From Bacteroides sp. (GTDB lineage: Bacteria; Bacteroidota; Bacteroidia; Bacteroidales; SM23-62): a stretch of DNA of 64,000 nucleotides. Under the pieces are notes generated by a model. The model did no database searches. It saw only the letters and a list, made by a program, of their open reading frames with translations, and was not told the origin of the DNA. This document shows positions 1-64,000 of the stretch, piece after piece. Within the stretch, counting starts at the first letter, position 1. Each line of letters opens with the position of its first letter. The translations under genes were made by a program, and so were the position numbers. The stretch covers positions 1 to 64,000 of the forward strand of contig DRHS01000137.1 in assembly GCA_011053095.1 (NCBI GenBank). Direction: 5' to 3'.

Positions 1-129
1 AAAGTATCAACTATGTTTAAGTCTCCACAAGGGATACAATCCTATGCGGTAATCCGATCCATCTTCGACACCTGTAATAAAAACGGATTTACTTTTTTTG
101 ATTCTCATAAACTAAAACTTAGCCTTTGA
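1..129 (+). mobile_element. Probable C-terminal remnant of a transposase (IS66-like), cut by the window edge
   Basis: Frame 1 reads KVSTMFKSPQGIQSYAVIRSIFDTCNKNGFTFFDSHKLKLSL* (stop 127-129), resembling the C-terminal FRSxxGAxxFAxxxSVIxTAxKxGxN motif of IS66-type transposases; it does not resemble an ABC ATPase N-terminus. Confidence 0.45.
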
Positions 130-135
130 GACCTG

Positions 136-594
136 AGTAGTTACGTCCGACTTAATTTTATTCGCGCCCTGATGCATGACCCGGATATCCTTTTTCTTGA
201 TGAACCTACCTCGGGACTTGATCCGGTGAATGCCAGAATACTAAAAGATATTATCCTCGATCAGAAAGCAAAGGGAAAAACTATATTCATTACCACACAC
301 AATATGCATGATGCGGATGAATTATGCGACCGGATTTCATTTATTGTTGATGGGGAACTTATGATTACCGAAACTCCAAAAAAATTAAAACTCAAGCATG
401 GAAAACCAAAGGTCAGGGTAGAATATTCAGAAAACGGGAGAGCCGCAAAAGTTGAGGAGTTCCCTATTGCGAATCTGGGTAAGGATTCACGTTTTCTTGA
501 AATTGTTAAAAACTGCGAGGTGATATCAATACATTCCCAGGAAGCCAGCCTGGATGAAGTTTTTATTAAAATCACAGGGAAAAATCTTGTGTGA
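136..594 (+). pseudogene. ABC transporter ATP-binding protein, 5'-truncated (Walker A and Q-loop missing)
   Basis: Continuous frame YVRLNFIRALMHDPDILFLDEPTSGLDP...TIFITTHNMHDADELCDRISFIVDGEL has Walker B, D-loop and H-loop; in-frame sequence upstream of about 136 is a stop and then transposase-like. Confidence 0.7.
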
Positions 595-595
595 T

Positions 596-1303
596 ATGAA
601 TTTGGGGAGATTGTTTCGTGCAGTGTTATGGGATCTTCGGCTGCAGGTTAAATACCAGATCCTGACTGTTGCCGTAATCGTAACAGTACTTTACATCGCC
701 ATTTTTAAATTACTGGTCAAGGGAGTATTTGACGAGATCCTTATCCTTTTGATATTTACAGATCCCGCCATGCTTGGATATATTTTTATTGGCGCACTCG
801 TGCTATTTGAAAAAGGATCAAACACCCTCGATGCGATAGTGGTTAGTCCCCTGAGAATCCCGGAATACCTCTTCTCCAAAGTGATTAGCCTGGGACTCAT
901 TGCCACGGTTTGTGCCCTGGCAATGGCAATGGCCGGTCATGGTATCAGATTCAACTATATCCTGTTTATATCTTCCGTTTTCCTAACCTCTGCCATCGTT
1001 ACACTTCTTGGTTTTGCAGGAGCCTCCAGGATTAAGACTTTCAACCAGTACATTATAATAGTACCCATGTTCCTCACTCCATTGGCATTGCCTCTTCTGA
1101 ACTTTTTCGGACTGACGAATAGCTGGATTCTATATCTGCTTCCAACACAGGCCACACTGAATCTTATCTGGGGTTCTTTTCATTCCATAGGAACTGCCGA
1201 CCTGGTTTATTCTCTTGTCTACCTTCCAATTTGCCTGCTTTTTAGTTATTCATATGCAGCATATTCTTTCCGTCGACACATTATCATATCAAGTAATTCA
1301 TGA
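596..1303 (+). CDS. ABC transporter permease
   Basis: Multi-TM ORF directly after the ATPase; ATG at 596 preferred over the ORF-track start at 554. Confidence 0.75.
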   Translation: MNLGRLFRAVLWDLRLQVKYQILTVAVIVTVLYIAIFKLLVKGVFDEILILLIFTDPAMLGYIFIGALVLFEKGSNTLDAIVVSPLRIPEYLFSKVISLGLIATVCALAMAMAGHGIRFNYILFISSVFLTSAIVTLLGFAGASRIKTFNQYIIIVPMFLTPLALPLLNFFGLTNSWILYLLPTQATLNLIWGSFHSIGTADLVYSLVYLPICLLFSYSYAAYSFRRHIIISSNS

Positions 1304-2010
1304 GCAGGATAATTCACTATATTCAGAATGACACAAAGCTGATCTTCAGGGATCCTATTCTCTATGTGATGCTTGCTGTTCCCCTGATATTTATTGCCTT
1401 ATTGCGATTCGGTCTCCCGGCTCTAACCAAAATTTTTCCTGCGGTTGAACCCTATTCTAGTCTGCTGCTGGGAACTTTCTGTCTTGTGACCGCAGTGTTT
1501 CCCGCTTTCATATATTCCTTTATCATGCTTGATGAAAAAGATCAGGATGTGGTAACTGCTATTCGGATTCTGCCTGTTTCATCAATGGAGTTTATTCTGA
1601 TCCGCCTTCTGTTCATAACTGTCGTTTCATACACATTTATAACTATCTTGATTGCAACAACCGGGATTCTCGAATGGCCTCTCGTAAAGATTCTTCTTGC
1701 CTCCATACCCATTTGTCTGACAGCACCTGTAATGAGCCTGTTTATTGTGGGATTTGCCCGGAATAAGATTGAAGGTGCCACATGGATGAAGGGACTGAAT
1801 TTTATATTGTTCCTTCCCGCTCTTAGCTATTTTATACAGGGTCAGTACGAATATGTCCTTGGGCTGATTCCGGTATACTGGATCTTCAAAATGTTTGATC
1901 CTGGTTTTTCCGTCATTCCATACCATCTGAATTACCTGATTGCATTGGTATATCATCTCGTGTTCCTTGCTGCAGGAATCAGAATCTACCGCCAAAGAGT
2001 ATTCCCATAA
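1300..2010 (+). CDS. ABC transporter permease
   Basis: Multi-TM ORF overlapping the previous stop by 4 nt (ATGA). Confidence 0.75.
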   Translation: MSRIIHYIQNDTKLIFRDPILYVMLAVPLIFIALLRFGLPALTKIFPAVEPYSSLLLGTFCLVTAVFPAFIYSFIMLDEKDQDVVTAIRILPVSSMEFILIRLLFITVVSYTFITILIATTGILEWPLVKILLASIPICLTAPVMSLFIVGFARNKIEGATWMKGLNFILFLPALSYFIQGQYEYVLGLIPVYWIFKMFDPGFSVIPYHLNYLIALVYHLVFLAAGIRIYRQRVFP

Positions 2011-2084
2011 TACTGACAAGTTTGCAGACAGGCTGACAAAAATTCCCTGTATCCCTTTTGGCACAGTAAATGTTAACGTATCTG

Positions 2085-2092
2085 TATATTTG
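2085..2092 (+). promoter_or_regulatory. Bacteroidetes-type -7 element TATATTTG
   Basis: Matches TAnnTTTG, 22 nt before the ATG at 2114. Confidence 0.5.
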
Positions 2093-2113
2093 AATACTTT
2101 AATTAATAATATT

Positions 2114-2701
2114 ATGGATAATCTTGAAGTAAAATCATTTGAAGAACTGCAAACTAAGCTGGCATCGGAAAAACGCTCATTTCTTCTGATCTATAAAAAA
2201 GGTTCAGAGCAGAGCGACCGGGCATTTGATAATCTTGGGAAGGCATCTGAAGAGGCGAATGATATCGGGATATTTACCACTGATGTAAGCTTTGTGCGGG
2301 ATATCCATGTCGAATATTCAATAAGTTCTGCTCCAACCCTGCTTGAATTCTCAGGCAGTGAATTGAAGAATTCCTACAAAGGAGCACACGATGCATCCTA
2401 CTACAAAGGCCTGTTTGACAATGCGGCCTATGTAGCCAAAGCCGAAAAGGAGGGTAGAAAGATAAAGCAGGTTACCGTCTATTCAACCCCGACATGTTCA
2501 TGGTGTACAACACTGAAATCATACCTGAATAAAAAAAATATCCGTTATTCGGATATCGATGTTTCAAAAAATGAATCCGCAGCACAGGAGATGGTTCGCA
2601 GAAGCGGACAACAGGGTGTTCCCCAGACATTGATCGGGGGAGAAATGATTGTCGGATTTGATAAAACAAAAATCAACCGCCTGCTTGAAATACAGGAGTA
2701 A
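2114..2701 (+). CDS. Thioredoxin-like/glutaredoxin two-domain protein
   Basis: C-terminal glutaredoxin motif TPTCSWC and cis-Pro VPQT; N-terminal Trx-like domain without CxxC; in-frame ATG at 2114. Confidence 0.75.
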   Translation: MDNLEVKSFEELQTKLASEKRSFLLIYKKGSEQSDRAFDNLGKASEEANDIGIFTTDVSFVRDIHVEYSISSAPTLLEFSGSELKNSYKGAHDASYYKGLFDNAAYVAKAEKEGRKIKQVTVYSTPTCSWCTTLKSYLNKKNIRYSDIDVSKNESAAQEMVRRSGQQGVPQTLIGGEMIVGFDKTKINRLLEIQE

Positions 2702-2729
2702 AAAAGATCATCACTTTAATATATTTATA

Positions 2730-3017
2730 ATGAAAGAGTTACAACCCATTAATCAAAATGTACTTCTCGACATAACCGACGAAGCCGCAGAACAAACAAC
2801 TGCTTCCGGAATTATAATCCCGGATACAGCAAGAGAAAAACCAAAGACTGCTGCTGTTGTGGGACTGAGCAATATTGAAAATGCAGAGATCTCTCTTGGA
2901 GATGTAGTTCTGTTTAAGGAATATTCCGGAACAGAAACTGAGTTTGAGGGCAAAAAATATCTGCTTATTCCATATGCGGATATCATGGCAAAAGTCGTAG
3001 AGACAGAATCAATCTAG
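2730..3017 (+). CDS. GroES-like co-chaperonin
   Basis: MKELQPINQNVLLDITDEAAEQTTASGIIIPDTAREKPKTAAVVG...LGDVVLFKEYSGTE...YLLIPYADIMAKV; Cpn10 motifs. Confidence 0.85.
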   Translation: MKELQPINQNVLLDITDEAAEQTTASGIIIPDTAREKPKTAAVVGLSNIENAEISLGDVVLFKEYSGTETEFEGKKYLLIPYADIMAKVVETESI

Positions 3018-3023
3018 CTGACA

Positions 3024-3058
3024 TTGTGGGTAAACTGACCTCGTTGGTCGGTCCACAA
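3024..3058 (+). terminator. Intergenic stem-loop after groES-like gene
   Basis: TTGTGG-gtaa-ACTGACC-tcgtt-GGTCGGT-CCACAA: two stacked stems (6 bp and 7 bp including one G-U); no long T-tract follows. Confidence 0.45.
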
Positions 3059-3182
3059 TAAATTGAGATGGCTTGTATGATTATAATATGTATTGTAAAA
3101 CAGTCCCCCAACAACCATAATATCAGAACATAATTATATTTTTGGGGCTTATTTCAATCATCTATTAACTAATCAACCAATC

Positions 3183-5303
3183 ATGAAGAGACTAATACCA
3201 GTTCTGGCTGTTTCAATATTATTGGCAGCAGGCTGTAATCAAACAGGCAATGATATGAAAGATTCAGAGAATCCATTCTTCAGTGAATATTCAACCCCCT
3301 TCCAGGTTCCGCCTTTCGATCTTATTGAATTGGACCATTTCCTTCCGGCTTATGAGAAGGCAATTGAAGTACGGGAACAGGAAATTGCGAAAATTGTAGA
3401 CAATGCCGAAGAACCAAATTTCAACAATACAATTGAGGCACTCGATAAATCCGGGAGACTCCTGACAAAGGTTGAAAATGTGTTTGGCCAGTATCAAGGC
3501 AGCAATACAAGTGATGAGCTTGATGTAATTGCCGAACAGGTTGAACCTATGGTTTCCGCCCACAGGGATGATATCAATCTTAATCCGGAACTTTTCAAAC
3601 GTGTAAAAAGCGTACACGATAATAAAGATAAATTTGGATTGGATACCGAACAGTCATCCCTTCTTGACCGGGTGTATAAAAATTTCATTCGCGGCGGTGC
3701 TAACCTCAGTGAAGGAAACAAGACAACACTACGTGAGATAAACTCCAAGCTGGCCGTTCTTTCCCTGAAATTTGGAAAGAATGTCCTGAATGAAACCAAT
3801 TCATTTAAGCTTTATATTGAGAATGAAGAAGATCTTGCCGGACTACCGGAAAATGTAATTGCTTCGGCGGCAAGTGCAGCCAAGGCAGATGGCCAGGAAG
3901 GAAAATGGCTCTTTACTACCCAGAGACCCAGCATGTATCCTTTCCTTACGTACTCCGAAAAACGTGAGCTTCGTGAAATATTACATAAAGCATATTACAA
4001 CCGGGGTGACAACAATGATGACAATGACAATAAGGAAATCTTAAATGAAATTGTCAATCTCAGGTTGGAGAAAGCAAAGGTGCTCGGTTATGAAACTCAT
4101 GCACACTACATTCTTGAAAAGAACATGGCCAAGACGCCTGAAAATGTATACAATCTCCTTAGACCCATATGGGATGCAGCATTGCCTCTGGCAATAGAGG
4201 AAGTGAGAGATATGCAGGCCCTGATTGACAAGGAGGGCGGAGATATAAAACTCGAGAATTGGGATTGGTGGTATTATGCAGAAAAGGTAAGAATGGCCAA
4301 ATACGATCTTAACGATGAGGAAATTCGTCCCTATTTTAAACTTGAGAATGTAAGAGATGCGGCTTTCCAGGTTGCTGATAATCTCTGGGGACTAACATTC
4401 ACTCCGCTTACCGATATCCCGAAACTCCACCCGGAGGCCCAGGCATTTGAAGTTAAAGAGGCAGATGGATCTCATATTGGTGTTTTGTATATGGATTTCT
4501 TTGTACGCCCGAGTAAACGGGGTGGTGCCTGGATGAGCTCGTTCCGTAAACAATACCGGGAAAACGGAGAGATGGTTACTCCCGTGATAACCAATGTATT
4601 TAACTTTGCAAAACCTACAGGGGATGCACCCGCTCTTCTCAGCTTCGACGAGGCAAGCACCATATTCCATGAATTCGGACATGCACTTCACGGATTGTTG
4701 TCTGACTGCAATTACCATACTCTTTCCGGTACTTCGGTTTCCAGAGACTTTGTTGAACTGCCTTCCTCAATCATGGAAAACTGGTGTGCTGAGCCAGAGG
4801 TGATGAAAATATACGGCAAGCATTATGAAACGGGTGAAACCATTCCTGATGAACTTATCGCGAAGATCCAGAAAGCAGGGCATTTTAACCAGGGATTTAC
4901 AAACCTTGAATATCTATCCGCCGCATTTCTTGATATGAACTGGCATACCCTGAAAGAAGCTACCAAGACAGATGTAAATGAATTCGAGTCAAATGCTCTT
5001 GATGAACTGGGATTGATCGAAGAGATTATGGTCCGTTATCGCAGTACCTATTTCAGCCATATTTTCGCCGGTGGGTATTCTGCCGGATACTATGCTTATA
5101 AATGGTCGGAGGTTCTTGACGCAGATGCATTCGGCGCCTTTCAGGAGACGTCACTTTTCGATGCCGAAACTGCCAGATTGTATCGTGAAAACATCCTCGA
5201 AAGAGGAGGTTCTGATGATCCCATGGAACTTTACAAGAAATTCAGGGGACGTGAGCCTTCTATTGAACCACTCCTTAAAAGGGATGGTTTGTCAAAGCCA
5301 TAA
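3183..5303 (+). CDS. M3 family metallopeptidase (peptidyl-dipeptidase Dcp-like), lipoprotein
   Basis: HEFGHALHG zinc motif; N-terminal lipobox LAAGC. Confidence 0.9.
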   Translation: MKRLIPVLAVSILLAAGCNQTGNDMKDSENPFFSEYSTPFQVPPFDLIELDHFLPAYEKAIEVREQEIAKIVDNAEEPNFNNTIEALDKSGRLLTKVENVFGQYQGSNTSDELDVIAEQVEPMVSAHRDDINLNPELFKRVKSVHDNKDKFGLDTEQSSLLDRVYKNFIRGGANLSEGNKTTLREINSKLAVLSLKFGKNVLNETNSFKLYIENEEDLAGLPENVIASAASAAKADGQEGKWLFTTQRPSMYPFLTYSEKRELREILHKAYYNRGDNNDDNDNKEILNEIVNLRLEKAKVLGYETHAHYILEKNMAKTPENVYNLLRPIWDAALPLAIEEVRDMQALIDKEGGDIKLENWDWWYYAEKVRMAKYDLNDEEIRPYFKLENVRDAAFQVADNLWGLTFTPLTDIPKLHPEAQAFEVKEADGSHIGVLYMDFFVRPSKRGGAWMSSFRKQYRENGEMVTPVITNVFNFAKPTGDAPALLSFDEASTIFHEFGHALHGLLSDCNYHTLSGTSVSRDFVELPSSIMENWCAEPEVMKIYGKHYETGETIPDELIAKIQKAGHFNQGFTNLEYLSAAFLDMNWHTLKEATKTDVNEFESNALDELGLIEEIMVRYRSTYFSHIFAGGYSAGYYAYKWSEVLDADAFGAFQETSLFDAETARLYRENILERGGSDDPMELYKKFRGREPSIEPLLKRDGLSKP

Positions 5304-5309
5304 TATACC

Positions 5310-5335
5310 GGAGGCTGTCTCCCGGGACAGCCTCC
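5310..5335 (+). terminator. Strong hairpin downstream of M3 peptidase
   Basis: GGAGGCTGTC-tcccgg-GACAGCCTCC, 10-bp perfect stem followed by a pyrimidine-rich tract. Confidence 0.7.
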
Positions 5336-5409
5336 CTTCTCTCTTTCTCATAATACGCCCTGTTTCAAATTATTTCCTATATTAGATCCCTATCTCCAGA
5401 CATAATACT

Positions 5410-6171
5410 ATGTTTATCCCACTCAGGATAAGATTGTTACATAATTTTGGCAGAAGTTCCTTTATCATTGGTTTTCTGTTTGCCCTGATTGGTCTTGCTT
5501 TCATTGTATATTTCAGTTTTCAGCTAAACTGGAAAATTCTCTTTGCAGATAAAGATGATTTTTCTCCTGCAGTAGCATACATTACAGCGTGCGAACCAAC
5601 TCCCTATACCGTTGATGACAATCCTCTCTTCGAGTATTACTATTCCTATTCCGTCGATGGAAATGCTCCGGTATCCGGATCCTTCCTTGAGTATGCTGAG
5701 AGTTATGCTTCCGGGAAGGAAATCCAGGTTGAATATCTGACAGAGTATCCGGAGGTCTCACGTTTTACCGGGAAAGACCGACGCAACTATGATCAGATTA
5801 TGTTTCTTGGTGGGATCGGGGGACTTCTGTTTGGATTCTTTTTCCTCTATCCCTCAATACGCAAAACAAGACAGGAGCGCAAGATCCTTATCGCCGGTAT
5901 TCCATCAAAAGGAAAACTCATTCATGCAGAACCAACAAACCTGAATGTGAATGAGCAAACAGTATATAATCTCACCTATGAATATTCAACAGGACAGAAC
6001 AAGACACAGGTGTTTTCAGTCAGATCCCATATGATCCGAAACCTTTCCGAGGAACATCATGAAACCATCGTATACGATCCAAGGAAGCCCTCCAGTGCGA
6101 TTATCGTTGATACACTTCCCGGATCCGTTGCCAGGTATGTCAATAAAAAACTTGAGCATTTCCATACATAG
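5410..6171 (+). CDS. DUF3592-type membrane protein
   Basis: Two TM regions with the YSVDG...V.YDPRKPSSAIIVD pattern. Confidence 0.65.
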   Translation: MFIPLRIRLLHNFGRSSFIIGFLFALIGLAFIVYFSFQLNWKILFADKDDFSPAVAYITACEPTPYTVDDNPLFEYYYSYSVDGNAPVSGSFLEYAESYASGKEIQVEYLTEYPEVSRFTGKDRRNYDQIMFLGGIGGLLFGFFFLYPSIRKTRQERKILIAGIPSKGKLIHAEPTNLNVNEQTVYNLTYEYSTGQNKTQVFSVRSHMIRNLSEEHHETIVYDPRKPSSAIIVDTLPGSVARYVNKKLEHFHT

Positions 6172-6180
6172 ATAGTCCTG

Positions 6181-7494
6181 ATGAAGAACCACCCCAACAG
6201 ACCCTTTGCTCCTGCAAAATTTCCAGTCTTTTATGGCTGGATCATTCTTGCTGTCGGTACTCTTGGTATAATAATGAGTCTGCCGGGGCAGACGATCGGT
6301 GTATCAATTTTCACTGAAAGCCTGCTCAGGGACCTTGAGATCAACCGTGACAACCTCAGCCTGGCTTACCTTATCGGAACAGTAGCATCAGGGTTGCTCA
6401 TTACCCGGGCAGGGAAGTTCTATGATAAATATGGGGCCAGGGTATTGGCATTGATTGCAGCAGGAATGCTTGGATTTATGCTGCTATATCTGACCCGGGT
6501 AGAATCTTTCGTCGAATTCCTGAATTCCAGGATGAAAATGTCTGCTGCACTGGCAACTTTTATAATTCTTATAATCGGTTTCTGGGGAATACGCTTTTTT
6601 GGACAGGGTCTTTTAACCATGGTTTCCAGGAATATGGTTATGAAATGGTTTAATAAAAGAAGGGGACTGGCCAATGCGGTCCTTGGCATTTTTTCAGCAT
6701 TCGGATTTGCTATGGCCCCGAAGATATTCAGCCAGATCATCGACCGATATAACTGGCAGGGAACATGGTTATTGCTGGGTATAGTCATAGGAGTCGGATT
6801 TGTCGTTGTCCTCCTGACCCTTTACAGGGATAATCCTGAGGATTGCGGCCTGGTCGCTGATGGCACCCGATTCAACAATAAAAAATTCAAAAGACCCCCC
6901 AGTCTTCCTGATCGGGATTACAGCCTTTCAGAGGCAAGAAGAACCTGGGCTTTTTGGGGATTTACTGCCGGGATCGCCCTTTCGGGATTTTATATCAGCG
7001 GATTGATATTCCATATTGAATCGGTCTTTAAGATTGCCGGAATGAGTAAGGAAATGGCCCTGGGAATTTTCATTCCTACCTCCATTATTGCGATTGTAGT
7101 GCAATTTGCCTGTGGGTATATAAGTGATTTTATCCGGCTGAAATATCTGTTGATGCTGTTTATGCTGGGAATGCTGACAACGAGTATTGGTCTTATTTTC
7201 CTGGGAGGGACGGATGCATCCTATTGGTTGATCATCATCGGGAACGGGGTGGTTTGGGGACTCTTCACTGTGCTTATAGCTGTTACATGGCCCAGGTTTT
7301 ATGGACTAAAGAACCTGGGAGCTATATCAGGTTCTTCAATTAGTCTTTCTGTAATTGGTTCTGCAGTAGGTCCGTATTTTTTCAGCCTCTCTTTAAGTCA
7401 ATTTGGTAATTATAATTTTGTTGCCGTTCTATCCATTGTCCTGGCGGTTCTTATTTTTATTATGGCATTTAAAGCAAATAATCCAAACGAATAA
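6181..7494 (+). CDS. MFS transporter (OxlT-like)
   Basis: 12-TM protein with FYGWIILAVGTLGIIMSLPGQTIGVSIFT N-terminus. Confidence 0.85.
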   Translation: MKNHPNRPFAPAKFPVFYGWIILAVGTLGIIMSLPGQTIGVSIFTESLLRDLEINRDNLSLAYLIGTVASGLLITRAGKFYDKYGARVLALIAAGMLGFMLLYLTRVESFVEFLNSRMKMSAALATFIILIIGFWGIRFFGQGLLTMVSRNMVMKWFNKRRGLANAVLGIFSAFGFAMAPKIFSQIIDRYNWQGTWLLLGIVIGVGFVVVLLTLYRDNPEDCGLVADGTRFNNKKFKRPPSLPDRDYSLSEARRTWAFWGFTAGIALSGFYISGLIFHIESVFKIAGMSKEMALGIFIPTSIIAIVVQFACGYISDFIRLKYLLMLFMLGMLTTSIGLIFLGGTDASYWLIIIGNGVVWGLFTVLIAVTWPRFYGLKNLGAISGSSISLSVIGSAVGPYFFSLSLSQFGNYNFVAVLSIVLAVLIFIMAFKANNPNE

Positions 7495-7505
7495 AACCCG
7501 TTATC

Positions 7506-7886
7506 ATGAAAGACCTTAAGAAAACCATTCATATCAAAGTCCCACGTGAAGAAGTCTACAACGCTATTACCAATCCACTTACAATCGAATTATGGTCCGG
7601 ATACCAGACCGTAATGGATAACAGGCCGGACACTGAATTCTCTATGTTTGATGGTGATATCACAGGCAGGATTAAAACCCTGGAGTCTCCTTCACTTCTT
7701 GAGCAAATCTGGGACTTCGGTGACCAGGAAGCCGAATCACATGTACGCATTGAATTGTTTGAAGAAAAAGGTAAAACCAGGATCGAACTAAATCATTCCA
7801 ATATTCCCGACGATGCCTTTGAAAACATCGAAATCGGCTGGAAGGAATATTACCTTGGGGCACTTAAAACCTATCTTGAGACTTAG
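7506..7886 (+). CDS. SRPBCC/AHSA1-like protein
   Basis: IHIKVPREEVYNAITNPLTIELWSG...LLEQIWDFGD...WKEYYLGALKTYLE. Confidence 0.8.
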   Translation: MKDLKKTIHIKVPREEVYNAITNPLTIELWSGYQTVMDNRPDTEFSMFDGDITGRIKTLESPSLLEQIWDFGDQEAESHVRIELFEEKGKTRIELNHSNIPDDAFENIEIGWKEYYLGALKTYLET

Positions 7887-7912
7887 GTCCCACTGCATCT
7901 GTATTTCAGCCT

Positions 7913-7920
7913 TATATTTG
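7913..7920 (+). promoter_or_regulatory. Bacteroidetes-type -7 element TATATTTG
   Basis: TAnnTTTG match 33 nt upstream of the ATG at 7953. Confidence 0.5.
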
Positions 7921-7952
7921 TATCTTTAGTGCTGAAATCCCTCAGGCTGAAA

Positions 7953-10900
7953 ATGAGACCATTTATCGCTTTTGTTATTATTATTTTTTGTCTATTTCCT
8001 GCAAATGCGAGGGACCTGGATGAAATTAAGAAGAGCGGTAAGATCCGTATTGCTTTTACAGAAACCGATTATAATACAATAAACTATCCCCTTGCCATTG
8101 AATTCGCACGCTACCTTAATGTTGAACTTGAAGAGGTGACAATAGAATGGGACCAGGCATTCCAAATCAATGGTAAAATTCCGGATGATCTCAAAACCAA
8201 CCCGGAGGTTTCTTATACCCCGGAAATCTTCTCAAGTGTTGATGCAATTTTCAGCACATTTTCCATCCTCGAGTGGAGAAAAAAAATATTTGGCTTTTCA
8301 GAAACCCTTTATTCGGCTGAGTTGATCATGATCAGCGAGGAGGGCGACGCTCCGAAAAACTATGAGGAATTAAAAGGGAAAAGCATTGCCATGATGCGGG
8401 GAACAAGCTTCGAAAGCCGGATATCGGAAATAAACGAATCTATCGGTGGTGGAATTACAACAATTTTAACGGAGAACTCAGATGATGCAAAAAACCTTCT
8501 TACCAGCGGTGACGTATGGGGAGTCGTTCTGGATGCAGATGAAGCTCTGAATTTCAGGATCAATAATAACAATGAATTTAAGATAGGAATACCTATAAGT
8601 GCCGTCAGTAAAACGGCATATGCCGTTGAAAAGGGAAATTCCCTTCGTGAAGAAATAGAAAACTTTTTTGAGACTATTTCAAACAATGGTGTGCTTGACA
8701 GAATCTTCAACGATATGTTCGGCGTTACGTATTCATCTTATTTTCAGCAAATATCGAAGAATTCGCGCCTTGAGTTGCTTAACCGGGATCTGGGCGAGAT
8801 CCTTGAATCCAAAAAACTTGTTGTGGCCCTGAGGGAAAGAAATTTCGTTTACAAGGAGGGTGGACCTAAACAACTCATGCATGCCCTTGCTGAGGAGTTT
8901 GCAGATTTTCTGGGCGTACAGATGGAGTTTGTGATAACCCCATATTTTGCCAAATACTGGGAAACTGATGATGGGCAAGTCGTAAGGGATAGTTCTTACA
9001 CCCCGGAATGGTTCAATTATTATGATGTGGCATGCGAAGTAATTGCTCCTCTTGACTGGAGAACAAACAAGGTTGAACTGGTGGGTATATACCCTTCTGA
9101 ATATACTGTAATAGCAAAAAAGGATACCAGGATAAGAAGTATTGAAGATTTAAAAAACCTGTATGGAGTAACCTCCAGTCAAACAGTGTATGAACAAATT
9201 CTTCTCGAGAACGGGATTGACAGTTTCTATTTTGCCAAGGTAAATGATTATCTGAGTGATATCAAGGACGGGAAAGCAGATTATACCATCATTTATAATG
9301 CATTCTTCGAACTTTCTGATTATCCTGAACTGGAAGTTAAATTACCGCTTGGGGAACTTGTAGTTTCATGGGCAGTCAGGAAAGACCAGCCTGAATTAAA
9401 GTGGGCCCTTGAAGAATTCATTAAAAGATCCGAAGAAAAGGGATTGATTAATATCCTTATAAAAGCGATGAGGGGACAAACCCTTCAAACCACGGAAGAC
9501 TTCATCAGCAGCTATTATGAACGATTTCAGACTGGACAGCTTCCCTATGTTCTCTATGGTGTTGAGGATGGGCTTCCACAGGAAGATATATTTTCTATCT
9601 ACCAGGATAAGAAGGGATATATGTGGTTCGGTACAAACTCAGGGGTTGTAAAGTACAATGGTCGTGAAATGAAGGTATGGAATACTAATAATGGTCTTGT
9701 TGACAATACCGTTCTTGATATAAAGCAGGATACAGGGGGACTAATGTATTTTGCTACTTCAAAAGGTATAGCAGTATTTGAAGAGGATAGCATCGTGGAT
9801 AATATTCTGGAGGAGGTCTCGTTCAATAATATTTTTATAGACAGCTATGATACCAAATGGCTGCTGGGGGACGATGGCATTTACCTAATTGATCCCGAAT
9901 CAAACCTGACTCACTTTAATGATTCATGGCCTGAACTGCCGGACAATATTTACGATATCAGCGAAGATCCCGTAACCAGCGATAAATACATTGCAAGTTC
10001 GGAGGGTATCTTTATTTACTCCCTGGCCGATAATACCCTTACAAGAGTTTTTGATGAATATTGCTATTCCATTTTTATCGATGTGAATGACAGTGTCTGG
10101 ATCTCAACCCAGGATGGACTGTTCATATCAAGCCGAGGGGATTTTAGATCGGGACAGCTTCCAGATAGAAAAAGAAGGCTGAATAAAAGTCTGGATGTTT
10201 CAGGCGCGATCATTAAAGGTATTTACCAGAACAGCTTCGGATCAGTTTGGCTGATTTCTGACTCAGAAATTCTTCAGGTCCTCTCGACTGACCAGGAAGC
10301 CATTAAGTATGAGAAGGAAATTGGCCTGAACAATAATAATATCCTTTCGTTCTGGGTCGATCTTGAAGATAATATCTGGATCGGATTCTCTGGTGGACTG
10401 CAGAGACTGACTAATAAAAGGGGACTTCGGAATTTTTATCCGAATACAATTAATTCCTATATCTACTCTTCTTTTGAAGACAAATATGGAAGGATATGGA
10501 TTGCCTCCAATAATGGCATATATTATTATAGCGATAACCTTGTTAATTTCTCATCAAAACTTTCCTCTCAGACTGAAAAATTCTGTGCTACCCTACTACC
10601 TTCCGGAAACATCCTGGCGGCATCCTCCGAAGGATTATACGAGATCAGTGCCAATACCCTGCAGGTTGTCCGGCGACGTAAATTTTCAAATTATCTGCTG
10701 AGTATTGAAAATATTACTGTTTCTGAAAATGGTGAGATATTCCTGCTGACCGGTCTGAGTGGGGTCGTTTACTATATGAATGAATTCAGGTCTGATCCTC
10801 AGGTAATTGAAAACAAACAGACTACAAACATCTATCAGCTTATCGATTTGCATGGGACAATTATTGGTGGAAATAAGGATGAAATAGTGGACTTCCATGA

Positions 10901-12581
10901 TGGGAATTTCCGGACCATTGAAAGAATTGGTTGCAACATCTGGAATATGTGCAATACTGATGATGTATTATGGATGGGAAGTGATTGCGGCTTGTGGAAA
11001 TTTGAAGATGGTGAGTACCAGAAACAAAATGTACTTGGTGATAATACTGTGGTTAAGGCAATAGTCCCCGCAAAGAATAAAAACTATCTCTGGCTGGGTA
11101 CCAATAATGGATTTTCATATTACAATATCTCCAATAATGAAATAGAATTCACCATTGATTCTAAAGACGGGTTGCCTGGTAATGAGATTACGGTCGGAAA
11201 CCTGTTTATTGATGCCAATGACCTTCTATGGATCGGCACCTACCATGGATTGTCAAATTTCAATTTGAGGGCAAAAGCTACCCGCACATTTACTCCCCTT
11301 TGTTACATTGAAAGGATTATGCTTAATGGCGAGCCTATTGATAAAGAGAGTGGAAAGATCTTCAGGCATTTTGAAAATAATCTGATTTTTGAAATTTCAG
11401 GTTTATCATATTCAGACGAACGATCCATAGAATATGAATTCTATCTCAGGGGAGTCGAAAATGATTACTCATCCTACCACAAAGGTCCCGAATTCAAAGC
11501 ATACTATCCTAACCTTCCTGCTGGAAAATATGAATTCATATACAAAGCCAAGGGTAAAAACAATATCTGGGGATATGCCCAGAAATATGATTTCACAGTT
11601 AAAAAGGCCTGGTATCATACCTGGTGGTTCAGGATTGCACTTATTGTTCTGATTAGTTTCGGTGCCTGGTCTTTCTATAAGATCCGGGTTCGAGCTATTG
11701 AAGCACAGAAAAACAAGCTGGAACAACTTGTCAGGGAGAGAACCCATGAACTCGAAGTTGCTAATATTGAGATTGAGGCTCAACGAGACCTTGCCACTAT
11801 GCAGCGTGACAAAATTTCCCATCAGAAAAAAGAAATCGAAGATAGTATTTATTATGCCCAAAGAATTCAGCAATCTCTTCTCCCCTCTAAAGAATTCCTT
11901 GACCAGTTGTTGCCCGAACACTTTATTTATTTCAAGCCCAGGGATATCGTAAGTGGAGATTTTTACTGGTCAAATTTTATTCGCGGCAAGCTAATAATTA
12001 CAGCCGCCGACTGCACGGGACATGGTGTCCCTGGTGCATTTATGAGCATGCTCGGTATTGCTTTCCTTAATGATATAGTCAATAAACAGGAACAGATCGA
12101 TGCAAGTATTATCCTTGATCAGCTGCGAAATGAGATTATCCAGGCACTTGGACAAAGGGGAGCTGAAAGTGAATCAAAAGATGGAATGGATATGGCACTT
12201 TGCATAATTGACCGTGAAAACAAAACTCTTCAATTTGCAGGTGCAAATAACCCCCTGTACCATATCCGCAAGAAAGAACTCATGGAAACCAAAGGAGATA
12301 AAATGCCGGTATCCATTCATGAAACTATGCCATCTTTTACCAGCCACACAATAGAACTTGAAGAAGGCGATGCATTATACATTTTCTCAGATGGTTATCC
12401 GGATCAGTTTGGTGGACCAAGAGAGAAAAAATTCATGTACAAGTCCTTTAAAAATCTCCTTACTGACATCTCGGATAAATCCATGCAGGATCAGGCAGAT
12501 ATCCTTGAGAAAACTATGGCTGACTGGCAGGGAATACTTGAACAGATCGACGATATGGTTATCATTGGTATTCGTATTTGA
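7953..12581 (+). CDS. Multidomain sensor: two SBP_bac_3-like domains, Reg_prop propeller, Y_Y_Y domain, TM, coiled coil, SpoIIE/PP2C phosphatase
   Basis: Signal peptide MRPFIAFVIIIFCLFPANA; repeated DxxGxxWxGTxxGL propeller blades; one TM near WWFRIALIVLISFGAW; SpoIIE motifs SGDFYW, DCTGHGVPGAFMS, FSDGYPDQFGG. Confidence 0.85.
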   Translation: MRPFIAFVIIIFCLFPANARDLDEIKKSGKIRIAFTETDYNTINYPLAIEFARYLNVELEEVTIEWDQAFQINGKIPDDLKTNPEVSYTPEIFSSVDAIFSTFSILEWRKKIFGFSETLYSAELIMISEEGDAPKNYEELKGKSIAMMRGTSFESRISEINESIGGGITTILTENSDDAKNLLTSGDVWGVVLDADEALNFRINNNNEFKIGIPISAVSKTAYAVEKGNSLREEIENFFETISNNGVLDRIFNDMFGVTYSSYFQQISKNSRLELLNRDLGEILESKKLVVALRERNFVYKEGGPKQLMHALAEEFADFLGVQMEFVITPYFAKYWETDDGQVVRDSSYTPEWFNYYDVACEVIAPLDWRTNKVELVGIYPSEYTVIAKKDTRIRSIEDLKNLYGVTSSQTVYEQILLENGIDSFYFAKVNDYLSDIKDGKADYTIIYNAFFELSDYPELEVKLPLGELVVSWAVRKDQPELKWALEEFIKRSEEKGLINILIKAMRGQTLQTTEDFISSYYERFQTGQLPYVLYGVEDGLPQEDIFSIYQDKKGYMWFGTNSGVVKYNGREMKVWNTNNGLVDNTVLDIKQDTGGLMYFATSKGIAVFEEDSIVDNILEEVSFNNIFIDSYDTKWLLGDDGIYLIDPESNLTHFNDSWPELPDNIYDISEDPVTSDKYIASSEGIFIYSLADNTLTRVFDEYCYSIFIDVNDSVWISTQDGLFISSRGDFRSGQLPDRKRRLNKSLDVSGAIIKGIYQNSFGSVWLISDSEILQVLSTDQEAIKYEKEIGLNNNNILSFWVDLEDNIWIGFSGGLQRLTNKRGLRNFYPNTINSYIYSSFEDKYGRIWIASNNGIYYYSDNLVNFSSKLSSQTEKFCATLLPSGNILAASSEGLYEISANTLQVVRRRKFSNYLLSIENITVSENGEIFLLTGLSGVVYYMNEFRSDPQVIENKQTTNIYQLIDLHGTIIGGNKDEIVDFHDGNFRTIERIGCNIWNMCNTDDVLWMGSDCGLWKFEDGEYQKQNVLGDNTVVKAIVPAKNKNYLWLGTNNGFSYYNISNNEIEFTIDSKDGLPGNEITVGNLFIDANDLLWIGTYHGLSNFNLRAKATRTFTPLCYIERIMLNGEPIDKESGKIFRHFENNLIFEISGLSYSDERSIEYEFYLRGVENDYSSYHKGPEFKAYYPNLPAGKYEFIYKAKGKNNIWGYAQKYDFTVKKAWYHTWWFRIALIVLISFGAWSFYKIRVRAIEAQKNKLEQLVRERTHELEVANIEIEAQRDLATMQRDKISHQKKEIEDSIYYAQRIQQSLLPSKEFLDQLLPEHFIYFKPRDIVSGDFYWSNFIRGKLIITAADCTGHGVPGAFMSMLGIAFLNDIVNKQEQIDASIILDQLRNEIIQALGQRGAESESKDGMDMALCIIDRENKTLQFAGANNPLYHIRKKELMETKGDKMPVSIHETMPSFTSHTIELEEGDALYIFSDGYPDQFGGPREKKFMYKSFKNLLTDISDKSMQDQADILEKTMADWQGILEQIDDMVIIGIRI

Positions 12582-12655
12582 TCCACCTATATGCAACCCC
12601 CGCTCTTTTCTTCTGTCTTTTTAATTAACAAGATCGATAACAAAACACTATACCT

Positions 12656-13234
12656 ATGAAAAAGATATTTGCATTTGTACTTATTACCCTGTCTTTCAGT
12701 GGACTAAAAGCGCAGGACAGCGAAATCCAGACTCTCTTCTCAGGCAATATCCGAATCAGTGGATTCGGAGGGCCCGCGATGAGTTTTACAACCATGCGGG
12801 GCGAATTTGCCCATATGATGGGTGGCGGCGGTGCCGTTCTTCTTGGAGATTTTTTTATTGGTGGTTATGGAGAGGGACTTACCAATGGTATTTCTGTCGG
12901 GGGCAACCGCTTAGATTTCGGACACGGGGGATTCTGGACCGGTTATTCCTTTATGGCAGCCCGGCCGTTGCATCCGACCATTTCGGCACAGATTGGATGG
13001 GGAAGCGCCGGAGAGCGGAGTCAGGATTATACCTATTATACCACAGACAATGTTTTTGTATTCAAACCCGCTATTGAGCTTGAAATGAATTTCACAAGAT
13101 TCTTCCGGCTTAGTGTTGGGGCACATTACCGGGTAGTCACCGGAGTCAATCCTGAATTGTATTCAGAACCGATGAGCAACTCTGATCTGTCTGGACCAGG
13201 AGCCTCACTAACCTTTAAATTTGGCTGGTTCTAA
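12656..13234 (+). CDS. Secreted/outer-membrane hypothetical protein
   Basis: Signal peptide MKKIFAFVLITLSFSGLKAQ; Gly/aromatic-rich beta-barrel-like sequence. Confidence 0.6.
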   Translation: MKKIFAFVLITLSFSGLKAQDSEIQTLFSGNIRISGFGGPAMSFTTMRGEFAHMMGGGGAVLLGDFFIGGYGEGLTNGISVGGNRLDFGHGGFWTGYSFMAARPLHPTISAQIGWGSAGERSQDYTYYTTDNVFVFKPAIELEMNFTRFFRLSVGAHYRVVTGVNPELYSEPMSNSDLSGPGASLTFKFGWF

Positions 13235-13272
13235 AAGATTTCCTTTCCCACAAACATCATGTGATTACAGCG

Positions 13273-13307
13273 CGGGGGCTTTCAGATATAAAGTCCCCGT
13301 GTTTTTT
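13273..13307 (+). terminator. Rho-independent terminator
   Basis: CGGGGGCTTT-cagatat-AAAGTCCCCG, 10-bp stem (one G-U), followed by TGTTTTTT. Confidence 0.85.
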
Positions 13308-13321
13308 GCTATTTTTAGCAT

Positions 13322-14920
13322 GTGTATGATTTTATAGTCATTGGTTCAGGTTTCGGTGGTAGTGTAGCAGCATTGCGCCTTGCAGAAAAAGGATATTCGA
13401 TCCTGGTAATTGAAAAGGGGAAACGGTATACCCATGAGGATTTCCCAAAATCCAACTGGAACCTTAGAAAATACCTGTGGATGCCCTCATTGAGATTTTT
13501 TGGATTCCAAAACCTTACGTTCAACCGTCATGCCAGCATTTTGAGTGGCACAGGAGTCGGAGGTGGCAGCCTCGTCTACGCAAACACGCTCTTTCATCCC
13601 CCTGATAAATTTTTTGAACATCCTTCCTGGAAAGCTTTTGGTGACTGGAAAAAGGTACTTTCCCCATTTTACGATACTGCTGCCTTTATGATGGGACGTA
13701 ATAAATACAACCGGCTGAACCCTGAGGACAAACTGCTTAAAGAAGTAGCGGAAGAAATGAACAGGTCCCATACCTTCGACAATGTGCAGGTTGGTGTTTA
13801 TCTTTCCGAGGATAAAGAAGAGAAAGATCCTTATTTCGGGGGACTCGGTCCTCTGAGAAGTCCCTGTACCGAATGTGCCGGATGCATGGTAGGTTGCAGG
13901 GAAAACTCGAAAAACTCACTCGATAAAAATTATCTTTATTTCGCTGAAAAATTTGGCGCCGGCATTATGGCCGAAACCACTGCCGAGAAAATTGAATACA
14001 AAAATGGTGAATACCTGGTCTATACAAAGTCCACTACATCCTTGTTTCCCGGCCGATCCGTTGTCTACAAAGGAGGTGGATTAATATTTGCCGGGGGAAC
14101 CCTTGGTACAATGGAGCTGTTGCTCAAACAAAAATTTAAGTACAAATCTCTTCCGGGTTTATCCGATCAGCTCGGACATGGGATACTGACAAATTCTGAA
14201 ACATTATGCGCCGTCTCGTCCATTCCACAGAAAATGAATAATGGACTTGCCATAACTTCAGTATTTAATCCCGATGATAATACCCATATCGAGATAGTAA
14301 AATACCCCGACAGGTCGAATGCATTAAAGGCATTTTATTCGCTTTCAGCAAGGGGAACCAGGTCCAATTTCCTGCGCTTTCTTATACTTGTCTGGAACAC
14401 TTTAAGCCAACCGTACAAGTTTTTGAAAGTGCTCTTTGATTTCCGGTGGTCAAATAATCTCGTGATTTTTCTGGTAATGCAGCATATAGAAAATGCAATG
14501 CGTATGATCTGGAAAAACAATATTTTCGGTGGTAAAATGACTATCGACAATACGGGTAAGAAAAAAGTACCTGCATATATTGATGTCGGACAAAAAGTGA
14601 TGGAAAGTTATGCCCGAAAATCAGGAGGGATCGCTCAAAACATTATTCTCGAAGTGCTTTTCAACCGGCCCACCACAGCCCATATACTCGGCGGATGTCC
14701 CATGTCTGACGAAAAGGACAGCGGGGTCGTTGATCCCCGTCTCAGAGTCCATGGATACAATAACATGTATGTTGTGGACGGATCGGTCATACAGGGAAAT
14801 ATCGGTGTCAACCCAAGTTTCACAATACTTGCAATGGCAGAATACGCAATGAGCCACATACCCGAAAAGGAAGGCAATAGTATTGTATCACTTGAAAAAC
14901 AATTGGAAGAAATCAGATGA
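13322..14920 (+). CDS. GMC-type FAD-dependent oxidoreductase (cholesterol oxidase-like)
   Basis: GTG start; FIVIGSGFGGSVAALRLAEKG FAD-binding motif; NPSFTILAMAEYA C-terminus. Confidence 0.85.
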   Translation: MYDFIVIGSGFGGSVAALRLAEKGYSILVIEKGKRYTHEDFPKSNWNLRKYLWMPSLRFFGFQNLTFNRHASILSGTGVGGGSLVYANTLFHPPDKFFEHPSWKAFGDWKKVLSPFYDTAAFMMGRNKYNRLNPEDKLLKEVAEEMNRSHTFDNVQVGVYLSEDKEEKDPYFGGLGPLRSPCTECAGCMVGCRENSKNSLDKNYLYFAEKFGAGIMAETTAEKIEYKNGEYLVYTKSTTSLFPGRSVVYKGGGLIFAGGTLGTMELLLKQKFKYKSLPGLSDQLGHGILTNSETLCAVSSIPQKMNNGLAITSVFNPDDNTHIEIVKYPDRSNALKAFYSLSARGTRSNFLRFLILVWNTLSQPYKFLKVLFDFRWSNNLVIFLVMQHIENAMRMIWKNNIFGGKMTIDNTGKKKVPAYIDVGQKVMESYARKSGGIAQNIILEVLFNRPTTAHILGGCPMSDEKDSGVVDPRLRVHGYNNMYVVDGSVIQGNIGVNPSFTILAMAEYAMSHIPEKEGNSIVSLEKQLEEIR

Positions 14921-16527
14921 TCCCTACCCTTCAAATAAGGCGAATAATCCTTTGCCTTCTGAATTCAGCATTAATATTCTTCACTGCTTGTGGTTCAGGA
15001 TCTGAAACAATATCGGAAGGGGATTTTTCTGTGCATATTCCATTTTTGGATGATGCACATATCGATGGAAATTTCGTTGACTGGCCGGAGTCCTATTCTC
15101 CCATTCGGGTTATATCTGATATATATGGGAATGCACCCGACTCTTTAGATATGTATGCCAGATTCAGGTTGGGATGGGACAGGGAAGGATTGCTGATACA
15201 GGCCGAGATAAACGATGATTCGATTTATGAAGATCCCGGGAAATTCTGGAATGGAGACGGTATTGAACTCTTTATAAGTCCCTCAATAGGATCATTTGAT
15301 ATCATCCAGATATCAGTGCGCCCATCACTTGAGCTTCCGGGTTCAACTGCATCCGTTATGTTTTATGATCACCGCAGAACCGATTCACTTAAATCCGTGA
15401 TCCCGGAAGCTGAATTCTGCAAATCCTTATCAAAAAACGGATACCGGATTGAGGGAAGAATCCCTTTAAAGATGCTGGGGATCAATAAGCCCGAGCCGGG
15501 GATGAATATCGCCGTACAGATCTATTTTAACGATTCCGACCGGGAGGAAGATTCCACTAATTTCAGCCTGCCCTGGTTTCCCGCACGTGAATCATACAGA
15601 AATCCGTATGCATTTCACAAAGTCAGACTAAGTCAGTCTTTTACTACTAGACCGGCACCGGAGGTTAGAGCCTATATTGTTGATGATAAAAAGCTTCACC
15701 TAAAAGTATTGTCTGAAAAACCATCCAAGGGGAAACAACTTGAAGTAATTGCAGGAGAATTTAAAAGAAAATTCAATCTCCAGAGTGAAAATGATCACCT
15801 GTTTACACAGTCCTGGGTCATTCCTTTGAAAAAAGCAAGCTGTGAAAAATCAAACCTTTCCTTTCTAAAAAACGATAGTGCATTTTTTGGAATTGAACAC
15901 TGTCTTCTTTTCAGGTCTTATGAGGAGCTTCCTGAACCCAACCGGTTTGAAGATGAGATCAGGATCTTTGAAATAATGGATCATTTCCGTCCCCCACCCC
16001 CTAATGCATTTTTATTTACAGGCAGCTCTACTATCCGGAAATGGAATAACCTGGAAAATGACCTACCAGGACTTGTCTTCATAAACAGGGGATTCGGCGG
16101 ATCCACAATGAATGATCTGAACTTCTACAGGGAGCGGATCGTATTTCCTTACAAGCCCTCAAGGATATATATTTACGAAGGAGACAACGACATCGCACGC
16201 GGAGCAAGTCCCACAGAATTCATTAAAGAATGTACAGAGTTCATCAATGCATGCAGGGATCGTATCCCGGATTCTGAGATTTACTTTATGTCAATTAAAC
16301 CAAGCCTTTCCCGGATGCGGAACTGGAAGGAGATGCAGGAAGCAAACAGGATGCTTGCAGAACTGCCATCCCGATTCGACAAGGTTCACTATATAGATAT
16401 CTCAACCGGCATGCTCAATGCAGAGGGAACTCCTAATAAAAATATCTTTGAAAGTGACAGATTGCATTTAAACGATCTTGGATATGTTATCCTGTCAAAA
16501 GCATTATGGTCATCACTATATGAATAA
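14917..16527 (+). CDS. Lipoprotein with CBM9-like domain and SGNH/GDSL hydrolase domain
   Basis: Lipobox FFTAC; IDGNFVDWPESYSPI and WNGDGIELFISP; SGNH motifs FTGSSTIRKW, RGFGGSTMNDL, EGDNDIA, DRLHLND. Confidence 0.8.
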   Translation: MIPTLQIRRIILCLLNSALIFFTACGSGSETISEGDFSVHIPFLDDAHIDGNFVDWPESYSPIRVISDIYGNAPDSLDMYARFRLGWDREGLLIQAEINDDSIYEDPGKFWNGDGIELFISPSIGSFDIIQISVRPSLELPGSTASVMFYDHRRTDSLKSVIPEAEFCKSLSKNGYRIEGRIPLKMLGINKPEPGMNIAVQIYFNDSDREEDSTNFSLPWFPARESYRNPYAFHKVRLSQSFTTRPAPEVRAYIVDDKKLHLKVLSEKPSKGKQLEVIAGEFKRKFNLQSENDHLFTQSWVIPLKKASCEKSNLSFLKNDSAFFGIEHCLLFRSYEELPEPNRFEDEIRIFEIMDHFRPPPPNAFLFTGSSTIRKWNNLENDLPGLVFINRGFGGSTMNDLNFYRERIVFPYKPSRIYIYEGDNDIARGASPTEFIKECTEFINACRDRIPDSEIYFMSIKPSLSRMRNWKEMQEANRMLAELPSRFDKVHYIDISTGMLNAEGTPNKNIFESDRLHLNDLGYVILSKALWSSLYE

Positions 16528-16544
16528 AAACTCCATATATTAAT

Positions 16545-17921
16545 ATGAATGATTCTGACATACAGGTGATTATTCAAAGGCAGGAAAACTTTTTTCGCTC
16601 CGGGATCACCCTCGATACTAATTTTCGCCTTGATGCGCTTCGTAAACTTAAACATCTGCTCTGGGATTACGATGAGCAGATCACAGAAGCACTGAAACAG
16701 GATCTTGGTAAACATCCATTTGAGACCTATGCCAGTGAACACGGTCTGGCCATCCAGGAAATCGGGATTATGATACGGAACCTGAATAAATGGTCTCGTC
16801 CCCAGCGGGCTTACACGCCGATGGCCCATTGGTTCGCCCGAAGCTATTATATAAACCAGCCCTATGGCAGGGTGCTGATCATTTCTCCATGGAACTATCC
16901 TCTCCAACTCCTCTTTATGCCACTGATCGGAGCGGTTGCGGCTGGAAATTGCGTGCTGGCCAAACCATCCAGGCATGCAGCGCATACAACCCGTGTAATG
17001 CAAAAACTAATTTCTGAAAATTTTGATCCTGGACATATATCACTGATTGAAGGGGGAAGCCAGGTCAACCAGTACCTCCTGGATCAGCAGTTCGATTATA
17101 TTTTCTTTACGGGCAGTACCCAGGTAGGAAAAAAAGTGATGGAGGCAGCATCCAGGCATCTCACACCGGTGTCTCTTGAACTGGGTGGAAAATCACCGGT
17201 AATAGTTGAACCTGATTCCTCCCCTGAACTCGCTGCGAAAAGGATACTATGGGGGAAATTATTAAACTCAGGGCAATCCTGCGTTGCGCCTGACTACCTC
17301 CTCGTGCACAGGGATATCAAGGATAAACTGATAGAGGAGATGAATAAATATCTTCAATCAGCCTATGGTTCTGATATTAAAAGCAACCCGGATTACGGCA
17401 GGATGATCAATCAGGCCAATACTGAGCACCTGGCAGAGACACTTAAAGGCAAGAAGATCATTATTGGGGGAGAAACGGATGTAGCTGAAAAATATATTGC
17501 ACCCACGGTGGTCGAGGTGAATGATCTCAACGATATTCTGATGCAGGAAGAGGTTTTCGGTCCCATACTTCCACTTGTGGAATACAATGACCTGGGTGAA
17601 GCACTTGAAATAATCCGGAGTAAACCAAGACCACTTTCTCTCTATATATTTACCCGAAACAAAAAAACTCAGCAGAAGATTATCCTTAGCACCCAGTCAG
17701 GTACAGGTGGCATAAACGACACTGTTATCCATTTTGTAAATCCCAACCTGCCCTTCGGCGGAGTAGGTAAAAGTGGCATGGGTAGATACCACGGGAAATA
17801 CAGCTTTGAAACATTTTCATACAAAAGGTCATTCCTGAACAAGGCAACCTGGATAGATATCCCGGTCAGATACCCACCGTACGGAAAAAAAATGTGGTTG
17901 ATAAGGAAACTCATACGATAA
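16545..17921 (+). CDS. Aldehyde dehydrogenase
   Basis: NYPLQLLFMPLIGAVAAGNCVLAKPS, LELGGKSPVIV, NSGQSCVAPDYLL active-site Cys. Confidence 0.92.
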   Translation: MNDSDIQVIIQRQENFFRSGITLDTNFRLDALRKLKHLLWDYDEQITEALKQDLGKHPFETYASEHGLAIQEIGIMIRNLNKWSRPQRAYTPMAHWFARSYYINQPYGRVLIISPWNYPLQLLFMPLIGAVAAGNCVLAKPSRHAAHTTRVMQKLISENFDPGHISLIEGGSQVNQYLLDQQFDYIFFTGSTQVGKKVMEAASRHLTPVSLELGGKSPVIVEPDSSPELAAKRILWGKLLNSGQSCVAPDYLLVHRDIKDKLIEEMNKYLQSAYGSDIKSNPDYGRMINQANTEHLAETLKGKKIIIGGETDVAEKYIAPTVVEVNDLNDILMQEEVFGPILPLVEYNDLGEALEIIRSKPRPLSLYIFTRNKKTQQKIILSTQSGTGGINDTVIHFVNPNLPFGGVGKSGMGRYHGKYSFETFSYKRSFLNKATWIDIPVRYPPYGKKMWLIRKLIR

Positions 17922-17957
17922 TCCAAAGTTTCTGAAGCCGGGGGTATGATTCCCGGA

Positions 17958-18725
17958 TCAGATCTCGATGTCCACCCAGACTGGACAATGATCCGAGTGT
18001 TTAGCTTCATTTATAATACCGGCACCACGAAGCCTGGCAGATAATTCGATGGTCAGCATGTGGTAGTCCAGTCGCCAGCCAATATTCTTTTCCCTCGCAT
18101 TCGAACGAAAACTCCACCAGCTGTATTTAACAGTTTCCGGATTCAGGTGCCTGAAGGAATCTACAAATCCGCTGGCAAGAAAAGTATCAAGCCATGCCCT
18201 TTCCTCGGGTAGAAATCCGGAACTTTTTTTATTTCCGACCGGGTTATGAATATCAATTTCATTGTGCGCAATATTGAAATCACCGCATACCAGGAGCATT
18301 GGCCTTGATTTTCTGAGCTCGGTCAGATAATTCAGAAAATCATCGAGAAATTTCATTTTAATTTCCTGTCTTATGTCACCTGTGGTCCCTGAAGGAATAT
18401 AAACATCAAGCACCGAAAGGTCTCCATAGTCAGCCCGAATTACCCTTCCCTCGGAATCATAGGCTGGATTTCCCATTCCAATTTCAACATGATCAGGTTC
18501 CTCACGTGTAAATATCAGGACTCCTGAATACCCTTTTTTTTCTGCTGAATGCCAGTAGTCCTTGTATCCCAGTTTATGGAATTCTCCGGTATCAACCTGC
18601 TCAGGCTGAGCCTTGGTTTCCTGTATGCAAATAATATCAGGGACAGTCTCTTCTAACCAGTCAAGTATGCCCTTGTTTATTGCAGAACGTATTCCGTTCA
18701 GATTGTATGAAATAATCCTTTTCAT
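17958..18725 (-). CDS. xth: Exodeoxyribonuclease III
   Basis: ISYNLNGIRSAINKG, CIQETKAQPEQ, VCGDFNIAHNEIDI, SDHCPVWVDI. Confidence 0.92.
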   Translation of the reverse strand: MKRIISYNLNGIRSAINKGILDWLEETVPDIICIQETKAQPEQVDTGEFHKLGYKDYWHSAEKKGYSGVLIFTREEPDHVEIGMGNPAYDSEGRVIRADYGDLSVLDVYIPSGTTGDIRQEIKMKFLDDFLNYLTELRKSRPMLLVCGDFNIAHNEIDIHNPVGNKKSSGFLPEERAWLDTFLASGFVDSFRHLNPETVKYSWWSFRSNAREKNIGWRLDYHMLTIELSARLRGAGIINEAKHSDHCPVWVDIEI

Positions 18726-18768
18726 TGAAAAGATGTTATCCGTTTAAGCCAAAGATAGGGAGATTATT

Positions 18769-18776
18769 TACTTTTG
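18769..18776 (+). promoter_or_regulatory. Bacteroidetes-type -7 element TACTTTTG
   Basis: TAnnTTTG match 12 nt before ATG 18789, in the divergent xth/rsgA intergenic region. Confidence 0.5.
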
Positions 18777-18788
18777 TGTTTCTATATC

Positions 18789-19724
18789 ATGGAAGGTAAA
18801 GCACTTGTCATAAAATCTGCCGGCAGCACTTATACGGTCCGTGCTTCCGGATCAGTCGATATGGACTGCAAGCTGGTCGGGAAGTATCGGCTTGAGGAAC
18901 TAAGGAGTACCAATCCGGTGGTAGTCGGTGACTGGGTGGAATTTACCCTTGAAAAAGGTGAAAAACTTGGCAGAATTACCGGGGTCGATTCAAGAAAGAA
19001 TTATATAATCAGAAAGTCTACCAACCTTTCCAAGTCTCACCAGATCATTGCTTCAAACATCGACCTTCTGATGCTGATGGTTACGGTAAGCCATCCGGTC
19101 ACCTTTCCCGAGTTTATCGACAGATACCTGGTATCAGCAGAAGCTTATAATATCCCTGCAGTACTTCTGATCAATAAGGTTGATCTATATGGAGACAAGG
19201 AAAATGAGACTCTGGAGAACTGGAAAAATATTTATGGCAAAATCGGATACAACTGCATTGAATGCTCAGTAACCGAAAGTATAAACATAGATAGCATAAG
19301 AGACATGCTGAAAGGTAAGGTTACATTAATGGCCGGGAATTCAGGGGTAGGAAAAAGTACACTTATCAATGTAATTGAACCGGGACTTAAACTCAGGACA
19401 TCTGAACTTTCGGATTATCACAAATCAGGAAAACATACCACAACATTTGCTGAGATGTTCGAGCTTGAAGTGGGGGGTTATATTATTGACACCCCTGGTA
19501 TCAGGGGATTCGGAATAACGGATATGGAAGACGAGCCCCTTTTCCATTATTTTCCGGAATTTTTCAGGATTTCTGCACAATGTAAATACAATAATTGCAT
19601 ACATGTTAATGAACCTGATTGTGCTGTTATTCAGGCCATTGAGTCCGGTGAACTTAGTATTTCAAGGTACAACAGTTATCTTAACCTGTTAGAGGAGCAG
19701 AAAAACAGCTCGAAATACAGATGA
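18789..19724 (+). CDS. rsgA: Ribosome small subunit-dependent GTPase A
   Basis: Circularly permuted GTPase: NKVDL ... GNSGVGKSTLIN ... DTPGIRGFG, C-terminal Zn motif C-N5-CIH-N5-C. Confidence 0.93.
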   Translation: MEGKALVIKSAGSTYTVRASGSVDMDCKLVGKYRLEELRSTNPVVVGDWVEFTLEKGEKLGRITGVDSRKNYIIRKSTNLSKSHQIIASNIDLLMLMVTVSHPVTFPEFIDRYLVSAEAYNIPAVLLINKVDLYGDKENETLENWKNIYGKIGYNCIECSVTESINIDSIRDMLKGKVTLMAGNSGVGKSTLINVIEPGLKLRTSELSDYHKSGKHTTTFAEMFELEVGGYIIDTPGIRGFGITDMEDEPLFHYFPEFFRISAQCKYNNCIHVNEPDCAVIQAIESGELSISRYNSYLNLLEEQKNSSKYR

Positions 19725-19738
19725 GAGGGGATTTGGTT

Positions 19739-19746
19739 TATATTTG
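19739..19746 (+). promoter_or_regulatory. Bacteroidetes-type -7 element TATATTTG
   Basis: TAnnTTTG match upstream of ATG 19770. Confidence 0.5.
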
Positions 19747-19769
19747 TGTTTATGGTAATTTACAGTTGA

Positions 19770-22568
19770 ATGAACAAGGAATTTTTTCTCATACTATTCT
19801 CAGTCTTTTTGTTTGTTGCAGTCAACACTATTTTCTATTTCCAGATATTAAACAAGCAGCTTGATTTTCAAACAGAATTACTTACAAGTCAGACCCAGAT
19901 TTGTGGTAATACTATAGAGCAGGAAGGGCAGAGATTTGAGAATGAATTAAACTCAATTCCATACCAGAACGATTTCACACGGCTTTTTACGGATGAGGAA
20001 ATCAAGCAGAGCGGATCTGTTAACCTGCAAAAGCTTTATACCGGATACAGCCAGCTTATTGATAAAATCACAGTATATGATAACTTCAATAATGTCTACA
20101 GCCTCATCCTGGATAATAAAAATAATTTCGTTTCCGATTATTACGAATCTCAACGGCAGGTGCCGCTTCAGGAAAGGGATCAACTGCTCGAAAACGATGG
20201 GAAATTCAAGTTAACAATACCCGGATTTGACGATAAGGGAGTCGTCCGTTCAAATATCCTTGTAGATCTGAACCATGAGCGTTTTGTGGATGCCGTCTTT
20301 GAAAGATACGCTCTGGAACATACGGTTTGGCAATGGATGGTTTCTGAGGACGGTGAACTTATTTCTTCTGCTGAAAATGTCCTCATAATACCCGACGCCG
20401 ACCTTAAACAAATTGGTGATAAGATAATGGAGATCGAAGAAGGATCCCTTGTCCATACCATTACCATTGATAGTATCTCAACTCGGGTAGTTTCGGTGTA
20501 TTATCCTGTTCGCCTGGTAAATCGGGACATGGGAATAGTTTTTTCTATAAAGACTGATCTTTTTCTCCAGTCTATCTTAATGAAGATAGTTATCATTAGT
20601 GTCTGCAGTCTTTTACTGCTGGTGATATTATTGTACATCCACTTCCGTGCAACCAATGTCCAGACAAAAAAAATTAAAGCCCATAAATACTCTGAAGATT
20701 CTCTTTTCAATACTATTGAGAGTTTACCATTTGGTATTATTTTTCTAAATCCCGACGGAAGAATTCGTAGTATGAATCATGCAAGCAGGGCAATGTTGAT
20801 GGAAGAAGAAAAAGAAGATGCTGTCAGCTATTCTGAGCTTGGTCTCGATAATATTCCGGGCTCGGTGAATGGTTTGATATATGAAAGAACTTTCGGAGAT
20901 GGCATTCTTTTAATGGTTCGCAGGAAATCCGGTATAAGGCATATATACAAAATGGAATGGGAGGCTGTTGTTGGGGAAGACGACTCCAGAATAGTATTGC
21001 TTATAGATGTAAGTGAGCTGAACAGCCTCAGGAACCTGGAAAAAATTTCCGAACTGGCCAGGGTGGAGATGCTTGATAGTATGGCAAAAGAAATATCTGT
21101 TCCACTTGCACAGTTAAGAAAAATCATACCTGAAGGAAGGGATGAAGATCTTCAAAAATCCTTTACGCTGCTTTCAAACCTTATCAGTGCCACACTCGAT
21201 TTTGCAAGCAAGGAAGCTGCTGGTGTGGTAACAGAAGAAATTCCATTTTACCTAAGGTCGGAACTGGAACTTGCCCTTGAACCTTATCACCGCAATCACT
21301 CTTCAGTTAGTATTATTACCAAAGTCAGGAATGAGGTTCCGGACAAGCTGGTTGGCGATCCCTTCCGGCTCAGGCAGGCCATCAATTGTCTTGTTGATAA
21401 TGCATTGGAATTAACTGATGAGGGAAGAATCCTTATTAGCTGTGAAGTACTTGAACAGCGTGCCGGTCCTCTTAAACTAGAATTCCACGTTGAAGATACC
21501 GGCTCCGGATTGAATGAGGAACAAATTGAAGCCCTGATGAATGATCTGCACAGGGGAAAAATTAATCATATAGAAGAATCGAGTGGATTCAATAGAAGAT
21601 TGGCTATTGCCAGGCAGCATATAGAACTTATGAAGGGCCAGCTTTGGCTTGAATCTCCATCTACCATTTCAACAAGTCCGGACCATCCCGGAATAAAGTA
21701 CAGCTTTACCCTGGATATTTTCCCGGCGGAAAGTGTCAGGGAAAATCTGGTTTTCAATGAAATTGGTCGATTTGAAGATATTGAATGCCTTGTTGTTTCA
21801 CAGGAAAAAGAAACAGAGACTGACCGGTTTAAGTTCCTGCTTGATACAGGACTGAAGCTTAAGTATCTTGTTTACCGTGAAGAAAATACCAATTCACTCT
21901 TTGAGTTAATCGCTGAGAAATCTGCTTCTCTTCAAATGCTTATTCTGATGAATTCTGCCACACAGGATGGCTTCAGTATAGCTGGACAGATTATCCGAAA
22001 GGAGCTTAATGATAATCTCATTCTGATCCTTCTCAATTCTGAACACAGACAGGATCATTACTCAATTTCAATGGGTGCAGGAATCGACTATTACCTTGAA
22101 GATCCCTTTGACCCCTACCTTTTTGCTGAGATATTTTCCAAACACTTTCCGGGTCTGGATAAAGGAGAACTTGACAAGATACCTCGAACTGAAAATATAA
22201 ATCCCAGGATCTCTGTTCTACTTGCAGAAGATAATCTGTTTAACCGGAAGCTTATACAGGGTTTGTTTAAAAGGCTTGGACTTGATATAGACCTGGCTGA
22301 GAATGGCGCACAGGCAGTTCAACGGGTCAGGGATAAACATTTCGATATTATTTTTATGGATCTTCTTATGCCTGAAATGGATGGAGTTCAGGCTGCAATT
22401 GAAATACGTAAACATGGCTTCAAAGCTCCGATTATTGCTTTGACAGCTGTTGAGAATGAGGATGCCCGAAAATCCGCCATGAAAGCCGGCTTTGACGATT
22501 ACCTTATTAAGCCCGCCGCTGAGGATTCCATTCGGAAAATTCTATTGAAAATTATTCCAAAATCCTGA
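19770..22568 (+). CDS. Hybrid sensor kinase-like protein with degenerate HisKA, HATPase_c, degenerate receiver and intact receiver
   Basis: N- and C-flanked periplasmic sensor, PAS-like region, HATPase N box NCLVDNALEL and G1 VEDTGSGL, terminal REC LLAEDNLFNRKLI..IIFMDLLMPEMDG..ALTA..KPA. Confidence 0.85.
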   Translation: MNKEFFLILFSVFLFVAVNTIFYFQILNKQLDFQTELLTSQTQICGNTIEQEGQRFENELNSIPYQNDFTRLFTDEEIKQSGSVNLQKLYTGYSQLIDKITVYDNFNNVYSLILDNKNNFVSDYYESQRQVPLQERDQLLENDGKFKLTIPGFDDKGVVRSNILVDLNHERFVDAVFERYALEHTVWQWMVSEDGELISSAENVLIIPDADLKQIGDKIMEIEEGSLVHTITIDSISTRVVSVYYPVRLVNRDMGIVFSIKTDLFLQSILMKIVIISVCSLLLLVILLYIHFRATNVQTKKIKAHKYSEDSLFNTIESLPFGIIFLNPDGRIRSMNHASRAMLMEEEKEDAVSYSELGLDNIPGSVNGLIYERTFGDGILLMVRRKSGIRHIYKMEWEAVVGEDDSRIVLLIDVSELNSLRNLEKISELARVEMLDSMAKEISVPLAQLRKIIPEGRDEDLQKSFTLLSNLISATLDFASKEAAGVVTEEIPFYLRSELELALEPYHRNHSSVSIITKVRNEVPDKLVGDPFRLRQAINCLVDNALELTDEGRILISCEVLEQRAGPLKLEFHVEDTGSGLNEEQIEALMNDLHRGKINHIEESSGFNRRLAIARQHIELMKGQLWLESPSTISTSPDHPGIKYSFTLDIFPAESVRENLVFNEIGRFEDIECLVVSQEKETETDRFKFLLDTGLKLKYLVYREENTNSLFELIAEKSASLQMLILMNSATQDGFSIAGQIIRKELNDNLILILLNSEHRQDHYSISMGAGIDYYLEDPFDPYLFAEIFSKHFPGLDKGELDKIPRTENINPRISVLLAEDNLFNRKLIQGLFKRLGLDIDLAENGAQAVQRVRDKHFDIIFMDLLMPEMDGVQAAIEIRKHGFKAPIIALTAVENEDARKSAMKAGFDDYLIKPAAEDSIRKILLKIIPKS

Positions 22569-22587
22569 CATCCAATACCCGAAACCT

Positions 22588-23628
22588 ATGGAGAAGGGAT
22601 TGGACATACTTGCTTTTCTGAAATACTCAGAGACCCTCCCGATAATCGATGTAAGAACTCCTTCAGAATACATGCAGGGTCATATCCCTTCGGCATATAA
22701 CATACCGCTGTTCTCAGATGAGGAAAGGAAAAGAGTAGGCACCATATACAAGCAAAAGGGTCAAAGGGAGGCTGTTGTTAAGGGACTGGAGTATGCCGGT
22801 CCCAAAATGAAAAAGCTTGCGCTTCAGGCTTCCGGTATTGCAATTGATCAGAAATTATTAGTGCATTGCTGGAGGGGTGGCATGCGAAGCGACAGTATGG
22901 CATGGTTGTTTAAGACTGTGGGACTCGAAAGCATGGTCCTGGAGGGAGGTTATAAAACATTTCGCCGCCATGTTCTTCCCAGCCTGGATAAAGACTTCTC
23001 GTTTGTTGTTATCGGGGGATTTACCGGATCCGGTAAAACGGATGTATTGTTGACACTAAAAAATATGGGCGAACAGGTCCTTGACCTGGAAGGAATGGCG
23101 AATCATAAGGGCTCGGCCTTTGGATCCCTTGGGGAAAAATCACAGGGTACTAACGAACAGTTTGAAAATGATATATTCACGGCTCTCAACGGGCTGGATA
23201 AGAACCGTATAATCTGGATAGAGGATGAAAGCAGAACGATTGGCAGAAATTCACTTCCGGGTGGGATTTATCGTAATATTCGTTCATCTCCACTTATTTT
23301 TCTCGATGTCACACCAAAAGACCGTGTGGATCGCCTGGTAAGAGATTATGCCGGTTTCTCAAAAGAAGATCTCAGTGCATCTGTTCAGAAAATTAGTCCC
23401 AGGCTCGGTGATCAGACTGCAAGGCTTGCAATCAAAGGGATTCAGGAGGGTAACTATCAGAAAACCGTTGAGCTCGTCCTCCATTATTACGATAAGACTT
23501 ACAGATACGGACTTGGAAAAAGAGAGCCTGACCTTGTCTTCAACCTTCCCCTGAAAGATGATATATCACTCCCAGATAAGGCTGGTCTTATCCTTGAGTT
23601 TGTTAAGCAAAACCGTATATTTGTGTAA
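22588..23628 (+). CDS. mnmH: tRNA 2-selenouridine(34) synthase
   Basis: Rhodanese domain with VHCWRGGMRSDSMAWL and P-loop GGFTGSGKTDVL. Confidence 0.92.
   Translation: MEKGLDILAFLKYSETLPIIDVRTPSEYMQGHIPSAYNIPLFSDEERKRVGTIYKQKGQREAVVKGLEYAGPKMKKLALQASGIAIDQKLLVHCWRGGMRSDSMAWLFKTVGLESMVLEGGYKTFRRHVLPSLDKDFSFVVIGGFTGSGKTDVLLTLKNMGEQVLDLEGMANHKGSAFGSLGEKSQGTNEQFENDIFTALNGLDKNRIIWIEDESRTIGRNSLPGGIYRNIRSSPLIFLDVTPKDRVDRLVRDYAGFSKEDLSASVQKISPRLGDQTARLAIKGIQEGNYQKTVELVLHYYDKTYRYGLGKREPDLVFNLPLKDDISLPDKAGLILEFVKQNRIFV
23616..23623 (+). promoter_or_regulatory. Bacteroidetes-type -7 element TATATTTG overlapping the mnmH 3' end
   Basis: TAnnTTTG with an upstream TTG at 23594-23596 (19-nt spacer); next ATG at 23650. 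Confidence 0.5.
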
Positions 23629-23649
23629 TTACATTCAATTTCAACGACT

Positions 23650-24348
23650 ATGAACAAAACAATTGAAACCATGGGCTCCATTGCCAAGGTGGAGAAACTT
23701 GAGACACTCAATAATAATACTCTTGAGAATACCCTGGTGCTTGAGGAGATCGAACCGTTTCCGGGATATCATGGGGGCAATCTGCCAAGCGGCTATAATC
23801 CCACTGCAACTTATCTGGTCCTTAAGAAAAAGGTGTCAACGATCAGGATTATGCGGATAACACAGAATATCCACAAATACTTCAAGCCCGGGTTTGACGG
23901 TTCGCCTGCGGAGATTTGCATTAATAATGACATTTTTACCTGTATTCGACTTCGTAATTTTAATAATTATGGAATCATCCCTGAGCTACAGAAGCATTAT
24001 ATGCATGAGGGACTCAAGTTTATGAAGAAAAAGAAAATTCATGGTGATGGTATCATCGAGATAAAAAAGCATTTTGAACTTGAAAAGCTTGGTGATGGTA
24101 TCTTTAAGGACCTGGAAGATCCCCTGATGTTCTATCTTGAGATTCCTGCACACCTTAACTGGTCTCTTTTCATTGAGATCACTACTTCAATAAAACACAA
24201 CCTTGATGATCTTAGCTTCGATGCTGCACTTGGTGCAATCTATATGAAAGAGATTACCGAGGTAGTTAGGATCTTTGCAAGGGATATGAGTATAGAAGAC
24301 CTTCAAAAGATAAGGCAGAAGTATAATGAAGAACTAAGAAAGTATTAA
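23650..24348 (+). CDS. Conserved-looking hypothetical protein
   Basis: 232-aa ORF with promoter-like element upstream and plausible composition; no domain recognised. Confidence 0.7.
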   Translation: MNKTIETMGSIAKVEKLETLNNNTLENTLVLEEIEPFPGYHGGNLPSGYNPTATYLVLKKKVSTIRIMRITQNIHKYFKPGFDGSPAEICINNDIFTCIRLRNFNNYGIIPELQKHYMHEGLKFMKKKKIHGDGIIEIKKHFELEKLGDGIFKDLEDPLMFYLEIPAHLNWSLFIEITTSIKHNLDDLSFDAALGAIYMKEITEVVRIFARDMSIEDLQKIRQKYNEELRKY

Positions 24349-25614
24349 TTATTGAAGTTTTACCTCACTGGCATCCACAACTTTATATAGTTTATCGGAA
24401 CGTCTGATTAAATCAGTGATCGGTATTGAAAAGCTTTCTCCCTTTTCTACCCGTTCTACTGTTTTATAATCAACCTGCATTTCATCAATCGTCCACTCAA
24501 TTACTCCTGTCGTGGGACCGGTAATCAATATCCGATCGCCTTTCTGAAGATGCCCGGATTCAACCAGGAACTCTGCAACACCAAGCTTGCTGAAATAGTT
24601 CATGCCCTTGCCGATGTAAATTTTCCGCTTTGTGGCGTTCGATCCGTACCCTTTGCTCCACTCCCCAAGCTCCTGCCCCAGATAGTTGCCGTCCCAGAAT
24701 CCGCGGTTGAATACAGAGGCCAGCCGTGAATTCCATCCCGACACCTTTTCTTCATCGAAACTGCCGTCTATGCAGGAATGTATTGATTCATTATAGCACT
24801 CTGTAACCGTTTTAACATATTCCGGGCTCCGGGCCCTGCCCTCAATCTTCATAACCGAAACCCCTGCACCGATGATCCTGTCCATATAGGAAATAGTGTT
24901 CAGGTCCTTTGGTGACATGATGTACTCCTGGTCTATTTCAAGTTCCTTTCCGGTCTCCTTTTCCGTGACAATATAGGATCGCCTGCATGCTTGCAGGCAT
25001 TCTCCGCGATTTGCAGAATGGCCATACTGATGAAGGCTTAAGTAACATTTACCCGATATGGCCATGCAAAGAGCCCCGTGAATAAATAACTCTATCCGTA
25101 TTAGTTCACCGGATGGACCATTTATCTCATCCTTGATTATTCCATTTGAAATTGCCGAGATCTGCTCAAGGTTAAGTTCCCTTGCAAGGACAACAACATC
25201 GGCATACCCGGAATAAAATTTAAGTGACTCTATATTGCTTATGTTCAGCTGGGTTGAGAGATGAATTTCCATTCCCTCCCCTCTTGCGATCTGGATTACA
25301 GACTGATCTGCCGCTATAATAGCAGATATGCCGGATTTTTTTGCCTGATAAACAATTTCTCTTACCAGTTCCAGCTCATTATTGTAGATTACGGAATTTA
25401 ATGTAAGGTAGGTTTTAATGTTATTTTCTTTCGCAATATCTGATACCTTAATAAGATCCTTTATGGTAAAATTATGAGATGACCTTGATCGCATATTCAG
25501 TTTTTCAACACCAAAATATACAGCATCCGCACTGCCCTGTATGGCAGCCTGTAGAGATTCGTAAGAACCGGCGGGGGCCATCAATTCGATATCCTTTCTC
25601 TGCATGGCCATCAA
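24349..25614 (-). CDS. Peptidase U32 family protein (TrhP/YegQ-like)
   Basis: ELMAPAGSYESLQAAIQGSADAVYFG, FIHGALCMAISGKCYLS, RGECLQACRRSY. Confidence 0.9.
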   Translation of the reverse strand: MMAMQRKDIELMAPAGSYESLQAAIQGSADAVYFGVEKLNMRSRSSHNFTIKDLIKVSDIAKENNIKTYLTLNSVIYNNELELVREIVYQAKKSGISAIIAADQSVIQIARGEGMEIHLSTQLNISNIESLKFYSGYADVVVLARELNLEQISAISNGIIKDEINGPSGELIRIELFIHGALCMAISGKCYLSLHQYGHSANRGECLQACRRSYIVTEKETGKELEIDQEYIMSPKDLNTISYMDRIIGAGVSVMKIEGRARSPEYVKTVTECYNESIHSCIDGSFDEEKVSGWNSRLASVFNRGFWDGNYLGQELGEWSKGYGSNATKRKIYIGKGMNYFSKLGVAEFLVESGHLQKGDRILITGPTTGVIEWTIDEMQVDYKTVERVEKGESFSIPITDLIRRSDKLYKVVDASEVKLQ

Positions 25615-25617
25615 GTA

Positions 25618-26772
25618 CTAAACTGATTTATTGAGGATAATCCGGATGATTGTGCTTTTTTCGGCTTCAGACTGCAGAACGAAAATTTTTCCTTTGTGAT
25701 AGATTTCTACAATCCTTTTTGCCAGGGAAAGACCGAGTCCCCATCCCCGCTGCTTGGTTGTATATCCAGGTTTAAATATCGTTTTTTGCCGATTCTTGGG
25801 AATGCCTTTACCTGTATCATCAAAATCAATAAACACCTGCTTTCCCTGATCCAGTAGTGATATTTTCAAGGTACCCTTCCCGTCCATTGCATCCACTGCA
25901 TTTTTACACAGATTCTCAACCACCCATTCGAAAAGGGATTTGTTAATTGGTACAATCATGTTGTCGGAATCTGCCTCCAGCGAAATGCTGACATTTTCAG
26001 AGGTCCTTGATATCATGTAATCCATCGAATCCCGGAGAACATCTCCTATTATCTCATCGCTGAGAATCGGTTTGGATCCGATCTTTGAAAATCTTTCCGT
26101 GATTTGCTCAAGCCGGCCAGCATCTTTCTCCAGCTCGCTTATAAGTTTTTTATCCGGGTGTTTTTCCTTCAATATCTCTACCCATCCTATCATTGACGAT
26201 GTCGGTGTGCCAAGCTGGTGGGCTGTTTCTTTGGAAAGGCCGACCCAGACCTGGTTTTGCTCAGCCTTGCGTGAGGTACTGAAGGCAAGATATGCAACCA
26301 GGACAAACAGCAGAATAACCCCGAGTTGGAAATAGGGGTAATACGTTAGTTTGGCAAGTAGTGTTGAGTTCCTGTAGTAAACATAATTAACAAGTCCCTC
26401 TCCAAGATCAACTTTGATGGGAAGATTCTCATCCTTCATTTTCTGCAATTGTCTCCGCACATAATCCGGGTTTTCCATTTTCAGGGAGTCCAGGTTTCTT
26501 TTTTCAATTATGTTCTCATCCTGGTCAACAAGAATTACAGGAATGGTTGTATTGTATTGAACAACATGTAGAGGAAATCCAAAATCCTGTCCGGTAATAC
26601 TTATATCAGCAAGCTGCCGGGTAGCTTCTGCCCATAATTCAACCTTTTTGTGTTCTTCTTGTGCCAGTAGCTTTACAAGGCTGTGTGTATAAAGCAGGGA
26701 GCCCATGCCAATGAGAGATGCAAAAAGGATCAGATAAAGCTTCCAGCGTTGTTTTCGGTAGTATATATCCAT
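25618..26772 (-). CDS. Sensor histidine kinase
   Basis: TM helices, H-box ETAHQLGTPTSSMIGWVEIL, HATPase N box ENLCKNAVDAMDGKG and DDTGKGIP. Confidence 0.88.
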   Translation of the reverse strand: MDIYYRKQRWKLYLILFASLIGMGSLLYTHSLVKLLAQEEHKKVELWAEATRQLADISITGQDFGFPLHVVQYNTTIPVILVDQDENIIEKRNLDSLKMENPDYVRRQLQKMKDENLPIKVDLGEGLVNYVYYRNSTLLAKLTYYPYFQLGVILLFVLVAYLAFSTSRKAEQNQVWVGLSKETAHQLGTPTSSMIGWVEILKEKHPDKKLISELEKDAGRLEQITERFSKIGSKPILSDEIIGDVLRDSMDYMISRTSENVSISLEADSDNMIVPINKSLFEWVVENLCKNAVDAMDGKGTLKISLLDQGKQVFIDFDDTGKGIPKNRQKTIFKPGYTTKQRGWGLGLSLAKRIVEIYHKGKIFVLQSEAEKSTIIRIILNKSV

Positions 26773-26778
26773 TTGCTT

Positions 26779-29424
26779 CTATTTATTCTTTTTTCTCTTC
26801 CTTTTCTTTGGTTCCGGGGGGATGGTATCCTCTTCGGGATCATCCTCATCCCATACAATGATAAACCTCTCTTTATCAGAATTATTGTTCTGCTTACTGT
26901 CTCTTAAGGAGGTACTGTCTTTCGATTCATCTCCTAGGGTTGAGTCTTTCCTGAACCATCCCAGTTCTTCATTCAGGAGCTTTTTTATTTCCTGCTTTTC
27001 ATCTTTCATCTGTTCCCGGACATTCTGCATAGCTCCCCTGCGATCATACCGGACATCTGTTCCTTCGGGTGTTCCTTCAATTATGAGATAGACATAAACC
27101 TGTCCCAGTCCATCGTCCTCGATTTCTCCAAATTCAGATTCCTTTTCCTGCAGTTTCAAAGATCTTTTTGATCGAAGCTCCGATAAAGCAATTTTCAATT
27201 TATAAGTGAAATTCTTATCAAAACTGTGAATACCGGAAGCTGTTATGTCAGCCGCTGTGGAAGAGATATCCATCTTGGGGATCACCACCTCTTGATTTCT
27301 GATAAATATCTCGTTTGTCAGGGTTGAAAATTTTATGCTCTCCAACTCTTCAATATCAATAAACCGGGAGAGTTTCATCATGGGTTCAAACCCGGAAAGC
27401 TCTCCATCCCGGATAACTACATCACATTCTGCAAGAATCGTATTTTTCCTTATCTGCATTTTTTCATCCAGTCCGGCAGAAAAATTCACCGTCCCCGTTA
27501 AAGATCCCTTCAGGTTGGAATCAACAATAAAATCCTGTCCAAAATTTTTAAACGACGAAAATGCTTCTGTAATATCCACAGATTTGATTTCAGACATGCT
27601 TTTAACTAGAAAGTGCATATCCCCCTGTTGTTCAAGAATGCCATGAGATTTAATTAGTCCCCCCATGGATAAAAGCTCAATATGATTTATGCTCAATCTT
27701 TTAGGTTTGTAGATCAGGTTCCCGGTAATTTGCCTGGCTTTGAATTCATTTATCTCAAGTTCATCAAACCAGAACCTGGTTTTCAGGTACAGGCGTTCAG
27801 GCAGGAAAACAGAATCCGACCTGTTAATCTTATCAGTCCTTGCTTTCATTGATCTGAGGTAATTCAGATCCATTCTCTCGGAATACAGATCAACATCCAT
27901 CCACAGATTACCGCCAGGGGTTAACAGGTATTCCAGAAAATTGTCAATTCTCCCGCTCATGCTAACCTGGCTGTTCTCCAATACACCACTAAGGTTGATA
28001 ACCTCAAGATGATCCGTGAATTCTACATACCCGGTAAAACTTTCAAAGTCCAGTGGCAAAGTTCTGAATTTCAACGAGACATTTTCAAGATGCAGGTCCG
28101 CATCGTATGTGTATTTCAGCAGGTCGGACTTTTTGAAATTTTTCGATAATGCCTGGTTTCCTTTTATGTTGAACTCTCCAAGAACCCTTCCCTGCAAAAC
28201 TTCAAAGATCGAATCCCGAGATATAAGTTTCTGTAAATCTGAAAGATCCAGGTCCGCTTTGACCTGATAGTTAAAGTCCGGCCGGACAAGATTAAAAACC
28301 GAGTAATCACCACCAATACGTGAGTTCCCTATTTTCATAGACATCCCATTCAATTGTATAAGTGTGGTCTGCGGACCCATTCCGATGCCGTTTGAATAGC
28401 TGCCCCTGGTTTTAATTTCTCTTACTTCTTCAGGAAAACCAGGAGAATTTATCCACCCATCCTTTAAAATGAAATCTGCATCAATCCAGGGCATTTGTGT
28501 AGCACTGACGGTCCCCTTTATTTTTCCGGTAAAATCAAGGTTGCCTCCAGCCCTAAGATTATCCGGGATCTTTCTGCTGCTAATAACAAGATGATGCAAT
28601 ATTGTCTCCATATCAAGCTGCTTTCCTTCAAAAACAAGGTCAAGGTCCAGCGGTGCGGGTCGCATCATCTTCCCTGAGAGAATTATATGTTGTCCGGCAA
28701 TAATCAAATTCCCCTCTGAAATGCGGATTGACCGGGGGTCAATGTTCAGGGAGGTATTGGCAGAGATTTTCTGTTCTTTAAGAAAAACTGTTCCCTCATT
28801 GCTGTAACTCATCAGTATACCATCGAGTCCTGCAGACATCGCAAAATCATCCCTTGAAAATTGTCCCCTGAAATAACTTTTTCTCAAACTTCCCCACAAG
28901 TCAATTTCAAGGGCTCTGTTATCGAATCGAAAAATTATGTCAGCCAGGTTCACATTGTCAAGTTCAAGCATAAAGTTCTTTTCACTTTCTACATCCTTGC
29001 GGTCCCATATCACATAATTCCCTTTACCCGCACGATCTATGAAAATGTTCAGCTGTCCTGATTGTATCTGTACTTCCCTTACCAGATACTGGTGCTTTAA
29101 TAATTTCAGAACATTAAACCGCAGAAAAAGGTGGCTTGCTGAAAGAAGGGTGTCGGTATTCCGTTCCGGGAAGACAGCTGTTTGAAAATCGGGGACAGAA
29201 GCGATGAACACATCTCTGAATTCAAGGGAGGCATCCGGGAATTTCCGGATAAAAGAAAGATTTACCTCCCCTACATTCACCTCTGCTCTTATCTGCCGGT
29301 TTAATCCATCAACAACATAACTGGTCAGTTCATCTTCAAATACCCTCACAAGTATGACGGATACCACAGTCAGTATTGCGAAAAATACTACAACGAAGAC
29401 AACTATTTTTCTGAATACCCTCAT
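26779..29424 (-). CDS. AsmA-like large membrane-associated protein
   Basis: N-terminal TM then INRQIRAEVNVGEVNLSFIRKFPDASLEFRDVFI; AsmA-type repetitive beta architecture. Confidence 0.8.
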   Translation of the reverse strand: MRVFRKIVVFVVVFFAILTVVSVILVRVFEDELTSYVVDGLNRQIRAEVNVGEVNLSFIRKFPDASLEFRDVFIASVPDFQTAVFPERNTDTLLSASHLFLRFNVLKLLKHQYLVREVQIQSGQLNIFIDRAGKGNYVIWDRKDVESEKNFMLELDNVNLADIIFRFDNRALEIDLWGSLRKSYFRGQFSRDDFAMSAGLDGILMSYSNEGTVFLKEQKISANTSLNIDPRSIRISEGNLIIAGQHIILSGKMMRPAPLDLDLVFEGKQLDMETILHHLVISSRKIPDNLRAGGNLDFTGKIKGTVSATQMPWIDADFILKDGWINSPGFPEEVREIKTRGSYSNGIGMGPQTTLIQLNGMSMKIGNSRIGGDYSVFNLVRPDFNYQVKADLDLSDLQKLISRDSIFEVLQGRVLGEFNIKGNQALSKNFKKSDLLKYTYDADLHLENVSLKFRTLPLDFESFTGYVEFTDHLEVINLSGVLENSQVSMSGRIDNFLEYLLTPGGNLWMDVDLYSERMDLNYLRSMKARTDKINRSDSVFLPERLYLKTRFWFDELEINEFKARQITGNLIYKPKRLSINHIELLSMGGLIKSHGILEQQGDMHFLVKSMSEIKSVDITEAFSSFKNFGQDFIVDSNLKGSLTGTVNFSAGLDEKMQIRKNTILAECDVVIRDGELSGFEPMMKLSRFIDIEELESIKFSTLTNEIFIRNQEVVIPKMDISSTAADITASGIHSFDKNFTYKLKIALSELRSKRSLKLQEKESEFGEIEDDGLGQVYVYLIIEGTPEGTDVRYDRRGAMQNVREQMKDEKQEIKKLLNEELGWFRKDSTLGDESKDSTSLRDSKQNNNSDKERFIIVWDEDDPEEDTIPPEPKKRKRKKNK

Positions 29425-29454
29425 CGGGAAATCTTTTAGCCCCGGAAGTGATTG

Positions 29455-30159
29455 CTACAACAGAAATGAAAAATCTGAGCCGGGTTGGAGTTCATAGGGA
29501 TCCATTTCCTTTTTAAAGATCCTGGCTGGTCTGGGACCGATTAATTCCATCGAGCCATTTTCCAACAGGAACATTGTCCCTTCCCTTAATCCCACAACAA
29601 ACATACCGGGATTGGCTTCAATGAATTCTTCAATTCGCATTTCCCTTGTCTCACCTGCATGCCCCTCCGGATTTGCGTCAAGGTAATGGGGATTTATCTG
29701 AAAAGGCACAAGATTCATGGTGTTAAAACTTCCGGGTTCAACAATGGGCATATCATTGGTGGTCTTTAAACTGGGACAGGCAACATTGCTCCCTGCGCTC
29801 CATCCGATGTAGGGGATTCCCTGAAGGACTCTGTTTCTGATCGCATCAATCAATCCATTATCCTGCATTAGTTTTACAAGCTGGAAGGTGTTTCCTCCAC
29901 CAACAATAACAGCACCTGCTTCCTCTACAGCCTTAACCGGATCGGAAACATCATTTACGGAGGTAATATCATGGCCGATTTCCTGAAAACGCGACCGTAC
30001 CCTGCCGGTATAATCATCAAAGGAAATTGTAACGCCCGCATAGGGAACAAAAACCGCATTTACCGGTTTCTCCCCAAGGAATGTTTTAATCTCCTGCAGT
30101 GGATGCTCCAGGTAGGTTTCTCCGGCATTTGTGCTGTTGCTAATAAGTAATAATCTCAT
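29455..30159 (-). CDS. pepE: Dipeptidase E (peptidase S51)
   Basis: IVGGGNTFQLVKLMQDNGL, PYIGWSAGSNVACPS, NPHYLDANPEGHAGETRE. Confidence 0.9.
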   Translation of the reverse strand: MRLLLISNSTNAGETYLEHPLQEIKTFLGEKPVNAVFVPYAGVTISFDDYTGRVRSRFQEIGHDITSVNDVSDPVKAVEEAGAVIVGGGNTFQLVKLMQDNGLIDAIRNRVLQGIPYIGWSAGSNVACPSLKTTNDMPIVEPGSFNTMNLVPFQINPHYLDANPEGHAGETREMRIEEFIEANPGMFVVGLREGTMFLLENGSMELIGPRPARIFKKEMDPYELQPGSDFSFLL

Positions 30160-30281
30160 GAGTTTATTTGTATAATTCCATCCAAAATTAGTAAAAGCAT
30201 TCGAGCAGGATATATAAAGATCTTAACATCCTGGCGGGAAGTTGAATGGGGGCCATGTAAAAGATATACAGAATACTCTGC

Positions 30282-31055
30282 CTAGTATTTGTCCTGAAGC
30301 CGGGAAATTTTCCTGTTTTTCTCTACTACCGGTATATCAAAGCTGTGGAAGCTGTTTGTTTTTATATTGACCGAGAGCATAGTGCCGGATAATATTTCTC
30401 CATATCCGGTAATGATCTTTATGGCCTCTGAGGCCTGATAGCACCCAATCATTCCCGGAAGTATCCCGAGCAGGCCGCTTTCCTCCGGAGGTAAATAACT
30501 TCCTTCGACCGGGGGACTCGGAAAAAGGCACCTCAAGGTTGGGCCCTCCCCGTAATTAAAAACACTTACCTGACCTTCGAATTTAAAAATAGCACCGTAA
30601 ACCCAGGGTTTTCCGGTGATTATACAGGCATCGTTAATAAGGTAACGGGTGGCAAAATTATCTGTCGCATCAAAAACCAGGTCATAGTCCTTAATTATAT
30701 CCAGAATGTTATCCGCGTTTATCCTGAGGTTGTAAATATCGAAATCAATATCCGGATTAAGTGAAGAAAGACGGTCTCTTGCAATGATGGATTTAAGCTT
30801 TCCCAGGTCGTTGCTGCCAAAAAGGACCTGCCGTTGCAGGTTGCTTTCTGAGACCATATCATTATCTGCAATACCAATATGGCCTATACCCCCTGCGCTC
30901 AAATACTGAAGAATAGGAGTACCAAGTCCCCCGACCCCAATGACCAGCACACTGGCCTGTTTCAGCTTTAGTTGTCCTTCTACTCCAATATCAGGCAGAA
31001 TGATCTGTCTTTGGTAGCGTCGTAACTCTCTATCTGATAATTTTTCAGGAGACAT
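30282..31055 (-). CDS. ThiF/MoeB/HesA family E1-like adenylyltransferase (atypical Cys content)
   Basis: RYQRQIILPDIGVEGQLKLKQASVLVIGVGGLGTPILQYLSAGGIGHIGIADND; DATDNFATRYLIND. Confidence 0.9.
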   Translation of the reverse strand: MSPEKLSDRELRRYQRQIILPDIGVEGQLKLKQASVLVIGVGGLGTPILQYLSAGGIGHIGIADNDMVSESNLQRQVLFGSNDLGKLKSIIARDRLSSLNPDIDFDIYNLRINADNILDIIKDYDLVFDATDNFATRYLINDACIITGKPWVYGAIFKFEGQVSVFNYGEGPTLRCLFPSPPVEGSYLPPEESGLLGILPGMIGCYQASEAIKIITGYGEILSGTMLSVNIKTNSFHSFDIPVVEKNRKISRLQDKY

Positions 31056-31220
31056 TTTGAAATTTTACCTAAATATAGAATTTTCCTTAATAAGTTTTGC
31101 CTTAGAATGGACTGATAATAAAAAAAGGGACCCTTCACAGAGTCCTTGTCCTTATCCTGTAAGTCTCAAGCCGGTAGATTCAGGGAATGACCATCTCCAA
31201 ACCCAGACTTTCAGGCAAAC

Positions 31221-32159
31221 TTATCTGAAACTTATTAAGGTCAGACCTACGGTAACCGGATACAACTCTGGTCCCATGCCCTCTTTGAACATCGGAACCA
31301 TGCTGTAATTGGCGAATACTTTTACAAATTTATATCCTGCCCTGACGGTTAAATGGTACCTCAGCGGTGACAGGTTAAAATCAGATTTTACCTTTTCCTT
31401 CTGCTTGGAACCCCCGGTGTAGTATTTAACTTTGGTGTTTGACCAGAGTTTCAGGTCACCAATTACACCAAAACTGATAAATCCCTTTTTATTAGCACCA
31501 AATTGAACCTCAAAGATCAGTGGAACAGTGAGATAATATGTATTCAGCTTTGTTTTGGCATAGGATACCCCAGCTGGCGGATACTTGGGTACAATTACCC
31601 GGGTCGCAGTGTCTTTCATAATATTGTTATTCCCGTCAAACCAATAATTATTTGCCTTGAAGCCCATCCCCGTTAACATTCCTAAAGGCTTTCCAAAAGG
31701 CATGCTAAACTGCATGAAATTAATGTCCCATTCCCAGGACTTGCCTGTATTCAGATCAAGAAACTGGTGTTCCGGTTTTGTTCCCGCAAGGTTCCTTTCG
31801 GCGTCAATCCAGTTGTTGAGTCCCAGCTCAAACCCGGCCCAGTGTCCCTTAAACCGATAGGGTTTATTTTTCCAGCCATGTTTGTCAAAATCTTTTTTCT
31901 GGATTATCTCAATATGGGTGCTGCCTCCATCCTCAACAATACTGATGGCTTTATTGCCAAGCTTTATCTTTACCGTGTCGTCGGTTTCATCAACAATAAT
32001 AAAATCTTCCTTTACATTGACGTTTGTTCCCTCATCGTTTTCCGTTATAGTAACAATACTTTTTTCTCCAAGGCCAATCCTGGTTGTATCTCCCTCTTCC
32101 TGCGCCTGAAGATTCAGTGCAATTATTGCTGAAATCAAAATAGTAAGTATCCTTTTCAT
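31221..32159 (-). CDS. Outer-membrane beta-barrel protein with N-terminal duplicated motif
   Basis: Signal peptide; WAGFELGLNNW; aromatic-terminated barrel C-terminus LISFR. Confidence 0.75.
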   Translation of the reverse strand: MKRILTILISAIIALNLQAQEEGDTTRIGLGEKSIVTITENDEGTNVNVKEDFIIVDETDDTVKIKLGNKAISIVEDGGSTHIEIIQKKDFDKHGWKNKPYRFKGHWAGFELGLNNWIDAERNLAGTKPEHQFLDLNTGKSWEWDINFMQFSMPFGKPLGMLTGMGFKANNYWFDGNNNIMKDTATRVIVPKYPPAGVSYAKTKLNTYYLTVPLIFEVQFGANKKGFISFGVIGDLKLWSNTKVKYYTGGSKQKEKVKSDFNLSPLRYHLTVRAGYKFVKVFANYSMVPMFKEGMGPELYPVTVGLTLISFR

Positions 32160-32238
32160 AGTGTTCGAATTAAATAAATCTGTCTGTCTTTAGGGATATG
32201 ACGGAGAAAGGGACTTAAAAGTTACGGGGAAAGAAATG

Positions 32239-33324
32239 TTATTGGGGATTATCTGTATTCCGCATGGGTGCGGATATCCCGAACAGGGGTGTTTCAAAAG
32301 TCAATCTTCTGGTTTTGCCTTCATCATTTGTTTCCCGGTCGAGGGAATAATCATCTTCTGCTAATTCATTTATTTTCTGAATCCCTGCTTCGGCAAGCCT
32401 CCAGAGTGATATTTTTTTCTCTCGTTGCACCCCTGCCCTGCCATTATTGTCTGGTTCAACCGGTGCGTTAATACTGCCATAAAAATATCTTTCACTTCGC
32501 AGGCGGTAAGCTGTACCAGAAATTTTCTTTCCACCCGTCATTTCAAGTCCCTTTACCGATCTCGGTTCAAGTCTGGCCAAAGAAATGAATTCTCTTTCTG
32601 TGGGGTCCGGATTGACATCAGCTTGCTGCACAATGGCCTGCGATATAACAGGTACAGCATCCGGAGGACTGACCATAACTGGATCTGCAGCGACAGAAGG
32701 GTTGTCAATGATTGGATTTGAGAGTATCTCATCGGGAACTTCTGCTTCAGTTGATTCTTCTAAAATGCTTTCCTGGGTAATTTCTGCTACCTGCTGATTT
32801 CCGGTCTGGGACCCGGTATTATTTCTTAAAAACCACGATGCGGCGATCAGCAATAAGGCTGTTGCTGCGGCAGATCCTATCGCAATTCTTACAGCAGGTA
32901 CATTAATGAATCTCTTCTTCAGCCTGGATTTTCCGGGAAACAGAATGCTTTTATCTGCCTTCAGTCGGGTAGACTCATATAGAGTATAAATGCTTTTTCG
33001 TAAATGGTCTTTTTCAATGATGTTCTGAAGCATTTTTTCTTCCTGTGGACTCAATTGCTGTTCGATGCTTGATATGCAGTAACCCTCGAAATCATCCAGC
33101 ATGTCCTGGACATTTGGATTGCCCGATGGTTTACGCAGTGAAGCTTTCATGTCATAAGCGGAAGTCTCTGCCTCAAGTTGAAGATTTTCAAATTCCTCGA
33201 GTTCTGTTTTCAGGTCCGGGTTGAAATCAAGAAAAGACATAAGGATCTCTTCCTGTCCGGCATTCAGTTTGCCATCAAGATAATCCAGGAACCAGGACTC
33301 ATAGTTATTTCTGCTGATATCCAT
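32239..33324 (-). CDS. Putative anti-sigma factor (single TM)
   Basis: Immediately downstream of the ECF sigma gene; N-terminal region YESWFLDYLDGKLNAGQEEILMSFLDFNPDL; TM AIGSAAATALLLIAASWFL. Confidence 0.7.
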   Translation of the reverse strand: MDISRNNYESWFLDYLDGKLNAGQEEILMSFLDFNPDLKTELEEFENLQLEAETSAYDMKASLRKPSGNPNVQDMLDDFEGYCISSIEQQLSPQEEKMLQNIIEKDHLRKSIYTLYESTRLKADKSILFPGKSRLKKRFINVPAVRIAIGSAAATALLLIAASWFLRNNTGSQTGNQQVAEITQESILEESTEAEVPDEILSNPIIDNPSVAADPVMVSPPDAVPVISQAIVQQADVNPDPTEREFISLARLEPRSVKGLEMTGGKKISGTAYRLRSERYFYGSINAPVEPDNNGRAGVQREKKISLWRLAEAGIQKINELAEDDYSLDRETNDEGKTRRLTFETPLFGISAPMRNTDNPQ

Positions 33325-33330
33325 GTCTTT

Positions 33331-33816
33331 TCAAATTACCGCCTGCAGGCTGCCAATGTATTGCTTCAGAAAAATCCTGCCCCGGTAGATATATACTTTA
33401 ACCTGTGATTCGCTTAAGCTGGTTATTTCTCCTATCTCAGTATAAGAGTATCCTTCATAATCGCGCAGGAGAATTACGGTGCGCTGTATCTCCGGCAGTT
33501 TTTCCAGAGCATTGTTCAGAATTTCCTGAAGATCACTGTACTGCCTTTCATGTGCAATGCTTTCGGCTTTTTTCTGGCTGAAATTCTCCATTCGTTTATC
33601 CTTGCGGATAACGTCAATCATAGTATGATAGGCCGTGGAAAAAAGATATGATTTAGATTTTGAGTACTGTATATCTTTAACCTTGCGCCATAGTTTTTCA
33701 TAACTATCCTGCACGATGTCTTCAGCCTTTTCCGAATCCCTGATGTTTTTCAGAATAAAGCGGTACAGTCCATCCGAATGGTCTTCCACGCAACGGTTAT
33801 ATTCTTCTACAGTCAT
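33331..33816 (-). CDS. ECF-type RNA polymerase sigma factor
   Basis: SEKAEDIVQDSYEKLWRKV, KSYLFSTAYHTMIDVIRK, sigma4 RTVILLRDYEGYSYTEIGEITSLSESQVKVYIYRGR. Confidence 0.93.
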   Translation of the reverse strand: MTVEEYNRCVEDHSDGLYRFILKNIRDSEKAEDIVQDSYEKLWRKVKDIQYSKSKSYLFSTAYHTMIDVIRKDKRMENFSQKKAESIAHERQYSDLQEILNNALEKLPEIQRTVILLRDYEGYSYTEIGEITSLSESQVKVYIYRGRIFLKQYIGSLQAVI

Positions 33817-33984
33817 TCCCAGTTAGTCTATCATAAGACGATCTTGTTCCATAAAAGTTACTCGATTCAGGGTGACCAATCCATAACAGATCAATTTGTG
33901 CTGAATATCAGCAATATAAGAATCTAATATTCAAATTTAACACAAATTTTTCCAAAAAAACTTGACAAAAGGAATCTTGAGTAT

Positions 33985-33992
33985 TATCTTTG
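33985..33992 (+). promoter_or_regulatory. -7 element TATCTTTG with TTGAC -33-like element at 33962
   Basis: TAnnTTTG with upstream TTG at 33962-33964 (20-nt spacer); overlaps a palindromic operator. Confidence 0.6.
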
Positions 33993-34009
33993 ACCAAACG
34001 TTTAGTCAA
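33990..34009. promoter_or_regulatory. Putative TetR-family operator 1 (TTGACCAAACGTTTAGTCAA)
   Basis: 20-bp near-perfect palindrome (one mismatched pair) overlapping the -7 element upstream of the tetR gene. Confidence 0.7.
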
Positions 34010-34046
34010 AAACTGCTTTTATGGTAGTTTATTGTTTGGTTCTCTA

Positions 34047-34067
34047 TTGACTGAACGTTTAACCGAA
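34047..34067. promoter_or_regulatory. Putative TetR-family operator 2 (TTGACTGAACGTTTAACCGAA)
   Basis: Related imperfect palindrome with the same AACGTT centre, 57 bp from operator 1. Confidence 0.6.
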
Positions 34068-34078
34068 AAACGTTGATT

Positions 34079-34657
34079 ATGTCCCCCAGAACAGAAAAAC
34101 AATTCGAAGAGATTCGTGAAACAAGGAAAAAGGAAATCCTTGAGGCGGCCCTCGAACTTTTTGCCAATGAGGGATTCTATGCAACTTCAATCAGTAAGAT
34201 CGCTGCGAATGCAGGCATTTCAAAAGGTCTGCTTTACAATTATTTTGAAAGCAAGGAAGACCTCATTAAGACAATTATTTTCAACGGCCTTGATAACCTG
34301 ACCAGGTTTGTGGATCCGAATAAAGATGGATTCCTGACTAAAAAGGAATTGAAATATTTCCTGGAAGAAATGTTTAAGGCACTTAAGAACGAGCCTTACT
34401 TCTGGAAGCTATACTTTACGGTATTTATGCAGCCCCAGGTTCTCAAACTGGTGGAGAAAAAACTGGCAGTCATGGTTCATAAATATCTTATGATGCTTTC
34501 GGAATATTTCACTTCCAACGGATCAAAAGATCCTGAAACAGATGCACTTTTCTTTGGTGCCCTGCTCGATGGTATCGGCTTCCAGTTTATGGTCGATCCT
34601 GAGCGGTTTCCCCTTGAGAAAGTAAAAAATAAGCTAATTGATATGTATTGCAAATAA
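34079..34657 (+). CDS. TetR/AcrR family transcriptional regulator
   Basis: KEILEAALELFANEGFYATSISKIAANAGISKGLLYNYFESKEDLI HTH; ATG at 34079. Confidence 0.93.
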   Translation: MSPRTEKQFEEIRETRKKEILEAALELFANEGFYATSISKIAANAGISKGLLYNYFESKEDLIKTIIFNGLDNLTRFVDPNKDGFLTKKELKYFLEEMFKALKNEPYFWKLYFTVFMQPQVLKLVEKKLAVMVHKYLMMLSEYFTSNGSKDPETDALFFGALLDGIGFQFMVDPERFPLEKVKNKLIDMYCK

Positions 34658-34665
34658 CAAACAGT

Positions 34666-35418
34666 ATGTGCGTAAAAACTATTATCACTTCAATTCTGAT
34701 ACTGCTCGCCGGTATTTCCACATCTGCACAGGATGCACGTGAAATCATTAAAATGTCAGATGAAAAAATGCAGGGAGAAAAAACCAGCCAGAGCACAATG
34801 ACAATGACGATTGTTCGTCCCACATGGGAGCGGGTAATTACTTTTAAGAACTGGACTATGGGCCGGGATTACTCCCTTGTGCTGATAACAGCTCCTGCGA
34901 GGGACAAGGGACAAACTTTTCTGAAGAGAGAAAATGAAATGTGGAACTGGAATCCGACAATCAACCGGCTTATCAAACTGCCTCCATCCATGATGTCGCA
35001 AGGCTGGATGGGATCTGATTTTTCAAACGATGACCTGCTGAAGGAATCCTCCATTGTTGTTGATTATACCCATTCCATCATCGGTGAAGATGAAATTGAC
35101 GGATGGGATTGCTACAAGATTGAGTTAATCCCACTTGAAGATGCAGCAGTAGTTTGGGGCAGAGTTCTGAAATGGATCTCAAAGGAGGAACACCTCCAGA
35201 TGAAAAGCGAGTATTACGATGAGGACGATTACCTCATCAAAACCGAACTGGCCTATGATATTAAAACCATGGGGGGCAGAGTGATACCTTCGAAGTTTGA
35301 GCTGATCCCGGAAGAAGAGGATGGTCACAAGACTGTTGTTGTCATGGATGAGATCATTTTCAACAATCCCATTCCGGAATCATTTTTTTCACAGCAAAAC
35401 ATGAAGAAGGTCCGATGA
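34666..35418 (+). CDS. Outer membrane lipoprotein-sorting protein (LolA-like)
   Basis: Signal peptide; MSDEKMQGEKTSQSTMTMTIVRPTWERVITFKNW...WNWNPTINRLIKLPPSMMSQGWMGSDFSNDDLLK. Confidence 0.85.
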   Translation: MCVKTIITSILILLAGISTSAQDAREIIKMSDEKMQGEKTSQSTMTMTIVRPTWERVITFKNWTMGRDYSLVLITAPARDKGQTFLKRENEMWNWNPTINRLIKLPPSMMSQGWMGSDFSNDDLLKESSIVVDYTHSIIGEDEIDGWDCYKIELIPLEDAAVVWGRVLKWISKEEHLQMKSEYYDEDDYLIKTELAYDIKTMGGRVIPSKFELIPEEEDGHKTVVVMDEIIFNNPIPESFFSQQNMKKVR

Positions 35419-35458
35419 TAACATTAAAATCTAATTCAACCGAAAAACGATATCTACC

Positions 35459-36685
35459 ATGAAGGAATATCTAAAAATTGCCTGGAGGAACATCTGGAGG
35501 AATAAAAGAAGGACTCTGATTACCATCGCTTCCGTGTTTTTCGCCCTCTGGCTTGCTCTGATAATGCGTGCAATGCAGACCGGCAGTTATAAACACATGG
35601 CCAACGGGATTGTTGAAGCTTTTACCGGCTCAATTCAGATCCATCATAAGGGTTACTGGAATGACCAGACTCTTGACAATACCTTCGAATTCCTACCTGA
35701 GATTGCCACTAAAGTTGAATCGGTCGACAATATCAAATCTGCAATACCCAGGCTGGAATCTTTTGCCCTTGCATCCACGGGGGAACAAACAAAGGGAATC
35801 CTTGTAGTTGGTATTGATCCTGTTAAGGAGCTCGACCTAACCCATCCGGACAGAAAGCTGGTTGAAGGGGAATACTTTAGTGGGGCCTCATCCAATGGCG
35901 TCCTGGTCTCAAGCAAGCTCGCAGGTTTTCTGAGACTATCGGTCGGAGATACCCTGACCTTGTTAAGTACAGGTTATCATGGGGCTAGTGCTGCCGGCAT
36001 TTTCCCGGTAATCGGTATTGTCAAAATGCCAAATCCGGAACTTAACAGGCGAATTGTATTCTTGACCCTGACTACTGCACAGGAATTATACGCTGCATAT
36101 AATATGCTCACTTCATTGGTTTTGAATATTGAGGATACAGATCAGCTTGTAAAAATAAAAAAGGATCTCACGGCATTACTTGATGATGAAATCTATGAGA
36201 TCATGGACTGGAAAGAAATGAATCCTGAACTGGTGCAGCAAATACAATCTGATGAGTACGGCGGATACATCATGCTTGCCATGCTATATCTTATCGTTGG
36301 ATTCGGGGTGCTTGGTACGCTGATCATGATGACTACAGAACGCAGAAAGGAATTCGGAGTGATGATCGCTATTGGTATGCAGAAAAAGAAGCTTGGTCTT
36401 ATCCTCAGCATTGAGATGCTTTTTATGGCAATTGTTGGAGTGGCAGCAGGTGTGATAGGAAGTCTGCCCGTTATTGGATACCTGGTTAATAATCCTATCC
36501 AGATTCAGGGTGAAGGTGCGGAATTATTTGAAAGCTATGGATTTGATCCGATAATGCCGGCTGAATTTGATTTAACCTATTTCATATCTCAGTCTGTCGT
36601 CGTCCTTGTGATATTTGTTCTTGCCACCATCTATCCGGTCCGGTCGGTATTGAAACTTAATGAAATTAAAGCACTTCGTTCATAA
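35459..36685 (+). CDS. FtsX/LolE-type ABC transporter permease
   Basis: WRNIWRNKRRTLITIASVFFALWLALIMRAMQTGSY; C-terminal ATIYPVRSVLKLNEIKALRS. Confidence 0.9.
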   Translation: MKEYLKIAWRNIWRNKRRTLITIASVFFALWLALIMRAMQTGSYKHMANGIVEAFTGSIQIHHKGYWNDQTLDNTFEFLPEIATKVESVDNIKSAIPRLESFALASTGEQTKGILVVGIDPVKELDLTHPDRKLVEGEYFSGASSNGVLVSSKLAGFLRLSVGDTLTLLSTGYHGASAAGIFPVIGIVKMPNPELNRRIVFLTLTTAQELYAAYNMLTSLVLNIEDTDQLVKIKKDLTALLDDEIYEIMDWKEMNPELVQQIQSDEYGGYIMLAMLYLIVGFGVLGTLIMMTTERRKEFGVMIAIGMQKKKLGLILSIEMLFMAIVGVAAGVIGSLPVIGYLVNNPIQIQGEGAELFESYGFDPIMPAEFDLTYFISQSVVVLVIFVLATIYPVRSVLKLNEIKALRS

Positions 36686-36702
36686 TTTAAAAAGTCTGAA
36701 TA

Positions 36703-38133
36703 ATGATCTGGTCAATATCATGGAAAAATGTCTGGCGGAATAAAACACGATCTCTGGTCGTAATTGTAGCCTTTACGCTGGGTTTGTTTGGGGGAATTTA
36801 TATGGTTGCCTTCATGAATGGCATGTTTGAATCACGGATAATACAAGCCATCGGAAATGAATCCTCACATATACAGGTGCACAATCCTCAATACCTTGAA
36901 AACAATGAGATCAAATATACCATTGATGAAGCAGCTGATTATGTTTCAGCGATTGAGCAAATTCCGGAGGTCAAGGCTGTAAGTGCACGTATAAAAGTAC
37001 TAGGAATGGCCAGTACTTCTGGAAATGCCTCCGGTGTAATGATAAATGGTGTGGATATTGATCGAGAGCGGCAGGTAACCGGCATCGCAGAATCAATAGT
37101 CAGGAATGGGGGTTCTTTCTTTGAATCGGATGGAAGAAAGCCTATTGTAATAGGAGAAAAATTGGCTAAAACACTCAAACTTACCTATTATAAAATGGAA
37201 GGAGAAGACCTGGAGCGATTGGGTCAAAACAGAAAATACCGGGATGTTGTTCCCCTCCTTGATTCAATTGCGGGTAAGTCTTTCCGGACAGAGGAAGATT
37301 TTGATCATGCCCTGATTGGTTTATTCGGGGAAAAGGATGGGAAAAGATTATCCTTCAGGCTTAAGGAAGCAGCTATCAAGTACAGGTTGAAAAGGAAAAT
37401 CGTATTAAGTTTTCAGGCGCTTGACGGACATATCTCCTATGATGCATTCAGGGTGGTTGGAGTTTACAAAACAGCTAATTCAGCATTTGATGGTATGAAC
37501 CTGTTTGTCCGGGATACCGACATTTCTTCGGTAGTCTCAATGAAGTCCGGCCAGGTAAACCAGGTAGCGGTTCTCCTGAATTCGGTTAATGATGATCAGC
37601 TGGTTGCCGAGCAGATCAGGACCATTAATCCCGGTCTTGATGTTCAGACCTGGGATACCATTATGCCGGAAGCAGCAATGTACTCAGGAGCTATGGATTT
37701 TTTCCTCTTCGTTTTTCTGATCATAATTCTTCTTGCCCTTGGGTTCGGCATTGTTAATACCATGCTTATGGCTGTGCTCGAAAGGGTAAAGGAGCTTGGG
37801 ATGCTTATGGCTATAGGCATGAATAAGAAAAGGGTATTTCGGATGATAATGCTGGAAACTGTTTTTCTTGGATTGACCGGAGCAATGATTGGTACCCTGC
37901 TCTGTTATTTGCTGGTATGGTGGACTGGAAATACTGGTCTCGACCTGTCAGCTCTTTACCAGGAAGGATTGGAGGCTATAGGATTTTCTGCAAAAGTATA
38001 CCCTGTAATCGGATTTGATTCATTCGTTCAGATTCTATTTATGGTAATCCTTACCGGGGTTCTTGCATCCATTTATCCTGCCCGGAAGGCCTTGAAACTG
38101 AATCCTGCCGAGGCGATAAGGATTGATATGTAA
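36703..38133 (+). CDS. FtsX/LolE-type ABC transporter permease
   Basis: WKNVWRNKTRSLVVIVAFTLGLFGGIYMVAFMNGM; ASIYPARKALKLNPAEAIR. Confidence 0.9.
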   Translation: MIWSISWKNVWRNKTRSLVVIVAFTLGLFGGIYMVAFMNGMFESRIIQAIGNESSHIQVHNPQYLENNEIKYTIDEAADYVSAIEQIPEVKAVSARIKVLGMASTSGNASGVMINGVDIDRERQVTGIAESIVRNGGSFFESDGRKPIVIGEKLAKTLKLTYYKMEGEDLERLGQNRKYRDVVPLLDSIAGKSFRTEEDFDHALIGLFGEKDGKRLSFRLKEAAIKYRLKRKIVLSFQALDGHISYDAFRVVGVYKTANSAFDGMNLFVRDTDISSVVSMKSGQVNQVAVLLNSVNDDQLVAEQIRTINPGLDVQTWDTIMPEAAMYSGAMDFFLFVFLIIILLALGFGIVNTMLMAVLERVKELGMLMAIGMNKKRVFRMIMLETVFLGLTGAMIGTLLCYLLVWWTGNTGLDLSALYQEGLEAIGFSAKVYPVIGFDSFVQILFMVILTGVLASIYPARKALKLNPAEAIRIDM

Positions 38134-38162
38134 ATAATTAAAACAAAAATAACATCACAATC

Positions 38163-38846
38163 ATGAAAGTAATTGATATTAAAAATCTTCACAAGACCTA
38201 TTACGAATCTGAACATGAGGTACATGCAGTTCAGGGGATTAATCTTACATTCGAAGAAGGTGAATTTGCCGCAATTGCCGGTCCCTCGGGTTGCGGAAAA
38301 ACCACCCTTTTGAACATGCTCGGTGGACTGGATGATCCCAGCAGTGGAGAAATAAATATCGGTGGCACAGATGTTTCATCTTTGAAGTCATCCCAGAGAA
38401 TAAATTTCCGGCTGAATAACATTGGGTTTGTTTTCCAGGCATACAATCTTATTCCTGTACTGACAGCGAAAGAGAATGTTGAATTCATAATGCACCTCCA
38501 GGGAAAATCCAAGATCGAAAGAGATGCAAGAACCAAAGAACTGCTTGAGGCTGTAGGATTAGGAGACAGGATGAACAGCAGGCCGTCCAAACTTTCCGGC
38601 GGACAACAGCAGCGGGTCGCCGTGGCAAGGGCCCTGGCCTCAAAACCAAAATTTGTTCTTGCAGACGAACCCACTGCAAACCTTGATTCAAAGGCAACGG
38701 AGAATCTCCTGGACATTATGGAAAAACTTAACCGGGAAGAAAAAATCACCTTTATTTTTGCAACCCATGATGCCAGGGTTATGAAAAAGGCCCGGCGTGT
38801 AGTCTACCTTGAAGATGGGAAAGTTCTCAGGGATGAGGTAAAGTAA
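38163..38846 (+). CDS. LolD/MacB-type ABC transporter ATP-binding protein
   Basis: GPSGCGKTTLLNMLGGLD, LSGGQQQRVAVARALASKPKFVLADEPTANLDS. Confidence 0.94.
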   Translation: MKVIDIKNLHKTYYESEHEVHAVQGINLTFEEGEFAAIAGPSGCGKTTLLNMLGGLDDPSSGEINIGGTDVSSLKSSQRINFRLNNIGFVFQAYNLIPVLTAKENVEFIMHLQGKSKIERDARTKELLEAVGLGDRMNSRPSKLSGGQQQRVAVARALASKPKFVLADEPTANLDSKATENLLDIMEKLNREEKITFIFATHDARVMKKARRVVYLEDGKVLRDEVK

Positions 38847-38851
38847 TATCC

Positions 38852-40024
38852 ATGCGCAGGCCTTTCATATACATTGTTCTTCTTGTCCTTTTTGTTCATG
38901 GAATTTCTGCACAGGACGATGTATCATCCTTCGAACTTAACGGGTACCTCACAAATATGCAATCCGTTATGTATTCTAACCCCAGCGAGGACTGGATTAT
39001 TGATAATCTATTTCACAACCGTCTGAATTTTTTCTATTACGGAGGAGAACATTTTACCGGCTCCCTAAAGCTCAGAAACAGGCTTATATACGGAGAAACC
39101 ATTAAGCTTGTCCCCGGATATGCCGATGCCATTGAGGAGGATATGGGATGGATGGATCTTTCCTACAATTTGTTGAGCGGTAATTCCTATGTGCTTAATA
39201 CAATGATCGACCGAGTATGGCTGCAATATTCAACAGATGGATTTGTGGCCACGGCCGGGAGGCAGAGGATTAACTGGGGACAAACATTTGTCTGGAATGT
39301 CAACGATATTTTTAACGCCTACTCCTATTTCGATTTTGACTACGAAGAGCGTCCCGGTTCCGATGCAATAAGACTGCAACTTTATCCGAATTATACCTCA
39401 ACCATTGAGCTGGCTGCAAAACTTGACAGCGCAAATAAACTTACAGCTGCTGCCCTTTACCGGTTTAATGTGTTCAGCTACGACATACAGTTCCTGGCAG
39501 GTGTGTTGCAGGAAGAGGATTATGTAGGGGGACTCGGATGGTCCGGAAACCTAGGGGGAGCAGGATTCAGAGGAGAGGCCAGTTATTTTCATCCCATGAA
39601 AAATCCCGGCGATACCTCCGGTATGTTTATGTTTTCGGCAGGTATCGATTATATATTCCCAAATACTCTCATGTTGCAGGGGGAGTACCTGTATTCAAGC
39701 AATCCGTTTTCCTCGGCTTTCGGTTTTATAGATTTTTATTCCGGTCCACTTACCGTTAAACAACTTGCCTTTACAAAGCATACCATATTTGCCTCCGTTT
39801 CTTATCAGGTCACTCCACTTTTCACTGCCAGTCTCGGGGGAATGTACTTTCCGGATATGAAAGGATATTTTATCGGTCCAAGCCTTACCTATAATGTCCT
39901 GAACAATGTTGACCTGTCATTTTTTATGCAGTACTTTAATGCTGAAAACGAAGATCCACTTACCGGGCAGATTACCAGGCAACAGATAAGCCTTTTGTTC
40001 CTTCGCCTCAAATGGAGTTTCTAG
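38852..40024 (+). CDS. Outer-membrane beta-barrel protein of the ABC locus
   Basis: Signal peptide; RINWGQTFVWNVNDIFNAYSYFDFDYEERPGSDAIRLQLYPN (DUF1302-like pattern); terminal LRLKWSF. Confidence 0.75.
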   Translation: MRRPFIYIVLLVLFVHGISAQDDVSSFELNGYLTNMQSVMYSNPSEDWIIDNLFHNRLNFFYYGGEHFTGSLKLRNRLIYGETIKLVPGYADAIEEDMGWMDLSYNLLSGNSYVLNTMIDRVWLQYSTDGFVATAGRQRINWGQTFVWNVNDIFNAYSYFDFDYEERPGSDAIRLQLYPNYTSTIELAAKLDSANKLTAAALYRFNVFSYDIQFLAGVLQEEDYVGGLGWSGNLGGAGFRGEASYFHPMKNPGDTSGMFMFSAGIDYIFPNTLMLQGEYLYSSNPFSSAFGFIDFYSGPLTVKQLAFTKHTIFASVSYQVTPLFTASLGGMYFPDMKGYFIGPSLTYNVLNNVDLSFFMQYFNAENEDPLTGQITRQQISLLFLRLKWSF

Positions 40025-40111
40025 GTCTACCAGTGACCCTTTCGCTCACCCAGCAACCCACACAACCGTTAAAATTGGATTTGATTCCCCGATTTTTAAT
40101 CTTTGCTATTC

Positions 40112-40567
40112 ATGAAATTCATTAATCCAAACAATATGAAAAACACTCTTGTCTTCTTAATTGCGCTTTTTCTTGTGGGACTAAATTCTTTACCTTTATC
40201 CGGATCAGAACCCACTTCTATGAAAGAAACAGATAATCAATTGCTAATAGTCTGGACCAGCGGCGATCCGGAACTTGCACATAAAATGGTTTTTATGTAT
40301 GCCCATAATGCTCAGAAAAACGGGTGGTGGGACCAGGTTACAATGCTTGTTTGGGGACCTTCGGAAAAACTAAGCAGTGAAGATGCTAAAATTCAGGAAT
40401 CGCTTCAAAAGATGCAAGAAGATGGCGTTGAGCTACTCGCATGCAAAGCATGTGCTGATCAATATGGCGTTTGTAGCAAACTGGAGGATATTGGAATTAC
40501 AGTTAAATATACCGGTACCTTCCTGACGGATTATATTAAATCCGGTAAAAAGATAATTACATTCTGA
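40112..40567 (+). CDS. DsrE family protein with N-terminal signal sequence
   Basis: QLLIVWTSGDPELAHKMVFMYAHNAQKNGWWDQVTMLVWGPS...LACKACADQYGV. Confidence 0.75.
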   Translation: MKFINPNNMKNTLVFLIALFLVGLNSLPLSGSEPTSMKETDNQLLIVWTSGDPELAHKMVFMYAHNAQKNGWWDQVTMLVWGPSEKLSSEDAKIQESLQKMQEDGVELLACKACADQYGVCSKLEDIGITVKYTGTFLTDYIKSGKKIITF

Positions 40568-40628
40568 GCAGGACCATCCCTGCCTTTCGGTCAGCAAAAC
40601 CAGGCTATTTGTAACTATTATTTTCGGT

Positions 40629-41268
40629 TTGTTAATTCAGAGCCCTTTCGCTTTCAGGAATGGTGAACGGATGTTTGCATGCGCTGCAGCTGTTCCCGCA
40701 GTAGGTCCCGCAATGAAAGATAATTTCCCTGAAGTCCTTGAGTTTTCCTGGGCTTTCCCAATTGACGGTTTAGTGGCAACCGAGGATAACATTTCTGTTC
40801 GCGAACAGAAAATGCAGATTGTTACTCCTTCATTTTTAAAAATGTTCGATCGGGAAGAAAATTACATTCTGGGGGGATATTTCCTGTGAGATAAGAGGAG
40901 TGATCAGAGATGTCCCGGCAAATTCCCATATAAAGTTCACCGTACTGGTCTCTGCAGAAACTCTGCACAGTGAAACCTACAACCAGAGCCGGACAGCCTT
41001 ACATCATCCTCGAACGTACCCGGTGATGAAATTTTCTGGGCCAGTGGGATCAGCCGTACAGATGAAGATCAGGGTCGGGGTGTTATATAAAAATTGGAAT
41101 TTCGATAACCGGCAGTACAGGATAGAAAAGCAGATTTTTGGCGCTATAGGAAAATTTTCGCTGGTTGCAATTATCATTGCTGCACTGGGACTGTTTGCTG
41201 TGATTGCAGTGGCCATACAGACTGTACGTGCAGCCAATACCAACCCACAATCCCTGAAATACGAGTAG
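40629..41268 (+). pseudogene. Eroded FtsX/MacB-type ABC permease
   Basis: Fragments in different frames: MKDNFPEVLEFSWAFP...REQKMQIVTPSFLKMF; GVIRDVPANSHIKFTVLVSAETL; YRIEKQIFGAIGKFSLVAIIIAALGLF; NPQSLKYE. Intervening conserved segments missing. Confidence 0.8.
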
Positions 41269-41306
41269 GCTTTTTTTGCTATCTTTACCATTCTTTTATC
41301 CTGATT

Positions 41307-42884
41307 ATGAAAGGATTGTTATATGTACTCCCCTACCTGATTTTCTTGTCTCAATCTGCCCTTACCCAGGTGAGTGATCCTGTTAACTCCTGGATTAAGG
41401 AAGGAGATGAGGAAAAAATCGAAAGTTATCTTCTGGACCATGATATTAATGAAAGGCATGGACAATCAGGGATGACATTGCTTGTTAATTCAATCCTTCA
41501 TGGCCCTGCACCCGTCACTAAATTGTTTGTCCAGAACGGAAGTGATGTCAGCATGTTTGTAGGCGGAATTAGTCCCCTGATGCATGCAGCAGCAAGTTCG
41601 GATGTGGCAAAGGTTTCTCTGGTTCTGGATGCCGGTGCGGATAAGGAAGCTGAGGATCACGAAGGAAATACCGCTTTGTATTATGCAGCATCCAGTGGCA
41701 ATCTTAAAATAACCCGCTTCCTGGTCAGGAATGGTGCGAACCTTCATCATAAAAACAATACACAGCAAACCCCCTACGATATGGCTGTGCAAACCAGAAA
41801 ACAGGAAGTTGCAAAATTCCTGCGTGAAGAAGCACAGTCGAATCTGCCGGAATTGCTTGACGGTCCATATATTAAGTGGGTGGGTAAGAAGAAAATCAAG
41901 GCTTTTTACATGGTTCACGATTCCAATTCAGGGATCACGCGACGTTCAAAAAGTAATTTTAAAGCAGACTCTGACCCCTATTTAATACAGGGGTTCGCCA
42001 CTGACAGCATGGATTATATTGTATATTCCCAAAAGGGAATTTCTCCCGACCTTACAGATGAAGCTGAACTTGTTATGGTAATCGGAGACATCCATGGAGG
42101 ATATGACAGCCTTGTCGTATTCCTTCAAAATAACCATGTAATTGACAGGAGTATGAACTGGATATGGGGGAACGGTCACCTGGTATTTGTGGGTGATATT
42201 TTCGACCGCGGAGATAAGGTGACCGAGGCCCTGTGGCTGATCTATCGGATTGAAAGCCAGGCGTCAGAAGAAGGGGGAGCTGTGCATCTAATTCTTGGAA
42301 ATCATGAATTAATGGTACTTGAAGGGGACCTGAATTATGTGGCAGACAAGTACCTGTTAATGTCAGAAAGACTGAACCTTAATTATTCCCTTTTCTTTGG
42401 AAAGAAAACAGTGCTGGGACAATGGTTGCGAATCAAAAACACAATTATCCGGATCAATGGGTACATGTTTGTTCATGCCGGACTTTCAACGGACATTCTT
42501 GAAACAGGGCTAACTATGCATGAGATAAATGATCATATTCGTTATTTCATAAATCACCCGGATCGGAAGGATTATGAGGGTGTCAACAGAAATACCCTCC
42601 TTGGTCCAAATGGACCTTTCTGGTACAGAGGGTATCTGAAAAATAATCGCCAATACGAGCACATGGCCGAAGACGATCTTGAAAAAGTTCTGGAATATTT
42701 TGATGCGGATCGTATTTTTATCGGTCATACAAATGTGGAAGAAATAACTCCCCTGTACAACAACCGCGTATTTGCTATCGACGTTCCTTTCTATTCCCAT
42801 AAACACTCAATGTATGGACTGCTGCTTGACGCGGGTGATGTGTTCCTTTTAAATACCTCTGCAGAGAAAAAGCAAATCAATTAA
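41307..42884 (+). CDS. Exported ankyrin-repeat / calcineurin-like metallophosphatase fusion
   Basis: ANK repeats (EGNTALYYAASSGNLKITRFLVRNGANLHHKN); phosphatase motifs GDIHGG, GDIFDRGD, GNHE, FVHAG, GHTNVEE. Confidence 0.9.
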   Translation: MKGLLYVLPYLIFLSQSALTQVSDPVNSWIKEGDEEKIESYLLDHDINERHGQSGMTLLVNSILHGPAPVTKLFVQNGSDVSMFVGGISPLMHAAASSDVAKVSLVLDAGADKEAEDHEGNTALYYAASSGNLKITRFLVRNGANLHHKNNTQQTPYDMAVQTRKQEVAKFLREEAQSNLPELLDGPYIKWVGKKKIKAFYMVHDSNSGITRRSKSNFKADSDPYLIQGFATDSMDYIVYSQKGISPDLTDEAELVMVIGDIHGGYDSLVVFLQNNHVIDRSMNWIWGNGHLVFVGDIFDRGDKVTEALWLIYRIESQASEEGGAVHLILGNHELMVLEGDLNYVADKYLLMSERLNLNYSLFFGKKTVLGQWLRIKNTIIRINGYMFVHAGLSTDILETGLTMHEINDHIRYFINHPDRKDYEGVNRNTLLGPNGPFWYRGYLKNNRQYEHMAEDDLEKVLEYFDADRIFIGHTNVEEITPLYNNRVFAIDVPFYSHKHSMYGLLLDAGDVFLLNTSAEKKQIN

Positions 42885-42962
42885 ATTTTATTACATTGGT
42901 ACTTCAATCCCGGCACTGCCAACTCGTGGATCTCTTCTTCTTATCTTGATTATCTTCAAAAT

Positions 42963-44030
42963 ATGGGGATTATGAAACAAATTCAACCTAATAAAATAAT
43001 TGTTTTCTTCCTTGTCATTCTTTTTCCTTCAATGGGTATTATTCCGGCTCAACAAGAGCACGGAGAACCAAGCCTTTTATTCCGGTCAGATGAAACAATT
43101 GAGCTGACTCTGACAATGGGTATCAGGACTGTTCTCCGGGATGTTGGCGACGACAGGGAGCAGCATCCGGCCCGAATCTCATATTTATCTTCGAATGGTG
43201 AGATAGTGGAATTGCCCCTCAAGATAAGGACCCGGGGACATTTCAGAAGAGATCCGATGAATTGCGATTTCCCTCCTCTCAGATTAAATTTTGCTTCAAA
43301 AACATCCGGTAATACGATTTTTGAGGGACAGGACAAGTTAAAGCTTGTAACTCATTGCAGAACAAGGGGTAGTAAATACGAACAAAATGTCCTGAAAGAA
43401 TACCTGGTCTATCGTTTGTACAACCTGTTCACGGATGAGAGTTACCGGGTCCGGCTCGTAGAACTTACCTATGTTGACTCTCTCGGAAAAGTTGATACCC
43501 TTAATAGAATGGGATTTTTCATTGAGCCTAGCCAGCAGATGGCAGAGCGTAACAATTGCGAGGGGGTTCTGATAAAAAATGTACAGCAGGATCAATGCGA
43601 GCGCTATAAAACCAATGTAATGTCAGTGTTTCAATACATGGTAGGAAATACTGACTGGTCTATTCCGGCCGCACATAATATTGTCCTGATTAGAGAGGAG
43701 ATTACAGATCCCCCGATAACAGTACCCTTTGATTTCGATTGGTGTGGACTGGTAAACTCTTCCTATGCACTGCCTAATCCGGTGCTTGGAATTGACAATG
43801 TCAGGACTCGGCTGTTCCGGGGGTTTTGCAGATCTGAAAATGAATTCGAACTGGCCTTCCAGGAATTCAGGGACAGAGAGGAAGATATATTTAAAACAAT
43901 AGATTCTGTTCCGGGTTTATCGGATCGCGAACGCCAGAATGTGGTTAAATACATGGAGCAATTCTTTAAGGTCATAAACAAACCCAAACTGTCCCGTAAT
44001 GAATTTCTAAATAACTGCAGATCGGAATGA
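42963..44030 (+). CDS. Secreted protein with similarity to CotH-like atypical kinases
   Basis: Signal peptide; LKLVTHCRTRGSKYEQNVLKEYLVYRLYNLFT, NTDWSIPAAHNIVLIR, VPFDFDWCGLVN. Confidence 0.55.
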   Translation: MGIMKQIQPNKIIVFFLVILFPSMGIIPAQQEHGEPSLLFRSDETIELTLTMGIRTVLRDVGDDREQHPARISYLSSNGEIVELPLKIRTRGHFRRDPMNCDFPPLRLNFASKTSGNTIFEGQDKLKLVTHCRTRGSKYEQNVLKEYLVYRLYNLFTDESYRVRLVELTYVDSLGKVDTLNRMGFFIEPSQQMAERNNCEGVLIKNVQQDQCERYKTNVMSVFQYMVGNTDWSIPAAHNIVLIREEITDPPITVPFDFDWCGLVNSSYALPNPVLGIDNVRTRLFRGFCRSENEFELAFQEFRDREEDIFKTIDSVPGLSDRERQNVVKYMEQFFKVINKPKLSRNEFLNNCRSE

Positions 44031-44070
44031 TTTCCGGGAAAACCGGGTGTGTATTTTCTTCAAATTATTA

Positions 44071-44078
44071 TAAATTTG
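44071..44078 (+). promoter_or_regulatory. Bacteroidetes-type -7 element TAAATTTG
   Basis: TAnnTTTG match 25 nt upstream of ATG 44104. Confidence 0.5.
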
Positions 44079-44103
44079 ATTCATAATCATAATGTATTAA
44101 GTC

Positions 44104-45435
44104 ATGCGCATAAAAACCTTTCGTATTTGTATTCTGTTTCTGTGGATCTTCAGCCTTTCATTATTCGGACAACAGAATAAAATTGAGTTTCAGGAATTCG
44201 ATCTGGAAAACGGCCTTCATGTGATCCTTCATGAGGATAACAGTTCTCCCATCGTAGCCATAAATATCACATATCATGTAGGATCAAAAAATGAGCAGCC
44301 GAACAGAACAGGCTTTGCCCATTTTTTTGAACATCTCATGTTTGAAGGATCCGAATATGTTGAACGGGGTGAATTTCATGATTATATTCAAAACGCCGGC
44401 GGGGTGAACAATGCCGAAACATCGTTTGATTATACAATGTATTACGAGATCCTGCCTTCCAACCAGTTGGAACTTGGGTTGTGGCTTGAATCTGAGCGGC
44501 TTATGCATCTTCGAATCGATAGTGCCGGAGTTGAAACCCAGCGAAATGTTGTAAAAGAAGAGCGTCGTCAAACATTCGATAACCAGCCCTACGGATCAAT
44601 TCTTGAAGAAGTTTTCTCCAACTCATTCACCCACCATCCTTACCGCTGGGTACCCATAGGGAATATTCAATATATCGACCAGGCAAAGCTTGAAGAATTT
44701 ATTGAATTCCATGAACATTTTTATGTGCCGGAAAATGCTGTGCTGGTCATCGCAGGAGATTTCGAATATTCACATGCCAGGAAATTGGTTGAAGCATACT
44801 TTGGGGATATCCCTAATGGCGGACATGAGATTTATCGCCCGGATGTAACTGAAGCTGTGCCTTCAGAGGAAATCAGGAAAAACGTCTATGACAATATTCA
44901 ATTGCCAGCGGTATTCACGGCCTACCGTATGCCAGGAATGGGAGATCCTGACACCTATGCGCTGGAAATGCTACAAACCTTGCTTGCTGGGGGACAAAGT
45001 TCACGGATTTATAAATCTGTTGTTGACAACCAGCAACTTGCCGTCGAAGCAGGTGCTATTCCTTTCGATCTTGAAGATGCTGGTCTTTTTATTGTATATG
45101 GATTTGCCAATATGGGAGTTCCTCTGGAAGATATTGAGGCAGCTCTTGATGAAGAAATCCTGAAGGTCGTTGAAAAGGGACTTACCGAAAGGGAGTTTCA
45201 AAAGCTTGCCAACCAGACTGAAAATGATTTCATCAGCCAGAATACAACCATGTCAGGTATTTCAACAAATCTTGCGGACTATTATACGTTCTTCGGGGAT
45301 CCGGAACTTATAAACACTGAAATTGAAAAGTACCTCGCTGTAACACCGGAAGATATAGTGGCTGTTGCAAAAAAATACCTTGTGCCTGAAAATCGCGTGG
45401 TCCTGCATTACCTTCCAAAAGAACAGCAACAATAA
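44104..45435 (+). CDS. M16 family zinc metallopeptidase (catalytic-type)
   Basis: GFAHFFEHLMFEGSEY with HxxEH. Confidence 0.92.
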   Translation: MRIKTFRICILFLWIFSLSLFGQQNKIEFQEFDLENGLHVILHEDNSSPIVAINITYHVGSKNEQPNRTGFAHFFEHLMFEGSEYVERGEFHDYIQNAGGVNNAETSFDYTMYYEILPSNQLELGLWLESERLMHLRIDSAGVETQRNVVKEERRQTFDNQPYGSILEEVFSNSFTHHPYRWVPIGNIQYIDQAKLEEFIEFHEHFYVPENAVLVIAGDFEYSHARKLVEAYFGDIPNGGHEIYRPDVTEAVPSEEIRKNVYDNIQLPAVFTAYRMPGMGDPDTYALEMLQTLLAGGQSSRIYKSVVDNQQLAVEAGAIPFDLEDAGLFIVYGFANMGVPLEDIEAALDEEILKVVEKGLTEREFQKLANQTENDFISQNTTMSGISTNLADYYTFFGDPELINTEIEKYLAVTPEDIVAVAKKYLVPENRVVLHYLPKEQQQ

Positions 45436-45447
45436 AATCCGACACAC

Positions 45448-47526
45448 ATGAAATACAGACAGATCCTTTTATTCGTTTTCGCATTTATACCAATAATTCT
45501 TTCAGCCCAGATTGATCGGAGCAAAGCACCTGAAGCGGGACCTGCACCGGATATAAAGGTCGGAGAGTACAATTCTTTCGAATTAAAAAATGGCCTGAAA
45601 GTTTTTGTTGTCGAGAATCACAAAATTCCACGTGTTTCCTATTCTCTTATATTGAATATTGATCCTTTCACCGAGGGAGACAGTAATGGCTATTCGGCAA
45701 TTACGGGTGATCTGCTTGGAACTGCAACCACAACGCGGACCAAGGATCAGATCGACGAGGAAGTTGATTTTATCGGTGCCTCTCTCAGCAGTTCGTCCGG
45801 CTCTGTTTATGGAGCGTCACTGAAAAAACATAACGATAAGCTTCTTGAACTCATGTCGGATGTACTTCTAAATCCGATATTCAACCAGGATGAACTTGAC
45901 AAGATAAAGAAACAGACCATCTCCAACCTTGCCGCCAGCAAAACGGATCCTTCCTCCATCTCAGCGGTTGTAAAGGACGCGCTTATGTATGGGAAAGATC
46001 ATCCATATGGTGAAGTAGTAACAGAGGCCACGGTAGAATCTATAACTCTTGAAATGTGTGAGCAATATTACAGCACCTATTTCAAGCCAAACATAGCATA
46101 CCTGGCCATCGTGGGGGATGTCAACCTTAAAGAGGCCAAAAAACTTACCAAAAAATACTTTGGGAAATGGGTCGCAGGAGTTGTTCCTTCTCACACCTAT
46201 CCGGTGCCGGTTGTTCCGGAATCTGTTCATGTATCTGTTGTGGACAGGCCCCATGCCGTCCAAAGTGTGATAAAAGTGGCCCACCCGGTAACCTTTACTG
46301 TCGGAATGGAGGATTATGTTCATGGAAGGGTTATGAATCTCATGCTTGGAGGCAGCGTAGCCCGTCTGGACCAGAACCTCAGGGAAACGCACGCCTATAC
46401 CTACGGAGTAAATTCTTCCCTTAGCCAGGATAAATGGATTGGCAATTTCTCAGTTACTACGGATGTCAGAAATGAAGTGACGGATTCTGCTGTTTACCAG
46501 ATTCTTTACGAGCTCAACAGGATTCGGACTGAAACTGCTTCCACAAAGGAGGTGGAAAAAATAAAGAATTACATGTCCGGCAACTTTGCCCTTGCCCTGG
46601 AACAGCCAGGTACGGTAGCTCGCTTTGCATTAAACATTGCTCTTTACAATTTGCCGGAGGATTATTATGCCAATTACCTGAAGCGAATATCCGAGGTAAC
46701 CCCGGAAAGCATTCAGTCGGCCGCACAGAAATATATAAAGCCTGAAAATTGTCATATTGTAGTTGTGGGAAAAGCCGATGAGTTTGCCGATAAGCTTGCT
46801 GCTTTCAGTCCCACGAGCACCATCGACTATTACGATGCTGAAGGTACCTGGATAGATCCTGCAGAAATGAAGGCGGAATTGCCTGCAGGACTCACTGCCG
46901 AAAAAGTGGTGGAAAAATATCTTGCTGCCATCGGGGGAAGATCAGTACTTGAGTCCATTAAGGATATTTCCATAAAAATGAAAATGGAGGTTCAGGGGAT
47001 GAGTCTTGATTCTGAGGTATTGAGAAAGGCCCCTGATAAGTTTTTAATGAGTATGAGTATGGACGGAAACATCATGCAGCTGACTAGTTTTGATGGTAGC
47101 ATTGGAAAAACGACAGGAATGCAGGGCGAGCAGGTAATGGAAGGTGATGACCTGGAAGCAATGAAGGTCCAGTCTGCATTCATGCCAGAACTTAACTACT
47201 CCGGATTGGGATATGCTATTAAACTGCAGTCAATAGAAAAAAATGAGGGCTCTGATGCTTACAAAGTCGAAATAACAGACCCTCTGGGTGAAGTTAGTTT
47301 TGCATACTATGATATTGAATCGGGTTACCTTGTCAGAGAGGAACAAACTCAGGAAACTCCAAATGGACCCTCGTTCCAATCTACAAACATGAGTGATTAC
47401 AGGGAGGTTGGTGGAATAATGTATCCCCATAAAATGGTAATTGGCATGGGTCCTCAAACCATTACCGGGATAACAACCAGCGTAGAATTTAATACTGGCA
47501 TTGAAGATTCTGTTTTTCAAAAATAG
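45448..47526 (+). CDS. M16 family protein lacking HxxEH, with C-terminal LolA-like/outer-membrane lipoprotein-sorting-like extension
   Basis: NGLKVFVVENHKIPRVSYSLILNIDP; HxxEH position reads YSAITGDLLGTATTTR; C-terminal EKYLAAIGGRSVLESIKDISIKMKMEVQGM...REVGGIMYPHKMVI. Confidence 0.85.
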   Translation: MKYRQILLFVFAFIPIILSAQIDRSKAPEAGPAPDIKVGEYNSFELKNGLKVFVVENHKIPRVSYSLILNIDPFTEGDSNGYSAITGDLLGTATTTRTKDQIDEEVDFIGASLSSSSGSVYGASLKKHNDKLLELMSDVLLNPIFNQDELDKIKKQTISNLAASKTDPSSISAVVKDALMYGKDHPYGEVVTEATVESITLEMCEQYYSTYFKPNIAYLAIVGDVNLKEAKKLTKKYFGKWVAGVVPSHTYPVPVVPESVHVSVVDRPHAVQSVIKVAHPVTFTVGMEDYVHGRVMNLMLGGSVARLDQNLRETHAYTYGVNSSLSQDKWIGNFSVTTDVRNEVTDSAVYQILYELNRIRTETASTKEVEKIKNYMSGNFALALEQPGTVARFALNIALYNLPEDYYANYLKRISEVTPESIQSAAQKYIKPENCHIVVVGKADEFADKLAAFSPTSTIDYYDAEGTWIDPAEMKAELPAGLTAEKVVEKYLAAIGGRSVLESIKDISIKMKMEVQGMSLDSEVLRKAPDKFLMSMSMDGNIMQLTSFDGSIGKTTGMQGEQVMEGDDLEAMKVQSAFMPELNYSGLGYAIKLQSIEKNEGSDAYKVEITDPLGEVSFAYYDIESGYLVREEQTQETPNGPSFQSTNMSDYREVGGIMYPHKMVIGMGPQTITGITTSVEFNTGIEDSVFQK

Positions 47527-47528
47527 AA

Positions 47529-47981
47529 ATGAGGGCAGTAATTCAGCGTGTTCAAAAAGCTTCTGTATCTATTGAGGGAGAAGTAAAGTCCGCCATCGGG
47601 CCCGGCCTTCTTGTCCTTCTGGGGATCGAAGATTCTGATCTTCCGGAAGATGCTGAATGGCTCAGTGGTAAAATTGCCCGCCTGAGAGTTTTCCGTGATA
47701 CCCATGGTACAATGAATCTATCTCTTGAGGAATCCGGGGGGGAAATTCTCGTGATCAGCCAGTTTACACTTCATGCCAGTACTAAAAAGGGAAACAGGCC
47801 ATCTTATATCCGTGCTGCCAGGCCTGAAACTGCCATTCCCTTATATGATAAGTTTATTGATCTCCTTGAATCTGAAACAGGTAAAAGGGTGTTGACAGGA
47901 GAATTTGGAGCTTATATGCAGGTTGAACTCATCAATGACGGACCCGTAACAATTATAGTCGACACCAAAAACCGGGAATAA
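47529..47981 (+). CDS. dtd: D-aminoacyl-tRNA deacylase
   Basis: MRAVIQRVQKASVSI, ISQFTLHASTKKGNRPSYIRAARPE, TGEFGAYMQVELINDGPVTI. Confidence 0.95.
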   Translation: MRAVIQRVQKASVSIEGEVKSAIGPGLLVLLGIEDSDLPEDAEWLSGKIARLRVFRDTHGTMNLSLEESGGEILVISQFTLHASTKKGNRPSYIRAARPETAIPLYDKFIDLLESETGKRVLTGEFGAYMQVELINDGPVTIIVDTKNRE

Positions 47982-48107
47982 TAGTTTGTTTCAGATCCCC
48001 TCATTCCCAGTATCCATAACCCATTTCCAGGATCCGTCTGTCTGCTTCTTCCAGATACTAAGGTATTTCCAAAAGGTTTGTATTTTTATTCTTCAAATAT
48101 AGATATC

Positions 48108-48980
48108 ATGAGCCACATTGCCAGCCTGAGTTTCGAAAAACTTAAGCCAATTCTAGACAGGATTGGTTCCGAAGAAAAGTTGGGAAAGTCCCTGGATAAT
48201 CTAAAGCTGATGTTCAGCCTTATTGATCTGACAAGCCTTAATACCGATGATACAGCAGACAAGATCAAAAAAATGTGCCTTAAAGTAAACGGAATAAAAG
48301 ATCAATTCCCCGGTGTTCCAAATGTTGGTGCCGTTTGTGTTTATCCTTCAATGGTCCATGCCGTAAAGACAAATCTTCTTGCAGAAGGTGTCGGAATTGC
48401 TTCTGTTGCTGCCGGGTTCCCTTCTTCCCAGACTTTTCTCCAGGTTAAGGAAATGGAAAGTAAACTAGCTGTTGATTCCGGGGCCACCGAGATTGATATC
48501 GTAATTTCGGTTGGCCGCTTCCTTGATGCCGATTATGAATTTATGTCAGAAGAGATCCGGAAGATCCGGGAAATCATATCCCCTGCCAAACTTAAAGTTA
48601 TACTTGAAACGGGACTCCTCTCATCCCCAGGACAGATTTACAAGGCCTCTGTGACATGCCTACAGGCGGGTGCCGATTTTATTAAAACCTCCACCGGAAA
48701 AATACAACCGGCAGCAACTCCTGAAGCCGTTCTTGTAATGTGCCATGCACTGAAAGACTTTTTTGATGAGACCGGCAGAAAGGCCGGAATAAAACCTGCC
48801 GGAGGTATCAGCACTGCCGATGAGGCACTTATGTATGCGGGTATTATTAAATCTACCCTCGGAACGGATTGGCTTGATCCAAAATTGTTCCGGATCGGTG
48901 CCAGCCGTCTGGCTAACCAGATCCTCTCGGAAATCTCACATTTAAAATCAGGTATAGCAGAGGATGTGAGCTATTTCTAA
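48108..48980 (+). CDS. deoC: Deoxyribose-phosphate aldolase
   Basis: VGAVCVYPSMV, GATEIDIVISVGRFL, KVILETGLL, ADFIKTSTGKIQPAATPE, GIKPAGGIST. Confidence 0.93.
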   Translation: MSHIASLSFEKLKPILDRIGSEEKLGKSLDNLKLMFSLIDLTSLNTDDTADKIKKMCLKVNGIKDQFPGVPNVGAVCVYPSMVHAVKTNLLAEGVGIASVAAGFPSSQTFLQVKEMESKLAVDSGATEIDIVISVGRFLDADYEFMSEEIRKIREIISPAKLKVILETGLLSSPGQIYKASVTCLQAGADFIKTSTGKIQPAATPEAVLVMCHALKDFFDETGRKAGIKPAGGISTADEALMYAGIIKSTLGTDWLDPKLFRIGASRLANQILSEISHLKSGIAEDVSYF

Positions 48981-49004
48981 GTCCTTATTCTTTGGGATAT
49001 TTGC

Positions 49005-49012
49005 TATCTTTG
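49005..49012 (+). promoter_or_regulatory. Bacteroidetes-type -7 element TATCTTTG
   Basis: TAnnTTTG match 6 nt before the in-frame GTG at 49019. Confidence 0.5.
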
Positions 49013-49018
49013 CCACCT

Positions 49019-50083
49019 GTGAATTCAACCTTTTTCTTTTACCAGGATACCACTGCAGTAGTACCCTCTGATACGGTTACCAGCATCCGCAAATTCAGGG
49101 TGGAGGAGGCAGATGATATTTTCAGAGCAATGGAAAAAAGAGAGGAGGAAATTGATTCCATTGCCCGGGTACGTGCCTACTATGCTTATTTGAGATCAAT
49201 TGAACAGGAGGAACCCGAGGGATTTGACACATCGGCAGTTCCCTATTATTTTGTGGCTGATTCACTTGTGCCGGCTGAAAATCCTTTGAGCTATCTCAAA
49301 CAGCGATTTCATTCATCCAGGGATACATCCAAGCCCGTCTTTATTGAAAAGCTTGTTGCTACCGAAACCGTTGCAGCAGAATACCCGGGAGAAAACCAGT
49401 TGTTATCATCTGTTCCCTCGCATGAAACTCGCCCTGACTGGTTACTTGGTATCATTATCGGAAGCCTGGTCCTGCTTGCCTGGCTTAAACTTTTCTATAA
49501 TAAGTTTCTTGACCAGACAATTCAATCTGTAGCCAACTACCAGTTATCAACCAAATTGTTAAGAGATCAGAATATTTTTTCCAGGAGGGTGGCATTTGTT
49601 CTGAATATAAATTTTGTTCTTGTAGGAGCTTCCTATGTTTATCTGCTGTTTGGTTTTCTCCGTATAAGGCCGTTTCCCCTGAATGATTTACTCTCATATT
49701 TTGGATATGCCGGAATCATTTTGGGATTATTGATCCTCAGATTTGTTGTTTCTCACCTGATCGGATACGTTTTTAACAGGCATTTTGAGTTTCGTGAGTA
49801 CCTTCATCAAATATTGTTGATTTATAAAAGTCTTGGGGTATACATGCTTATTCTAGTCATCGGAATAGCCTATATACGGGATGATCTGCGAGTTTACCTT
49901 ATATATATATCCGGGGTTTTACTAGTTGCTGCTTTCATTCTCAGGATCGCTAAGGGAATGAAAATCATATTAAATAATAAAGATATTTTAATTTTTTATT
50001 TGATTTTATACCTTTGTACCCTTGAAATTATACCCTTACTGATTTTTTACAGGTTTTTTTCTTCGTCGTTTTTGGCGGGATAG
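49019..50083 (+). CDS. DUF4271 domain-containing membrane protein
   Basis: Multi-TM C-terminal half, NRHFEFREYLHQILLIYKSLGVYMLILV; adjacent to hemD as common in Bacteroidetes. Confidence 0.8.
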   Translation: MNSTFFFYQDTTAVVPSDTVTSIRKFRVEEADDIFRAMEKREEEIDSIARVRAYYAYLRSIEQEEPEGFDTSAVPYYFVADSLVPAENPLSYLKQRFHSSRDTSKPVFIEKLVATETVAAEYPGENQLLSSVPSHETRPDWLLGIIIGSLVLLAWLKLFYNKFLDQTIQSVANYQLSTKLLRDQNIFSRRVAFVLNINFVLVGASYVYLLFGFLRIRPFPLNDLLSYFGYAGIILGLLILRFVVSHLIGYVFNRHFEFREYLHQILLIYKSLGVYMLILVIGIAYIRDDLRVYLIYISGVLLVAAFILRIAKGMKIILNNKDILIFYLILYLCTLEIIPLLIFYRFFSSSFLAG

Positions 50084-50100
50084 GATTAAAAGAAAGCTTT

Positions 50101-50856
50101 ATGAAGATAAAGAAAATACTTGTTTCTCAACCAAGTCCGGAAAACGGAAAATCTCCATATTACGATTTAGCTGAAAATAACAATCTTCAGATTGATTTCA
50201 GGCCTTTTATCCATGTGGAAGGTATACCTGCCAAAGAATTCAGGCAGGAGCGGATAGATATTCTCGAGCATACCGCTGTTATATTTACAAGCAAGACTTC
50301 GGCAGATCATTTTTTCAGGATCTGTGAAGAACTACGAATTACGGTTCCTGATACCATGAAGTACTTCTGTATATCAGAATCAACTGCTTATTATCTGCAG
50401 AAGTATATTGTCTATCGCAAGAGAAAGATATTTTACGGGAACGGTAAATTCTCAGACCTGATGGACCTGATCTACAAGCACAAGGAGGAAAATTTTCTCG
50501 TCCCCCTTTCAGACATCCACAAGGAAGAGATTCCAAAAACCCTCAAGGAACAAAAGATCAAGTACACTAAGGCTATCATTTACAGGACCGTCTGCTCCGA
50601 TTTGAAAGACATTCCTGTTGAGGATTATGATATGCTGGTATTTTTCAGTCCATCCGGTATTAAATCTCTCAGGCAGAATTTTCCTGCCTTCGAACAGGAG
50701 GGTATCAAGATTGCTTCCTTTGGTACTACTACTGCGGATGCTGTTGAACAGGCGGGATTCAGACTGGATGTCAAGGCTCCCATGCCTGAAGCTCCTTCCA
50801 TGACAATGGCGCTTGACCAGTACATAAAAACCCACAATAAAAATTCCGGAAAATAA
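50101..50856 (+). CDS. hemD: Uroporphyrinogen-III synthase
   Basis: KKILVSQPSPENGKSPYYDLAENN...IFTSKTSADHFF...VFFSPSGIKSL...IASFGTTTADAVEQAG. Confidence 0.88.
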   Translation: MKIKKILVSQPSPENGKSPYYDLAENNNLQIDFRPFIHVEGIPAKEFRQERIDILEHTAVIFTSKTSADHFFRICEELRITVPDTMKYFCISESTAYYLQKYIVYRKRKIFYGNGKFSDLMDLIYKHKEENFLVPLSDIHKEEIPKTLKEQKIKYTKAIIYRTVCSDLKDIPVEDYDMLVFFSPSGIKSLRQNFPAFEQEGIKIASFGTTTADAVEQAGFRLDVKAPMPEAPSMTMALDQYIKTHNKNSGK

Positions 50857-50897
50857 TCTTTTTTTAACTTAGTGGTTCACTGCCAGGAAGGATAGCT

Positions 50898-51287
50898 ATG
50901 TCCACCAAGCAAACACTTAGTAAAGATGAACGACTGAAAAGCAGCCTTGGCATTGAGGACCTGCTTAAGAACGGACATACAGAATCCGGATTTCCATTAA
51001 AAATCTTTTGGTCATATTCCGGAGACTCCCGGCAAAAATCCCCTGTGAGAGTAGCAGTTCTGGTTCCCCGTCGCAAATTTAAGAGAGCAGTTGACCGGAA
51101 TTTGATGAAAAGACGCATCAGGGAAGCATATCGACTTAATAAAAATCTAATCTATGAACCCCTGGCTGAGAGGAATTTGAACATTTCACTTATAATTTTG
51201 TTTCTGTCTGATGAGTTTATATCTTTCGAACGCCTCGAATCGGGAATGCAGGTACTGCTCCTGAGGCTTGTTAAAAAACTTTCGTAA
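50898..51287 (+). CDS. rnpA: Ribonuclease P protein component
   Basis: KSPVRVAVLVPRRKFKRAVDRNLMKRRIREAYRLNK. Confidence 0.93.
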   Translation: MSTKQTLSKDERLKSSLGIEDLLKNGHTESGFPLKIFWSYSGDSRQKSPVRVAVLVPRRKFKRAVDRNLMKRRIREAYRLNKNLIYEPLAERNLNISLIILFLSDEFISFERLESGMQVLLLRLVKKLS

Positions 51288-51292
51288 AACAC

Positions 51293-52171
51293 ATGCTCCA
51301 TAAATTGTTTCTTATATCCCTGATGTTTGCATCCCTGCCCGGAATGGCCCAGGTACTCGATACAATGTATTTTGACCAGAATTGGGAACAGACTACTAAA
51401 TCAGAGTCCCACTATTATCGTTATATTTCCATTGATACCTCAGGGGATATCAGGTTTTTTGTTGAAGACTATTTTGGAGGGGGACAAATACAAATGACCG
51501 GTACTTATAAATCCATCCGGCCTGATGATAAGGATGGCCATTTTATTTATTATTATGAGGACGGGGGAAAACAAATGGAATGCTATTACCGTGATAATAT
51601 ATTGCACGGACCTCTTCGGGAGTGGTATCCTACAGGGCAGGCTGAATCTTTTCAGGAATTTAGCGGTGGGGTTCTGGATGGGGAATTTACATCCTGGCGA
51701 GAGGATGGAAGCAAGAAACTGAATGCGCGCTACCACGGTGGAACAAAGCATGGGAATTTTCATTCTTTCTATCCCAACGGACAGATGGTCCGCAATGACT
51801 ATTTCGAAAATGACAGGCTTGTTGAAGGAAAGTGTTTCTCTCCGGAAGGCGAACCCCTTGAATACTTTCCATATGTAAAGATGCCCGAATTCCCGGGAGG
51901 TCAGCCGGCATTGTACAAGTTTGTAGAAAAAGAATTAAAATATCCCCATGAAGCTAAAAAAAACAACTTTGAAGGAGCTGTTTTGATCCTGTTCACAATT
52001 GATGAGGAAGGATATGTGAGAGATCCCAGGGTGGTAAACGGCAACCGTGATTCTTTCAATAATGAAGCAATACGCGTAGTAAATTCATTCCCCCGCTGGA
52101 ACCCGGGAGAAGTAGATGGGATTGCATCCCCGATACAGGTGAGCGTCCCTATTGAATTCCGTCTTCGATAA
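51293..52171 (+). CDS. Secreted MORN/YwqK-repeat protein with C-terminal TonB_C domain
   Basis: YYEDGGKQMECYYRDNILHGPLREWYPTGQ... repeats; FEGAVLILFTIDEEGYVRDPRVVNG...INSFPRW-type TonB_C. Confidence 0.85.
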   Translation: MLHKLFLISLMFASLPGMAQVLDTMYFDQNWEQTTKSESHYYRYISIDTSGDIRFFVEDYFGGGQIQMTGTYKSIRPDDKDGHFIYYYEDGGKQMECYYRDNILHGPLREWYPTGQAESFQEFSGGVLDGEFTSWREDGSKKLNARYHGGTKHGNFHSFYPNGQMVRNDYFENDRLVEGKCFSPEGEPLEYFPYVKMPEFPGGQPALYKFVEKELKYPHEAKKNNFEGAVLILFTIDEEGYVRDPRVVNGNRDSFNNEAIRVVNSFPRWNPGEVDGIASPIQVSVPIEFRLR

Positions 52172-52210
52172 TTAAATATTCTGTTCCGGTTTATTTCCTG
52201 CCAGATTTAC

Positions 52211-52218
52211 TAATTTTG
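52211..52218 (+). promoter_or_regulatory. Bacteroidetes-type -7 element TAATTTTG
   Basis: TAnnTTTG match 45 nt upstream of ATG 52264. Confidence 0.45.
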
Positions 52219-52263
52219 GTTAGAGTCAATTCCTATTTCCGGTATTTACCAAACTCATTAGTG

Positions 52264-55200
52264 ATGAAAACCTCATTGGCAATTTCCAGCAGGATTATTT
52301 TTCTCGTAATAATTTCAATGCTTTTCTGCTGTAAACAGGATACAGGGCGGGCGGTAGCAATTGATCCTGGATTTACATCCTATATATCAGCTTTTACTTC
52401 GGGTAATGTCAGCAAACAGGCAGCAATACGTGTTCGTCTTTCCGAAGAACTCCCGGAAGAAATTGACAATTCAATAATTGAGAACATATTTCAATTGTCT
52501 CCTGCCATTAAAGGTGATTCCTACCTGGCTGACCGAAGGACCATTGAATTCCGTCCGGACGATGAGTTTAAATCAGGGGCTACCTATAAAGTAAGTTTCA
52601 GTCTGGATAAACTTATGGAGGTGCCGGCAAATCTTAAGACTTTTACTTTTAAATTCCATACAATAGAACAAAGTTTTTCGGTTAGTCATGACGGTATCCG
52701 CACCTATGACCCCAAAAACCTCAGATGGCTGTATATAGAGGGATCCCTTCAGACTGCTGACGCCATTGAAGAGTCGGAGTTAGAGGGACTTCTATACGCA
52801 ACACAGGCTTCCTCATCCCTTGAAATTCGCTGGGATTTTGATTCTGAAGGAAGAAACCATTCATTTATAATTGACAGCATACAACGAAAAGAAGAAGAAG
52901 GACTGGTCAACCTTGGATGGGATGGGAAAAATATCAACTCAAAAATCAGCGGAAAAGAAGAAGTTAGTATTCCTGCCCTGGGTGATTTCAAAATCATGGA
53001 TGTTTCCGTTGTACAGCAGCCACAGCAATATATTTCACTCAGATTTTCGGATCCTCTGAAAGAGAAACAGTACCTGGATGGACTGATCACAATTGAAAAT
53101 GAGACTGATGTATCCTTTATCATTGAAAAAAACGAAATCCGCGCCTATCCTTCTGTCCGGCAGACCGGAAACATGAAGGTTTTTGTTTTTCCCGGTATAC
53201 GTAATATCCTTGACTTTAAACTTAAGGCCGGAAATGAGTATTCCGTAAGCTTTGAAGAAGTCAAGCCCGCCGTTCGTCTGATTGGCAATGGAGTAATTAT
53301 TCCTTCATCCAATGGACTTATTTTCCCCTTTGAGGCTGTAAATCTTAAGGCCGTTGAGGTCAGAATAGTCCGAATTTATGAAAACAACATAGGTCAATTC
53401 CTTCAGGTCAACCATCTTGACGGAGATTACCAGTTGAAAAGGGTAGGTCGACTGCTTGTCCGAAAAATCATCCAGCTCAATACCGTAGCTTCAATTGATT
53501 TTGGGAAGTGGAACACCTATTCCCTTGATCTGTCCGAATTGATAGAAAGTGAGCCCGGTGCCATCTACAGAGTAGAATTGGGTTTCAGACAAAAACATTC
53601 ACTTTTCCCATGCCAGGGAGACAATGAGGATGAAGATTACATGGAATACATTGAAGAAGAATATGAGCAGTCCCTCGAGGCCGAACTAAGCTACTGGGAT
53701 GCCGTTGAAAGCTACTACTATGATGATGGGTACTATTATTATTACGATTGGAATGAAAGAGAAGATCCCTGCTCTCCGTCCTACTATGGCAAGCATAGAT
53801 CAGTAGCCAGGAATGTATTGGCCTCAGATCTCGGCATAATTGCCAAGGGCGGATCGGATAATTCCATGTCTGTGGCCATAACTGATTTGCGCACAACAGA
53901 GCCTCTTTCAGGAGTTGAAATTGAGATTTACAATTATCAGCAGCAACCTATCGGATCAATAAGGACTGATGACAATGGGCTAGCCTCAGTATCCCTCGAA
54001 AATAAACCCTTCCTCCTTATTGCACTTCTGGGTAAACAAAGAGGTTATCTCCGGCTGGATGATGGTTCTTCTCTCTCACTAAGCCGATTTGATGTTTCCG
54101 GAAATGTTATTCAAAAGGGTGTAAAAGCATTTATCTATGGTGAAAGGGGAGTCTGGCGCCCCGGAGACACCCTGTTTTTAACCTTCATGCTGGAAGACCG
54201 TAAACAGCTGCTGCCTCCGGATCATCCTGTGAAATTCGAGCTTTTAAATCCTCAGGGGCAACTAGTTAAGAAAATGATCCGCAGCAGTTCTGTACATGGT
54301 TTTTATTCCTTTGTTACAGCAACACTTCCAGACGCTCCCACAGGAAACTGGACGGCAAGAATAAAGATCGGTGGACTCACATTTACAAAGTGGTTGAGAA
54401 TTGAAACGGTAAAACCAAACCGAATGAAGATCAACCTTGATTTTGGCACTGAAATGTTGTCCGTTGCAGATCCTTCTGTTCGTGGAAAACTGGAGGTTGC
54501 CTGGTTGCATGGAGCCGTAGCAAGAAATCTCAGGGCTAATGTTTCTGTTGTCTTGAATCAGATGAATACAAGGTTTGACAAATTTCGGGATTACAATTTT
54601 GACGATCCGGTTCGCACATACTATGCAGAAGAACATACACTTTTTGATGGACGGCTTGGTGAAACAGGTAAAGCTTCATTCTCAACAAATATCCGTACGG
54701 GTACCTCCAGTCCGGGAATGCTCAGGGCCAGCTTTATTACCCGTGTATTCGAGGAAAGCGGAGAATTCAGTATAGACCGTCATTCCGTTCCTTTTTCCCC
54801 CTACTCAGGTTATGTGGGTATAAAAACCCCAAAGGGTGATAAAGCCCGTGGAATGCTCCTGACCGATACAACCCATATTGTAGAACTTGTTACTGTGGAT
54901 CCGGACGGGAATCCTGTGGACCGGAACAACCTGGATGTTAAAATCTATAAGGTTTCTTGGCGGTGGTGGTGGGACGCCGGTTATGATAATCTCGCTTCCT
55001 ATGTTGGTGGCTCTGAACATCAGCCGGTACATTCATCAAAGGTTAATATCAGCGGAGGGAAAGGAAGCTTCAGTTTCAGGATTGATTACCCGGAGTGGGG
55101 GCGCTACATGATAAGGGTTATTGACCCTGTAAGTGGCCATGCCAGTGGTAAGATTGTATATATTGATTGGGCCGGATGGGCCGGCAGGGCACAAAGAGAA

Positions 55201-57837
55201 AATCCGGGAGGTGCAGCAATGCTGAGTTTCAGTGCCGATAAGCAAATCTACCAGGTCGGTGAAATTGCCAATATTTCAATTCCTTCATCCGGTAAGGGCA
55301 GGGCTCTTGTCAGTATTGAAAACGGTTCGGGTGTTATTGAAGCCCACTGGGTTGAAGCAACTATGCCTGAAACCAGGTTTAATTTTGAAGTAAAACCTGA
55401 AATGGCCCCTAATATATATGTTAATATCAGCCTGATACAACCTCATATTCAATCCGATAATGACCTTCCGATCCGTCTTTACGGCGTGATCCCTCTGATG
55501 GTTGAAGATCCTCAGACAAGGCTTCATCCGGAGATTGAAATGCCAGACGTTCTTCGTCCGGAAGAAAAAGTCAGTGTAAAAATAAGTGAACGGGATGGTA
55601 AAGAATGTTCCTATACAATTGCAATGGTTGATGAGGGACTCCTGGATCTTACCCGGTTTTCCACACCAAGTCCATGGGATCATTTCTATGCACGTGAGGC
55701 ACTTGGTGTCCGGACATGGGATGTTTATGATGCAGTCCTTGGAGCTTATGGAGGAAAAATTGAACAAATTTTTGCCATCGGTGGGGGATTTGATGAAGAT
55801 GAAGCCGGAGAAGATTCAAAATCAAGAGCCATGCGTTTTAAGCCCATGGTAAGGTTCATTGGTCCATTTACCCTTGGCAAGGGACAATCGCATTCCCACT
55901 CCATTGAGATGCCTAATTATGTGGGTTCAGTAAGAACGATGGTAATTGCCGGAGACCAGTTTGCATATGGAAAAGTAGAGAAAGCAACACCTGTAAAAAA
56001 ACCGCTGATGGTACTCGCAACCCTCCCTAGAGTGCTTGGTCCCGGTGAGGAAGTAAGTCTGCCCGTAACCGTCTTTGCAATGGAGGAAAATATCCGGAAT
56101 GTAACAGTTGAAGTGAAAACAAATGAACTGTTGGAGATTACAGGAGGGGATAAAAAACGGATGAGCTTTGAAACTACCGGAGATAAACTTGAAACATTTA
56201 ATATCACAGTAGGCAACAGGATTGGTATAGGTAAAGTTGAGGTTATTGCAAACAGTGGAACGGAAACCGCGTCGTACGATATTGAAATTGAAGTACGCAA
56301 TCCAAATCCGCCCGTAGCTGATTTTATTGACGAAGTGGTTGAACCCGGTCAATCTCTGGAAAAATCATATACCTTCCCCGGAATGCCCGGCACCAACAGC
56401 TCAACGCTGGAGGTCTCAAATATTCCACCAATTGATTTCGGAAGAAGGCTTAAATACCTTCTGGGTTATCCGCATGGATGTGTAGAACAAACGACCTCAG
56501 CAGCTTTTCCGCAATTGTTCATCGCTGATGTTACAGATCTTGATGATGCCCTGAAAGCTAAAACCGAGACAAATATTAAAGCTGCCATCAAACGTCTGCA
56601 AACATTCCTGCTGCCTTCCGGTGGACTTTCATACTGGCCGGGGTCAAGTGAGACAAACCTCTGGGCAACATCATACGCCGGACATTTTCTGTTGGAAGCT
56701 GAGAACAGGGGGTTTGCAATACCTGCTAATTTTAAAAACCAGTGGACCAGGTTTCAGAGTAAGGAATCCCGTCGATGGAGAAAAAACGCCGATCAATTCA
56801 GGCAGGATGACCTGATACAGGCTTATCGTCTTTATACCCTCGCTCTCGCAGGTAAGCCTGAACTTGGAGCCATGAACCGGTTACGGGAGATGGACGTATC
56901 GGTTCAGTCACGGTGGCGCCTTGCAGCGGCTTATGCCCTTGCCGGACAAATAAGCACCGCTGAAGAGCTTGTCGTGGAGGGAGTTCCGGATATCAAGGAA
57001 TACTCCGGATTCAACTATAGCTACGGATCCCGTGAAAGAGACCTTGCAATGATACTTGAAACCCTCGTTCTTTTAGACAAAAGAAGCGAAGGAGCAATCC
57101 TGGCCAGGAAGATTTCAGATGAACTTCGAAGCAGAAGATGGATGAGCACCCAGACGACTGCTTATTGCCTGATGGCCATGTCTAAGTTTGCCGGAACCGA
57201 GGGTGTATCCAAAGAATTGAGCTTTGCCTATCAGATTAATGACGGAAAGAATACCAGCGCCAATACCAGGCTCTCCATTGCTCAAATTGATCTTGATCCC
57301 GGAGATGAACCCGGAGGTAAGATTCATCTGGAAAACCGGGGTGAAGGAATAATTTTTGTGAGAATCAGCATGGAAGGTACCCCCACCGCTGGAACAGAAA
57401 TTGCCTCAGAGAACAATCTGAAAATGAATGTCAGGTACACTGACATGGGAGGAAGCCCGTTAAATGTTTCAACCTTGCAGCAAGGTACAGACTTCCTGGC
57501 ACATGTAAGCCTTTCAAATCCATATGGAGTGAATATTTACAAAGACATGGCACTTAATCAGATTTTTCCTTCCGGATGGGAGATCCATAACACACGTATG
57601 GATGAATCAGGGTCTGTTCATGCTCGAGATCAGCCTGAATACCAGGATATTCGCGATGACAGGGTATATACATATTTTGATATTAAAAGACAGGGCCGCA
57701 ATAACTATGTGATTCAGCTAAATGCTGCTTACCTGGGACGATTTTATTTACCCGCAGTATATTGTGAAGCAATGTATGATGAAACAGTAAATGCCCTTAG
57801 TCCGGGACAGTGGGTTGAGGTTGTTAAAACAAAATAG
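52264..57837 (+). CDS. Alpha-2-macroglobulin family lipoprotein
   Basis: Lipobox SMLFCC; MG-domain motif YGERGVWRPGDTLFLTFML; thioester motif YPHGCVEQTTSAAFPQL. Confidence 0.93.
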   Translation: MKTSLAISSRIIFLVIISMLFCCKQDTGRAVAIDPGFTSYISAFTSGNVSKQAAIRVRLSEELPEEIDNSIIENIFQLSPAIKGDSYLADRRTIEFRPDDEFKSGATYKVSFSLDKLMEVPANLKTFTFKFHTIEQSFSVSHDGIRTYDPKNLRWLYIEGSLQTADAIEESELEGLLYATQASSSLEIRWDFDSEGRNHSFIIDSIQRKEEEGLVNLGWDGKNINSKISGKEEVSIPALGDFKIMDVSVVQQPQQYISLRFSDPLKEKQYLDGLITIENETDVSFIIEKNEIRAYPSVRQTGNMKVFVFPGIRNILDFKLKAGNEYSVSFEEVKPAVRLIGNGVIIPSSNGLIFPFEAVNLKAVEVRIVRIYENNIGQFLQVNHLDGDYQLKRVGRLLVRKIIQLNTVASIDFGKWNTYSLDLSELIESEPGAIYRVELGFRQKHSLFPCQGDNEDEDYMEYIEEEYEQSLEAELSYWDAVESYYYDDGYYYYYDWNEREDPCSPSYYGKHRSVARNVLASDLGIIAKGGSDNSMSVAITDLRTTEPLSGVEIEIYNYQQQPIGSIRTDDNGLASVSLENKPFLLIALLGKQRGYLRLDDGSSLSLSRFDVSGNVIQKGVKAFIYGERGVWRPGDTLFLTFMLEDRKQLLPPDHPVKFELLNPQGQLVKKMIRSSSVHGFYSFVTATLPDAPTGNWTARIKIGGLTFTKWLRIETVKPNRMKINLDFGTEMLSVADPSVRGKLEVAWLHGAVARNLRANVSVVLNQMNTRFDKFRDYNFDDPVRTYYAEEHTLFDGRLGETGKASFSTNIRTGTSSPGMLRASFITRVFEESGEFSIDRHSVPFSPYSGYVGIKTPKGDKARGMLLTDTTHIVELVTVDPDGNPVDRNNLDVKIYKVSWRWWWDAGYDNLASYVGGSEHQPVHSSKVNISGGKGSFSFRIDYPEWGRYMIRVIDPVSGHASGKIVYIDWAGWAGRAQRENPGGAAMLSFSADKQIYQVGEIANISIPSSGKGRALVSIENGSGVIEAHWVEATMPETRFNFEVKPEMAPNIYVNISLIQPHIQSDNDLPIRLYGVIPLMVEDPQTRLHPEIEMPDVLRPEEKVSVKISERDGKECSYTIAMVDEGLLDLTRFSTPSPWDHFYAREALGVRTWDVYDAVLGAYGGKIEQIFAIGGGFDEDEAGEDSKSRAMRFKPMVRFIGPFTLGKGQSHSHSIEMPNYVGSVRTMVIAGDQFAYGKVEKATPVKKPLMVLATLPRVLGPGEEVSLPVTVFAMEENIRNVTVEVKTNELLEITGGDKKRMSFETTGDKLETFNITVGNRIGIGKVEVIANSGTETASYDIEIEVRNPNPPVADFIDEVVEPGQSLEKSYTFPGMPGTNSSTLEVSNIPPIDFGRRLKYLLGYPHGCVEQTTSAAFPQLFIADVTDLDDALKAKTETNIKAAIKRLQTFLLPSGGLSYWPGSSETNLWATSYAGHFLLEAENRGFAIPANFKNQWTRFQSKESRRWRKNADQFRQDDLIQAYRLYTLALAGKPELGAMNRLREMDVSVQSRWRLAAAYALAGQISTAEELVVEGVPDIKEYSGFNYSYGSRERDLAMILETLVLLDKRSEGAILARKISDELRSRRWMSTQTTAYCLMAMSKFAGTEGVSKELSFAYQINDGKNTSANTRLSIAQIDLDPGDEPGGKIHLENRGEGIIFVRISMEGTPTAGTEIASENNLKMNVRYTDMGGSPLNVSTLQQGTDFLAHVSLSNPYGVNIYKDMALNQIFPSGWEIHNTRMDESGSVHARDQPEYQDIRDDRVYTYFDIKRQGRNNYVIQLNAAYLGRFYLPAVYCEAMYDETVNALSPGQWVEVVKTK

Positions 57838-57848
57838 ATAAATTAATT

Positions 57849-58103
57849 ATGGCGTATAATGAATTTCTTGCTGAGCGCATAAAACTTGTCCTTAAGGAGA
57901 AAACGGTGCCCTTTACCGAAAAAGCGATGATGGGTGGACTTACTTTTATGATAGACGACAAAATGTGTGTGGGTATTGTTAAAGATAGCCTTATGGCAAG
58001 AATCGACCCGGAGGGGTATGATCTGGACACGGATCTTGAATATTGGATCGATCTTGCTCTTGAGTATAATCCAAAGGCCAGGTCAAGCAAAAAGAAAACC
58101 TAA
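57849..58103 (+). CDS. TfoX/Sxy N-terminal-domain family protein
   Basis: ERIKLVLKEKTVPFTEKAMMGGLTFMIDDKMCVGIVKDSLMARIDPE. Confidence 0.88.
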   Translation: MAYNEFLAERIKLVLKEKTVPFTEKAMMGGLTFMIDDKMCVGIVKDSLMARIDPEGYDLDTDLEYWIDLALEYNPKARSSKKKT

Positions 58104-58145
58104 CCAAACCGGGGCCGCCCCTGCGATGCTTTGCTGTTGAAATAC

Positions 58146-60506
58146 ATGGATAAAAGTTTTTTTCAGTCTGAATATTTCCTTGCCGGTAGCTTTGCATTGG
58201 TAATAATACTGCTATTCTGGTTTTCACTGCCCGATCCCCTTTTCACTGATCCCTCCAGCACGGTTCTGGAAGATCGGAACGGTAAGCTGATGGGGGCAAG
58301 GATAGCTGAAGATGGCCAGTGGAGATTTCCTCCTCTTGACTCAATACCATACAAATACGAACAATGCCTCCTCCTTTTTGAAGACCGTTATTTTTACCAT
58401 CACCGGGGATTTAATCCCCTGGCACTTACACGTGCCTTTTATCAGAACATGGAGGCGGGATCCATTGTAAGCGGGGGCAGCACCATCAGTATGCAGATAA
58501 TCCGTCTTTCCCGAAAAGGAAAACCACGTAATGTTTATCAGAAATTTATCGAGATCATTCTTGCCTCAAGGCTTGAACTGACCAACACAAAAAAGGATAT
58601 CCTTTCCCTGTATTCTTCAAATGCTCCTTACGGAGGAAATGTTGTGGGACTTGATGCAGCCGCCTGGAGGTATTTTGGACTCCCACCCGCTCAATTAACC
58701 TGGGCTGAATCAGCAACACTTGCTGTTTTGCCAAATGCACCCTCGATTATCCATCCCGGAAGGAACCGGCATCTATTGCTTGAGAAACGAAACCGCCTTC
58801 TTGAGAGATTGCTTGACGAAGGCCTGATTGATACCCTCAGCTGCAAACTTGCCACTTTTGAGCCACTCCCTTCAGAACCCCATCCACTTCCCTCCCTTGC
58901 ACCTCATTTGCTTGATTTCATATACATTAATTATCAGGGTAAACGGATTTCCTCTACCCTGGACGCTGATCTTCAGTCTCGGGTTAACAATATTGTTGAA
59001 GAACACCATAAAGTATTAATTCACAACGAAATACACAATGCATCCTGCCTGGTTATTGAAACTATGTCAGGAGAAGTCAGGGCCTATGTCGGAAATACAA
59101 GTAATGATGGACGGCCTGAGTTTTCCGGAGATGTGGATATTGTCCGGTCACCAAGAAGTACAGGCAGTATTCTTAAACCTCTTCTTTTTTGCCTTATGCT
59201 TGAGGAGGGAGAAATCCTGACCAGCTCCCTTATTCCGGATATCCCTACACAATATACAGGATATTCTCCCAAGAATTTTAATCATGAATATGATGGGGCA
59301 GTCCCCGCAAGAAGAGCTCTTGCAAGATCCCTTAACATCCCGGCCGTCAGGATGCTGCAATCCTATGGATTGGGTCGGTTTTATTACCAGCTTGAAAAAC
59401 TCGGTATGAAAACACTTCCCCAACCGGCCGCTCACTATGGACTGAGTCTTATTCTCGGTGGTGCAGAAGGAAACTTAATGTGGATTACAGGAATGTATGC
59501 ATCAATGGGAAGGGTTCTGGGGCATTATAATGAGAGTGGTAAATATTTTGAAAATGACATCCGCGAGCCCGGCATTATTAAATCCCCGTTCGGGAATATT
59601 GACCGAGGCAGAGATGAGAACCCTCATCCTTACAGTGCTGCCTCGGTATGGCTTACTTTTCAATCATTATTGCAGGTAAACAGGCCCGAATCCCAGGCAG
59701 GTTGGCAATCCTTTCAATCAGCATCAAATATTGCATGGAAAACAGGAACCAGCTTTGGGTTCCGTGATGCCTGGGCAGTGGGTACAAGTCCCTCGTACAC
59801 CATTGGAGTCTGGGTAGGAAACGCTGATGGTGAGGGTCGTCCGAATCTTACCGGAATTTCAGTTGCTGCACCAATCCTTTTTGATGTATTCAGCCTTCTG
59901 CCAGGTAATACATGGTTCCAACCCCCGCTAAATGAACTTTTCCCCACTGAAGTTTGTCGCCAGAGCGGATATCTGCCCGGTCCCCACTGCCCGGACAGGG
60001 ATACCACCCTGGTTCCTGAAAAAGGCCTGCTTTCTGCTTCCTGTCCCTATCACATAATGGTTCATCTGACTGAAGACGGCCAATACAGGGTAAGCAGTGA
60101 TTGTATGGAAACCGAAAAGATGAAGCATGAAGCCTGGTTCTTACTTCCCCCGGTTCAGGAGTGGTATTACCGCTCGGGGAATCCTGAATACCGGATTCTT
60201 CCGGATCTGCATCCGGATTGTATGGAAAGCGGAGAAATTTCATTTCTGGAGCTTATTTATCCCCGGCATTCAGCACGCGTTTTTGTTCCACGTGAACTTG
60301 ATGGCACACCTGGCGAAATCATCCTTGAGGCCGCACACAGAAATTCATCTACTTTGATTCACTGGCATCTTGATGACCGGTATTTGGGTAGCACCCGTCA
60401 TATACACCAGCTTGGGATAGCGCCACTAAAAGGATTACATATCCTGACCCTGGTTGACGAAGCTGGCAATTCCCTGGTTCACCAATTTGAGGTCATTGAC
60501 AGGTAG
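58146..60506 (+). CDS. pbpC: Penicillin-binding protein 1C
   Basis: EDRYFYHHRGFNPLALTRAFYQN glycosyltransferase; RSTGSILKPLLF SxxK; KTGTSFGFRDAWAVG; C-terminal BiPBP-like domain. Confidence 0.93.
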   Translation: MDKSFFQSEYFLAGSFALVIILLFWFSLPDPLFTDPSSTVLEDRNGKLMGARIAEDGQWRFPPLDSIPYKYEQCLLLFEDRYFYHHRGFNPLALTRAFYQNMEAGSIVSGGSTISMQIIRLSRKGKPRNVYQKFIEIILASRLELTNTKKDILSLYSSNAPYGGNVVGLDAAAWRYFGLPPAQLTWAESATLAVLPNAPSIIHPGRNRHLLLEKRNRLLERLLDEGLIDTLSCKLATFEPLPSEPHPLPSLAPHLLDFIYINYQGKRISSTLDADLQSRVNNIVEEHHKVLIHNEIHNASCLVIETMSGEVRAYVGNTSNDGRPEFSGDVDIVRSPRSTGSILKPLLFCLMLEEGEILTSSLIPDIPTQYTGYSPKNFNHEYDGAVPARRALARSLNIPAVRMLQSYGLGRFYYQLEKLGMKTLPQPAAHYGLSLILGGAEGNLMWITGMYASMGRVLGHYNESGKYFENDIREPGIIKSPFGNIDRGRDENPHPYSAASVWLTFQSLLQVNRPESQAGWQSFQSASNIAWKTGTSFGFRDAWAVGTSPSYTIGVWVGNADGEGRPNLTGISVAAPILFDVFSLLPGNTWFQPPLNELFPTEVCRQSGYLPGPHCPDRDTTLVPEKGLLSASCPYHIMVHLTEDGQYRVSSDCMETEKMKHEAWFLLPPVQEWYYRSGNPEYRILPDLHPDCMESGEISFLELIYPRHSARVFVPRELDGTPGEIILEAAHRNSSTLIHWHLDDRYLGSTRHIHQLGIAPLKGLHILTLVDEAGNSLVHQFEVIDR

Positions 60507-60579
60507 CGGATCAAATGTAAAAAATAGTTAAAAACCGGCTGATTCAAACCTTTTGATCTTCATATCCGTTATTATCCTG

Positions 60580-60587
60580 TATATTTG
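60580..60587 (+). promoter_or_regulatory. Bacteroidetes-type -7 element TATATTTG
   Basis: TAnnTTTG match 26 nt upstream of ATG 60614. Confidence 0.5.
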
Positions 60588-60613
60588 TCCGTCTACAAAT
60601 TATTATTTGTTCC

Positions 60614-62323
60614 ATGATTAATAAAAAATCCGGTAAAAAACTTGGTATCCTGGCTCTGATTGCTTTGATTTCAGCAAGTTCTTTGTTGTTCATTTCATCC
60701 TCAAATGATGACTTCAAACTCGTTAAAAGCCTCGAGATATATTATTCCCTCTTTCGTGAACTGAATCTTTTTTATGTTGACGAGACAAATCCTGAGAAAC
60801 TTGTTGAAAACAGCATCAATGGAATGCTTAAGGAACTTGATCCCTACACCAACTATATCCCCGAATCAGACAGTGAAAACTTCAATTTCATGACCACCGG
60901 CGAATATGGAGGAATTGGATCACTCATTCGCCGTAATGGTGATTTTGCAATTATTGCTGAACCTTATGAAGGATTTCCTGCCGCTGTAGCAGGCCTCCGT
61001 GCCGGAGATACCTTGGTTGCAATAGACGGGAAAAACATGGAAGGCATGGCAATCAGTATTATAAGTGATAATTTAAAAGGGGCGCCCAAGACACCGGTCA
61101 CGCTGACAATTCGCAGATATGGAAATCCTGATCCCATAGAAATATCCCTTGTAAGAGAGAAAATCATCATTTCAAATGTTCCCTACTTTGGTATGCTGGA
61201 CGATCATACCGGATATATCCGGCTGGCAAATTTCACCACCGGTGCTGCAAAGGAAACAAAGTTTGCTCTGCTTGAACTCAGGAAAAATCCTTCTTGTGAT
61301 GCTATTGTTCTGGATCTCCGAAGTAACCCTGGGGGATTACTAATAGAGGCCGTGGATGTGGCTAATCTTTTTATTCCCCAGGGAGAAGAAATCGTATCCA
61401 CCCGAGGCAGGGTTAAGCAATGGGATCATGAATACCGTACCCGGTTTTCACCGGTTGATACATCAATTTTTGTTGCTGTGCTTGTTAGCAGGGGATCTGC
61501 CTCCGCTTCTGAAATAGTTGCCGGTAGTTTGCAAGACCTGGATCGTGCAGTAATTATCGGCCAGAGGACTTTTGGAAAGGGACTTGTTCAGACAACTCGC
61601 GAACTGAGTTATAATAGTCGTCTTAAGGTTACCACGGCAAAGTACTATATCCCTTCAGGCCGCTGCATACAGGCCCTTGACTATTCCAACAGGAACGAAG
61701 ACGGAAGTGTGGGGGTAATACCCGATTCACTTATTTCCGAGTACCAGACACGCAATGGTCGTACTGTGTTTGATGGGGGAGGCATACAGCCTGATTTTCC
61801 TACAGAAGCAGGCAGGTTAAACCAGATAAGTATTGCCTTGTTAACCAAGAATATAATCTTCGATTTTGCTACAGTATATGCAGCCACAAATGAAAATATC
61901 AGTCCCATAAGTGATTTTGAATTTTCACAGGAGGATTTTGAGGAATTCAAACAACTTGTTTCTACCCGTGATTTTCATTACGAGACACGAAGCGAAGGGT
62001 CCCTGAAGACTCTCATTGACATAGCCAAACGTGAAAAATACTTCGAGCTTGCCGAAAGCGAATTCCTTGCCCTCGAAAGCAAACTTTCTCATAATAACGA
62101 GAAAGATCTTGACAATTTCAGTGAGGAAATTATTCAGCTTTTAAAAGAAGAAATAGCGGTTCGCTTCTACTATCAGAAAGGACGGATGCAGGCCGCCATT
62201 GAATCCGATCCGGAAGTTGAAAAGGCCATGGAAATCCTTGGACAGCCGGGTCTTATTCTCAGCACCCTGAATGAGCCTGAAGGAACGATTCATGCCCTCA
62301 ACCACCCGGTGCTGGAGGAATAA
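60614..62323 (+). CDS. S41 family C-terminal processing peptidase (PDZ-containing)
   Basis: GLRAGDTLVAIDG PDZ; LDLRSNPGGLL; SRGSASASEIVAGSLQD; GQRTFGKGLVQ. Confidence 0.93.
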   Translation: MINKKSGKKLGILALIALISASSLLFISSSNDDFKLVKSLEIYYSLFRELNLFYVDETNPEKLVENSINGMLKELDPYTNYIPESDSENFNFMTTGEYGGIGSLIRRNGDFAIIAEPYEGFPAAVAGLRAGDTLVAIDGKNMEGMAISIISDNLKGAPKTPVTLTIRRYGNPDPIEISLVREKIIISNVPYFGMLDDHTGYIRLANFTTGAAKETKFALLELRKNPSCDAIVLDLRSNPGGLLIEAVDVANLFIPQGEEIVSTRGRVKQWDHEYRTRFSPVDTSIFVAVLVSRGSASASEIVAGSLQDLDRAVIIGQRTFGKGLVQTTRELSYNSRLKVTTAKYYIPSGRCIQALDYSNRNEDGSVGVIPDSLISEYQTRNGRTVFDGGGIQPDFPTEAGRLNQISIALLTKNIIFDFATVYAATNENISPISDFEFSQEDFEEFKQLVSTRDFHYETRSEGSLKTLIDIAKREKYFELAESEFLALESKLSHNNEKDLDNFSEEIIQLLKEEIAVRFYYQKGRMQAAIESDPEVEKAMEILGQPGLILSTLNEPEGTIHALNHPVLEE

Positions 62324-62531
62324 GGGTTATCCGGTCGCCGTCTTGAACTTCTTCTTCCTGATGAGATATTGTTCCGTTAAGGGAAACCACGAAATTCAAC
62401 TTCTCCAATCCGGGATGCCTTTCCAATACAGAATCCAGAACTTTTGATTTAGATCCGCTCAATTCAATGTTTTCAGAAGCCTTTCCTGCAGTTTCTGCCA
62501 GTAATCCAAGATATTGAACTTCTATTGACAT
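62298..62531 (-). CDS. MoaD/ThiS family sulfur-carrier protein
   Basis: 77-aa beta-grasp-like ORF ending DGDRITLIPPAPGG with C-terminal GG. Confidence 0.85.
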   Translation of the reverse strand: MSIEVQYLGLLAETAGKASENIELSGSKSKVLDSVLERHPGLEKLNFVVSLNGTISHQEEEVQDGDRITLIPPAPGG

Positions 62532-62550
62532 GTTTATATAATTTTTACAA

Positions 62551-64000
62551 TTAGTGTGCCTCGAGCCAGTTTGTTCCGGTACCGTAGTCTACTACCAGTG
62601 GAACGGAAAGTTCATAGGCGTTTTCCATTTCCCTGATTACCATCATCCTTAGTTCTTCAAGTTCGGATTTCAATACGTCAAAAACAAGCTCATCGTGGAC
62701 CTGTAATATCATTTTACTTCCCAGTCCAGAATTATCTATGTTATTCTGTATCCGAATCATTGCAATTTTTATTATGTCGGCAGCCGATCCCTGTATTGGA
62801 GCATTTATAGCATTTCGTTCCGCGAAACCACGCACCACAGCATTCCTTGAATTTATATCGCGCAGATACCTGCGTCTGCCCAGCATGGTTTCAACATAGC
62901 CGTTTTCGCGGGCTGCTGCAATACATTCGTCCATGTATTGCCTGGCCCTTGGGTACGTTGTGAAATAGCTGTCAATCAACGTTTTAGCCTCGCTTCTTGA
63001 GATATTCATCCGCTGGGCGAGGCCAAACGCCGAAATCCCATAAATAATGCCGAAATTGGCCGTCTTCGCCTTGCCCCTTTGCTCCCTTGAAACCTCCCCG
63101 GGAGGAAGATTAAAGATTTTTGAAGCCGTCGAAGTATGTATATCTTCTCCCTTTTGAAAGGCCTCACGCATCAATGGATCACCGCTCATGTGGGCCATAA
63201 GTCGGAGTTCTATCTGGCTGTAATCAGCTGATAAAAATATATATTCCCCGCCACGTGGAACAAACGCCTTTCTGATTTCTCGCCCTTTTTCTTCACGGAT
63301 AGGGATGTTTTGAAGGTTTGGGTTGTTTGAACTCAATCTTCCCGTGGCCACCACTGCCTGGTTGTATGATGTATGAACGAGTCCCGTCCTTGGGTTGATC
63401 ATTTTAGGCAGGGCTTCAACATATGTTGATAGCAACTTTCTGTAGGTTCTGAATTCCAAAACCTTGCTAATAATCGGGTGTTTGTCGACAAGCTTTACAA
63501 GCACCTCTTCACCCGTGGAGTATTGTTTTGATTTCGTTTTTTTTGCGTCTGTAATAATTTTAAGACGTTCAAATAAAATATCCCCCAATTGTTTCGGGGA
63601 TGAAATATTGAACTCCACTCCGGCAAGTTGGTAGATAGAGTCCCTTAATTCTATTAAATCAGCTTCAAGAATCTCAGCAAATTTGCCAAGAGATTCATCA
63701 TCGAGTTTTATTCCCGACTCTTCCATTTTGCATAAAACCGCGATCAGTGGAAACTCTATTTCAGATGAGAGACTTTCAAGCCCCATTTTTCCTATTTCCT
63801 CTTTTAGTAGCAGGTACAATTGCCATGTTATATCAGCATCTTCAGCAGCATAATCAATTATCTTCTCAAGGGATACATCCCTCATGCTGCCCTGCCGGCC
63901 TCCTTTCTTGCCGATTAAATCTTCCGTTGGTATATTCCTGTATCCCAGATATGCTTCAGCAAGAAAGTCAAGCCCGTGTCTTTGCTCCGGTTGCAACAGA
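62551..64000 (-). CDS. polA: DNA polymerase I, C-terminal part (gene runs off the window)
   Basis: Pol A motifs SADYSQIELRLMAHMSGDP, KTANFGIIYGISAFGLAQ, QVHDELVFDV; no start within the window. Confidence 0.95.
   Translation of the reverse strand, partial: LLQPEQRHGLDFLAEAYLGYRNIPTEDLIGKKGGRQGSMRDVSLEKIIDYAAEDADITWQLYLLLKEEIGKMGLESLSSEIEFPLIAVLCKMEESGIKLDDESLGKFAEILEADLIELRDSIYQLAGVEFNISSPKQLGDILFERLKIITDAKKTKSKQYSTGEEVLVKLVDKHPIISKVLEFRTYRKLLSTYVEALPKMINPRTGLVHTSYNQAVVATGRLSSNNPNLQNIPIREEKGREIRKAFVPRGGEYIFLSADYSQIELRLMAHMSGDPLMREAFQKGEDIHTSTASKIFNLPPGEVSREQRGKAKTANFGIIYGISAFGLAQRMNISRSEAKTLIDSYFTTYPRARQYMDECIAAARENGYVETMLGRRRYLRDINSRNAVVRGFAERNAINAPIQGSAADIIKIAMIRIQNNIDNSGLGSKMILQVHDELVFDVLKSELEELRMMVIREMENAYELSVPLVVDYGTGTNWLEAH

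Follow-up and report, generated by a model that had tools for sequence, protein, structure and literature searches.

The rsgA-linked hybrid kinase locus

An intact open reading frame at 19770-22568 on the forward strand of the window (the whole stretch of 64,000 nucleotides that was analyzed) encodes a kinase-dead hybrid histidine kinase of 932 aa, with the domain order Cache-like sensor, PAS, DHp, CA, pseudo-receiver and receiver. It is located directly downstream of rsgA (18774-19724, same strand; Pfam RsgA_GTPase), the conserved upstream neighbor, whose adjacency to the hybrid kinase at nearly every locus read anchors the orthology. Of 40 loci read across 15 families of the order, about 37 have beside rsgA a homolog with the same domain order and a length of 813-1003 aa (a few of them shortened by contig ends), and since these homologs share both the position and the domain order they are positional orthologs. 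Among public named genomes, only distant hybrid kinases were found. The motifs of 116 orthologs were tabulated, with all motifs being readable in 113 of them. This sample is biased, as family f112 was sampled on purpose, and the less biased first set consists of 41 sequences.

All domains of the hybrid kinase are encoded on the forward strand. The extracytoplasmic Cache-like sensor (aa 26-262, 19845-20555) was delimited by the secondary structure of an AlphaFold2 model (mean pLDDT 78.6, pTM 0.40), in which the order of strands and helices places it between two membrane helices; dCache_1 of Pfam matches five of 37 orthologs and gave no match in the window protein itself. A PAS-like domain follows (aa 310-420, 20697-21029), with weak PAS matches in the window protein and matches in 20 of the 37 orthologs. 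Next to it lie a degenerate DHp (aa 425-497, 21042-21260), for which Pfam returned no HisKA match in the window protein even at E<=1 and HisKA matches in 32 of the 37 aligned orthologs, and a degenerate CA or HATPase domain (aa 498-652, 21261-21725; HATPase_c, E-value = 5.7e-13). The pseudo-receiver (aa 660-795, 21747-22154) has no Pfam match in the window protein, and its strands and helices are modeled in a receiver-like order. Finally, the C-terminus is occupied by an intact receiver (aa 812-928, 22203-22553; Response_reg, E-value = 1.3e-27).

Additionally, an uncharacterized protein of 232 aa is encoded at 23650-24348 on the forward strand. Members of its family are found near the locus in f1 (the family of the window), f38, f82 and part of f112, and the gene is duplicated in one genome (G321, L089). 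No Pfam match was obtained for this protein, apart from a sub-threshold match resembling succinylglutamate desuccinylase.

Concerning the kinase core, the window protein lacks the acceptor His and the G2 box, both of which define an active hybrid histidine kinase. The His box reads S437-M-A-K440-E-I-S-V-P-L, and in the alignment of the 116 orthologs Lys440 (codon at 21087-21089) falls in the phospho-acceptor column. The initial annotation, made on the same DNA, had already read the acceptor His as replaced and G2 as lost, and both the Lys and the absent G2 are confirmed by alignment with canonical orthologs. It had also raised the prospect of a His elsewhere in the dimerization helix; there is none between residues 391 and 507, so the DHp holds no other phospho-acceptor. 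A further change, missed at that stage, is a DHp hairpin about 12 residues shorter than that of the relatives. In the CA domain the N box (Asn544) and the G1 box (D576, G578, G580) were found in place, as had been described, and since both survive, weak ATP binding is possible. The ATP lid and the G2 box are gone (EESSGFNRRLAI in the window protein vs RKYGGTGLGTTI in canonical orthologs), and lid residues 595-604 have a pLDDT below 50 in the model. Together with the N-box Asn and the G1 box, the final receiver is what remains of an active hybrid kinase, its site being complete with the acidic pair E820/D821, the phospho-acceptor D864, T892 and K914. It is thus the only receiver that looks functional, as the initial annotation had proposed, and its overall picture, in which the hybrid has lost its kinase but still has a working final receiver, is borne out by the motifs and by the evolutionary record presented below.

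The middle receiver had likewise been described as dead. Asn728 does occupy its Asp column, but a recent death is ruled out, because none of the orthologs has the acidic pair, whether its kinase is live or dead, and this includes those that keep the Asp (D in 101 of 116). The middle domain was therefore a pseudo-receiver before the kinase died.

Repeated loss of the phospho-acceptor His

With a canonical kinase core defined as SHE[IL]RTP[LM], an N box and GGxGLG, ten of the 15 families are canonical in every sampled copy (f8, f29, f37, f42, f43, f64, f82, f85, f97, and f118), while kinase damage was detected in the remaining five (f1, f112, f38, f74, and f7). In f1 the His has been replaced by K, R, Q, and Q in four genomes and is kept in three, and G2 is gone in 7/7 genomes. 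In f112 the position is taken by Y in 33 orthologs, F in 13, Q in six, and R in three, with His in 17. Family f38 has His in nine orthologs and F in one, with G2 lost throughout; f74 carries N and R; and in f7 the His is present, with altered surroundings and an altered G2. Overall, the acceptor position is H in 54 orthologs, Y in 33, F in 14, Q in eight, R in five, K in one, and N in one. As to conservation of the His loss, which the initial annotation had proposed to check, a residue other than His is found in 62/116 orthologs; its identity is varied and 54 orthologs keep the His. The figure of 62/116 comes from the biased sample, and in the first-gathered set it is 10/41. For reference, a missing His has been reported for 0.9% of HisKA domains, 722 of 76,471 (PMC12632262). 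As a control, 20/20 paralogous hybrid kinases from the same order keep the His; these were chosen by a match starting downstream of the His, so the state of the His was not selected for.

A 71-row gene tree, which was built without the columns of the DHp, the CA and the middle receiver and which is a quick tree with some long branches, requires at least eight changes of the His state. When only losses are counted on the same tree, there are at least nine, whichever of three live families is taken as the root. Within each of four genera, some species have the His and others lack it, and these mixed genera support repeated loss independently of the tree. One further genome points in the same direction: G006 carries a second, partial copy of rsgA and the hybrid kinase (L044, G006:C142) which retains HEIRTPL, so its His loss is probably separate from that of the window clade, although the G006 assembly is 8% contaminated and L044 may belong to a contaminating relative. 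A single recent mutation is ruled out by the gene tree and by the genera with mixed states. The initial annotation had considered that orthologs with an intact HisKA would mark the loss as recent; such orthologs do exist, but the loss is old, varied and repeated in other families.

Might the protein nevertheless still be a kinase, through another phospho-acceptor residue or with partial activity? The N box and G1 survive in the window protein and about 20 His-less orthologs retain a G2-like pattern, which would fit this idea. We consider it very improbable, given a DHp devoid of His, the missing ATP lid and G2, and an acceptor position filled by K, R, Q, Y, F or N, residues that are mostly not phospho-acceptors here.

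Within f1, the order of events can be partly read from the alignment and the tree. All seven genomes have lost G2, which would make this the older, shared change. Three congeners (G001, G002, and G003; L080, L078, and L079, respectively) keep the His in the form SHEIAGPV, have a Ser in place of the Mg-binding Asn of the N box, and have lost the middle pseudo-receiver in a clean deletion of about 135 aa, the CA being joined to the last receiver via a short linker. The window and two other f1 genomes show the opposite combination, with the Asn and the middle receiver kept and the His lost. The kinase of this family thus appears to have been finished off by two routes.

Conservation of the receiver and the sensor

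A kinase core was scored as broken when His, the N-box Asn and GxG[LITM] were not all present, and 76/113 orthologs fell in this class. The complete final receiver site is nevertheless kept in 74 of these 76, and likewise in 60 of the 62 His-less orthologs, while the phospho-Asp of the final receiver is kept in 113/114 orthologs. The exceptions are the two f74 sequences (L092 and L093), where the acidic pair has become EN or EH; in f7 (L086), the phospho-Asp of the last receiver has itself become Asn. Such damage suggests a further step toward a protein that is not phosphorylated at all; with its receiver active site damaged, the protein of f74 and f7 would have to act without receiver phosphorylation, or else is decaying.

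The initial annotation had offered three roles for the protein, namely phosphate sink, scaffold or trans-driven receiver. Because the receiver site persists in 74/76 kinase-broken orthologs, these sequence comparisons favor, without deciding the matter, a receiver phosphorylated in trans, or a phosphate sink, over a pure scaffold. According to the latter explanation, the dead core would sense or hold another two-component protein, as in DivL, and phosphorylation of its own receiver would be irrelevant. DivL is a precedent for a protein of this type working by binding, and in two large genera, g113 and g215, Tyr or Phe has replaced the His with the flanking SxEIRTPL unchanged, as would be expected if the DHp surface still binds. 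However, a phosphorylation-independent protein would have no need of the Asp, the acidic pair, the T/S and the K that are so widely kept, and we regard a pure scaffold as distinctly less probable than a trans-driven receiver.

Conservation among the domains also differs from that of live relatives. Mean identity within f1 is 65% for the receiver, 62% for the sensor, 55% for the CA, 50% for the DHp, 44% for the pseudo-receiver and 39% for the PAS, which is the fastest-changing domain of this family. In each of the eight kinase-competent groups compared, conservation is higher in the DHp than in the sensor, so the relation between sensor and DHp is reversed in the window's family. Two other measures were discarded. 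The divergence ratio of DHp to receiver does not cleanly separate dead from live groups, as f97 and f82, two live groups closely related to each other, have ratios above 1 as well; the claim is therefore limited to the reversal between sensor and DHp in the window's family. When branch lengths were estimated domain by domain on one fixed tree, the DHp seemed to change faster in dead clades, but the values obtained for the short domains of the window's family were implausible and the method was set aside.

Pairwise dN/dS values (NG86) among G001-G003 are 0.03-0.08 for the receiver, 0.05-0.11 for the sensor, 0.12-0.13 for the DHp and 0.08-0.18 for the CA; they are rough, because some synonymous distances exceed 1, and pairs outside these three genomes are mostly saturated. 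The gene is therefore under purifying selection in the kinase-dead congeners, and decay is excluded there. Additionally, full-length intact frames were found in 7/7 genomes of f1 and in 90/98 sampled genomes of f112. A pseudogene is ruled out by these frames and by dN/dS values far below 1 in every domain. It could still be argued that the gene is losing its function after its signaling pathway became useless, since several domains are degenerate and the middle receiver has been deleted in one clade. With intact frames, low dN/dS and a preserved receiver site, this explanation is hardly credible.

Known pseudo-kinases and a putative role in trans

The sensor of RetS is of the 7TMR-DISM type; the window protein differs from it in having a Cache-like sensor, two membrane helices and an added PAS. 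RetS has a degenerate HATPase, does not autophosphorylate, and is phosphorylated on its REC2 by GacS (PMC5992135). Both proteins combine a membrane sensor, a DHp, a degenerate CA and two receivers with a working Asp in the last one, but the G-boxes of RetS are lost (PMC5992135), whereas the window protein keeps G1 and has lost the His and G2. Crystal structures of RetS match the kinase region of the window protein by sequence (E-value = 2.6e-16) and by fold. Any HisKA/HATPase protein would be expected to match in this way, and the match is not evidence of the same mechanism; the relation is one of general homology and RetS is not an ortholog. By analogy, the window protein plausibly works like RetS.

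DivL is not known to carry a C-terminal receiver, while in the window protein no part of the old transmitter is better preserved than the receiver. In DivL a Tyr stands for the His, kinase and phosphatase activities are absent, and the protein binds DivK~P and controls CckA (PMC4211667). Replacement of the acceptor His and repurposing of the kinase core are common to both; the residue is Lys in the window protein, with Tyr also occurring in 33 orthologs of f112. Among PDB entries, ShkA (6qrj) matched best both by sequence and by fold, and the order DHp, CA, pseudo-REC and REC is that of ShkA, GacS and RcsC. Pseudo-receivers between the CA and the true receiver are widespread, and the one of ShkA bears a c-di-GMP site (PMC7010744). 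ShkA, however, is an active kinase, and the pseudo-receiver has been deleted in three relatives of the window gene. RcsD, whose pseudo-kinase domain has been named as such (PMC3762810), is similarly a membrane sensor with a dead kinase module fed by another hybrid kinase, but it ends in an Hpt domain and the window protein in a receiver. Finally, a ChrS variant of Corynebacterium glutamicum shows that loss of the kinase can give a useful signaling protein, in that case through a heterodimer with the paralogous HrrS (PMC9491836), although it arose in the laboratory via a frameshift in the CA and is without a receiver.

The explanation that we prefer, with a probability of roughly 0.55, is a RetS-like pseudo-hybrid with a Cache sensor, whose receiver would be phosphorylated in trans and would serve as sink or relay in a kinase complex. 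The Cache-like extracytoplasmic domain and the PAS would sense a signal, and the old DHp and CA, which may no longer bind or transfer the phosphate of ATP, would remain as a folded dimerization platform. The last receiver (D864) would then take phosphoryl groups from another histidine kinase, most likely within a mixed complex or next to it, and this would lower or redirect the output of the donor kinase, as RetS does to GacS. Since the kinase has been lost about nine times with sensor and receiver kept, other kinases probably feed the hybrid protein, or are restrained by it.

Concerning possible donors, at least 26 HisKA matches and one free Hpt of 120 aa (L114, G000:C79:6612-6851, beside a reading frame with a STAS domain) were detected in the genome, which means that phosphodonors exist there, the assembly being 83% complete. 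One candidate is the intact orphan histidine kinase at 25618-26772 on the reverse strand (SKETAHQLGTP, His185), which had been suggested as donor from the outset. Its His, N, G1 and G2 are kept in 21/21 sequences (the window and 20 others), but its linkage is not evidence for a partnership, because in f8 and f29 the hybrid kinase is alive beside the same histidine kinase; it is therefore retained as a candidate only. This gene sits between those of a U32 family protein and an AsmA-like protein, with no response regulator gene beside it, and in two other genomes (G034 and G380; L087 and L091) the orphan kinase comes immediately after the hybrid kinase and has the same orientation. It may resemble PorY; a search of the genome for PorX (PglZ) as a hint of PorY gave no match.

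The same inventory bears on a half-dead relay, in which the protein would pair with a live hybrid kinase in a mixed dimer and pass phosphate from the partner's His to D864 and on to the free Hpt, adding an input to a phosphorelay instead of draining it. The presence of a free Hpt is consistent with such a role, since Hpt proteins are the usual targets of hybrid-kinase receivers, and positive cross-talk has a precedent in LadS (PMC12189002). However, only one Hpt was found, in an assembly of 83% completeness, it has no genetic link to the hybrid kinase locus, and a sink and a relay cannot be separated by sequence alone. We consider this relay unlikely, and the trans-driven sink or relay within a kinase complex remains the preferred reading.

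A broader idea is that the sensor and the receiver, working in the complex of another kinase, were always the useful part of this protein, with the orphan kinase at 25618-26772 or a related live hybrid kinase as the trans donor. Its own kinase activity would then have been dispensable and hence lost repeatedly. We put this forward tentatively and think it rather improbable; if true, the locus would offer a natural series in which a single signaling protein occurs in intact, half-dead and fully dead form.

Pseudo-histidine kinases are so far represented by a handful of cases, mostly single proteins. The one described here is new in detail, with its Cache sensor, dead DHp and CA, ancestral pseudo-receiver and preserved receiver. 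Repeated conversion of a hybrid kinase locus was not found described in the open-access literature, which is not proof of its absence elsewhere. The main point is that one orthologous locus has been converted repeatedly and by different routes with its receiver kept, and that live relatives flank each His loss, even inside single genera. Why hybrid kinases become pseudokinases, and which role remains to them afterward, are thereby questions that can be tested within one gene.
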